Source of the DNA: Chloroflexota bacterium
GTDB taxonomy: Bacteria; Chloroflexota; Anaerolineae; Ardenticatenales; JAADHH01
DNA length: 42,248 bases
Direction of reading: 5' to 3'
NCBI GenBank assembly: GCA_013151955.1
Contig: JAADHH010000074.1
Location: 1-42,248, forward strand
In this document: positions 1 through 42,248 of the stretch, one piece after another
Layout: every line of letters begins with the position of its first letter
Position numbering within the stretch: position 1 is the first letter of the stretch
Program-made: the position numbers and the translations under genes
The notes under the pieces: model-generated
Databases searched by the model: none
Seen by the model: the letters and a program-made list of their open reading frames with translations, nothing else
Told to the model about the DNA's origin: nothing

Positions 1-2
1 TG

Positions 3-977
3 GGCCTGACCCGCAAAACCCACAATACCTTGGATGACATGCTCCTGAAAGTCATCCGGCGTCCCATTATGGCGTTCTTTTTCCTCGCCGGCCTGTCGAT
101 TGCCTTGCCGCAGCTTTCGTTCCTACCGTCCGTATGGCTCTCTCTGGCCGGCAACGCGGTCTACGCCGGGTTTATCGCAATCGGCTACGTCCTCTCCTAC
201 CGGCTGATCAGCGAGCTCACAGGCTGGTACGCCGCCAACATGGCCCAGCAGACTGAGACCTCTCTGGACGACCAATTCATCCCCTTCTTTCGCCGGCTGC
301 TCTTGCTGACACTCACCGCCATCGTCTCCATCATGTTGATTCAGTATTTTGGGTACGACATCACCGCTTTTGTGGCCACATTGGGTATTGGATCCCTGGC
401 CGTGGCTCTGGCCGCACAGTCCACCTTCTCGGACATGATCAACGGTTTCATCATCATAGTAGACCGACCCTTTCGCATCGGCGATCGCATTGAACTGCGC
501 GACCTGAACACCTGGGGAGACGTGGTAGACATCGGGCTGCGCAGCACCCGCATCTTGACACGCGACAACCGCATGGTCATCGTACCCAATACGGCCATTG
601 GCAAGAGCCTTGTCGTCAACCATTCCTATCCAGACACGCAGTACCGCGTCCAAACCGCCGTGGGACTGGCGTACGGTACAGATATCGAAGCGGCCCGACA
701 GGTGATGATTGAGGCGGTGCGAAGCCAAGACTGGGTGATGAAAGAGAAGCCCATCGAAGCCCTCTTCCTCGAATTCGGCGACTCCGCTTTGGTCTTTCGC
801 GTACGGTGCTGGATCAAAAGCTACGTGGACACGCGACGTGTACTGGACAAACTCAACACCAGTCTCTACCACGCCTTGAACGAGGCCGGCATCGAAATCC
901 CCTTCCCGCAGCAAACGCTGTGGCATCGCCTCGAAACGGAGGCCAAGCAGGACTGGCGAGACGTCCTGCACGAATAG
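3..977 (+). CDS. MscS-family mechanosensitive channel, 5' end outside window
   Basis: Small-conductance mechanosensitive channel of the inner membrane, which releases solutes on hypo-osmotic shock. The reading frame stays open to the left edge (GLTRKTHN before the TTG called by the ORF track), so the TTG is not the true start and the gene is truncated by the window. Two hydrophobic helices (IMAFFFLAGL..., VYAGFIAIGYV...) are followed by a third, then the pore-lining TM3 region with Gly/Ala-rich LGIGSLAVALAAQ and the family signature FIIIVDRPFRIGDRI. The C-terminal part is the soluble beta and alpha/beta cage. murE starts 7 nt after the stop, suggesting co-transcription. Family call is certain; the paralogue type is not. 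Confidence 0.93.
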   Translation, partial: GLTRKTHNTLDDMLLKVIRRPIMAFFFLAGLSIALPQLSFLPSVWLSLAGNAVYAGFIAIGYVLSYRLISELTGWYAANMAQQTETSLDDQFIPFFRRLLLLTLTAIVSIMLIQYFGYDITAFVATLGIGSLAVALAAQSTFSDMINGFIIIVDRPFRIGDRIELRDLNTWGDVVDIGLRSTRILTRDNRMVIVPNTAIGKSLVVNHSYPDTQYRVQTAVGLAYGTDIEAARQVMIEAVRSQDWVMKEKPIEALFLEFGDSALVFRVRCWIKSYVDTRRVLDKLNTSLYHALNEAGIEIPFPQQTLWHRLETEAKQDWRDVLHE

Positions 978-984
978 TCCTCCC

Positions 985-2475
985 ATGCGCTGGCTCGATT
1001 TGATCCAACAGGTTCCGGATAGCCAACCGCACGGGGCCGGAAACCCGCTGATCTCCCGGGTCATGGGCGATTCTCGTCAGGTCGGGCACGGGGACCTTTT
1101 CGTGGCCATGCGGGGCCAGATCAGCGATGGTCACCGGTACATTCCCCAGGCGCTATCCCAGGGCGCGGCGGCCCTCGTCGTGGAGCGGGACATACCCGGC
1201 GACCTTCCCGTCCCCTGGGCCATAGTCCCCGATGGGCGCACGGCTTTGGGGCTCCTTTCGGCGGCCCGCTGGAATCACCCCAGCCGGAAGATGACGGTCA
1301 TCGGTGTGACCGGCACCGACGGCAAGACCACCACGCTTACCCTCATCGAAGCCCTGCTCCACGCCGCCGGATTGCGTACCGGCCTGGTCTCCACGGTCGG
1401 CGCACGCATCGGTCGCCGCAAACAGGACACCGGCTTCCACGTCACCACCCCCGACGCACCGGCCGTGCAAGCTTTCCTGGCCGAGATGGTAACCCACGGC
1501 ACGACTCACGCCCTGCTGGAAGCCACATCCCACGGCCTGGCCCAGCAGCGTCTGGCCGGCGTCGATTTCGACGTGGCCGTCATCACCAACGTGGCCCACG
1601 AACACCTCGACTATCACGGCACGCCGGACGCCTATCTGGAAGCCAAAGCCCGGCTGTTCCGCTCGCTGGCCCGCTCTTATCGCAAACCGAACAGGCCAAA
1701 GATTGCCGTCCTGAACGCCGACGATCCCGCTCTCGCGCGGCTTCGCCGGGAGCGCGCCGACCGGCAGATCACCTACGGGCTGGACCGGCCGGCCGACATC
1801 TCCGCCACAGCTATCGAACTATCGCCGGGGGGCACGCGTTTCACGGTGATCACACCCGCCGAACAATGGCCCGCGTACTTGCCCCTGCCGGGCCGCTTCA
1901 ACGTCTACAATGCCCTGGCGGCCATCGCCACCGGCCTGGGCCTGGGCCTGCCATCCACGGTCATGCGGAAGGGGCTGGCGCAGGTGCGGGGCGTCCCCGG
2001 CCGCATGGAGCGCATAGACGAGGGCCAGCCGTTCACGGCCATCGTAGACTTCGCGCACACGCCGCAAGCGCTGACGCAGGCCCTGCGAGCAACGCGCGGC
2101 ATGACGGAGGGGCACGTCATCGTCGTCTTCGGTTGCGCCGGCCTGCGCGACGTGCAAAAGCGCCCCCTGATGGGCCAGATCGCCGCTCGCCTCGCCGACC
2201 GCGTGATCGTTACGGCGGAAGACCCGCGCACGGAGAGCCTGGACGACATCATGGAGCAAATCGCGGCCGGCTTGCGCAGCGCCGGCGCACAGGAAGGCAA
2301 AACGTTCTGGCGCATCGGCGACCGGGCCGCAGCGATCCGCTTTGCCACGCGGCTGGCCGGAGACGGCGACCTGGTTCTGGTCACCGGAAAGGGCCACGAG
2401 CGCTCGATGTGCTTTGGCACCACCGAAACTCCGTGGAGCGATCAGGACGCCTTGCGAGCGGCCCTGCGGGAGTAG
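985..2475 (+). CDS. murE: UDP-MurNAc-tripeptide synthetase MurE
   Basis: Cytoplasmic Mur ligase that adds the third residue (a diamino acid) to UDP-MurNAc-L-Ala-D-Glu in peptidoglycan synthesis. At 496 aa it has the usual length. The N-terminal UDP-binding domain is followed by the ATP-binding GVTGTDGKTTT at about residues 107-117, the EAK segment whose Lys is carbamylated in the family, and the C-terminal domain. The third-residue specificity motif reads EDPRTE (about 412-417). Meso-DAP enzymes usually have DNPR and Lys enzymes often have DNPA, so Arg is kept but Asn is replaced. Several Chloroflexota use ornithine, so the substrate is left open. It follows the mscS gene by 7 nt. Confidence 0.95.
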   Translation: MRWLDLIQQVPDSQPHGAGNPLISRVMGDSRQVGHGDLFVAMRGQISDGHRYIPQALSQGAAALVVERDIPGDLPVPWAIVPDGRTALGLLSAARWNHPSRKMTVIGVTGTDGKTTTLTLIEALLHAAGLRTGLVSTVGARIGRRKQDTGFHVTTPDAPAVQAFLAEMVTHGTTHALLEATSHGLAQQRLAGVDFDVAVITNVAHEHLDYHGTPDAYLEAKARLFRSLARSYRKPNRPKIAVLNADDPALARLRRERADRQITYGLDRPADISATAIELSPGGTRFTVITPAEQWPAYLPLPGRFNVYNALAAIATGLGLGLPSTVMRKGLAQVRGVPGRMERIDEGQPFTAIVDFAHTPQALTQALRATRGMTEGHVIVVFGCAGLRDVQKRPLMGQIAARLADRVIVTAEDPRTESLDDIMEQIAAGLRSAGAQEGKTFWRIGDRAAAIRFATRLAGDGDLVLVTGKGHERSMCFGTTETPWSDQDALRAALRE

Positions 2476-2565
2476 TTGGAATGAGCGAGTAAGCGAATGG
2501 GCGCCTCGAGTGCGCTCCACGCTCCCCACTCGACGCCCCACGCCTCCCGCTTCCCCGATTCACCA
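2476..2565. repeat. Short convergent intergenic space with CGCTCGACGC-type repeat
   Basis: Ninety bases between the convergent murE and GT4 stops. They hold a C-rich string (GCTCCACGCTCCCCACTCGACGCC) resembling the string at about 28520-28555 downstream of the GCGTGTTGCGT repeat. No convincing terminator is visible. I read it as a fragment of a dispersed low-complexity repeat family. Confidence 0.4.
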
Positions 2566-3636
2566 TTATTCTTCACCGTACAACTCGGCCAGTTGCTCGA
2601 CGACCAGGGGCAAATCGAATTCTGCGCGGGCCCGCAGCCGGTTTCGATGGGCCATCTGGCCGCACAACTCCGGGTCGTCGAGCAGGCGCAGGATGGCTCC
2701 GGCCAGCGCTTCGGCATTGCCCGGCGGGACGAGCAGCCCGTTGCCCCCCGATTCCACGACCTCCGGAATGCCGCCTACAGCGGTGGCCACCACTGGCCGT
2801 CCGGCGGCCAACGCCTCCAGGAGCGAGACGCCCAAGGCTTCGTAATGTGCCGGGTGGACGTAGAGCGTTGCTTCCTGAAAGCGCGCCACCTTTTCCCGTC
2901 CGGTCACGTACCCCGGACAGACGATGCGGTCGGCCATGCCCAGCGCGTGCGCGTGATTCCAGACGGCCCGCCGGTCTCCGCGACCGCAGAGGACCAGGCG
3001 CGTGCCGGCGTGTTGCGCTGCGATCAGCGGCACAGCGTCGAGCAGGTCGAACACGCCCTTGTGCGCGGCGAGATCGCCCATGAACAGCAGGGTGCCGGTT
3101 TGCCGGACGGCTCCTGTGCCTGCAAACACATCGCAATCAACCGGATTGGGGAGTACGACAACGTGGCGGTTGCTCGTGAGCCGGCCGATTTGCTCTTGCC
3201 ACACACGCGCCAACACAACGACCGCCGCCGACCGGTCCAGCGTATCCGTAATCAGCCGTTGCAACGCAGCGCTGCCGTGGCGATAGAACGCCACAAACCG
3301 CCCGCTGTGTATCTGGAAAACGACTCGCTTGTGGAAATGACGGGCCATCGCCGCCAAAATTGCCTTCCGGTAGAAGCTGGGGCCGGCCGAAGCGTGGAGA
3401 TGCACGATGTCCGGCGCTTCCCGGCCACGGAGCAAGGCCCACGTTTGCAGACACGCACGCGAAAATCGCGAAACCTTGCGCGGCACGCCATACTTGTTGG
3501 CCGAGGCGACGTACCGCAACCTGACGCGCTTCGTTAGCGCCGAATCGACCAGCAGGCTGGTCACGGCAGAAACCCCACCGTAGTGATGGAGCAAAGGCCC
3601 GATCATCAGCACGCTAGGCTGCCGGCCGGATTTCAT
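2566..3636 (-). CDS. Family 4 glycosyltransferase, last gene of the EPS operon
   Basis: GT-B fold retaining glycosyltransferase expected to add one sugar of the exopolysaccharide unit at the cytoplasmic membrane face. The N-terminal GPLLHHYGGVSAV is the Gly-rich acceptor-side loop. The C-terminal half has the GT4 E-x7-E signature (EALGVSLLE) followed by AAGRPVVATAVGGIPEVV and NGLLVPPGN, the nucleotide-sugar site. The ATG at 3636 (MKSGRQPS) is preferred to the longer ORF-track start because GGGAGGGAC sits just before it. It overlaps the 3' end of the upstream polymerase gene by 23 nt, so translation is probably coupled. The sugar donor cannot be told from sequence. Confidence 0.88.
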   Translation of the reverse strand: MKSGRQPSVLMIGPLLHHYGGVSAVTSLLVDSALTKRVRLRYVASANKYGVPRKVSRFSRACLQTWALLRGREAPDIVHLHASAGPSFYRKAILAAMARHFHKRVVFQIHSGRFVAFYRHGSAALQRLITDTLDRSAAVVVLARVWQEQIGRLTSNRHVVVLPNPVDCDVFAGTGAVRQTGTLLFMGDLAAHKGVFDLLDAVPLIAAQHAGTRLVLCGRGDRRAVWNHAHALGMADRIVCPGYVTGREKVARFQEATLYVHPAHYEALGVSLLEALAAGRPVVATAVGGIPEVVESGGNGLLVPPGNAEALAGAILRLLDDPELCGQMAHRNRLRARAEFDLPLVVEQLAELYGEE

Positions 3637-5128
3637 GTCCCTCCCTCTGGCGGCGGGCAACGCTTCCGGCGGCTACGGCAAGCCCCAGAACCGTCCAGAC
3701 GAACAGGCCATAAAGCCCCTGACCGGCCTCATAGCTGATCAGCAGGCTGTGTACGGTGACGATCAAAACATCCAGGAAGAGAACCTCGCCCAGTCCGTCC
3801 AGCAACGATGCCGGGAGAGTGTGGCGATAGGCAAAGCGCGCTTCCCGCCAGACCACGACGAGGATAGCCAGGAAAAGGAAGAGGCCCACGATACCCTGCG
3901 CATAGAGGTGGTAGAGATACGTGCTGTGTGATCCCAGAGGCAGTACGGGGTAGGGCCAGTGCCGGTACATCTGCGGGACACCGTGGCCCAGAACGGGATA
4001 CTCCAACCAGGTGCGCAAAGTCAGCGCGTAGGTCTGGCCACGGGTCACCACGCTGCTGGTACTTTCCGGATGTAAAAATTCGGCAAAGCGGGCGACAATC
4101 TGCCCCGTTCCCAGGAATCGGGTCGTCCAAAAGGCAAAGCCGGCGACCATTGCGCCGGCAGCACCGGCCCACGCTACCTTGCGCGACCGGGACAAACGTG
4201 GGCTCCGCAGGAGAAAGTAGAGCGCGCCGGTCGCAAAGGCCAGCCACGCGCTCCGGTCGATGGTGGCCAAGAAGCACATCACGGTTAGCAGAATGAAGAT
4301 CAGGTAAAGACTCTTTTGGCGCGTAGACCTCGCCCGGGCAAGCATAAAACCTTGCAACGGGAGCAGCAAGGCCAACGCCCCGGCAAACCCATTTATATAC
4401 GTGAAGAAGGAACCAATACGGAAGAAAGTCACGCCGCCCAGTTGCCGGAAGGTGACCCACCCCATTTCGCCCGTGCTCTTGAATTTGTCGGGAAACAGCA
4501 GGGGGTTCAGGGCCGCCGATGGAAAAAGAATCTGTAGCACCCCGACGAAAACGGCCATCGCCCCGAATACCATCACGCCCTGCAAGATGCGGTGGAGTTT
4601 CTCTTCATCCGTGGTCGCCGCGACAATCAACACAAAGAAGAGCAAGAAGGTGAGCACTTTGGCGACGCTCATCAGGTAGGAATAGCGCAGCGGCGCGGGG
4701 ACGTGTACGAAAGCGACGAGCGCCACCCCGGCCAGGACCGTAACCAGCCAGGGCAACGGGGAAAGCTGAAACACCCGGCCAGGAACCTGCCATCGCCATC
4801 GCGGCCCCACGGAGCGATAGCGCCCGGAAAGTAGCAGTGCCAAGAACCAGCGAATGCCTACGACCCCCACCAGAAAAGCTAAAACGGGCTGGGTGGAAAG
4901 GCTTCGCAACGGGCTGAAAGCCACGACCAGGGCCAGACTGACCTCCATTGGCGGGAGGAGCAGAAGGGGCAGCAGCACGATTGCCCCGCCGGCTTCGAGC
5001 AGCGAGCGGGCCGGAAGCCCCGACAGATTCAGCGCCGCAAGCACAATCAAGACGGCGGCGAGGCCCGCTCCCCACACCGATTTGCGCAGCGGGCCGCGTA
5101 CAGCACCGCGTGCGGGCGTCTCGATCAT
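3614..5128 (-). CDS. O-antigen ligase/polymerase (Wzy-type) membrane protein
   Basis: Polytopic membrane protein that would polymerise lipid-linked repeat units outside the membrane. The ATG at 5128 (MIETPARG) gives 504 aa and a 4-base ATGA overlap with the upstream GT2 gene. The longer 612-aa ORF-track version adds an Arg/Pro-rich antisense-like extension and is rejected. About ten hydrophobic helices are visible. The large loop carries the Wzy_C pattern (VLGHGVPQMYRHWPYP, then GSHSTYLYHLYAQGIVG) with the expected Arg/His residues. Ligase and polymerase are not separable by sequence, but the neighbouring Wzx and Wzz favour polymerase. Confidence 0.86.
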   Translation of the reverse strand: MIETPARGAVRGPLRKSVWGAGLAAVLIVLAALNLSGLPARSLLEAGGAIVLLPLLLLPPMEVSLALVVAFSPLRSLSTQPVLAFLVGVVGIRWFLALLLSGRYRSVGPRWRWQVPGRVFQLSPLPWLVTVLAGVALVAFVHVPAPLRYSYLMSVAKVLTFLLFFVLIVAATTDEEKLHRILQGVMVFGAMAVFVGVLQILFPSAALNPLLFPDKFKSTGEMGWVTFRQLGGVTFFRIGSFFTYINGFAGALALLLPLQGFMLARARSTRQKSLYLIFILLTVMCFLATIDRSAWLAFATGALYFLLRSPRLSRSRKVAWAGAAGAMVAGFAFWTTRFLGTGQIVARFAEFLHPESTSSVVTRGQTYALTLRTWLEYPVLGHGVPQMYRHWPYPVLPLGSHSTYLYHLYAQGIVGLFLFLAILVVVWREARFAYRHTLPASLLDGLGEVLFLDVLIVTVHSLLISYEAGQGLYGLFVWTVLGLAVAAGSVARRQREGHEIRPAA

Positions 5129-6084
5129 CCCTCCGGTCCTCCGGTGGCCGGCGGAAGGGGCGACGGCAGCCGGCTTCCCCCTTGCGCGATGGCCCGTAAC
5201 CCGCGCACCGCCCCCCGCGCATAGCCGAAATCGCGGCGCGCCAGCGCGTGTGACATGGCCCACAGCACCTCGCCGACCAGGGACCAGGAAAAGGCCAGCC
5301 GGTAAAGCGGCGTAGCGGGTAAGTTCTTGCGGGCCAGGTAGAAGTTGTTGATCAAGCGCATCTCTGTGCGCCGGCTGCTCCGGTCCCGTCCGACGGGCGA
5401 AGGATGGTGCTCCAGCCGGGCCCACGGCGTTTGCACCAGACGGTAGCAGCAACTGACGCGCCAGGAGAAATCAACGTCCTCCTTGAAGGCATAACCGCTG
5501 AGGGCCTCATCAAAACGCATCTGCAGGACGACCTTGCGCCAATAGCTGCTACAACATCCCGACATGACCTCGATCGGCCGCACACCCGCCGGCGAAGTGA
5601 GATACACCCCATTTCCGGAGGGCCACATCCGTCCCCGCCCATCGGCAACGTCCAGCGGCAGCAGGAAGAGCAAGCGGAGGAGGGCAGCCCACCCCGTCGT
5701 CGGGGGGCGATTGGCAATGGTTCCTTGCACGCCCCCCAGATTCTGCCCCGGAAATTGGCGGTACACGCGGAGGATCTCTTCGTGGTAATTGGGGAAGAGG
5801 ACTACGTCGTCGTCGAGGAAGCAGACGATCTCGCTCTGTGCTACGGCGGCTCCCCGGTTGCGTTGCCGGGGCAACCCTGCCTCCATGTGCAACAGGCGCA
5901 CGCTCGACCGGCCGGCAGCCACCCGCTGGACAACCTGTTTGACCTGGGACGCCTCGCCGGCGTCGCTTGCGTCCACGATGATCACCTCCTGCGGGGGCAC
6001 AGTCTGCCGCGTCAAGGAGGCCAGGCAGCGGCGCAGCTCGCCGGGGCGGTTTCGCGTGCAGATGACGTAGGAAGCGGTCAACAT
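5125..6084 (-). CDS. Family 2 glycosyltransferase
   Basis: GT-A fold inverting glycosyltransferase of the EPS cluster. The chosen ATG (MLTASYVICTRNRP) at 6084 lies one base after the stop of the upstream flippase; the 29 extra residues in the ORF track are upstream-gene sequence. The N-terminal nucleotide-binding strand (ASYVICTRNRPGEL), IIVDASD, the RNRGAAVA segment and the metal-binding LDDDVVLF are all present. EDVDFSWR is the catalytic-base ED motif. The C-terminal ~60 residues hold a weakly hydrophobic stretch that may touch the membrane. 319 aa. Donor and acceptor unknown. Confidence 0.88.
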   Translation of the reverse strand: MLTASYVICTRNRPGELRRCLASLTRQTVPPQEVIIVDASDAGEASQVKQVVQRVAAGRSSVRLLHMEAGLPRQRNRGAAVAQSEIVCFLDDDVVLFPNYHEEILRVYRQFPGQNLGGVQGTIANRPPTTGWAALLRLLFLLPLDVADGRGRMWPSGNGVYLTSPAGVRPIEVMSGCCSSYWRKVVLQMRFDEALSGYAFKEDVDFSWRVSCCYRLVQTPWARLEHHPSPVGRDRSSRRTEMRLINNFYLARKNLPATPLYRLAFSWSLVGEVLWAMSHALARRDFGYARGAVRGLRAIAQGGSRLPSPLPPATGGPEG

Positions 6085-6085
6085 A

Positions 6086-7663
6086 CTACGACGACCCGTG
6101 GGGTTCACGAACGAGCAACGCCAACCGCCCCCGCACAACACGCAGCAGCACGCCGCCATACGCGACGGCAAACGCCACGACCCCGCCCACCAGTGAGAGG
6201 GGGCCGGACCAAACGCGCGTCGTCAGGTAGAGCACTGCTCCGGCCACGGCTCCGGCGAGCAAAGGTTTCATCTGGGACAACGCGTAAGGCTGCAGGCCGA
6301 CGATCCGATAGACCTCGAACACGCGCAACAGCGCAAGAAAGATGATCGCACCACTCGTGGCCATGGCCGCGCCCAAGATTCCATATCGCGGGATCAGGTG
6401 CACCGTGAGCGCGATGTTCACCCCGAAACTGAGCAGCACGTTCGCCAGATTGAGCGTCGGATGTCCGGTCATTTCCAGCATGGGACTGACGGAGCCGGTC
6501 GCGCTGTGCAGGGCAAATGCGCCACAAAAGAGGGCCAACGAGCCGGCCCCCACGGCAAAGTCCGGCCCAAAGAGAGACATGATCCGGGGAGTCAGCAGGG
6601 CCATGCCCAGGAATAAGGGGAGCGACAGGGTCAACTGCCATTGGGTGACGACGCGGTACAGGCGGGCCAATTGCTCCAGTTCCCCTCGATTGTACAGGTC
6701 GGCGATGACCGGTGCGAAGATAGCGTTGAACCCTTCCGGCACCAGCAAGCCCAGGCTCACCGTGCGAAACGCCGCGAAGTACACACCGGCCTGGCCGGCC
6801 ACGCCCAACGCGCCCAAAAGGACCGTGCCGGTGCGGGTCATGCCGGCGCTGACCAGGCTGAGCAAGTACATCGGCAGCGCAAAAGCGGCGATGGCGGCCA
6901 ATCCCACGTCGCCGGGGCTTTTGCGCCCTCCCGATTTTTCCGCGCCGGTGTTGCCTTGCGTCCGGCTTCGCCCTGATTCGGCAGACACCAGGCGGTTCAA
7001 GAGCCAGAGGGCCACGAGCGAACCGGTGATCACAGGAATCAGGTAAGCTGCCAGGGCGCCACGCAGCCCCCATCCCCAGGCGAGCAGGATTCCGGCGAGC
7101 AGGATCTGCATTGCCGGGCGAAGCAGGTCTCGAACAATGGCAACGTAGTGCATGGCCTTGAGGGACTGGATCGAGAAGACCCACAGAGCCATCAACGATG
7201 AGAAGGGCAGGGACAGGGCAAAGAGACGCAAAACGATTCGCAACTCCGGCTGGTGAAATACCTCCGTGGACAAGCGGCCGGCAGCGAGAAAAAGCGTGCC
7301 GCCGGCGATCAGGCCGGTCAAGCCAACGGCGCAGCTCGCCCGCCGGAGAAGGGTTCGCAACGGCCGCCAGCTCTTTTCGCCTTGCAGGATGGCCCCGTAG
7401 CGCAACAATGTGTGGTCCAGCCCCAAAAGCGCGGTGCGGTCTCCCACGTTGGCGATGGACAGGCCAATGGCATAGAGGCCAAAGAGGCTGCCCCCGATGG
7501 CCCGTGCTACGAAGACGTTGAAGAGATAGGCCAACGACGTCCGCGTCACGCTGCCCAGGAGGGCGATGGCCGCTCCACCGGCCACCAACCCCAGGTGGGG
7601 ATCCGGGGGCGCGCCGTCCGGCAAGGCCCCCGGCCCCGCTGCCGGAGAGGGAGGGGCGGTCAC
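6086..7663 (-). CDS. Wzx-like polysaccharide flippase (MOP superfamily)
   Basis: Flips undecaprenyl-linked repeat units across the membrane. The GTG at 7663 gives 525 aa and a GTGA overlap with the TPR gene stop; the ORF-track start adds an 88-residue out-of-gene extension. Twelve or more hydrophobic helices run from about residue 25 to the end, with the Polysacc_synt pattern early (GSVTRTSLAYLFNVFVARAIGG...LFGLYAIGLS) and the second-half repeat. The context (Wzy, Wzz and glycosyltransferases on one transcript) strongly supports Wzx function. Confidence 0.88.
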   Translation of the reverse strand: MTAPPSPAAGPGALPDGAPPDPHLGLVAGGAAIALLGSVTRTSLAYLFNVFVARAIGGSLFGLYAIGLSIANVGDRTALLGLDHTLLRYGAILQGEKSWRPLRTLLRRASCAVGLTGLIAGGTLFLAAGRLSTEVFHQPELRIVLRLFALSLPFSSLMALWVFSIQSLKAMHYVAIVRDLLRPAMQILLAGILLAWGWGLRGALAAYLIPVITGSLVALWLLNRLVSAESGRSRTQGNTGAEKSGGRKSPGDVGLAAIAAFALPMYLLSLVSAGMTRTGTVLLGALGVAGQAGVYFAAFRTVSLGLLVPEGFNAIFAPVIADLYNRGELEQLARLYRVVTQWQLTLSLPLFLGMALLTPRIMSLFGPDFAVGAGSLALFCGAFALHSATGSVSPMLEMTGHPTLNLANVLLSFGVNIALTVHLIPRYGILGAAMATSGAIIFLALLRVFEVYRIVGLQPYALSQMKPLLAGAVAGAVLYLTTRVWSGPLSLVGGVVAFAVAYGGVLLRVVRGRLALLVREPHGSS

Positions 7664-8886
7664 GGATGAGCCTCTTCGGTTTTTTGCAGTCCCTTCAGGG
7701 CATTTTCGTTTTGGGCGTTTTGTGTCAGGGCCTTCTCGAACGCGGCCCGGGCCTGGGCAATCTGCCCGGAGGCGAGATAAACTTGGCCCAACGCCTCGAA
7801 GATGTAGTCGTGCTGGGGATCCAGGGCAATCGCCCGCTGCAATGCGGCAATGGCTTGCGGCCAGTTTCTCTCCTGGGCATAGGTCTGCCCTACCAAGAAA
7901 TAGGCCTCTGCCTGTGGGGGAAACCATTCTATCACACGCTGCAAAGTCTTTCTTGCTCGCTGGGGGTTACCCCGCAGGAGAGCAAAGCGCCCTTCATAAA
8001 TGAGGGGCCAGGGGTCCGCCGGAAAGCGTCGCTCCGCATAGTGTACCAACTCCACGGCCTCGTCCAGACGACCCTCTGCCCGCAACAAGGCTACCAAGCG
8101 CAAGAGGGGCCACATTTCGTCGGGGAGCAAAGCCACGGCCCGGCGCAGGTAGGGCTCGCCCAGACGGGCATCGCCGGTTTGCTGGTAGACGGCCCAGCCC
8201 CACTCAAATTGCAGGTGGCCATCGTCGGGCAGTGTGGCCTCCGCCTGTTGATAGGCATCGACCGCTCCTCCCCAATCCATCTGCGCGGCGCGGACCAGCC
8301 CGATTCGATACCACGCTTCGCCGGCACCGGGATCGAGGGCCAGGGCCTGGTCATACCAAAACAGGGCCTCGTCGAGATTGCCCGCCGTGCGCTCGTCCTC
8401 CCCGTGACGAATCAAGGCTGCCGGGGAGACGCCGGCGTCACGCCAGGCTTCCCGCAAGCCCTGGCGGGCCCGTTGCGGGTCGGTCCGCGCCAGCGCCCGG
8501 TAGACGGCGGCTTCTTCCAGGGGTACGAGCGGGTCGCCGGGACGTATGGTACGGCAATAGCGGAAAATGGTGAGCGCCGTGTCGTATTCGCCGCGCCACG
8601 CGGCCGTGCGCCCCAGCAAGCGACAAGCCTGCATGTTCTCTTTGTCCTGGTTGAGCGCCGCCCGAAAGTGTTCAGCGGCCGGGATGAGGCGGTCGGGAGA
8701 AGGCGCGGGGCGGAGAATCGTGCCCGGATCGAGCGGCCCGGTCGCCTCCGGCCCCAGCGTGGCAGACAGGAGGTGTCCGCCCATCTCCAGGTGGTAGAAC
8801 GTGGCCAAGGGGTGACGGAGGAGCAAAATCGTTCCGCAAAATAGCACGAAGCCGATCACGGCCACCGTCCAGCCCGAACGCTTCAT
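7660..8886 (-). CDS. Membrane-anchored TPR protein of the EPS operon
   Basis: 408 aa. An N-terminal signal-anchor helix (TVAVIGFVLFCGTILLL) is followed by an extracytoplasmic region made of about eight tetratricopeptide repeats. The clearest are near the C-terminus (AEAYFLVGQTYAQERNWPQAIAAL; DYIFEALGQVYLASGQIAQARAAF). It has no enzymatic motif. TPR proteins in export operons usually scaffold the synthase, polymerase or secretion complex, which is inferred here. ATGA overlap with the Wzz-like gene upstream and GTGA overlap with the flippase downstream imply tight co-expression. Confidence 0.82.
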   Translation of the reverse strand: MKRSGWTVAVIGFVLFCGTILLLRHPLATFYHLEMGGHLLSATLGPEATGPLDPGTILRPAPSPDRLIPAAEHFRAALNQDKENMQACRLLGRTAAWRGEYDTALTIFRYCRTIRPGDPLVPLEEAAVYRALARTDPQRARQGLREAWRDAGVSPAALIRHGEDERTAGNLDEALFWYDQALALDPGAGEAWYRIGLVRAAQMDWGGAVDAYQQAEATLPDDGHLQFEWGWAVYQQTGDARLGEPYLRRAVALLPDEMWPLLRLVALLRAEGRLDEAVELVHYAERRFPADPWPLIYEGRFALLRGNPQRARKTLQRVIEWFPPQAEAYFLVGQTYAQERNWPQAIAALQRAIALDPQHDYIFEALGQVYLASGQIAQARAAFEKALTQNAQNENALKGLQKTEEAHP

Positions 8887-10217
8887 TGTCGAACATGCAA
8901 AGAGGTGTATTGTGCCACCAGTACCGCGAGGATGCTGATGAGCAAACTCAACACGCCCGCCAGGGCAACGGTAGGTTTCTTGCGCGGCCAGACCGGGTAT
9001 TGGGGTTCGATGGCCGGTGAAGCAAAGCGCACGGTCGTGTCCGTGAATGGTGCCGTGGCGCGAAGTTCATCCGCTTTTTGGCGCATGGTTTGCGCCATCT
9101 TCCAACTGGCATCGCGCGCACTGGTCAACTCCCGCAGTGTGGATTCTTCGGCTGCTTGCCGTTTTTGCAGTTCCCGCACCTCTTGGGCATAGCGTCGAAT
9201 CTTTGGTTCGATGGGCGTGCCGTCCCCCTCCCCGGCTGGTTCTTGCCCGAGGAGGGCATCGGAATAGGACTGGAGTCTGTTTTGGAGTGTCTGTTGCTCC
9301 TCCTCCAAAACGCGGACCAGGGCGGCGATCTCCTGCCGTTGCGCTTCCGGCGAGCTGGAAGCAAGCGTTGCCGGGTCGATGGCGATTTGAAACTGGGTGC
9401 CGGATGGCGCCGACCCCGCAAAGGCGTTGGCCTGGAAGATAAGCAGAGCCAACTGGTTGCCCAAAGGCACGGAGGGCAAAGACGAGAGGGCAGCGATCTG
9501 TCGTTGTAGGGCACGGGCCTCGACGAGCAGCGTGCCGACTTGTTGCAGCGTATCGGTCACCGTCCGGTACGTATCGTCCAGCACCGCCTGGCGCCAACCG
9601 ATCTCCCGCCGGAGTATGGCCAGGTCGTTGTTTCCGAGGAATTCTTCCAACGCCTGCTGGGCCTTCTCGTATTGCGCCTTCGTCATCTGGGCTTGCGTGG
9701 CGACCGATTCGGGGGAGAGGGGGCGTGCTCCATAGACCTCGTTGACGTGCTGCGTGTAGGCCCGGGCCCAGACATTGGCCAGAAGGGCGGCCTGCGCGGG
9801 GTCGCTCCCTTCGGCCGTGATCAGGACGAAATCGCCTTGGGTTTCGGCGTGAATGCGCCGCAGCAAGTCGCCGGCGCGAAGGTTGGCGGTTGCCTCGGGC
9901 AAGTTGGCATCTTTGAGTACCATCTGGGCCACGGTGGTGCTGGTGGTCAGGATTGCCAACGCCTGGCGCCGGGCCCCCGCATCCGTCCACCGGCCTGGGT
10001 TGATTTGGTCCTCGGAGATCGTGCGAAATTCCGGCACAAGGCTGATATCGGAAATGGTTTTGGTGATGGCGACGCCGGCCGTGGCTTCGTAACGGGCCGG
10101 AAGTGCCAAGACGGCGACGACGGCGACCAGCGTGACGAACAGGGTGAAGCCGGCGATGGCTTTCCAATTTCGCTGCACAGCGTCCAGGTAGGGACGTGCA
10201 TCAAATTCGTCGGACAC
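8883..10217 (-). CDS. Wzz/chain-length determinant-like protein without kinase domain
   Basis: Polysaccharide co-polymerase that would set chain length with Wzy. The GTG at 10217 (VSDEFDARPYLDAV) gives 444 aa, 8 nt after the upstream GT stop; the 112 extra residues of the ORF track are out-of-frame glycosyltransferase sequence. The N-terminal Wzz helix (WKAIAGFTLFVTLVAVVAVLAL) is followed by a long periplasmic-type region with a coiled-coil centre (QMTKAQYEKAQQALEEFL; VLEEEQQTLQNRL) and a second helix near the C-terminus (VALAGVLSLLISILAVLVAQYT). No Walker or Tyr-kinase domain follows and none is in the window, so a partner kinase would be elsewhere or absent. Confidence 0.85.
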   Translation of the reverse strand: MSDEFDARPYLDAVQRNWKAIAGFTLFVTLVAVVAVLALPARYEATAGVAITKTISDISLVPEFRTISEDQINPGRWTDAGARRQALAILTTSTTVAQMVLKDANLPEATANLRAGDLLRRIHAETQGDFVLITAEGSDPAQAALLANVWARAYTQHVNEVYGARPLSPESVATQAQMTKAQYEKAQQALEEFLGNNDLAILRREIGWRQAVLDDTYRTVTDTLQQVGTLLVEARALQRQIAALSSLPSVPLGNQLALLIFQANAFAGSAPSGTQFQIAIDPATLASSSPEAQRQEIAALVRVLEEEQQTLQNRLQSYSDALLGQEPAGEGDGTPIEPKIRRYAQEVRELQKRQAAEESTLRELTSARDASWKMAQTMRQKADELRATAPFTDTTVRFASPAIEPQYPVWPRKKPTVALAGVLSLLISILAVLVAQYTSLHVRQ

Positions 10218-10225
10218 AGTCCCTC

Positions 10226-12751
10226 CTACTCCTGCTCCCGCAGAATTCCCAGCCAACGGACCAGCCGGTGTTTGGCAATTCTTTCGATAAGTTCGTCCCG
10301 CTGCTCGACCTGGTCTTGCCAGAACTGGACGGTACGCTGCAACGCTTGCGGATATTCGCGGGCACCGGCAGCGAGTCGCGTGGCGTCGCCTACGACCAGG
10401 GCGTCGGCCGCCAGTTCCGGCTCGTACATGAACTCGACGATGGGGCGAATCTGATTCTCCCAGGCAAGTTCGCCGGCCAAAGCCTGGAACCGTGGTCTGG
10501 CCCGTTCGCGGAAATCGGGATCGTCCAGCAGGGAAATCAAAGCCTTTGCCCATCCCTCGCGGTCATCCGCATCCACGACATGACCGAGTTCGTGCGTGCT
10601 CACCCAGTCCGCCAAGGGATCGCCGGGTGACACGACCAGGGGAAGCGAGGCCCAAATGGCATTGAGCAGTCCTGTCCGGCAGGCAAAGCCTGTTTCGATT
10701 CGACTCTGTTGCAGATGCACCACAAAGTCAGCCTCCAGCAGGTATCGCTGTCGTTCGTTGTAGGGCAGGGGAGCGAGGAAGAAGGCGTTCTTTTCCAGGA
10801 GACCAAATTGATCGGCCATCCGGCGCAGGTCATCCGCTTCAGGGGACTCCCCCTCTTCCTCCACGAGAAAGCACAGCTTGATGTGCGGGCGCTCTGCAAT
10901 CAACTCGGATAGGATTTCGAGCAGCAGTCCGGGGCCACTTGTGTCTTGGATACTCTCCGGCCAAAGGATAAGCCGGTCTTCGGCGGAGATACCGGGGTAC
11001 ACGCCTTTCAAGGTCGGTTCCGCCGGATGGGGAGGCTCGCCGGGTACGCCGGGAGGGACGATGGCGACCAAGCGGTTCAGCGCCCTTTCGTCCGCATAGG
11101 TGAGGGGGTTGATTCGGCCATGCGACCAGAGGACGCCCAGCCACAAATCGCGTTGTCGTTCGTTGCCGGCGATGAAGAAATCGCCGGCCAGCGCCGCGAT
11201 GTCCAGGTTGGCTACCGCTTCCCAGCCCAGTTTTTGTTGCACGGCGGGGGGCTGGTGCGCGGCACGGGCCAGCCCTTCGCCGATGAAAGTGTCGCCGAGG
11301 TCCACAATCAGGGGCTTGCCCAGATTGTGGAGGCAGGGCAATTGGGCAACCAGGGAAGCCGGCGCCAAGACCGCATCTGCGGCTGTGGCCAGACGCAACA
11401 GGGTCGCCTCTTCCTGCGCGTCATACGTGTAGAGCCGCAGGGCGGGATTTTCCTGCGTGATGGGGTCTGGAGCAGCCAGCAAGACCCCCATCTCTTCGGC
11501 CAGGGAACCGGCTATCTCCCAGCAGCGAGTGGCTGCGCGAGTCAGGTGCGACCCCAGGGGGTCTGGGCTTAGCACAAGAAGACTGGGGGTTCGTTTGTGT
11601 CCGACCACGTCATTCACCTCCACGGTGGAGAGTAGGTTTTTTTGCATTACACCATATTCCCGGCCCGGAAAGCTGGGGGGAGTGCGGGCGACGGGAAAGC
11701 GGGCGAAGATTTCCCGGTCGGGTCGTTGGCGGCGCAGTTGCACGATGTGACGGCGTGCCAACATCTGCGACCATCCGTTGCCGGCCTCTCGCAATCCGGC
11801 CAGGATAGCGGCCACCGCTGGGGACACCTTCGTTTCCGCTTCCGTTCCATTTTGTGCCGGCGGGTAAGTCTGGGGGATGGCAGCGTGGGCACGTTGGGAA
11901 GCGAGAAGTGTGGCCAGCGGAAGCAAGCGGCGCAGATGCTGTTCCTCGTAATTCTTGACCATAGACCAGACCGCGTTGCGTTCCACGATCACCCGGTCGC
12001 GGTAGGGCAAGGCCTCCGGTTCCAGCAAGGCCTGCCCGTCATAGGCGATGGAATCTTGCACCAGGTGTACTTGCTTTCCCAACACCCACAATCGCCACCC
12101 GAGGTCAACGTCGCACAATGCGGCATAATAGTCTTCGTCAAAGCCGCCGCAACCGAGGAACAAAGGGCGCTGCAAGAGCATGGCCGCGCGATTGGGAAAC
12201 AGGATTGGGCGAATTGGGCGGAGGGGGTTCGGTTCAAAGGGTACCCCGCGACCGGGGATCACGGCATGACCCGAAAAGGTGATTTCTCCCCCGGCGAATC
12301 GGACATTCGTCCCGTCTTCGTCCAGGATGACGGAAGAGACGCAAGACCTTTGCGGATCGTCTTGCAGTGCGGCAACGAGCGACCGCAGCCACAAACGGTC
12401 CACGCGGACCGTTGGGCTCAGGAAGGCGACCAAGTCGCTGGGAAATTGTTGCACGCCACGATTGCCGGCCGCAGATGGGCCTACGTCACGCGACAGGGCG
12501 ATGGTCTGTACGGCGGGGAAGGATTCGTGCAGCAATCGGAGAGAACCGTCTGTGGAGTGGCAGTCTACCACCGTCACCCACAAGCGGTCTGCCGGATAGT
12601 CCAGGGACAGCACCGAGGAGAGGCATGTCGCCAAAGACGATTGCCCGTTGCGATTCGGGATGATTACGTTTACGCTAGGCAGAGGGGATCGCGCGATCAA
12701 TGGAGTAGACTCCAGGTGTCTAGGCGACATCTCGCGTCGCCAACTCGCCAC
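10226..12751 (-). CDS. Bifunctional GT2-GT4 glycosyltransferase, first gene of EPS operon
   Basis: 841-aa protein with two glycosyltransferase modules. Residues ~25-270 are GT2 (VNVIIPNRNGQSSLATCL, VTVVDCHSTDGSL, later CDVDLGWRLW). A linker is followed at ~385-790 by a GT-B module (SLLVLSPDPLGSHLTRAATRCWEIAGSLAEEMG; C-terminal RTGLLNAIWASLPLVVSPGDPLADWV). A short coiled coil (TVQFWQDQVEQRDELIERIAKHRL) ends the protein. Start is the GTG at 12751, or the in-frame ATG at 12730 (MSPRHLES); neither has a strong ribosome site. A TATAAT promoter lies ~30 bp upstream. Such GT2-GT4 fusions with a terminal coil occur in surface-polysaccharide loci. The C-terminal module lacks a clean E-x7-E, so its activity is less sure. 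Confidence 0.83.
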   Translation of the reverse strand: MASWRREMSPRHLESTPLIARSPLPSVNVIIPNRNGQSSLATCLSSVLSLDYPADRLWVTVVDCHSTDGSLRLLHESFPAVQTIALSRDVGPSAAGNRGVQQFPSDLVAFLSPTVRVDRLWLRSLVAALQDDPQRSCVSSVILDEDGTNVRFAGGEITFSGHAVIPGRGVPFEPNPLRPIRPILFPNRAAMLLQRPLFLGCGGFDEDYYAALCDVDLGWRLWVLGKQVHLVQDSIAYDGQALLEPEALPYRDRVIVERNAVWSMVKNYEEQHLRRLLPLATLLASQRAHAAIPQTYPPAQNGTEAETKVSPAVAAILAGLREAGNGWSQMLARRHIVQLRRQRPDREIFARFPVARTPPSFPGREYGVMQKNLLSTVEVNDVVGHKRTPSLLVLSPDPLGSHLTRAATRCWEIAGSLAEEMGVLLAAPDPITQENPALRLYTYDAQEEATLLRLATAADAVLAPASLVAQLPCLHNLGKPLIVDLGDTFIGEGLARAAHQPPAVQQKLGWEAVANLDIAALAGDFFIAGNERQRDLWLGVLWSHGRINPLTYADERALNRLVAIVPPGVPGEPPHPAEPTLKGVYPGISAEDRLILWPESIQDTSGPGLLLEILSELIAERPHIKLCFLVEEEGESPEADDLRRMADQFGLLEKNAFFLAPLPYNERQRYLLEADFVVHLQQSRIETGFACRTGLLNAIWASLPLVVSPGDPLADWVSTHELGHVVDADDREGWAKALISLLDDPDFRERARPRFQALAGELAWENQIRPIVEFMYEPELAADALVVGDATRLAAGAREYPQALQRTVQFWQDQVEQRDELIERIAKHRLVRWLGILREQE

Positions 12752-12778
12752 ATGCTTATGCCGACGTCAGGTTATTCT

Positions 12779-12807
12779 ATTATAACGCATTTACAGGGCA
12801 AAGGCAA
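12779..12807 (-). promoter_or_regulatory. Probable promoter of the EPS operon
   Basis: On the minus strand TTGCCT, 17 bp, TATAAT. The expected start site is about 20 nt before the GTG of the first glycosyltransferase gene. The -10 matches consensus fully and the -35 in 4 of 6 positions. Confidence 0.6.
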
Positions 12808-12852
12808 AGCAGTCACCATGAGCGGCTGCTCGTCACCAAGGATGAAAATGGC

Positions 12853-12960
12853 GGGACGTGAAACGTGAAGACGTGAAACGTGTTGCGTATTGCGTGTTGC
12901 GTGTTGCGTCTTACGCATCACGCATCACGTTTTACCTGACACGTGACACCTGACACGTTA
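12853..12960. repeat. Low-complexity ACGTGAAACGTG / GCGTGTTGCGT palindromic repeat
   Basis: A run of reiterated 7-10 base units: GTGAAACGTGAAGACGTG, then GCGTATTGCGTGTTGCGT, then near-complementary ACGCATCACGCATCACGT, ending in two ACACCTGACACGT-type units. The two halves could fold into a long imperfect hairpin. A relative of the GCGTGTTGCGT part occurs at about 28490-28520. The rest of 12808-13009 shows nothing I recognise. Confidence 0.6.
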
Positions 12961-13009
12961 TTTTCATAACAGCCGCTAAGTCCCATGGCCAACAGCGGTT
13001 GGTGATGGG

Positions 13010-13240
13010 TCAGGGGCCAAATAAATCACGAAATCCAATGCCCCTGTATATTGCTGCCGCACCGAAAATGAGAAGTAGCGCACACAACCAAGACAGGATT
13101 TTTGTGAAACGGGTGATGCGACCATTTCCGGAAAGGTGCCAGGTCACAGGGCCTATAAGCAATCCCAAGAGAATCAATATGATACCATTGATTACCAACC
13201 CAGGCTGAGGATCGAATAAAGGCTTGTTGTATGGACCCAT
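13010..13240 (-). CDS. Small two-helix membrane protein, unknown function
   Basis: 76 aa with two hydrophobic helices (VINGIILILLGLLIGPVTWHL and ILSWLCALLLIFGAAAIYRG) separated by a basic loop (GNGRITRFTK). The ATG is preceded by GGAGG with a 6-base spacer, a strong ribosome site and the main reason for calling it. Not recognised. It stands alone between the EPS operon promoter and the JAMM gene. Confidence 0.6.
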   Translation of the reverse strand: MGPYNKPLFDPQPGLVINGIILILLGLLIGPVTWHLSGNGRITRFTKILSWLCALLLIFGAAAIYRGIGFRDLFGP

Positions 13241-13340
13241 TCCAGGCCTCCATTCCGCACCTATAACCCCTACCTCACCCGCTCTTGTGCTCTTGTCGCC
13301 GGAGGGGCACAGAAGCGTTAGCGATGATCAAACGGTTCGA

Positions 13341-13474
13341 GTTACTACTCAGGCTTCCGTGGCTAGCGGTTGAAACCACGCCTACCACCGCAAAGTCGGC
13401 CTTCACCGACTGAAGATCGAACCGACGGCGGTGCAACGGTAGCCGCGAATTCATTCGCCAGGCTGAGTAGTAAC
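13341..13474. mobile_element. 134-bp MITE-like element inserted at the 3' end of the JAMM gene
   Basis: The ends are a perfect 12-bp inverted repeat (GTTACTACTCAG at 13341 / CTGAGTAGTAAC ending at 13474). They are flanked by an 8-bp direct repeat CGGTTCGA (13333-13340 and 13475-13482), the mark of a target-site duplication. The interior is palindromic in parts (GCGGTTGAAACC..., AAGTCGGCCTTCACCGACT) and codes for nothing. No transposase is present, so it would be non-autonomous. Its right end supplies the last codons and stop of the JAMM gene. Confidence 0.85.
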
Positions 13475-13882
13475 CGGTTCGACGGTTATCTCTTGAATGT
13501 TACCATCTTCCAGGCGAAAAGCGCGCACAACAGGCTGCTCCGGCCGGGCCAGCGAGAGGATGATGTAACTGGCCTCGGGATAGAAGGCCAAACGCAGATC
13601 GGTGACAGAAGGGTAAGCCGGACTGGCCGGGTGAGAATGATAGATCGCCATCATCTCTTCTTCGCGTTCGTCAATATCTTTGAAGATACGGTATTGATCC
13701 TGCGGGGAGAAGTTGTAGGTCACGACCGGTTTTTCGGCCACATTCTGAGCACGATAGGCTCGTGTCACCACGTTGCCCTGGCCGGAGAGGATGCCGCAGA
13801 CTTCTTCAGGTTTTCCCTCTTTGGCATGGGCAATCATATCGTCTAGAATTGTCTGGGGGATGCGGATCACTTGCTTGTGCAC
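13451..13882 (-). CDS. JAMM/MPN-domain zinc peptidase with rewritten C-terminus
   Basis: 143 aa from the GTG at 13882, which follows AGGAG by 6 bases; the ORF-track start lies upstream of the likely transcription start and is rejected. The metal-binding JAMM motif is complete: Glu in EEVCGIL and HSHPASPAYPSVTD (H-x-H-x7-S-x2-D). Bacterial stand-alone JAMM proteins remove C-terminal additions from ubiquitin-like sulfur carriers (Mec type) or process other isopeptide-like bonds; no such partner is nearby. The last residues VTTQPGE come from the inserted MITE. Precise excision of the element and one 8-bp duplicate would give ...EITVEPFDHR and stop. The catalytic core is untouched. Confidence 0.88.
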   Translation of the reverse strand: MHKQVIRIPQTILDDMIAHAKEGKPEEVCGILSGQGNVVTRAYRAQNVAEKPVVTYNFSPQDQYRIFKDIDEREEEMMAIYHSHPASPAYPSVTDLRLAFYPEASYIILSLARPEQPVVRAFRLEDGNIQEITVEPVTTQPGE

Positions 13883-13972
13883 GGTTGCTCCTGAAATCGA
13901 TAGGGCATCGCCCACCACGTAAGCAGGAATGTGGTGTAGCGTATGCGGTTTTGTAGGATGCGCAGAAGACAA

Positions 13973-14001
13973 ATACTACCACAGCTTCAACCATCTGTCA
14001 A
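13973..14001 (-). promoter_or_regulatory. Promoter of the JAMM peptidase gene
   Basis: Minus strand TTGACA, 17 bp, TAGTAT. The predicted start near 13966 leaves an ~85-nt leader before the GTG at 13882, which argues against the longer ORF beginning at 13972. Confidence 0.7.
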
Positions 14002-14003
14002 CG

Positions 14004-15722
14004 TCAGGGATGGACGACAACGCGGGTGCCCGGGGACTGGGCGGTGCTGTATACCGTGGTCTTCCCTTTTGGCATCGGCGGGCTGGCCCAATTGAAGAGC
14101 CATTTCGCGTCTGCGGTACGGAGGTTCACGCAGCCGTGGCTCATGGGATGGCCAAAGTTATTGTGCCAGAAGGTACCGTGCAGGCCGTAGTCTTTGTAAA
14201 AATACATGACATACGGCACATTCTTCAGGTTGTAATAGTTGTGCAGGGCCGGGTCTCCCCCCACCATGTTTGTCTTGCGTATTTTGACCCAAATATGGAA
14301 CGTGCCCTGCACCGTAGGGGTGCGGGAGAGCCCGGTGGAGACCAGCACGTTCAGGACGACTTTGTTCCCCTCGTAGGCCCGGAGGCGCTGCTCGGAGAGG
14401 TCCACGTCAATCCACTTCTCCGGCCCGGGGGTGGGGGTCACGGTGGGGGTTGGCGTGGGTGGAGTCAGGAGCCAGGTTACGTGGGCCAGTTGATCACGAA
14501 CGTCTTGCCGGTTCGGGTTGGCTGCCAGCGCTTCCCGGTAATCGGTGGCAGCCTCGGTAAGTTGTCCGGCCCGCTCGACAGCGCGTCCTTGTTGCCAATA
14601 GGATTCGCCAAGGAGCGACCTCACTTGCAGGTAATCGGCGTCGACGGCCAAAACGCGGGTGAGCATTCGGATGGCGGTGGGCCAATCTTCTTGAACCATG
14701 GCTTGTTGGCCGGCGAGGTAATTCTGGGCTTTGTCCTGCTCGCCGAGGGCGCGCACATCGCCCGGCCGGGCCGCGAGCGCTGCGTCGAAATGGGGCAATG
14801 CCGACTGGGGGTTGCCCTGACCGAGCAGGGACAACCCCCAGTTCATCTCCGCAGCAAATACTTTCTCCTGTACCAAAGGGTCATCGCGCACCCGCGACTG
14901 GCGAACGAGCGCGATCACCCGGGACCAGTCCTCGCGTTGCCATGGCAAAACCAACGATTCCAAGAGAACAGACATACGCTCCTGGTGACTGGGTGTGGGC
15001 ATGGGCACAGGCAGGATAAGTTGCGCTTTCGACGTGGCGTGCAGAGCGACGCCACCTTGTCGTCCCGGCTGAATCGCGGGCGTGGCCAGTGCCGCCGGTG
15101 ACGAATACCCACTCCAGGTTGCCATGGCAGGCACGATACCGGTGGTCAACAGGAGCAACAAGATGATCCCCGCAATGAAGGTCAATGTCAGAATAATCAG
15201 GAACAGTCGAAAGAGGTCTACCCGTGGGGCCCGTTCTGGCGCTTCCACTTTCGGTGTGGGTGGCGAAACGGCCGGGCGTGCTTCTTCTGCCGGATGGGCC
15301 GGCTTCACCGCCGAGGCGACGACCCTTTCCACCTGTTCACGGCCGGGCGAAGCTATCCTGGCCGAGGCCGGCGCGGTCTTGTCGGGGCCGGAGAGGTCGA
15401 CGTGTTCGCGCGCTTCCCCGGTGACGACGGCCGCTCGATCCGGTTGGCTGCTCTTCAATTGCTTTTCCACAGCAGTCAGGCCGGCCAGAGCCCTTTTATT
15501 TTCTGGATTTAGGGCAATGACGCGCTCCAAATGACGTTTCGTTTCCCGGGGGGAGGCAGCCACAGCCGCTCTCCACAGCCATACTTCCTCGTTGTCTGGA
15601 TCGAGATGCGCAGCCTCCCGCAACAAACGCCGGGCCGTGCCGGGCCGGCCTGCTCGTGCCGCGGCCTGGCCTTGACGCAAAGCCTGTTCGGCCTGGCCGG
15701 AGGAAATGGATTGATCTGCCAT
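14004..15722 (-). CDS. Membrane-anchored TPR L,D-transpeptidase (YkuD)
   Basis: 572 aa from the ATG at 15722 (MADQSISSG), behind GGGAG at about 10 bases. The C-terminal ~130 residues are a YkuD domain. It has KWIDVDLSEQRLRAYEG, then HGTFWHNNFGHPMSHGCVNLR with the catalytic Cys, so it should form or edit L,D-cross-links in peptidoglycan outside the membrane. The N-terminal part is cytoplasmic with TPR-like helices (ARRLLREAAHLDPDNEEVWLWRAA). A single TM (LFLIILTLTFIAGIILLLLL) follows near residue 190, then more TPRs outside and a PTPTPTVTPTPGP linker. TPRs on both sides of the membrane are unusual for the family. Confidence 0.9.
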   Translation of the reverse strand: MADQSISSGQAEQALRQGQAAARAGRPGTARRLLREAAHLDPDNEEVWLWRAAVAASPRETKRHLERVIALNPENKRALAGLTAVEKQLKSSQPDRAAVVTGEAREHVDLSGPDKTAPASARIASPGREQVERVVASAVKPAHPAEEARPAVSPPTPKVEAPERAPRVDLFRLFLIILTLTFIAGIILLLLLTTGIVPAMATWSGYSSPAALATPAIQPGRQGGVALHATSKAQLILPVPMPTPSHQERMSVLLESLVLPWQREDWSRVIALVRQSRVRDDPLVQEKVFAAEMNWGLSLLGQGNPQSALPHFDAALAARPGDVRALGEQDKAQNYLAGQQAMVQEDWPTAIRMLTRVLAVDADYLQVRSLLGESYWQQGRAVERAGQLTEAATDYREALAANPNRQDVRDQLAHVTWLLTPPTPTPTVTPTPGPEKWIDVDLSEQRLRAYEGNKVVLNVLVSTGLSRTPTVQGTFHIWVKIRKTNMVGGDPALHNYYNLKNVPYVMYFYKDYGLHGTFWHNNFGHPMSHGCVNLRTADAKWLFNWASPPMPKGKTTVYSTAQSPGTRVVVHP

Positions 15723-15786
15723 GATTAGCGGTCTCCCTCTCGCAAGGTATGGACATTTCAACGCGGATGGGCTTACTGCTTCTATG

Positions 15787-15815
15787 ATTCTATCATGACT
15801 TCTTCAGGGGGTCAA
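15787..15815 (-). promoter_or_regulatory. Promoter of the L,D-transpeptidase gene
   Basis: Minus strand TTGACC, 17 bp, TAGAAT, giving a start near 15780 and a leader of roughly 58 nt. Confidence 0.62.
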
Positions 15816-15838
15816 ACGGGGGATGTGCGGCAAAGTTT

Positions 15839-16012
15839 TGCGTTTTGGGTTGGTCAAGGGCCGGCCTGGACGCGACGGGATGAAGATTCCGTCGCTACGG
15901 TCAGACGTAGCCCTGGAATAGGGATTCCAGGGCGGTGTAGGAGTGATCCCTTGCGGTCGCCCTGGGCGGGCGCAAAACCCGCCTCTACCGGTGCCCCAAC
16001 GCAAAAAATGAC
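15839..16012 (+). repeat. Interspersed repeat R2, copy 1 (~174 bp)
   Basis: Begins TTTTGCGTTTTGGGTTGGTC and ends CCCCAACGCAAAA, so the ends form an imperfect inverted repeat (TTTGCGTT / AACGCAAA). A second, shorter copy is at 35400-35525 with the same ends and the same CAGGGCGGT and GGTCGCCCTGG interior. A 5' fragment lies at 42132-42157. It has no coding potential. Confidence 0.78.
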
Positions 16013-16036
16013 GGCTACCCCCGTGAGTTGACAAAG

Positions 16037-16065
16037 TTGACGGTTGCGCCGTTTTTTGGTACACT
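16037..16065 (+). promoter_or_regulatory. Probable promoter upstream of the HIT gene
   Basis: TTGACG, 17 bp, TACACT. A transcript from here would cross the MITE at 16099-16201 and the R1 repeat before reaching the HIT start, giving an unusually long (~315 nt) leader. The leader length is partly due to those insertions. Confidence 0.5.
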
Positions 16066-16098
16066 TGTACCATACTTACACGCTTAGGGCGTCAAGAT

Positions 16099-16201
16099 GT
16101 ATCTTCTCAATAAAACGGGGTGGGGCGACCCAGAAGTTCGACTTTTGGTAAAAGTCGAACTTCTTCGCCCCCTTCTTCGCCCCGGAATATTGAGAAGATA
16201 C
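16099..16201. mobile_element. 103-bp MITE-like hairpin element with target duplication
   Basis: The terminal inverted repeat GTATCTTCTCAATA / TATTGAGAAGATAC is perfect over 14 bp. It is flanked by direct repeat GTCAAGAT (16091-16098 and 16202-16209). Inside is a second strong hairpin (GAAGTTCGACTTT / AAAGTCGAACTTC). The same end (GTATCTTCTCAATATTCCGGGGCGAAG) begins again at 42222 and runs off the window. It sits in the leader of the HIT gene. Confidence 0.85.
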
Positions 16202-16208
16202 GTCAAGA

Positions 16209-16387
16209 TCGACAAAAAGCTGTCTATCTTTCTGTAGGACACAGATTCTCACAGAAAAACACGGATAAAACTTTCAGAAAAATCTGTGTGCGAAGCCTGC
16301 GGGAATCTGTGTTCCCTGCCCTTTTGTCAACTGCCCCGTCAGGGGCCACATTTTCTGAGCGAAATCTCGGACAATGCGTAGGGTCTT
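16209..16387 (+). repeat. Interspersed repeat R1, copy A
   Basis: About 180 bp of the R1 family: GACACAGATTCTCACAGAAAAAC, AAAATCTGTGTGCGAAGCCTG, CTTTTGTCAACTGCCCCGTC, ending CTCGGACAATGCGTAG. Copy B at 37500-37685 is nearly identical; C, D and E are more diverged. Similarity with copy B continues through TCTTATG, so the HIT start codon may have been supplied by the repeat end. Confidence 0.85.
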
Positions 16388-16900
16388 ATGGACGAACCGC
16401 CACATAACCACTTACAACATCTGTGGGCTCCCTGGCGCATGGAGTACATCTTATCAGAAGAGAAGAAAAACTCCTGCGTCTTCTGTGCAGCGCTAAATAG
16501 CGGAAACGATAGGGACAAGTACATTGTATATCGAGGCCAATTGGGGTTCGTCATCCTGAACCTCTATCCCTACAACAATGGACACATGATGATCCTGCCG
16601 TATCGCCATATCGCCGAGCTAGGGTTGCTGACGCCCGCAGAACGGGCAGAGCTCATGGAGTTGACGGAACGAAGTATCGCAGCCCTAAAGGAGACCATGC
16701 ACCCCGAAGGATTCAACGTAGGCATAAACCTGGGCCATGCTGCCGGAGCCGGAATTGAAACGCACGTACACGTCCATGTCGTTCCTCGCTGGACCGGAGA
16801 CACAAACTTCACCACGGTCATCGGCGAAACGCGCACTTTGCCTGAGTTGCTTTCCCAAACCTATGAGCGGTTACACAAGGTCATGGCCAAAGAATCGTGA
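16388..16900 (+). CDS. HIT-family hydrolase/phosphorylase (Ap4A type)
   Basis: 170 aa. The histidine triad is HVHVHVV (about residues 126-132), and the N-terminal LWAPWRMEYI and CVFC are typical of the actinobacterial/chloroflexal Ap4A phosphorylase-like branch. These enzymes cleave diadenosine polyphosphates or other nucleotidyl phosphoesters in the cytoplasm. The CxxC probably contributes to a zinc site, though its partners are not obvious. The start follows repeat R1 directly with only a weak AGGG ribosome site. The next gene begins 9 nt after the stop with a strong site, so the two share a transcript. Confidence 0.9.
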   Translation: MDEPPHNHLQHLWAPWRMEYILSEEKKNSCVFCAALNSGNDRDKYIVYRGQLGFVILNLYPYNNGHMMILPYRHIAELGLLTPAERAELMELTERSIAALKETMHPEGFNVGINLGHAAGAGIETHVHVHVVPRWTGDTNFTTVIGETRTLPELLSQTYERLHKVMAKES

Positions 16901-16909
16901 GGAGAGGCG

Positions 16910-19657
16910 ATGCCTCCAAACATAAATGACGCAGAACCTTACGACGTTCGGGTAAGGTCTGCTTCTGTGCCCGAAGGCGAGGCCTATTGGCGCGTCTCAC
17001 GGGTCCATCACCTGACCCCCTCGGAGAACCACGGGCTGAACCATCTTTTTGTGGATATCCTTGATGCGGCAGGCCGGCGGATCTATGGCAGCCGCGCCCA
17101 CGTATCCTGGGATGGCGGCAGTGGCGATCCCATCGTGGACAAGCCGGCCAATGAGCCGGGGACGAACTTCCCCATGTTCGAGGGCGGAGTCTTTGCAGTC
17201 GAAGCCCTGGGCCGCCCGGGAGATACCCCCCTCCCCTCGGACCGCGTAGAAAACATACACACCAATCACCCAGCCGAAGGCGAAGGCAATGCGCCCGGAC
17301 ATCATTCCTTCCTGGTCGTTTTCCAAAGGAGCATTGCCGGCGATTCCTTGCCGCCCCCCCCACCGGAGAAGAGCGCCATCCATGGCCGAATCATTCGCGG
17401 CGCGGGCCGGATCGTAGCCCTGCGCACCGGCAGTGACCACGAACTGGCCCGAAAAACGGTGGACAGCGACGAAACCTATCGTTTTGAAAACCTGGCTGCC
17501 GGCAATTACACGGTCTGGGTGGTGGGCACCAACCTATCTCAAGCCAACCTGCAGGCCAATGGAGTCGACGACCTTGCCGTTCCCGACATCGAACTTCCCC
17601 CCAGCAGTTGGGCTGTCGCCATTACAGAGAATACAAGCGGCTCCGTGCCCACGAACGCCAGCCGCTCCATCATCGTGGTCAGCGTCATAGATCAACCGGC
17701 CCTGCCCGTACGGCTCTTCACCTCCTACTGGACCGGCACGGTGAATCGTACGGGCACGAAACCGGAATACGGACCGTTTGCCTGCGAATTTGCGCCCCTG
17801 CAAGCAGGAGAATATACCATAGAACCTGAAGGACTCGGTATCCGCAGAACTGTGTGGGTTGATGGCATCGGAAGGGCGCAACTGGAATTCCGCCGGCTCG
17901 CCGCCGGCTCCGCAGAAGGCGTCATCTCCGGCGTACTGACGAAGGGTGAAGAGCACACACTTATCTTGTTGCGAGAAGGGAGCGAAGTCGCCCGCGCCCC
18001 CGTTTCAAGTGGAGGACGGTTCCGCTTCAGTGGATTGCCCGCGGGAACCTACCGCCTGCGCGTAAAAGATACTTCCGTTGTATCGGATGATCTTTTGCTG
18101 GACGGCAGCAGCGAGGTCAAGGTCTCCATGAGTATGCTTTCGGCAAGCACCGCAGCAGGAGCCATCGTGTTTGGCCACGTAGTCGGCGGCGCGGGACACG
18201 TCGTTACCTTGCAGAGTCAGGGTCAGACCATCCAACAGCAGACCGTCGCTGCCGATGACACCTACCGGTTTTCCGGCGTTCCGTCCGGGACCTACAGCCT
18301 GGCCGTGGCCAATTCTTCCGTGACTTCTCCGGAGTTCAGCATCGAGGTAAACCAATCACTGCAAATGGACCTCATTTTCTCCGGAAGCCAGCAGCAACAA
18401 AGCGCGATTCGCGGCCACGTTGCCGGTGAGCAGGGACAACCCGTCATCCTGGAAAGAGATGGGCAGGAGCTGTCCCGCACCACCCCAGACAATGACCGCA
18501 ACTTTGAGTTCAGCGGCCTGCCCGCCGGGGTCTATACCGTGCTCGTGGAAAACTCCGAGGCACAAGCCGGCCACATCGTCCTGAACGGCCTGAATCAGAT
18601 AACCATAACGCTTTCGCTAACGCCAGAAGAGCGGACGGACAGCGCCATCAGCGGCACAGTCCGGCACGGTGGGGGGCATATCTTGTCCCTGCAAAAGGAC
18701 GGCGCGGAGGTGGATCGCACCACGCTGGAAAGCGATGGGCAATTCCTTTTCACCGCTCTTGGTGCAGGCACGTACCTGTTGCACGTCATCGACAGCAACG
18801 TGGAACAGGCCAATCTGGTGCTGGACGGCACAAATCGCCTGGAAGTGACGCTGGAGTTGCCGGCGGAAGCCAGCATCCTGCACGGCACAGTCACGCACGG
18901 GGCCGGCTTCACGGTTGTCTTGTGGCGTGGGGCTACAGAGGTCAAGCGCCAGCCCGTTGGCCCGGACGAAACGTATCGATTCGCGAACCTGCCCGCGGGC
19001 GACTATCGTCTGACCATCGAAAACACCACGGTGCAAGCCACAGGCTTACACCTGGATGGCGAGCAGCAGTTGGAAGTGCCCCTGGTGGTGCCGGTGTTGG
19101 CCAACGACAGTCTCCTCTGGGGCGTGGTGTCCGGCGGCGACCAACATGAGCTGGTCCTCGTGGAGGAAGGGGCCGGCACAGAGGTCAGCCGCGTGACCCT
19201 GGATAACACCGGCCAATTCCGCTTCGAGCATTTGGCTGCCGGCACCTACCGGCTCTCCGTCGAGGGAACCTCTGCCGAGGTGGCCGGCCTGCGGCTGGAT
19301 GGCCACAATACGCTGCAAGCAAACCTGGAAGTCACGTCCGAGGAACCGGGGGTCGAACAACCTTCGCTGGATCATTACCTGTTGGCCGGGCCACCCGACC
19401 AGGAAAGAACGCGCGTCAACCTCCTGCTTCTCCAACCCTTTATTCTGACCTTTGCGCCGACCTGTGGGTTCAGCGAATCGGAAGCACGACATGCCAAACG
19501 TGTGACCATCGTTGGCAACAGGGACGCCGTATCGGGAGAGGCGGAGCAAAACTTGACTGCGGCAGGGTGTCAGGTACAGAGGCTTGTTGGCACCTCAAGC
19601 CACGAGTTGATGGACATGGTCCGTGCCCGTATCGAATCGGGTCAACCGTTCGCTTGA
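16910..19657 (+). CDS. Seven-repeat beta-sandwich protein, no visible signal peptide
   Basis: 915 aa. Residues ~1-145 are a conserved-looking domain (ENHGLNHLFVDILDAAGRRI; later NAPGHHSFLVVFQRS) that I associate with chloroflexal lysozyme-like proteins, from memory only. From ~160 to ~835 run seven tandem repeats of ~70 residues, interrupted once after the first. Each carries a YRFSGLPAGTYRL-type core followed by LDG-x-L, as in carboxypeptidase-regulatory/SdrD-B folds. The ~95-residue C-terminal domain (FAPTCGFSESEARHAKRV; DMVRARIESG) is unrecognised. The start is preceded by GAGGAGAGGCG. No signal peptide or TM is seen, which is odd for a repeat protein of this kind. Confidence 0.75.
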   Translation: MPPNINDAEPYDVRVRSASVPEGEAYWRVSRVHHLTPSENHGLNHLFVDILDAAGRRIYGSRAHVSWDGGSGDPIVDKPANEPGTNFPMFEGGVFAVEALGRPGDTPLPSDRVENIHTNHPAEGEGNAPGHHSFLVVFQRSIAGDSLPPPPPEKSAIHGRIIRGAGRIVALRTGSDHELARKTVDSDETYRFENLAAGNYTVWVVGTNLSQANLQANGVDDLAVPDIELPPSSWAVAITENTSGSVPTNASRSIIVVSVIDQPALPVRLFTSYWTGTVNRTGTKPEYGPFACEFAPLQAGEYTIEPEGLGIRRTVWVDGIGRAQLEFRRLAAGSAEGVISGVLTKGEEHTLILLREGSEVARAPVSSGGRFRFSGLPAGTYRLRVKDTSVVSDDLLLDGSSEVKVSMSMLSASTAAGAIVFGHVVGGAGHVVTLQSQGQTIQQQTVAADDTYRFSGVPSGTYSLAVANSSVTSPEFSIEVNQSLQMDLIFSGSQQQQSAIRGHVAGEQGQPVILERDGQELSRTTPDNDRNFEFSGLPAGVYTVLVENSEAQAGHIVLNGLNQITITLSLTPEERTDSAISGTVRHGGGHILSLQKDGAEVDRTTLESDGQFLFTALGAGTYLLHVIDSNVEQANLVLDGTNRLEVTLELPAEASILHGTVTHGAGFTVVLWRGATEVKRQPVGPDETYRFANLPAGDYRLTIENTTVQATGLHLDGEQQLEVPLVVPVLANDSLLWGVVSGGDQHELVLVEEGAGTEVSRVTLDNTGQFRFEHLAAGTYRLSVEGTSAEVAGLRLDGHNTLQANLEVTSEEPGVEQPSLDHYLLAGPPDQERTRVNLLLLQPFILTFAPTCGFSESEARHAKRVTIVGNRDAVSGEAEQNLTAAGCQVQRLVGTSSHELMDMVRARIESGQPFA

Positions 19658-19666
19658 GGTATCCAC

Positions 19667-20173
19667 TTGAACAAATATAGTGAGGACGTGTTGGTTCTGG
19701 CACTGGGTACGTTTGTGCTGGTGCTGGGCACAGTGGCCGTCGCGTTTGGTTTGATCAGTGGCAGCGGGTGGGGAATCGATAACAGCCTTCCCGTAGTGCG
19801 CCAGGGTACCCCGCACACAATTCGTCCCATCGCGGCCACGGAAGTGGTGCAACTTCAGCATACTCCCTTGCCGACCGTCACCCAGCGGCCAACCCTCACG
19901 CCGCCCGGAATACCCGCTGGCAAGCGCACGTCCACGTCCACCCCGGCCGTGCCTGTTGCCGCAACGCCAAATCACGCGGACAGCATCACGTCCGTGCCTT
20001 CGGCGACACCCGTCCGTCCACCCCCGCAGAGTCCGACCGCGCCGGCGGCCGGAAGCAGCCCCACGCCTACCGGTGCCGGCACACCGGCCTATCCACCACC
20101 TCCTGCCGGCACGCCCACGCCGATGCCCACCAGCGTTTCCAATGCCTACCCGGGGCCTGCCGGCGGCGGATAG
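19667..20173 (+). CDS. Anchored Pro/Thr-rich protein
   Basis: 168 aa from a TTG at 19667, preceded by GAGG at 7 bases. One N-terminal helix (VLVLALGTFVLVLGTVAVAFGLI) is followed by a low-complexity Pro/Thr/Ser/Ala tail (SPTAPAAGSSPTPTGAGTP) ending in GPAGGG. It has no folded domain, so it is probably a wall-spanning stalk. It is 9 nt after the repeat protein stop and probably in the same operon. Such a tail could be a glycosylation substrate; this is inferred from composition. Confidence 0.65.
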   Translation: MNKYSEDVLVLALGTFVLVLGTVAVAFGLISGSGWGIDNSLPVVRQGTPHTIRPIAATEVVQLQHTPLPTVTQRPTLTPPGIPAGKRTSTSTPAVPVAATPNHADSITSVPSATPVRPPPQSPTAPAAGSSPTPTGAGTPAYPPPPAGTPTPMPTSVSNAYPGPAGGG

Positions 20174-20221
20174 CGGAAGCATGTAACAACAGGGATGTTC
20201 GTCGGGTGGCCGTCAAAGTTG

Positions 20222-20250
20222 TTGACAGGGGTAAAGAGTTGTGCTATACT
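20222..20250 (+). promoter_or_regulatory. Near-consensus promoter for the anchored glycosidase-like operon
   Basis: TTGACA, 17 bp, TATACT, the same hexamers and spacing as the promoter at 42077-42105. The predicted start near 20257 leaves ~54 nt before the ATG at 20311. Confidence 0.82.
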
Positions 20251-20310
20251 AGCGCTATCAACTAAGAGATATTCGTTTTCCTCCCATCCAAACCACAAGA
20301 GTACAGGAAT

Positions 20311-22494
20311 ATGAGTCAACAAAATCCAGACACCAGACCTGCCAACCCAGAGCCACGATTTCCATACCGGTGGCCAATTGTGATCATCGTTTTCATCCTC
20401 ATCGCCTTGATGGCCTTCTTCTACCTGGTGATCAACCGTCCTGGCCCGGTGGGCACACCGACAGTCACGCCGACCTCGCCGGCTGCGGCAACGCCGGTCG
20501 GGACACCCTCACCGGCGGGAGCCTTGGTCGTTCCCAAGCGGCCCTCGCCGCCCCCCGGAATGCTCTACAATCAGTCTGATTTCTTGCCGAGCGACCTGGG
20601 GACACTTTTCCCCAACTTTGGCCCGATGGGTGCGGAAAACAAAGACATGGAGTGGGTCGGTTGGGCATCGGAAATTCGCAGCTTCTTGAACAACGCCGAA
20701 AAGCTACAGGTGCGCCTGCTCAACGGGGACCTCATCGCCAAGCCGGCCATTGCCGGCATCATGCTGACGGGCGGCGCCGATGCCACCAGCTCGCCATCTT
20801 ACGGCAACGGGGGCGTCACCTGGGATTACTGGGCCGACTTCACCCCCCGCTCGGTATACGACAACATGGGGGTGAAAACCGGCTACATCCTGGACCCGGG
20901 GTGCGGAAAAACCGCCGTCATGCCCCGCTATGACGACCAGCGCTGGCAGCAAGCCCTTTTCGCTGCTGTTGCACAATTCGGCCGGGAGTACAAGAACGAC
21001 CCGCGTTTGACGGCCGTCGAAATCAATTCCGGCTTCGACGGGGAGCCCCGCTTTAGCAAGAGCGTCGCCGGCTGCAATTTCGATGCCGCCGCGGAGAAGA
21101 TCATCAACCATCGTGATTTCGACCTTTTCATGTACCGCATGATGGACGCTTATGCTACAGCCTTCGACGTGGATGGCGACGGCAAACCGGACAAACCCAT
21201 TTACGTCCACCTCTTTTGGGATAACAAGGCCCGCGCAGAATATGCCATTTCCAAAGGCATCGGCATCAAGTTCAATTCGCTCACCGACGACGCCAACTGG
21301 TTTTATAACTACGACAAGAATGGAAACCAGGAAAGCAGCGGGTTTGGCATGATGGCAATTGCCTACGACCTGGGGCCCAAAACGTTCCTGGCATTCGAAT
21401 CGGGCCAGCCCTGGAAGCCCTACCCCGATTCCTTCGTCTGGATGTCCTACCTGGCAGCGCTCTCTGCCCATCCCGATTTCATAGACAACTACCGTTCGTG
21501 GACAGAAGGTCTGTTGCAACAAGGAGGCAGTGCCTACGAACCGGATACCCCCTTGAACTTTATCCAGCGACACCTCGGCGTGACGCTGGAAACCACGCCC
21601 GATGTGTGGGTGGCATTGCGGGATACAGAGATCAACCAGTGTGACGACAAACGCTGCTATACCGGCTACCGGGGAGACTGGAACTTCTGGCTCTACCGCC
21701 GGGACAACCTCCCCGAAAACGGCACAGTCGTTGTGGGCCTGGAAAATAGCAAAACCTGGAAAGAAATTCCAGAGGCCGCGCGCAACCAAATCTATGCCCG
21801 CCGCGCCCGGCGCACAGACGAAGCACACGGCCAGCACTATATGTCCTTCGACATAGATGACGGCTACCCATACGTAAACCTGCGGCCCAGAAGCCAACCC
21901 GGCGGGACGGCTTCCTACGAGATAAGCATAATTTATCTGGATCAGGGCACAGACACCATGTCCCTGGAATATCTGGATAGCGCCGGCACGCTGCATTCAG
22001 CCCCCCTGATCAAGACCAACACACGACGTTTCCGCCGGCATACGTGGCAGATAGACGACGCCTACTTCAACAACGGCCTGCCCGGAAACACCGACTTTCG
22101 CATCAACAGCAACAACGATGGGGACGAGACCATCCATCTGGTGATGGTGCGGGGGACTGGGGATGTGAGTGATCGCGTCAGTCCGACAGCGACCAAGGAG
22201 CGCACGAACACTCCGGTGCCTCCGGCCAACACAGCGACGGCTACGCCCAGGCCGCCGGCAGTACCCACCGCCACAGACACGCCCCGCCCCCACCCCCCTT
22301 CGCCAACGGTGACCCCCACACCGAACTTTGGGGCAGAGGGGACTCCGCAAGCCGAGGTTTTGGCGCTGCAGACGCAGGTGGCGGATTTGAGTGGCCGCGT
22401 GGGGACGGTCGAAAAGCGACAAGCATTACTCGAACGCCTGATTGATCGCATGCAAACATTGATTGACCAGGCAATCTCGGCATTGACGCCGTAG
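20311..22494 (+). CDS. Membrane-anchored glycoside hydrolase-like protein with C-terminal coil
   Basis: 727 aa. A signal-anchor ([21 protein letters not shown], ~20-40) and TPT linker precede a ~450-residue domain that looks like a TIM-barrel glycosidase. Candidate acid residues are in [13 protein letters not shown] and in the segments around [20 protein letters not shown]. No family signature is certain; GH42 or DUF4832-like is my best guess. A beta-rich segment (~490-620) follows, then a Thr/Pro linker and a C-terminal heptad coil ([26 protein letters not shown]). The coil suggests oligomers at the surface. The next gene has the same plan of linker plus terminal coil. Confidence 0.62.
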
Positions 22495-22532
22495 GACTGC
22501 TGCGCAAAGCCCCTTCTTTTGAGGATGGCACC

Positions 22533-24332
22533 ATGAAAAAAAACCGGCAAAGGTGGCAACAGTTGGGAAGTCTGGCCATGTCGCTGGGCATTGTCCTGAC
22601 GTTTGCCGCTTTGAGCAGCCGGCAGAGCGCCTTGGCCGGCCCGCCACTACAGTCGCCTCCCACCAAATCGATCACGACCCGGCGGCTGGCAACGCCTTTG
22701 ACCATAGATGGCCTCTTCTCCGATTGGGCCCCCGCCGCGTCTACGCCAATCACCATCAGTGCCGCCACAGCCGACCTGATCATCGGCTCGATTGACAGCT
22801 CGTCAGACGTAAGCGCGGCTGTGCGCAGCGCGTGGACAACGGACGCCCTCTATTTTGCCATCCACGTAAATGACGATCGCCTGATTTCGGACAGCACAGA
22901 CATCTGGCGGGACGATAGCATTGAGATCGGCATTGACGGTGCCGGCGACGGCAACGCGTGGGGGCGCGACGATCACCAATACACCGTTCGCATTGACGGA
23001 GCCACGGCGGACCGCGGCGTGCAGGGCACCGCGAATATCGCCGCCGCCGTACGGAAAGTGGCCACAGGCTACGACATCGAAGTGGCCATCCCCTTTTCCG
23101 AGTTGCAGGCAACCACGGTCGTCTCCGGCACAACGATGGGCGTGAGCTTCGGCGTTCACGACGACGACGACGGCGGTAGCTGGGACGCGTACCTGGTCTG
23201 GGGCGGCACGAACACGAACAGCGGCACAGACCAATTCGCCAGGCTGCAATTCCTCGACACCTTGCCGCAACCGACGGCAACACCCTCGGCGACGCCAACG
23301 CGCACCCCGTCCCCTACGCTGACCCCACTGCCAGGCACAACACCCACGCTGGCTCCCGGCTCAGGTTCCACCATCTTCCAGCAAGGGCTAAGCAACTACG
23401 CCGGCACAACAGACACCCACGTCTCCGTTTGGTTTCCAGATGAAACGAACGGTGAAGACACCATATTGCTGGTACGCTCAGGCGACATCATGGCCGCCCT
23501 GATCAAATTCGATGTTTCACAGTTTCCGTCCTACTCGACCATGCGGCGAGCGACATTGAGTCTCTACGTCACGGGGAGCAGCAACGATAACCCTCTGGAC
23601 ATAGCGGCATATCGCCTGCTAAGGCCGTGGTCAGAGGGGCAAGCCACCTGGAAACTTGCCGGCCGTGGGAGGCCCTGGGGGGAGCCGGGCGCAAACGGCC
23701 TGGGCAATGACCGAGATTCTACGCCGGCCGATAGCAAAACATTGCGCGCCGCAAAAACATGGGTTGAACTGGATATCACGGACATGGTACGCCGGTGGGT
23801 GGCAAATCCGAGCAGCAACTACGGCCTGGTCATAAAAGGGACCGGAGATGTTGCCGTGCGCTACGATTTCGCCTCTTCGGAATATCCATCCCGGAGCTTC
23901 CGTCCCCGACTGAACCTGCAATACTATTTCCCGTCGCCGACGCCCACCAACACACCGACACCAACATTCACGCCAACGCCGACCAACACGCCGACCTATA
24001 CGCCAACGCCGACCAACACGCCCACGCCCACCCATACACCGACACCGACCAACACAGCCACGCCGACGAATACGCCCACGATTACACCGACACCGACCCG
24101 GACGCCCACGCCGACTCAGACCAGGACGCCGACAAACACGCCCACACCAACGCGCACCAGCACACCGACCCGGACGCCGACGCCGTCGCCAACGCCAACA
24201 CTGACCCCTACCCCGACGAACACGCCCACTTTCGAAGAGCGGGTCATCCTGATGGACCAGAAGATGGGTGTGCTGGAACAGTTGTTACAAAACTTGTCCC
24301 AGGCGATTGCAGATTACAAGAATGGAAAGTAG
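22533..24332 (+). CDS. Secreted CBM9-like and DNRLRE protein with TP-repeat and C-terminal coil
   Basis: 599 aa. A signal peptide ([17 protein letters not shown]...ALAG) precedes a CBM9/DOMON-like sugar-binding domain (~50-245: [33 protein letters not shown]). After a [11 protein letters not shown] linker comes a DNRLRE module (~275-465: [41 protein letters not shown]), then ~95 residues of [10 protein letters not shown]. The C-terminal [19 protein letters not shown] is a short amphipathic coil like that of the previous gene. GAGG lies 8 bases before the ATG. No catalytic domain is seen, so a binding or adhesive role is likely. It is 38 nt after the glycosidase-like gene. Confidence 0.78.
23935..24232 (+). 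repeat. In-gene Thr/Pro coding repeat
   Basis: Degenerate reiteration of CCGACGCCGACCAACACG-type units encoding TPTPTNTP. It lies inside the CBM9-DNRLRE gene and varies at third positions, so it is a protein linker and not a DNA array. Confidence 0.85.
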
Positions 24333-24337
24333 CATAA

Positions 24338-25144
24338 ATGGCAAGCAAAAAACCTTTGATCCTGGTAACCAACGACGACGGGATTGATTCTCCTGGCCTG
24401 CGCGCAGCCGTCCAGGCCGTAGCGCACCTGGGAGACATTTTGATCGTTGCTCCCAAGATTCAGCAAAGTGGAGCAGCACGCAGTTTTCCCATGAAAGAAG
24501 GCGACTCCGAACAAGTATCCTGGCCGGTCAAGGGGCCTCACCAGATCATTGCGTACCGGACCGACGGGTCTCCGGCCCAGGCCGTGCGGCGAGCCGTGCT
24601 ATTGTTCGCTCCCCGCAAGCCGGTGTTGGTCGTTTCGGGCATCAACTATGGCGAAAACCTGGGGGCCGGAATTACAATATCGGGCACAGTGGGGGCCGCG
24701 CTGGAAGCGGCAAGTTTCGGCATTCCTTCTCTGGCCGTATCACTGCAAACCTACCTGGATCAGCACTTGTCGAACAGCCACGAGGTAGACTTCTCCGCAG
24801 CCAGATTTTTCACGCGGCAATTTGCAGAGAGTGTCCTGCGCCAGCCGCTGCCTCCCGACGTGGACATCCTCAAAATCGAAGTCCCCCAAGGAGCAACAGA
24901 GGAAACTCCCTGGCGCATCACGCGTGTTTCTCGCTCCCAATACTTCCACTCCATCGTCAAAGAGGAAAATGGGAAACGGCTGATCGATGGTTATGAGCCG
25001 CGCATCGAAGAGGGTCTGTTGGAGCCTGATTCTGATGTGAAAGCCCTGGCCATAGACCGGGTCGTCTCCGTTTCGCCTTTGTCGATTGACTTGACCTCAG
25101 CGGTAGATCGTCAATACCTCCGTATGATGTTCGAAGCCAGGTAG
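24338..25144 (+). CDS. surE: 5'/3'-nucleotidase SurE
   Basis: 268 aa metal-dependent nucleoside monophosphate phosphatase of the cytoplasm. It carries the SurE motifs in order: LVTNDDGIDSPGL with the metal-binding Asp pair, the SG of QQSGAARS, VVSGINYGENLG, and ISGTVGAALEAASFGIPSLAVS. The start lies 5 nt after the CBM9-DNRLRE gene stop, so it is probably the last gene of that transcript. A hairpin follows the stop. Confidence 0.95.
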   Translation: MASKKPLILVTNDDGIDSPGLRAAVQAVAHLGDILIVAPKIQQSGAARSFPMKEGDSEQVSWPVKGPHQIIAYRTDGSPAQAVRRAVLLFAPRKPVLVVSGINYGENLGAGITISGTVGAALEAASFGIPSLAVSLQTYLDQHLSNSHEVDFSAARFFTRQFAESVLRQPLPPDVDILKIEVPQGATEETPWRITRVSRSQYFHSIVKEENGKRLIDGYEPRIEEGLLEPDSDVKALAIDRVVSVSPLSIDLTSAVDRQYLRMMFEAR

Positions 25145-25165
25145 TGTATCCCTTTCGGTGGAAAC

Positions 25166-25194
25166 GGTTGCCAACTTTGGGAAAGCTGGCAACC
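25166..25194 (+). terminator. Hairpin after surE
   Basis: GGTTGCCA / TGGCAACC closing an inner CTTT / AAAG stem with a GGG loop, followed by only two T residues. It is a strong stem but has no U-tract, so termination is plausible, not certain. Confidence 0.45.
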
Positions 25195-25212
25195 TTCACG
25201 GGCCATAAAAAC

Positions 25213-25241
25213 TTGACAAGCCAGGGGATGTGCGATACAAT
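25213..25241 (+). promoter_or_regulatory. Promoter of tRNA-Phe
   Basis: TTGACA, 17 bp, TACAAT. The expected start is ~11 nt before the first tRNA base. Confidence 0.82.
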
Positions 25242-25258
25242 AGCAGCATCAGTTTATT

Positions 25259-25335
25259 GCCGAGGTAGCTCAGCCTGGTAGAGCATCGGACTGAAAATCC
25301 GTGTGTCCGCAGTTCGAATCTGCGCCTCGGCACCA
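25259..25335 (+). tRNA. tRNA-Phe (GAA), CCA encoded
   Basis: The full cloverleaf reads directly: acceptor GCCGAGG/CCTCGGC, D arm GCTC...GAGC, anticodon loop CTGAAAA (GAA at 25293-25295), T arm CGCAG-TTCGAAT-CTGCG, discriminator A and encoded CCA. The first pair of the anticodon stem is a U-U mismatch (TCGGA/TCCGT). It stands alone with its own promoter and terminator. Confidence 0.97.
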
Positions 25336-25348
25336 TGGAATCGTCAAG

Positions 25349-25385
25349 GCGAGACACAGTTCGTAGACCGTGTCTCGCCCTTTTT
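25349..25385 (+). terminator. Intrinsic terminator after tRNA-Phe
   Basis: A perfect 10-bp stem GGCGAGACAC / GTGTCTCGCC with an 11-base loop, followed by C and TTTTT. The TauE gene ends convergently at 25410, so it may also slow antisense reading. Confidence 0.9.
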
Positions 25386-25409
25386 GTTATGAAAATCGTA
25401 TCTTCTCAC

Positions 25410-26267
25410 TTACAGAATCACCTGCCCCAGGGTCAGGGCCCCAATCAGAACAAAGAGCACACCCAGCCCGCGCTCGAGAACTTTCTGGGGAATGCGGCTG
25501 GCCACCTGCGATCCCAATTGCCCGCCCAGAATCACGCCCGGCACGGTGAAGATGACCAGACTCAAGACCGTATCGAGAACGCCACCGCCGGTCTGCACAA
25601 AACGAAGCAAGTGTCCGGCGGACGCGGCGAGTGCCGTGACCGCAACCACGAACACGCTGGTCGCCACCGACACCTTGCTGGGCACACGGCAGCGCTGCAA
25701 AAGAAAGTAGCCGTTCATTTCGCCCAAGCCGGTAGAGACCATGCCCATGAACATCGCCCCCAGGCCGGCCAGTATGCGCCCCTCCGTACGGTTGCAAACC
25801 GTGTAGCGAATTTCCTCGCCGTCTGATGTGATCAGGCAAGTTTCCGCGGACTCACCACCGTATTGCCCCTCGATGGCCTCGTCCATTCGCACAACGTCTG
25901 TGTGGTCCGGCGCGCGCAGAAAGCTGGCAGCCACGACAAATAGTCCGACCCCTAACGTAGTCATGAGGACCACAGGGGCCACAACGCCGGCAATCCAGGT
26001 ACCCAACAAAGCCATGGGCACACAGACTACCAGCAACGACACCCCCAACCGGTAGTCAATCAACCGTTGGCGAGCATAGGCAAACAGTCCGCTGGCAAAA
26101 CCGAAAACTTCGGTAATCAATGCCGTACCGATGGCCACTTCTGGGGGAAGACGCAGCGCCAGAAGAAAAAGGGGCGAGAAAAACGTGGCTCCCTCCACTC
26201 CAGAGGCCATAGCAATCGTGGCAATCAAAATGGAAACGGGAAACATAAACCAATATTGTAAGTCCAT
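25410..26267 (-). CDS. TauE/SafE-family membrane transporter
   Basis: 285 aa, about eight hydrophobic helices in two halves, matching the TauE/SafE (DUF81) family of sulfite, sulfonate-degradation product or other organic-anion exporters. The first half begins FPVSILIATIAMASGVEGATFFSPLFLL; the second has GLGAMFMGMVSTGLGEMNGY and ends GQLGSQVASRIPQKVLERGLG. A soluble ~50-residue insert between the halves holds two Cys (ETCLITSDGEEIRYTVC). AAGGA lies 7 bases before the ATG. It is 59 nt downstream of the DUF547 gene and probably the last gene of the putative selenoprotein operon, so a sulfur or selenium-related anion is a tempting but unproven substrate. Confidence 0.85.
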   Translation of the reverse strand: MDLQYWFMFPVSILIATIAMASGVEGATFFSPLFLLALRLPPEVAIGTALITEVFGFASGLFAYARQRLIDYRLGVSLLVVCVPMALLGTWIAGVVAPVVLMTTLGVGLFVVAASFLRAPDHTDVVRMDEAIEGQYGGESAETCLITSDGEEIRYTVCNRTEGRILAGLGAMFMGMVSTGLGEMNGYFLLQRCRVPSKVSVATSVFVVAVTALAASAGHLLRFVQTGGGVLDTVLSLVIFTVPGVILGGQLGSQVASRIPQKVLERGLGVLFVLIGALTLGQVIL

Positions 26268-26326
26268 AGGGCTGTCCTTGAGAAATTACGCTGGCCGGAT
26301 GTACGAAGCGGCGTCCGAACATCCTC

Positions 26327-27214
26327 TCACGTATTCAACGTCCAATCGTACGCTCTGTGCGCGAATTCAATACGGTCCCCTTGCGCCGCAATCCAGCGAT
26401 GGCGTTCACCATCCTCCGGCAGATAGCGCAAAAGGAGAGAGTGCAGGCCCGGCTGCCCTCCGAAGTCGCCGGCATACCAGTGAAAAATCGAAGAAAGTCG
26501 CACAACGCCGGCATCCTCGTCCACCTCGACATCCGCATCCACAAAGTTTTGGGCGGCCAGGTCCAATTGGTCGTGAATCCTTTCCGCATCATAGACTCCG
26601 ACGGGAGGACACGAACGGCTGGCACAATTGAGCGCAAAATGGATGCGCGGGTCTGGTTGCGGCATGACCCAGGCAGCACGCGGATCGGTCGAGGCGAAGT
26701 GCGGCCCCGGCACGTAGGGGTTTCCACGGTTGCTGCGCAAGATGCCCTGTTCGATATCCTCGCAACTAAAACGATGCCCGCCGACCTCATAGGCGGCACG
26801 ACGAAAGAATCGAAACAGGCCAAACCGCTCTTCCGTGACGCTCTCCTGCACATCGAAAGCGATGACCGCATCGATCACCAGCGCATTATAAAGGTTGATC
26901 CAGAATGCAAGTCGTTCTTCCCGGGTCGTGAGCGTGGTTAAATCCAGGTTGCGCAATTGCGGCGTACAGGCAGTACGGTACATCGCATAAGCGTCACTCT
27001 CACGAAGGAGGCTGTAGTTCACGTGACGGCCGGGAGCGTCCATGGCCTCGGCTTTGAACGCATTGACCGCGCGTTTCAGCTCGGCCGAGAGCGCTTCCCC
27101 AGAGGGAGAGCCTTCCGGTGACGGTGCCCTGTTCAGCACTTCTTCTGCGCGCACGCCCAGCAGGGTGTTCAACAAACGCTCTCGCCCGGCGATCAGGTTG
27201 TCAATCAGTGTCAT
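26327..27214 (-). CDS. DUF547 domain protein
   Basis: 295 aa. The DUF547 core is clear: LAFWINLYNALVIDAV at ~115-130, then HFALNCASRSCPPVGVYDAERI with two conserved Cys near residues 195-200. The function of the family is unknown. No signal peptide is visible. AGGAGG precedes the ATG by 4 bases and lies in the 8-nt gap after the stop of the AhpD-like gene. That tight spacing only makes sense if the AhpD-like frame is translated through its internal TGA to 27223. Confidence 0.88.
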   Translation of the reverse strand: MTLIDNLIAGRERLLNTLLGVRAEEVLNRAPSPEGSPSGEALSAELKRAVNAFKAEAMDAPGRHVNYSLLRESDAYAMYRTACTPQLRNLDLTTLTTREERLAFWINLYNALVIDAVIAFDVQESVTEERFGLFRFFRRAAYEVGGHRFSCEDIEQGILRSNRGNPYVPGPHFASTDPRAAWVMPQPDPRIHFALNCASRSCPPVGVYDAERIHDQLDLAAQNFVDADVEVDEDAGVVRLSSIFHWYAGDFGGQPGLHSLLLRYLPEDGERHRWIAAQGDRIEFAHRAYDWTLNT

Positions 27215-27222
27215 TCGTCCTC

Positions 27223-27771
27223 CTAATAATCCTCCAGCGAGACGCCCAAACCATCGGCCAGCCGGTTCACATAGGCAAAGTAAGCGGTGATCTGGGCGAT
27301 GTCCAGGATGGCGTGGTCGCCGAAGCCGGCCAACCGCAACGTCTCCACGTCGGCCTCCACGACATCGGCCGGCGTACGGGTCAGCTTCGCCACATAGCCG
27401 AGCATGACCCGGTCCGCGCTGCTGAGGGGAGCGCGGGTGTAATCTTCCTTGAGTTGCGCGACCAGCGCATCGTCACGTGTAACCCTACGGAGAGCCTCCC
27501 CGTGGTGGGTGATTCAGTAGCGACAATGGTTCAATGTTGATACCACCAGGCCGATCATCTCCCGTTGATAGCGCTTGAGTGGAGACGGGCCAAACATCAG
27601 GGTATGATACAGGGCACGGTGGTCGAGCATGGACTGCGGGTTCAGGCTGTGAATCTTCATGATGTTTGCCGCCCGCCCGGTCCGCGGATCAGCACACAAG
27701 GCGTAAGCGTCAGACAGCGACTCGGTGGCCTGTTCCTCATCGATCATTTGGATCCAGGCTTTGTTCTTCAT
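27223..27771 (-). CDS. AhpD-like (CMD family) peroxidase-related selenoprotein, TGA read as Sec
   Basis: 182 aa when TGA at 27514-27516 is read as selenocysteine (residue 86). The ORF track splits it into an 85-aa N-terminal piece and an unstarted C-terminal piece in the same frame. The joined protein is a complete alkylhydroperoxidase-like/CMD protein: MKNKAWIQMIDEEQA..., SPLKRYQREMIGLVVSTLNHCRY-U-ITHHGEALRR, then a normal C-terminal half ending SLEDY. The family active site is C-x-x-C-x3-H; here it reads C-R-Y-U-I-T-H, so the TGA is exactly the second redox Cys. A G-rich hairpin follows the TGA. A ribosome site (AGAGGGGG) precedes the ATG. Expected role: redox-relay partner reducing hydroperoxides. 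A simple nonsense mutation is the alternative. Confidence 0.87.
27487..27503 (-). promoter_or_regulatory. Candidate bacterial SECIS hairpin in the AhpD-like gene
   Basis: Downstream of the TGA the RNA folds ACGGGGA-GGC-TCTCCGT: a 7-bp stem with one G-U pair and a GGC loop. The first loop G is nucleotide 18 after UGA. Bacterial SECIS elements place a G-bearing apical loop roughly 16-37 nt after UGA, so position and loop both fit. Confidence 0.6.
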
Positions 27772-27836
27772 GGCTTTGCCCCCTCTCTCTTGATGGTTTT
27801 GTCAAATTCGTACAACTTGTGGCAGCTTCTCACTGC

Positions 27837-28385
27837 TCACGGAGCGGTTGCCAACTCCTGTAAACGGGCCAACAAGGCGGATACCGGAGGCCGGTCGGTG
27901 GGGTCGTGGCTGCGGTAGGCCAGGCGCACGATTCCGGTCGTGTCCACGATGAAATCGCCACCGAGTTGCGTGGAGTCTCCCTGAACGCCCCGCCAACGGC
28001 GGCCGGCACGCATGAGCTGTACGTACCGCCATGTCGTCCGCAGATTCCAAGAGCGCAGCCAGGAGCGTTCCAGCCCATAGGCACGATACACCTGCCGCTC
28101 CTCGTCCAGCAAGACGGGGAACGATACCCCTGTTTCCTCCAGCCAGGCATGGGCCAGCGGCGAAGAGCCAAAGGTAACCACCAAGACAGAAACGTTCAGT
28201 TTGAGGAGTTCGTCTTCCTGTTGGCGCAACTGCGCCACATGCTCGCGGCAGGGCAGTCAGCCAAGGTGGCGAAGAAACACCAGCAGGGCATTGTGCCCTC
28301 CCTGCAAGGTATCGTCCAGCGAGACGGCCCGGCCGTCCACGTCTGGTAATGAGAATCTGGGGGCCTGGTCGCCGGCCTCAATCAT
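27837..28385 (-). CDS. Peroxiredoxin-like (AhpC-TSA_2) selenoprotein, TGA read as Sec
   Basis: 182 aa when TGA at 28257-28259 is Sec (residue 43). The real start is the ATG at 28385 behind AAGGAG (7-base spacer), not the internal GTG of the ORF track. The 42 residues before the TGA form a normal peroxiredoxin N-terminus (MIEAGDQAPRFSLPDVDGR...NALLVFLRHLG). Then comes U-LPC-REHVAQLRQ and the rest of the thioredoxin fold (VVTFGSSP, GVSFPVLLDEERQVYRAYGL, GGDFIVDTTG). Relatives have GCxxC here, so TGA replaces the first redox Cys, giving U-x-x-C. It is probably the first gene of the operon, 65 nt before the AhpD-like gene. Confidence 0.88.
28230..28256 (-). promoter_or_regulatory. Candidate SECIS hairpin in the peroxiredoxin-like gene
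   Basis: Directly after the TGA: CTGC-(CCT)-GCCGC-GAGCAT-GTGGC-GCAG, a 9-bp stem with a 3-base bulge and a loop beginning with G. The loop starts at nucleotide 13 after UGA, somewhat closer than typical, so the exact fold is uncertain. Confidence 0.45.
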
Positions 28386-28451
28386 GGCGCATCTCCTTTA
28401 CTTGTGGTTGAACGAAGACATCAAGATACGCAATCCTGACGTTGTCGAGGG

Positions 28452-28466
28452 CAGGTATCTTACCTG
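28452..28466. promoter_or_regulatory. 15-bp palindrome upstream of the selenoprotein operon
   Basis: CAGGTA-TCT-TACCTG, a perfect 6-3-6 inverted repeat ~70 bp before the peroxiredoxin start. It could be an operator for a dimeric regulator. No clear sigma-A promoter hexamers lie beside it, so this is tentative. Confidence 0.35.
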
Positions 28467-28469
28467 TTT

Positions 28470-28555
28470 CGCGTTTTGGGTTTCGAGTGGCGTGTTGCGT
28501 GTTGCGTGTTGCGTATTCCGTCGCTCGACGCTCCCCGCCCCACGCTCGACGCCAT
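28470..28555. repeat. GCGTGTTGCGT low-complexity repeat, second site
   Basis: GTTGCGTGTTGCGTGTTGCGT followed by CGCTCGACGCTCCCCGCCCC, related to the repeats at 12853-12960 and 2476-2565. It begins with GCGTTTTGGGTT, echoing the R2 end. It is non-coding on both strands. Confidence 0.55.
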
Positions 28556-28602
28556 TTTCACCCCTGGTGGCGCGCGCGCAGCAGCGCGCATGGTTATTTG
28601 CT

Positions 28603-28642
28603 AACAAAACAACGAGAGGTCGGGACAAAAACCTCTCGTTGT
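28603..28642 (-). terminator. Terminator of the 28841-29377 gene
   Basis: A perfect 12-bp stem ACAACGAGAGGT / ACCTCTCGTTGT with a 10-base loop, followed on the minus strand by TTTGTT. It lies ~200 nt beyond the stop codon. Confidence 0.65.
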
Positions 28643-28705
28643 CATTCCAACGCCTCGCTCTACCTATCTGTACCGTCGCCAATCTTTCCTGTCCCTATGA
28701 GAGTA

Positions 28706-28860
28706 ACCCTGTCCTGCGTGGACAGGGAGGGTTTTCTTTGTGCCGCACCAGGCACGAGCAGTTTTCCGACCATGGGGAGCATTCACCCCATGACGAAAGC
28801 CGGATTGAGCCGGCGGCCTACTCTCTCGCAGCCCGTATGGTCACGTATGGGCAACGTTTC
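28706..28860. other. Cluster of five short hairpins, possible structured RNA
   Basis: About 150 bases hold CCCTGTCC/GGACAGGG (followed on + by GGTTTTCTTT), GTGCC/GGCAC, CATGGGG/CCCCATG, GCCGG/CCGGC and GCCCGTA...GGGC in close order. I compared it by eye with common riboswitches, SRP, tmRNA and RNase P and saw no match. It covers most of the 3' untranslated part of the adjacent minus-strand gene. Direction is unknown. Confidence 0.35.
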
Positions 28861-29377
28861 GGAATGCCAGGGAGAGGTCTTCTAACAGGCGTTCCAGCGC
28901 TTCCCAAGTCAAATTGATCGGGACAGCAGTCCTCTGCCTGTTGCCTTTCACCATGCGATATCGGGCAAGAGTCAGCACGCAATGGCCGCTGGCCAGTTGG
29001 TTCGACACGGCCTCGTAATACTCGCGACGCCCATTACGGACTGACGGGCGCGTACTACGGATTTGGGCATAGCCCAACCGTGGTGCGACCTCGACAAGGC
29101 GCAGGGGTTCGAGCAGATAGGTCACGCGGGACACCGTTTCTTCGCCCAAGCGGCCAAGGTCCACCGGCAAAGCGTGGTTGGCCCAGACAACCAAACGGGT
29201 AAACGAACACCCCACGGGCCCCTGATTGCGGATGTCCATTTGCACCCCCAACCCTTCCACCTCGAACACCGAGCTTTCGAAAGGCTGTTGTGCCGAAACG
29301 GCCGGCAAAAATGATTTCCACATCCTGTTTGTCAATATATCAACCGTTTGTCTTCCTGCTGCAATTGTCTCTCTCAT
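28841..29377 (-). CDS. Unrecognised 178-aa protein
   Basis: Not recognised. 178 aa, no TM or signal peptide. The middle has a beta-rich look (SSVFEVEGLGVQMDIRNQGPVGCSFTRLVVW) and the C-terminal half is basic (RPSVRNGRREYYEAVSNQL; ARYRMVKGNRQRT). GAGGTGAAGC precedes the ATG; a second in-frame Met is at residue 19. It is bounded by a strong terminator downstream and a pair of TTAAGTACTTGT boxes upstream, which support a real, separately controlled gene. Confidence 0.62.
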   Translation of the reverse strand: MRETIAAGRQTVDILTNRMWKSFLPAVSAQQPFESSVFEVEGLGVQMDIRNQGPVGCSFTRLVVWANHALPVDLGRLGEETVSRVTYLLEPLRLVEVAPRLGYAQIRSTRPSVRNGRREYYEAVSNQLASGHCVLTLARYRMVKGNRQRTAVPINLTWEALERLLEDLSLAFRNVAHT

Positions 29378-29427
29378 GCTTCACCTCGCTCGCCATTCGC
29401 TATTCCACCGACGATTTCCAGAACGAT

Positions 29428-29492
29428 TAAGTACTTGTACTATGCTTTTCGGCTCTTCCCCCTGTGTTGCTTGATAGCTCTTTAGTACTTGT
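29428..29492 (-). promoter_or_regulatory. Pair of TTAAGTACTTGT boxes 53 bp apart
   Basis: TTAAGTACTTGT (29428-29439) and TTTAGTACTTGT (29481-29492) are direct repeats with one difference, each centred on palindromic AGTACT. They are 53 bp apart (about five helical turns), upstream of the 178-aa gene. This is a candidate operator pair; the regulator is unknown. Confidence 0.4.
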
Positions 29493-29513
29493 TTCCGACA
29501 CCAGGTTCTATGC

Positions 29514-29645
29514 ATTGTCCGAGACTTCGCTCAGAAAATGTGGCCCCTGACGGTGCAGTTGACAAAAGGGCAGGGGACACAGATTTTCCGATAATTTTTG
29601 CCTGAAATCCGTGTTTCTCTGTGAGAATCTGTGTCTTAATAAGAA
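29514..29645 (-). repeat. Interspersed repeat R1, copy C (diverged)
   Basis: Minus orientation: ACACAGATTCTCACAGAGAAAC ... CTTTTGTCAACTGCACCGTC ... GCGAAGTCTCGGACAATGCATAG. It is shorter than copies A and B (internal deletion). It occupies most of the gap between spoVR and the 178-aa gene. Confidence 0.78.
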
Positions 29646-29670
29646 GAAAACAGACCTCTCCGACAAGCTG

Positions 29671-31158
29671 CTAGCCAATCTTACGTAGCGCATGTTCGCG
29701 TCCGTTGTAGGAGAGCAGCCGGCGAGTCCCATCCAGTGTAGTTTCCAGATAAACGGGACGAGACCAAATTTGGAAGAGATTCGCCAAAGTATCCCGGCCA
29801 TAGGTTATATCCAGGTCCACGCCATCATGTTTATGATGAAGATACAACTCTCCCCGGTTCCGAAAGTTCGCGTCCTGCACTTCGATTACGGGCTGGCCAC
29901 GGTTTGTCAATGAACGCAGCAACTGACTCTTGATCCTCTGAAATTCACGAGAGTCGATCTCGTAGTAGCCGGTTCGCTCATTGAACTTATAGGCAAAGAG
30001 CTTGTAGCGCAGACAGAACTCTTCTGTAAGGAAGGTATCAATGAAGCCGAGATCGTTGTAAATTCGGCGCACTTCGAAGATTTTCTCCCGCCCCAGGCCA
30101 AGTTTTTGGTCCCACGTAGCTTTTACGGCTCGATCATCACACGCCTCGTACTCCCGGCCAAATTGGCCCTTGTTCCAACGGTCTTCGATGTCCCGATACA
30201 ACTCCAGGCCGATTTTGTAGGGATTGATGCGATGGGGATTCATGGCTACGGTGCCTGCGTGATGGTCGGCATAATCCACCACCTCCGCCGGCTCCATGAC
30301 CCCCGACTGAGTCATGATCGTCGTATGCCAATAGCTTGCCCAGCCTTCGTTCATGATTTTGGTCATCGCCTGGGGTGCGAAGTAATAGGCCTCTTCGCGA
30401 ATGATGGCCAGGATATCCTGCTGCCAGGGGTCCAGGGGAGCATGATTCAAGAGAAAGAGGAGAACGTCCTGCTGCGGTTGCGCGGGGAACTTTTGCTTGC
30501 GTGCTTTGGCCTCTTCAGCTTGCCGGCGCGCATCTTCTCGCAGTTCTGCCGGGGGGTTGATGAAACGATCCATGTACCCTTTGCTGGGCAGTCGCGCAGG
30601 CTGCGGCGTTTCGCCTTCCTCGTTCGTTTCTTCCGGCGGATGTGCCGGTTGTTTCACGTAAGCGGCGTGTACATCAATCAGGTTATCCAGGGAGAGGCAA
30701 GTATCTATGAATTCCTCCACTTCTTCCAACCCATACCGGTCGATAAACTGGCGGACACGGGTGGCATGATTCGCCATCTCGTCCATCATCTTGCGGTTTG
30801 TCGGTGCAAACCAGAAATTTTTCTTGAAGAAATCGGCGTGCGCATAGACATGGGCCATGACGATCTTTTGATCTATCGTTGCGTTGCTCTTCAGCAGATA
30901 GGCATAGCAGGGATCGTTGTTGATGACCATCTCGTAAATCCGGTGCAATCCATACGCATAACTTTTGCGCATACGCTCGAACTCCATGCCGAAGCGCCAG
31001 TGGGGATAGCGCGTGGGGAAGCCCATGTAGGAAGCGACCTCGTTCATCTGGTGAAAATCGAGCACCTCGAAAATGACTTCGAAGAAGTCAAGGCCGTATT
31101 CCAGGGCCTGCGCACGAATCCGATCTCGCTCTTTCGCCAGTTCTTTGGGCAATGCCAT
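29671..31158 (-). CDS. spoVR: SpoVR-family protein
   Basis: 495 aa, the usual family length. Characteristic segments are present: YGLDFFEVIFEVLDFHQMNEVASYMGFPTRYPHWRFGMEFERM, INNDPCYAYLLKSN, MAHVYAHADFFKKN, EGWASYWH, and NPYKIGLELYRDIEDRW. The biochemical role is unknown; in Bacillus it affects spore cortex, and in enterobacteria the orthologue YcgB is a stationary-phase protein acting with YeaG/YeaH. Here it is the third gene of the prkA-yeaH-spoVR operon, 6 nt after yeaH. No sporulation gene is in the window, so a stress role is more likely than sporulation. Confidence 0.95.
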   Translation of the reverse strand: MALPKELAKERDRIRAQALEYGLDFFEVIFEVLDFHQMNEVASYMGFPTRYPHWRFGMEFERMRKSYAYGLHRIYEMVINNDPCYAYLLKSNATIDQKIVMAHVYAHADFFKKNFWFAPTNRKMMDEMANHATRVRQFIDRYGLEEVEEFIDTCLSLDNLIDVHAAYVKQPAHPPEETNEEGETPQPARLPSKGYMDRFINPPAELREDARRQAEEAKARKQKFPAQPQQDVLLFLLNHAPLDPWQQDILAIIREEAYYFAPQAMTKIMNEGWASYWHTTIMTQSGVMEPAEVVDYADHHAGTVAMNPHRINPYKIGLELYRDIEDRWNKGQFGREYEACDDRAVKATWDQKLGLGREKIFEVRRIYNDLGFIDTFLTEEFCLRYKLFAYKFNERTGYYEIDSREFQRIKSQLLRSLTNRGQPVIEVQDANFRNRGELYLHHKHDGVDLDITYGRDTLANLFQIWSRPVYLETTLDGTRRLLSYNGREHALRKIG

Positions 31159-31164
31159 CTTTCC

Positions 31165-32274
31165 CTACCGCCCTTTGCCAAGGAATTCTTTTATGGAATC
31201 GTAGATTCCGTCGCGGCCATCGATCTCCGAGAGTATGACCTGTTCATGTTCACGGGAGAAGTGATCCTCCAGGTCGTGAATGAACTCGCCACTTCCGTAA
31301 TAACTTTCCACCTGCCCGTAGCAAAACAGATTGGCGCTCGGCAACAGCGTTTCATCCAATATCTTCAAACACTTCTCCGTATCGCCGCCCCCCCAATTGT
31401 CCCCGTCGGAAAAATGGAATGGGTAGATGTTCCACTCGTCAGCGGGGTAATAGCGCGCGATGATTTCTGCGCAAAGGTCATAGGCCGAAGAAATTATCGT
31501 GCCACCGCTCTCCCGCGTGTGAAAGAAGGTCTCGCGATCTACTTCCCTCGCTTCCGCGTCATGGATAATGAACCGCGTTTCCAGATTGCGGTACTGGGAT
31601 TGAAGCCAAGTATCAATCCAAAATGCTTCGATACGCACGATGTCCTTTTGTTCATCGCCCATGCTTCCGGAAACATCCATCATGTAGATCACAACGGCAT
31701 TGCTCTCCGGAAGTTGTACCTCCTTCCACGACCGGTAGCGCTTGTCATCCGGTATGGGGACGATGAGGGGGGCCGAGCTGTTATACGAGCCGCTGCTCAG
31801 TTGCCGTTTGAGCGCTTGTTTGTATGTGCGCTTGAAATGGCGCAAGGATTCCGGCCCCGTGCGTCGGATTCCGCTGTAGCGGTCCTTTTCGCTGGTGATG
31901 TTCTTCTTTCCACGCGGTTCGATCTTGGGCAGTTCCAGCTCTTCGCCCAGGATCTGCGCCAGCTCCTCCAGGGTGAGCTCCACTTCCAAGATGTGTTGGC
32001 CGGGTTGGTCTCCCGCTTTCCCCATGCCGGCATCGTCCTGGCCGCGCCCAATCGGGGTACCCTTTTCACCATCGCCTTGCCCTACGCCGCCACCTTTGCG
32101 TTGGCCAAAGCGGAAGTGAGGTATTTCCACCTGAGGGATCGGGATGCTCACCAGGTTTTTCCCCCGCCGGCCGATTAGCTCGCCACGCGAGATATAGTTG
32201 CGCAGATTCTTGCGTACGTGACCGCGGGCAATCTCGTTGAACCGGCGGGTGTCTCGCTCGATTTTACTGATCAT
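31165..32274 (-). CDS. yeaH: YeaH/DUF444 (UPF0229) family protein
   Basis: 369 aa. The N-terminal part is basic and Gly-rich ([25 protein letters not shown]). The C-terminal half is a von Willebrand A-like domain with a MIDAS-type [19 protein letters not shown]. It is always found with PrkA and SpoVR and is thought to work in the same starvation/stress pathway, with unproven biochemistry. It lies 25 nt after prkA and 6 nt before spoVR. Confidence 0.94.
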
Positions 32275-32299
32275 CAGGGTCCTCTTTCCTTGCCGGGTC

Positions 32300-34405
32300 T
32301 CAGGCCGTCTCCCTGTTTTTCACATCCCCTCGCGCAAAGATACTGGCAACGTAATTCAGCACGTCGGTAGCGCAAACCTCACAATAACCAAAGTTGCTCT
32401 TCATGCGACTCTTGACGACGTCTATTTTCTCCTGGGTCTCCTGATCCATAACGCTGGATACCAGACTGGTCAACTTGATAGAATCTTTCTGGTCCTCGAA
32501 GAGTTTCAGTTCCAGCGCCTTCTGCAACCGTGGGTTGGAAGTGTAGTCGAATTTCTTGCCGTCCAAAGCCAACGCGGCGATGTAATTCATGATTTCCCGG
32601 CGGAAGTCATCCTTGCGACTGGCGGGAATGTCTATCTTCTCTTCTACAGAACGCATCAAGCGCTCGTCTGGTTCCTCATCCTGGCCGGTGAACCGGTTTC
32701 GGACTCTCTCGTGCTGGGTATAGGCCCGGACGTTGTCGATGTAGTTTGCGGCCAGGCGCTTTATGGCTTCCTCGTCAGCGGTTATTGCGCGCTGCACCTC
32801 GTTCTTCACAATGTCTTCGTATTCTTCCTTGACGACGGCCAACAGTTCACGATACCGGAGGCGGGTGTTTTCGTTGCTGATGAGGGCATGATGCTTCAAC
32901 CCCTCCTCCAATTCTGTCAAGACCATGAAAGGGTTGACGCACCCATCGGGGTAACGTTCATCTACCGTTTCGTGATCGCCACTTCCATCGAAGTTTACCA
33001 GCGCATTGGAAATCTTATCCTGAATATAGCGTGGCGAGATACCGTCCAACCCTTCCCGCTTAGCTTCCTCGCGCAATTCCCGGACGCTGTCGTCGGTAAA
33101 GCCGCGCAGCGCTTTGCCGTCATAGAGTTTGAGTTTCTGCATCAGGGTGAGGCCGGCGTGTTTCGGCTCTTCCAGACGAGTGAGCACGGCCCACATGGCC
33201 GCTATCTGCAGGACATGGGGGGCAATATGCTTGCCGACGATCCGGTCTTGCAGGAAATCTTTTTCGTAAATCTGAACCTCGTCGCCGAGGCGCGTGATGT
33301 ATGGAATGTCAATCTTGACCGTGCGATCGCGCAGAGCTTCCATGTATTCATTGTTCTGTAGCCTGCGATACTCCGGCTCATTCGTGTGCGCCAGGATCAC
33401 TTCGTCGATGTCCGTCTGGGAAAACTTCTTTGGCTTGATCTTGTGTTCTTGGGAAGCGCCCAGCAAGTCATAGAGGAAGGCCACATCCAGTTTGAGCACT
33501 TCGATGAATTCGATCAGTCCCCGATTGGCGATGTTGAACTCGCCATCGAAGTTGAAGGCGCGCGGGTCCGAGTCGGAGCCATATTCGGCAATCTTACGAT
33601 AGTTGATATCGCCGGTCAGCTCCGTCGAATCTTGATTCTTTTCGTCCTTGGGCTGGAAGGTTCCAATGCCCACTCGATCTTTTTCCGAGATGGCGAGCCG
33701 TTTGACCCGCACATGTTCCACAACCTTCCCCCAGTCACCCTCATATTGCTCCATCAGTTGCCGATAGATGAATCGACAAGCCGGGCACATATCCCCTTCG
33801 ACGACAACATGCTCTTCCTCCGGCAGTTTCGCGTTAAGCTTCTCCAAAACTTGTGCCCGCAACTCGATAGGTATGAGGCGCAAGGGGTCCTCGTGCATGG
33901 GGCAATCGAAATCTTCGCTCTCGGTATGCCACCCAAACGTGTAGAGGGCACCCTCTTCCGTGCGCGAGTAGGCCTCTAATCCCTTTTTGAGCAAGCGAAC
34001 GATGGTACTTTTCGAACTGCCCACGGGGCCATGGAGCAGAAGCACCCGTCGCTCTGTTCCGTAACGACGCGCAGCGGAGTGGAAAGCGTCCACCAAACTC
34101 ATCAAGGACCGGTCCAGACCGAAGATGCCATCCTTGCCATTATCGAGCGGATCATCGAAGAAGTTGTAATGCACAAGACGCTCACGATTCTCTGTATATT
34201 CCCTCGTGCCATGCGACAGAATCATGTCGTAAATGCGCCGGAAGGCGCTGCGTGCCACCCTTGGATTGCGCGCAACAATGTCCAGATATTCCGATAACGA
34301 GCCTTCCCAGTGCTGCTCGCGGAACGCTGTGGTATCCTGTTTTTGCGCAATAAATGCGACCAGCTCTTGTCCCTTAACCCGATTTGCAGTTTTTTTCTTT
34401 GCCAT
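32300..34405 (-). CDS. prkA: PrkA-type serine protein kinase/AAA protein (YeaG)
   Basis: 701 aa. An N-terminal AAA domain with Walker [21 protein letters not shown] (~110-130) precedes the C-terminal PrkA kinase-like domain. [12 protein letters not shown] and [12 protein letters not shown] are family signatures, the latter CxxC-bearing. PrkA was described as a serine kinase, and some homologues as an AAA+ protease; both views exist. GGGAGG lies 7 bases before the ATG. It is the first gene of the prkA-yeaH-spoVR operon. The 5' region contains an attenuator-like hairpin and, ~475 bp upstream, a promoter with four phased repeats. Confidence 0.95.
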
Positions 34406-34550
34406 CGTTTTCCCTCCCCAATCCGTATTCTCTCTTCAAGCAACCTGAGACAGAAAAACCCACCACGACCCGTAAAACGAAGCTAGGACGGATGGGCGAC
34501 AAAGGTCGTTTTTCTATTTGCTGCGATTCATAGCCATCAAAGGTTCTTAT

Positions 34551-34587
34551 AGAAAACAGAAGCCGGCCCGTTCTCTTTGGGTCGGCT
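34551..34587 (-). terminator. Attenuator-like hairpin in the prkA leader
   Basis: Minus strand AGCCGACCC-AAAGAGAAC-GGGCCGGCT followed by TCTGTTTTCT: a 9-bp stem (one G-U) and a T-rich tail between the upstream promoter and prkA. It would stop part of the transcripts or end a short leader RNA. Confidence 0.5.
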
Positions 34588-34883
34588 CATCTGTTAAGGT
34601 GTTTTTTCGTGTTGATAGCTGTGACGCTGGAAAAAGCGGAAATCATACCTCCAATACAGGCCATGACTTCGATATAGGGTATGGTGTTAGTCGTCTTGCA
34701 TCTGAGCCCTCACGGGTAAATGTGCCTTCGTTGGCTATTGGGCCTCAATGGTACGTAAACTGAGAAAGTGCAAGGGGTTCATCCAAGAAAGACGCCTACC
34801 CGGCCACGCTTCAACCCTTCGGTCGGGTTTCTTCCCTGGAAAATGGCCCCAAAAGAAATATTTTCCTGTGAATGGCTACTACA
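34588..34883 (-). other. Leader region of the prkA operon
   Basis: It has no gene I can defend. The minus strand holds a 25-codon frame (34664 down to 34587, MACIGGMISAFSSVTAIN...), whose stop touches the attenuator stem. Its ribosome site is poor, so it may be a leader peptide or chance. The plus strand has AACCC-TTCGGTC-GGGTT-TCTT at about 34810-34834. No known riboswitch was recognised. Confidence 0.3.
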
Positions 34884-34949
34884 ATTATAGCGTAAGCGGC
34901 AAGTTTTGTCTGTAAAACTGTTGTAAACCTTCCGTAAAGCCCGCGTAAA
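34884..34949 (-). promoter_or_regulatory. Promoter with four 11-bp-phased TTTAC repeats (prkA operon)
   Basis: On the minus strand a perfect -10 TATAAT (34884-34889) has a weak -35 CAGACA at 17 bp. Upstream, touching the -35, are four direct repeats TTTACAGACA, TTTACAACAGT, TTTACGGAAGG, TTTACGCGGGC, with repeat starts exactly 11 bp apart. This is the layout of tandem OmpR/PhoB-type response-regulator dimers activating a promoter with a poor -35. Confidence 0.65.
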
Positions 34950-35171
34950 ACTGGGACCTGAAAAACAAAGACCACCCGCCACAATCCCGAACTTCGTTCA
35001 TCTGGTCGGATGGTAAAGTGCAGTCGTCTTGACTTAGCTCATCGGTCACGCAACTTTGCGCAGGTACTTCCTCCCCTACTGTACTGTGACTTCCCACGAA
35101 GGGAACTTAACGAAACTGTACATAGATTATAGCACGTCACCATGAATGTTGTCAAATCTCAACGACGACCG

Positions 35172-35370
35172 CCAGGGCTTTTCAAAATTCCTACGACTGC
35201 CCGAGACCTTGATCGGAAAACGGGGTCCCTGACGGGACAGTTGACAAAAGGACGAGGAACACAGATATACACAGGCTTCGCACACAGATTTTTTCTACAT
35301 GTTTTATCTCTGTTTTTCTGTGAGAATCTGTGTCCTACAAAAACAAACATAAGAACTTTGAAAAGCCCCG
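35172..35370 (-). mobile_element. R1 copy D: 199-bp MITE-like element with 9-bp target duplication
   Basis: The ends are CAGGGCTTTTCAAA and TTTGAAAAGCCCCG (13 of 14 inverted matches). They are flanked by direct repeat GACGACCGC (35163-35171 and 35371-35379). The interior matches R1 copies A and B in reverse (CTGTGAGAATCTGTGTCC, AGTTGACAAAAGGA). This copy shows that R1 is a transposable unit. Confidence 0.85.
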
Positions 35371-35399
35371 GACGACCGCTGCGCGGTGCCCGCCAAGGT

Positions 35400-35525
35400 T
35401 CGCGTTTTGGGTTGGTCAAGGGCCGGCCTGGACGCGACGGATTTCCCATTCCAGGGCGGTGGAACGTAGGGGCGGTCGCCCTGGCAGGTGCAAAAACCGC
35501 CTCTACCGGTGCCCCAACGCAAAAA
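35400..35525 (+). repeat. Interspersed repeat R2, copy 2
   Basis: GCGTTTTGGGTTGGTCAAGG ... GGTGCCCCAACGCAAAAATG, ~126 bp, a shorter version of copy 1 lacking the central CGCTACGGTCAGACGTAG part. The ORF-track N-terminal extension of rmlD is just translation of this repeat. Confidence 0.78.
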
Positions 35526-35555
35526 TGCGCCAGACACCTCCCCTCTCGGCAGGCT

Positions 35556-35584
35556 TTGACTTGTACGCAAAACTATGGTACCAT
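35556..35584 (+). promoter_or_regulatory. Promoter of the rmlD operon
   Basis: TTGACT, 17 bp, TACCAT. The start near 35591 leaves ~45 nt before the ATG at 35636. Confidence 0.6.
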
Positions 35585-35635
35585 CCTTCCGTTGGAAGGA
35601 CCAGGTTCGTCAATATCAGTAAGGACTTTTGCTCT

Positions 35636-36466
35636 ATGCGGATTGCTCTCACCGGCGCCCGCGGCCAGCTAGGCCGCAGCCTGCAACAGATTCTACGCCA
35701 CGAAAAGGTAACGCCCCTGAGCCTGCCGGAAGGGGATGTCACCGACCCGGCGATTTGTGACCGGCTGGCAGACCTCAAGCCGGAGGTCGTCCTCCATGCT
35801 GCCGCGATGACCAACGTGGATGGCTGCGAGTTGAACCCGGAGGCAGCCTATCGTGTGAACGCGCTCGGCACACGCAACGTCGCCCTGGGCGCGCGAAAGG
35901 CCGGCGCGGATTTGCTTTATGTGAGTACCGACTATGTGTTCGACGGCCAGACGGATACGCCTTATTGGGAATTCGACGTTCCCCGCCCCCTCAGTGTTTA
36001 TGGAAAGTCAAAGCTCGCCGGCGAGGACTTCGTCCGCCATCTGATGGACCGCTACTACATCGTACGTACAGCGTGGGTCTATGGCCCCGGAGGTAAGAAC
36101 TTCGTGGAAAAGGTTTTGAGCCTGGCCTCCGAACGCCCCTCTCTGTCCATGGTGGCCACGGAGTTTGGGTCGCCTACCTACACTGTACACCTGGCGGAGG
36201 CGCTTGCTCGCTTGATTCGCACACGATTATATGGGACATACCATTTGACCAACACGGGCCTCTGTTCTCGTTATGCGTTTGCCCAGGCAATTCTGAGGCT
36301 GTCCGGCCAGCCAGAATACCCGCTGCAGGCCAGCACATCCTACCCCCGGCCGGCCCCGGTGCCGGCCCGCGCAGAATTGCGCAATTTCTGTGCCGCCGAA
36401 ATAGGGATTACGCTCCCTCCGTGGGAAGAGGGCCTGGAAGCCTACTTCCAGACACGTGAAGGGTAA
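35636..36466 (+). CDS. rmlD: dTDP-4-dehydrorhamnose reductase RmlD
   Basis: 276 aa from the ATG at 35636 (MRIALTGARGQLG). NAD(P)-dependent short-chain reductase making dTDP-L-rhamnose, the last step of the rhamnose pathway. Rossmann motif GARGQLG, the catalytic YVSTDYVFDG, and Tyr/Lys of SVYGKSKLAGE, then RTAWVYGPGGKNFVEKVL and the C-terminal GTYHLTNTG are all present. Upstream sequence is repeat R2, so the ORF-track start at 35330 is wrong. rmlA, B and C are not in the window. A GT2 gene begins 7 nt later. Confidence 0.93.
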   Translation: MRIALTGARGQLGRSLQQILRHEKVTPLSLPEGDVTDPAICDRLADLKPEVVLHAAAMTNVDGCELNPEAAYRVNALGTRNVALGARKAGADLLYVSTDYVFDGQTDTPYWEFDVPRPLSVYGKSKLAGEDFVRHLMDRYYIVRTAWVYGPGGKNFVEKVLSLASERPSLSMVATEFGSPTYTVHLAEALARLIRTRLYGTYHLTNTGLCSRYAFAQAILRLSGQPEYPLQASTSYPRPAPVPARAELRNFCAAEIGITLPPWEEGLEAYFQTREG

Positions 36467-36473
36467 GGGATCC

Positions 36474-37433
36474 ATGTCACAATCGCATCCCCTCGTCTCC
36501 GTCGTGATCCCCAATTGGAACGGCGCACACCACCTGGTCACCTGTCTCGATGCCCTGGGCCGCCAAACGTACCCAAACTTCGAAGTTGTCCTGGTGGACA
36601 ATGGCTCAACAGATCGCTCGGTGGCATTGGTGCAAGAACGTTACCCCGCTGTACGCCTGCTGGTCCTCCCGGAGAATCAGGGCTTCGCCGGCGCCGTCAA
36701 TGCCGCCATACGCGACCTGGCACAGGGCGAAATCATCGCCTTGCTCAACAACGATACGGAGGTACACCCAGACTGGCTCGCCGCTTTGCAGGACGCGCTG
36801 ACCCGCTATCCCCAGGCCGGCATGGCCGCATCGAAGATCCTTCTCTTCGACCGGCGCGACACCTTCCATTCGGCCGGCGACACTTTCGGCGTAGACGGTA
36901 TGCCTGTGAATCGGGGAGTGTGGCAACGCGACGTTGGTCAATTCGACCGCGAAGAGTTGATTTTTGGTGGTTGTGGCGGGGCTGTTGCCTACCGGCGGGC
37001 CATGCTGGATGAAATCGGCCTCTTCGACCGTCGTTTGGGCAGCTATTGCGAAGACGTGGACTTGAACTGGCGTGCGCAGTTGGCCGGGTGGCAGTGCATC
37101 TACGTCCCCAAGGCAATCGTCTATCACAAAGTGAGTGCGACAGGCGGCGGGCCGCTCTCCAGCTATCACGTGGGGCGCAATGTCCTCTGGGTATTGGCTC
37201 GGGATTACCCCACGGCACTTTGGCGACGGCACTGGCCGGCTATCCTGCGCCGGCAAGGACAAGTGGCCGTCGAAGCACTGCGTGCTTGGCGAGGTGCTGC
37301 CGCGCGTGCCCGATTGCGGGGACAAATGGCCGGTTTGTGGGGAATGGTTTCTATCTGGCTCCACCAACGCCCTGCCATACAGCAAACACGCCGGGTCAGC
37401 GAAGAATACCTGCACGCGCTTTTGGAAAGTTGA
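36474..37433 (+). CDS. Family 2 glycosyltransferase, rhamnosyltransferase-like
   Basis: 319 aa from the ATG at 36474 (MSQSHPLVSVVIPNWNG). GT-A motifs: VSVVIPNWNGAHHL, VVLVDNGSTDRSV, ENQGFAGAVNAAI, ALLNNDTEVHPDWL, and CEDVDLNWRAQLAGW with the catalytic base. The order and spacing are those of WcaE/RfbF-like transferases that often use dTDP-rhamnose. Coupling to rmlD (7-nt gap) supports rhamnose transfer, as inference. The C-terminal ~70 residues are basic and partly hydrophobic (LWGMVSIWLHQRP). Confidence 0.9.
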   Translation: MSQSHPLVSVVIPNWNGAHHLVTCLDALGRQTYPNFEVVLVDNGSTDRSVALVQERYPAVRLLVLPENQGFAGAVNAAIRDLAQGEIIALLNNDTEVHPDWLAALQDALTRYPQAGMAASKILLFDRRDTFHSAGDTFGVDGMPVNRGVWQRDVGQFDREELIFGGCGGAVAYRRAMLDEIGLFDRRLGSYCEDVDLNWRAQLAGWQCIYVPKAIVYHKVSATGGGPLSSYHVGRNVLWVLARDYPTALWRRHWPAILRRQGQVAVEALRAWRGAAARARLRGQMAGLWGMVSIWLHQRPAIQQTRRVSEEYLHALLES

Positions 37434-37499
37434 CGGATTGGGCAAGACGGTGTATGATTGAGGCGATAATTCGTTCCGGATAGGCGCTTGCGGCGCGAA

Positions 37500-37685
37500 C
37501 ATCGACAAAAAGTTGTCCATGTTTCTGTAGGACACAGATTCTCACAGAAAAACAGAGATAAACCTTTCAGAAAAATCTGTGTGCGAAGCCTGTGTAAATC
37601 TGTGTCTCCGGCCCTTTTGTCAACTGCCCCGTCAGGGGCCACATTTTCTGAGCGAAATCTCGGACAATGCGTAGAATCTTATGAG
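37500..37685 (+). repeat. Interspersed repeat R1, copy B
   Basis: Nearly identical to copy A through TCGACAAAAAGTTGTCC ... TCTCGGACAATGCGTAG and on to TCTTATG. It fills most of the 332-bp gap between two GT genes. A 22-codon frame follows it (37707-37775, MSTGEQTGLNEY...), ending inside the next gene start; its status is unknown. Confidence 0.85.
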
Positions 37686-37765
37686 TCGCCTCTGGGAACG
37701 GGGACTATGAGCACTGGAGAGCAAACAGGGCTCAATGAATATTCGCGTGACCTTGTCAAAATAGA

Positions 37766-38539
37766 ATGTGCCTGATGTTACCCAACCAACCTTATCTTTC
37801 CATCGTAATTCCCGCTTATAATGAGGAGCGCCGCTTGCCCCTCACTCTGGAAAAAGTGATTGCCTTCTGCGAGACCCAGAAGTATGACTATGAAGTCTTG
37901 GTCGTGGACGACGGTAGTACCGATCACACCGTGGCCTCGGTGGAAGCCCTCGCCTCTAGCCTGCCCCAGGTTCAAATAATCCGCAACGATCACCGGGGAA
38001 AAGGATACGCCGTCCGCAACGGCATGTTGGCCGCTCATGGCCAGATCATCTTGTTCACAGATGCGGACCTCTCCACACCAATTGAAGAAACAGAACGCTT
38101 GCTTTCCTGGTTCAGCAAGGATTATGCTGTGGTCATAGGCTCGCGGGAAGGCGTTGGAGCGCAACGCTACGGAGAGCCGGGGTATCGCCACCTGATGGGG
38201 CGCGTGTTCAACCTGGTGGTCCGCCTGCTGGCGGTACGCGGCATCCAGGACACCCAATGCGGGTTCAAGGCGTTTCGGCACGACGCAGCCCACCGCATTT
38301 TCGAGCGTGTCCAACTCTACGGAGAGAAAGCAGGCGTCGTCACCGGCAGCATGGTTACCGGTTTCGACGTGGAGGTCCTCTTTCTGGCTCGCAAATTAGG
38401 GTATCCCATCAAAGAGGTCCCCGTGCAATGGTACTATGCGAATGAAAGCAAAGTAGACCCCCTACAAGATTCGCTGCGCAACTTTCGGGATGTCGTGCGT
38501 GTACGCTGGAACGACTTACGCGGGCGCTATCGCGAATAG
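37766..38539 (+). CDS. Family 2 glycosyltransferase, dolichyl/undecaprenyl-phosphate glucosyltransferase-like
   Basis: 257 aa; Met-1 at 37766, or Met-4 at 37775 (MLPNQPYLSIVIPAYNEE). It transfers sugar from a nucleotide donor to a polyprenyl phosphate on the cytoplasmic face. Motifs: SIVIPAYNEERRLPLTLEKV, VLVVDDGSTDHTV, NDHRGKGYAVRNGML, LFTDADLSTPIEE and DTQCGFKAFR, the DPG/DPM synthase pattern. It has no TM helix of its own. It precedes the YifB gene by 12 nt. Confidence 0.9.
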   Translation: MCLMLPNQPYLSIVIPAYNEERRLPLTLEKVIAFCETQKYDYEVLVVDDGSTDHTVASVEALASSLPQVQIIRNDHRGKGYAVRNGMLAAHGQIILFTDADLSTPIEETERLLSWFSKDYAVVIGSREGVGAQRYGEPGYRHLMGRVFNLVVRLLAVRGIQDTQCGFKAFRHDAAHRIFERVQLYGEKAGVVTGSMVTGFDVEVLFLARKLGYPIKEVPVQWYYANESKVDPLQDSLRNFRDVVRVRWNDLRGRYRE

Positions 38540-38551
38540 AAGGAGAAGCAC

Positions 38552-40075
38552 GTGCTCGCTACCGTAAACAGTTGTGCCGTAATTGGCCTGGACGGTGCTA
38601 TTGTCAAGGTGGAAGTGGACATCTCGCGGGGCATGCCTTCTTTGATCATTGTCGGACTCCCCGATGCCGCTGTAAATGAAAGCCGCGAACGCGTGCGCAC
38701 TGCCATCAAGAACAGCAACTTGCGCTGGCCCGGCGGCCGAATGACGATCAACCTGGCCCCGGCGGACCTGCGCAAAGAAGGCCCGGCGTACGACTTGCCC
38801 ATAGCCATCGGCGTGTTGGTCGCCTCCGAACAAGTGTGGCCCGACTCGCTGGATAGCGCCCTCGCCATCGGTGAACTCTCTTTGGATGGGAGCACACGGC
38901 ACACAACAGGCGTGCTGCCCGTTGCCGCAACGGCCAAAGAGCAGGGATTCAAGCGTATCTTCGTTCCGATGGAAGATGCCGCAGAAGCGGCATTGATTGA
39001 GGATTTGGAGGTCATACCGGTGCGGTCTCTTTCCCAATTGACCGGACACTTGCAGGGCCTCACCCCTATTGCCCCGTACACCGTGCAGTTCGATACCGAA
39101 AGCGACACGCGACCCGACTACCCCACGGACTTTTCCGAAATCAAGGGGCAAGAACATGTGAAACGCGCGTTGGAAGTGACCGCCAGCGGCGGCCACAACG
39201 TCTTGATGTCTGGGCCTCCGGGAGCCGGCAAGACCCTGCTCGCCCGGGCCCTGCCCTCCATTCTCCCCCGCATGACGATTGGCGAAGCGTTGGAAACTAC
39301 CAAGATCTATAGTGTGGCGGGCATGCTGCCCCCCGAGACGCCGCTCATACGGCACCGGCCGTTTCGCGCGCCCCACCACACCATTAGTCATGCCGGCCTC
39401 GTCGGCGGCGGACGGTGGCCGCGTCCGGGCGAGGTCAGTCTGGCCCATCGCGGGGTACTCTTCCTCGACGAACTTCCGGAGTTCGGGCAGCGCACGCTCG
39501 AAGTGTTGCGCCAACCTTTGGAAGACCACATTGTGACGATCTCCCGCGCCGCCGGCACACTGACTTTTCCCGCAAACCTGTTGTTGGTCGGAGCGATGAA
39601 CCCCTGCCCTTGCGGATTCTACGGGGATAGCGTGAGGGAATGTACGTGCTCCATGAGTACGGTCAGTCGCTATCAGAAACGGATTTCGGGGCCGCTACTG
39701 GACCGCATCGACATTCATCTGGAAGTGCCCCGTGTGGATTACGACAAGTTGAGCAGTGACCGCCTGGGCGAACCAAGCGCCGCAATTCGGGAGCGTGTGG
39801 AGCAAGCGCGTACCCGCCAGCGAGAACGTTATGCCCACTCAACCCTCGCCTGCAACGCAGACATGGGGCCGGCCGAAGTCCGGCAGTTCTGCACCCTCGA
39901 TACGGCCGGCCGCAGTTTGATGCGCAGCGCCATGACCCAAATGCAGCTCAGCGCTCGTGCCTATCATCGCATCCTCAAACTGGCCCGAACCATCGCCGAC
40001 CTGGCCAGCAGCGACCAGATCGAAACCGTTCACCTGGCCGAGGCTTTGCAATATCGCCCTCGAAACCACGGGTAG
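38552..40075 (+). CDS. yifB: YifB/ComM-family Mg-chelatase-like AAA ATPase
   Basis: 507 aa from the GTG at 38552, with AGGAG 7 bases upstream. The N-terminal ChlI/Lon-like domain (VNSCAVIGLDGAIVKVEVDISRGMPSLIIVGLPDAAVNESRERV) is followed by an AAA core with Walker A SGPPGAGKTLLARALP (~220), Walker B GVLFLDELPEF, a Cys cluster (NPCPCGFYGDSVRECTC), and the C-terminal Mg_chelatase_C. ComM is a branch-migration helicase helping natural transformation in some bacteria; the role here is inferred. It is convergent with the deacetylase gene, 19 bp apart. Confidence 0.95.
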   Translation: MLATVNSCAVIGLDGAIVKVEVDISRGMPSLIIVGLPDAAVNESRERVRTAIKNSNLRWPGGRMTINLAPADLRKEGPAYDLPIAIGVLVASEQVWPDSLDSALAIGELSLDGSTRHTTGVLPVAATAKEQGFKRIFVPMEDAAEAALIEDLEVIPVRSLSQLTGHLQGLTPIAPYTVQFDTESDTRPDYPTDFSEIKGQEHVKRALEVTASGGHNVLMSGPPGAGKTLLARALPSILPRMTIGEALETTKIYSVAGMLPPETPLIRHRPFRAPHHTISHAGLVGGGRWPRPGEVSLAHRGVLFLDELPEFGQRTLEVLRQPLEDHIVTISRAAGTLTFPANLLLVGAMNPCPCGFYGDSVRECTCSMSTVSRYQKRISGPLLDRIDIHLEVPRVDYDKLSSDRLGEPSAAIRERVEQARTRQRERYAHSTLACNADMGPAEVRQFCTLDTAGRSLMRSAMTQMQLSARAYHRILKLARTIADLASSDQIETVHLAEALQYRPRNHG

Positions 40076-40094
40076 AATCGCACCAGGCGTCAGG

Positions 40095-42065
40095 TTACGA
40101 TACACGCACCACAGGAAAGAAGAGTCTCCACGGAAAGGCAGGCACCGTTGTAGCCGTCGCTTCGGGCGTGGGTGAGGTCGTATGCGTCGGCGAAGGTGTC
40201 GCCGAAGGGGAGGGTGTCGGCGTGGGTGTGCTGTCCAGCGGAAGATCATAGACGATGGTCAACCGCGGGCGTTGGGACAGGTTCCAAAACTCCGATGAGG
40301 CAAAATCCATTTGGGTTGATGAAACCCCCGAAGGGTACAACAACAGCCCGTGATTGCTTTGTGGTGTGTTCACCCAGCGTTGGGCCAACCAGGTGACAGG
40401 AAAGTCATACCACCGTGAGTCGCCGGACAGAAAGGTTCGAAGAGCAAAGGAGGCCGGGTCACGATCTGTTGTGGTGTCACTGGCCCCCTGCTGACCCCAA
40501 AGGGAAGTCGTCGTGGCCGCATACCAGTCGGCAGCATCTTCCGACCAGGGTCGCTTCAGTCCGTACGCGCGCCCACAAGCATAGAGGCCATTGCTCTGCC
40601 AGGTGGCGTACAGGCTCAAGGTAGCGCTGACCACGTCTGCTTCGGCAGGGATAGCGTGCAGATCAAACTGAAGCAGGGGAAAGGATACATCCCCGGTACG
40701 CAAGGCCATCCCCGAATCCGTCCCATGAGTGATCGAAGATTCCCAGGCGCTTATGTAAGTGTCTGTTGTTCCTGCGTAGGCGTCGGCTCCTTCTTGCAGA
40801 GTCACCGTGATCCTTTGCGAGGGGGGGGCGGGAGTCCCTGTCGGCGTGGGGATCGTCGGCGGGGGCTCTGCCAGGGATTGTGGCGCTATGTCCGGCAAGC
40901 GGGTGACGGTAGCGAAGTCGTGGGCCAGGATGTAGCGATAGACATCTATGCTGGGAGCCACCCAAACCTCACCGGTGCCGCCTGCACCGTAGTGTGTGTA
41001 GAGATAGTCGCTGGAGATTTCCACCGGATCACAGGCCTCGGCCACACCATGCTCCAAGAGTGTGAGCCAGTAATGTGTGCCGGGGTGGGCCGTGGCCTTG
41101 TCGTGCATTTCGTCAAACAGGGGTTCCAGCGGCTGTACGGAGCGTCTGCCAATGAGGAAGTTGTCTTTGCCATGGATGAAACCGTCGACCTGTCGCCAGG
41201 CTTGTGCCCCCAAGCCCTCGACGAGGTATAAACCCAGCGCCTCGGAGTTCGCGGCGACAATGGGGTTGTAGTGGTCATCGTGAAACGGCGCTGTGAAAGC
41301 GTGGGCGGTATAGCCCGGCACAGCGGTCGAAATGGCCTCGCTGGCCATAGAGATGTCACGGAGCACAGCAGCGGTGTTTGGAAACTGTGACACATAGTAA
41401 TGGCTGTACGTGTGATTGTTGAGTGCCCATCCGTCTGCCAGCAATTGTTGCAACTCCGCCGGCCCCATGAAGCCGGGCTTGCCAATGTGGTTCCCAATGA
41501 TGGCGGCGCTTGCCGTGTAGCCGTAGCGGTCCAAAATGGGCTTTGCGTTGGTAAATGTGGAATCGGCGCCATCATCGAAAGTCAGGCTATAGGCCCAAGA
41601 CTTGTCATCTTTGAGGGGGGTTATTTCTGCCCGGCCCAGCGCAGAAGAGTCGGATATTGCGCCACGGACCCGTATGACCACATCGGAGGCCGCCGTAGAA
41701 AAGAGGAGTGCGCCGTGGCCGGCATCGTAAACCGAGGGGACATAGTCGCCATCGCCGTTGACCGTAGCACCAGTGGCCGGCCCCACCACGACCCGAAGGG
41801 TGAGCGGCGCTGCTCTCGCCCAATCTGGGATCGCGGTCCGGTCAATAGAGAAGTGCAAATAGAGGTCTGTGTTGCCTTCTGCCGGCATACGCGGGTAGAA
41901 AATACCAGTTAGCAAGAGCACAAAAAAAGTTGCGCAAACAAAGAGGCCGATTCTGGTGCCGGCAGAGCAATGGCCAGCTTCATGATTGGCAACAAAGGCC
42001 GTACTTGGGCAAGGTCCGCCAACGGAATGTTTCGCGGTGTGCGTGTTTCTGTTCCTTTCTTCCAT
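40095..42065 (-). CDS. Anchored polysaccharide deacetylase with DNRLRE module and FFPVV tail
   Basis: 656 aa. The N-terminal hydrophobic segment (IGLFVCATFFVLLLTGIFYP, ~39-58) is a signal or anchor. Residues ~150-400 are a NodB-type deacetylase: metal Asp in SLTFDDGADST and the H-x3-H of NNHTYSHYY. A PTPTGTPAPP linker leads to a DNRLRE module (~425-605: YAGTTDTYISAW, LKRPWSEDAADW, DFASSEFWNLSQRPRL), paralogous to that of the 22533-24332 gene. A TPTPSPSATPSP stretch follows. The last residues WRLFFPVVRVS resemble the short hydrophobic tails of chloroflexal surface proteins. It probably removes acetyl groups from wall or capsule glycans. Confidence 0.86.
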   Translation of the reverse strand: MEERNRNTHTAKHSVGGPCPSTAFVANHEAGHCSAGTRIGLFVCATFFVLLLTGIFYPRMPAEGNTDLYLHFSIDRTAIPDWARAAPLTLRVVVGPATGATVNGDGDYVPSVYDAGHGALLFSTAASDVVIRVRGAISDSSALGRAEITPLKDDKSWAYSLTFDDGADSTFTNAKPILDRYGYTASAAIIGNHIGKPGFMGPAELQQLLADGWALNNHTYSHYYVSQFPNTAAVLRDISMASEAISTAVPGYTAHAFTAPFHDDHYNPIVAANSEALGLYLVEGLGAQAWRQVDGFIHGKDNFLIGRRSVQPLEPLFDEMHDKATAHPGTHYWLTLLEHGVAEACDPVEISSDYLYTHYGAGGTGEVWVAPSIDVYRYILAHDFATVTRLPDIAPQSLAEPPPTIPTPTGTPAPPSQRITVTLQEGADAYAGTTDTYISAWESSITHGTDSGMALRTGDVSFPLLQFDLHAIPAEADVVSATLSLYATWQSNGLYACGRAYGLKRPWSEDAADWYAATTTSLWGQQGASDTTTDRDPASFALRTFLSGDSRWYDFPVTWLAQRWVNTPQSNHGLLLYPSGVSSTQMDFASSEFWNLSQRPRLTIVYDLPLDSTPTPTPSPSATPSPTHTTSPTPEATATTVPAFPWRLFFPVVRVS

Positions 42066-42076
42066 AGTCAGAGCGG

Positions 42077-42105
42077 AGTATAGGGCAGCAACGCAATATT
42101 GTCAA
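42077..42105 (-). promoter_or_regulatory. Near-consensus promoter, almost leaderless start
   Basis: Minus strand TTGACA, 17 bp, TATACT. The -10 ends only 11 bases before the ATG at 42065, so the message would carry ~4-6 nt before its start codon. No ribosome site is visible. Confidence 0.8.
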
Positions 42106-42131
42106 GTGCACGCTTCCCCCGGGTGTCCGTC

Positions 42132-42157
42132 GAAGTTTTGCGTTTTGGGTTGGTCAA
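42132..42157 (+). repeat. Interspersed repeat R2, 5' fragment (copy 3)
   Basis: TTTTGCGTTTTGGGTTGGTCAA, then interrupted by the R1 copy E end. The rest of R2 would be expected beyond the window if the insertion is simple. Confidence 0.7.
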
Positions 42158-42221
42158 CAGGGCTTTTCAAAATTCCTACGACTGTCCGAGACCTTGTCTA
42201 CATGTTTTATCTGTGTTTTTC
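42158..42221 (-). mobile_element. R1 copy E, inserted into R2 and itself interrupted
   Basis: Starts with the R1 terminal CAGGGCTTTTCAAAATTCC seen in copy D, has an internal deletion (GAGACCTTG joined to TCTACATGTTTTATC), and breaks off inside GTGTTTTT where the GTATCTTCTC element begins. Confidence 0.72.
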
Positions 42222-42248
42222 GTATCTTCTCAATATTCCGGGGCGAAG
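42222..42248 (-). mobile_element. Second copy of the GTATCTTCTC MITE, cut by window end
   Basis: GTATCTTCTCAATATTCCGGGGCGAAG is the reverse complement of the right end of the element at 16099-16201. The remainder lies outside the window. Confidence 0.8.

Follow-up and report, generated by a model that had tools for sequence, protein, structure and literature searches.

The Sargasso Sea survey (PMC1088965) yielded 27 sequences of AhpD-like selenoproteins with a CxxU motif and GOS yielded 299 in COG2128 (PMC2398784), and a 2026 review lists them in its table as 'AhpD-like protein, TIGR01926, CxxU' (PMC13188914). One GOS read carries adjacent Prx-like and AhpD-like selenoprotein genes (PMC2398784). 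The catalytic relay of AhpD-like proteins is Glu-x11-Cys-x-Tyr/His-Cys-x3-His (PMC3141380). The family is already catalogued in published selenoprotein tables, and the original prediction for the locus analysed here states that AhpD-like selenoproteins have been described. This style of pairing is also known; the Chloroflexota gene is therefore a new member of a known family.

The window is a stretch of 42,248 nucleotides from contig JAADHH010000074.1 of a Chloroflexota bacterium (assembly GCA_013151955.1). Sequence comparison indicates that 27223–27771 very probably encodes a functional AhpD-like selenoprotein, in which the UGA at 27514–27516 would be read as Sec. The gene immediately upstream is, by its translation and relatives, a second selenoprotein, a point absent from the original prediction. 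The features of the region are as follows.

26327–27214, minus strand: DUF547 gene, downstream of the AhpD-like gene (PF04784, 137.7 bits).
27215–27225, minus strand: TAG, the true stop codon of the AhpD-like gene, overlapped by AGGAGG, the ribosome-binding site for DUF547 (sequence).
27223–27771, minus strand: predicted selenoprotein gene, AhpD-like (TIGR01926/CMD), with Sec86 in a product of 182 aa (translation, TIGR01926, TGA in relatives, AlphaFold/Foldseek).
27487–27503, minus strand: candidate bSECIS hairpin ACGGGGA-GGC-UCUCCGU, 17 nt from UGA to loop, -7.5 kcal/mol (folding, covariation, published model).
27514–27516, minus strand: in-frame TGA at the second redox residue of CxxC, predicted to encode Sec (sequence, translation, alignment).
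27837–28385, minus strand: predicted second selenoprotein gene, SelL-related AhpC/TSA (peroxiredoxin-like), with U43-L-P-C46 (profile, translation, relatives).
28222–28237, minus strand: candidate bSECIS hairpin UGGCGC-AGUU-GCGCCA in the Prx-like gene, with 25 nt separating UGA and loop (covariation in 15 sequences, fold).
28257–28259, minus strand: in-frame TGA, predicted Sec43 of the Prx-like gene (translation, relatives).

Translation of the minus strand from 27771 to 27223 gives MKNKAW...NHCRY-TGA-ITHHGEAL...LEDY-TAG, confirming that NHCRY-TGA-ITHHGEAL lies in one open frame: 85 codons, the TGA at 27514–27516 as the sole internal stop, 96 further codons, and TAG at 27223–27225. The product is a TIGR01926/CMD AhpD-like protein with an all-helical fold. 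It scores 143.4 bits against the NCBIfam profile TIGR01926 ('peroxidase-related enzyme'; cut-off 81.8) over residues 5–178 of 182, and 32.8 bits against Pfam CMD. The AlphaFold model, with Cys placed at position 86, is all-helical with a pLDDT of 94.5, and Foldseek aligns it to 3c1l, 2pfx and 6k40 with TM scores of 0.87–0.90. The motif reads C83-R-Y-U86-x2-H89-H90, and E71, C83, Y85, U86 and H90 show no variation in the alignment.

In public genomes, six Chloroflexota relatives carry TGA at this codon and relatives from Bacteroidota and one Myxococcota genome carry Cys, so that homologues do align with Cys at residue 86, as the original prediction implied. Among the distinct genomic sequences collected, the second-Cys site of C-x-x-C is TGA in 41 and Cys in 18. 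The close AhpD-like subfamily (E < 1e-55), searched for in 396 genomes of the class, is present in 48, with exactly one TGA in 47 of these; its sole TGA-free member is in genome G098, which has no SelA match. The conserved TGA spans many families of the class, in tens of genomes. Decay after the TGA was looked for, and the alignment has no frameshifts, with the 96 downstream residues conserved to the C-terminus. This conserved segment, together with TGA or Cys at the exact codon in relatives, marks the observed frame as more than a chance occurrence. The probable C-x-x-U selenoprotein first proposed is thus supported by the TGA/Cys alignment, the intact downstream protein, the Sec machinery of the genome and a fitting SECIS candidate.

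SelA (560 bits), SelB (343 bits), SelD (382 bits) and tRNA-Sec (71.9 bits; tca in ARAGORN) are all found in the same genome as the AhpD-like gene. The selD gene (L112:2378-3352, minus strand) has its own in-frame TGA near the N-terminus, in SSCAGU, the position where SelD is known with Sec or Cys. A SelA match is absent from 8 of the 47 genomes with the TGA-form AhpD gene (six are no more than 86% complete, the other two 90–91%). With matches in 318 of the 396 genomes of the class, SelA presence is a weak discriminator for the Sec reading and was dropped as too frequent.

The hairpin following the TGA was found as originally described: ACGGGGA-GGC-UCUCCGU at 27503 to 27487 forms a G-rich stem of 7 bp with one G.U, and its loop starts at nucleotide 18 after the UGA. 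Published bSECIS criteria are a loop of 3–9 nt, a stem of 4–16 bp, G in the first two loop positions, a spacing of 16–37 nt and an energy of no more than -7.5 kcal/mol (PMC13188914). The candidate, with its 3-nt loop GGC, 7 bp and 17-nt spacing, lies within these ranges, its energy in isolation (-7.5 kcal/mol) being exactly at the limit; including an outer 4-bp helix it is -13.9 kcal/mol. In 16 sequences of the same register, 87.5% of stem cells are paired, against 34.8–54.5% in slid controls, and the covariation score of 0.158 (shuffled mean 0.099) exceeds all slid controls and was matched by 1 of 500 shuffles. The innermost pair varies among A-U, C-G and G-C across relatives, with codon 93 changing silently at its third base in step with the second base of codon 92. 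Eight other relatives have the 3' arm one codon later with pairing mostly retained, and at least some members of another subgroup have a hairpin with an AGUU loop farther downstream. Whole-segment folding energy after the TGA gave no signal against synonymous-codon shuffles (mean z -0.26), and the hairpin-specific energy was weakly better (mean z -0.77; p 0.125 for the window). Since total folding energy does not stand above synonymous shuffles, the SECIS case is built on covariation and fit to the model. An Rfam scan of the operon at a lax threshold returned chance miRNA matches only.

The upstream Prx-like protein scores 168 bits against NF040769 (SelL-related; cut-off 120). Its TGA is retained among relatives, one of which (L131) has Cys; another (L127) has two TGA codons, giving U-L-P-U (UxPU, UxxU). 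The hairpin of the Prx-like gene covaries strongly: in the 15 sequences aligned over it, 83.3% of cells are paired, double changes number 18 where shuffles average 6, and the covariation score is 0.583 against 0.242 in shuffles, a value reached by none of 500. A scan for consensus promoters upstream of this gene gave nothing useful. Further read-through genes in the window were sought by inspection of redox-motif context, and only the AhpD-like and Prx-like genes look real. Elsewhere in the window, at 29671–34405 on the minus strand, genes for PrkA kinase, DUF444/YhbH and SpoVR form an apparent operon, a grouping familiar from many bacteria.

The Prx-like and AhpD-like genes lie on the same strand with a 65-nt gap. 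At the other end, the true stop was said to be 8 nt before the next ATG, and this agrees with TAG at 27223–27225 and the DUF547 ATG at 27214. The DUF547 gene is probably translationally coupled to the AhpD-like gene, in that translation reaching the TAG, which overlaps AGGAGG, would favour such coupling. Of the genomes examined, this one alone has the order Prx-like, AhpD-like, DUF547, and in none of the relatives examined does the AhpD-like gene adjoin a Prx-like or DUF547 gene; in genome G103 (L120) a Prx-like selenoprotein gene is followed directly by DUF547 (56% identical), with no AhpD gene between. As the neighbourhood of the AhpD-like gene is not conserved in these relatives, the operon is unusable as comparative evidence. 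The literature searched did not name DUF547 together with selenoproteins.

The TGA is formally a stop in table 11, and the gene could be a pseudogene in which a nonsense mutation cuts the protein to 85 aa and leaves the remainder to decay. This is very improbable: the 96 downstream codons are intact and conserved, the identical TGA recurs across many families of the class, and the genome has complete Sec machinery; that both the TGA and the protein beyond it are conserved refutes the idea. Still less credible is a sequencing or assembly error for TGC or TGT, even though the source is a fragmented draft (166 contigs, 86% complete), as independent assemblies share this TGA at the identical position, which refutes it. 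A genome-wide reassignment of UGA (for example to Trp or Gly, code 4 or 25) would also account for the read-through, and we give it the same negligible weight: the genome has tRNA-Sec, SelA, SelB and SelD, the aligned TGA-free homologues carry Cys at the site, and the Prx-like gene itself terminates with TGA (27837–27839), so that UGA acts as a normal stop nearby; together these refute reassignment.

With the UGA read as Sec, SelB would carry Sec-tRNA(Sec) to 27514–27516, directed by the bSECIS hairpin that lies 17 nt downstream. Homology with AhpD would make Sec86 the residue that attacks (peroxidatic) and Cys83 the one that resolves, so that the protein most likely reduces hydroperoxides or disulfides through a selenenylsulfide; its function is most likely that of a thiol/selenol peroxidase or disulfide reductase. 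Whether it has a partner is a separate matter. The shared apparent operon with the upstream UxxC Prx-like selenoprotein makes an AhpC/AhpD-like couple plausible, as is an electron relay between the two proteins, and their adjacency by itself suggests that a couple with Sec on both partners could be the working unit. Only tentatively, and as a somewhat improbable arrangement, do we propose that a single relay joins the SelL-related UxxC protein to the CxxU AhpD-like protein, with Sec reacting in both and the DUF547 protein as an uncharacterised third component. We think the chances slightly better than even that the AhpD-like selenoprotein is a stand-alone disulfide reductase or hydroperoxidase of general function and not a partner of the Prx-like protein. 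The AhpD gene is beside a Prx-like gene in none of the relatives examined, and by our own count 37 of the 47 genomes with the TGA form have no close Prx-like homologue; because the AhpD gene usually stands alone in relatives, the couple is not obligatory. Against solitary action stand the 65-nt adjacency in this genome and the co-occurrence of both close homologues in 10 of the 396 genomes, where 3.6 are expected (hypergeometric p 0.001, which ignores kinship; the 10 shared genomes, like the 30 that bear the Prx-like gene, were counted by hand).

The AhpD-like gene is a well-supported member of its family, with tens of relatives, in a lineage unmentioned in the text of the 2026 review (PMC13188914). 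Both it and the Prx-like gene are of the kind that standard annotation would truncate or split, and the pair can serve as a definite test case for an AhpC/AhpD-like couple in which either side has Sec. The fresh detail is the second selenoprotein just upstream, which makes this a dual-selenoprotein unit adjoining DUF547.

Compared with the published AhpD-like selenoproteins (PMC1088965, PMC2398784, PMC13188914), likened here by family and motif, the Chloroflexota protein has the TIGR01926 model and the CxxU motif in common but differs in host and operon context. The solved TIGR01926 relatives (2pfx, 3c1l, 6k40, 2oyo and 2prr) are Cys forms of the same fold, the best of them at the TM scores given above, with a CxxC active site where Sec is predicted here. 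The Chloroflexota protein (E+12=C, C+3=U, U+4=H) spaces its relay as do M. tuberculosis AhpD, of the AhpC/AhpD system, and the AhpD-like protein PA0269 (PMC3141380), in which the relay is Glu/Cys/(Tyr or His)/Cys/His; their second Cys corresponds to Sec in the Chloroflexota protein; the fold match of M. tuberculosis AhpD to our model is weak (TM about 0.5). The pair on the GOS read (PMC2398784), matched by broad family, likewise comprises adjoining Prx-like and AhpD-like selenoproteins, but the Prx-like member here belongs with the SelL-related proteins (NF040769), and DUF547 follows.
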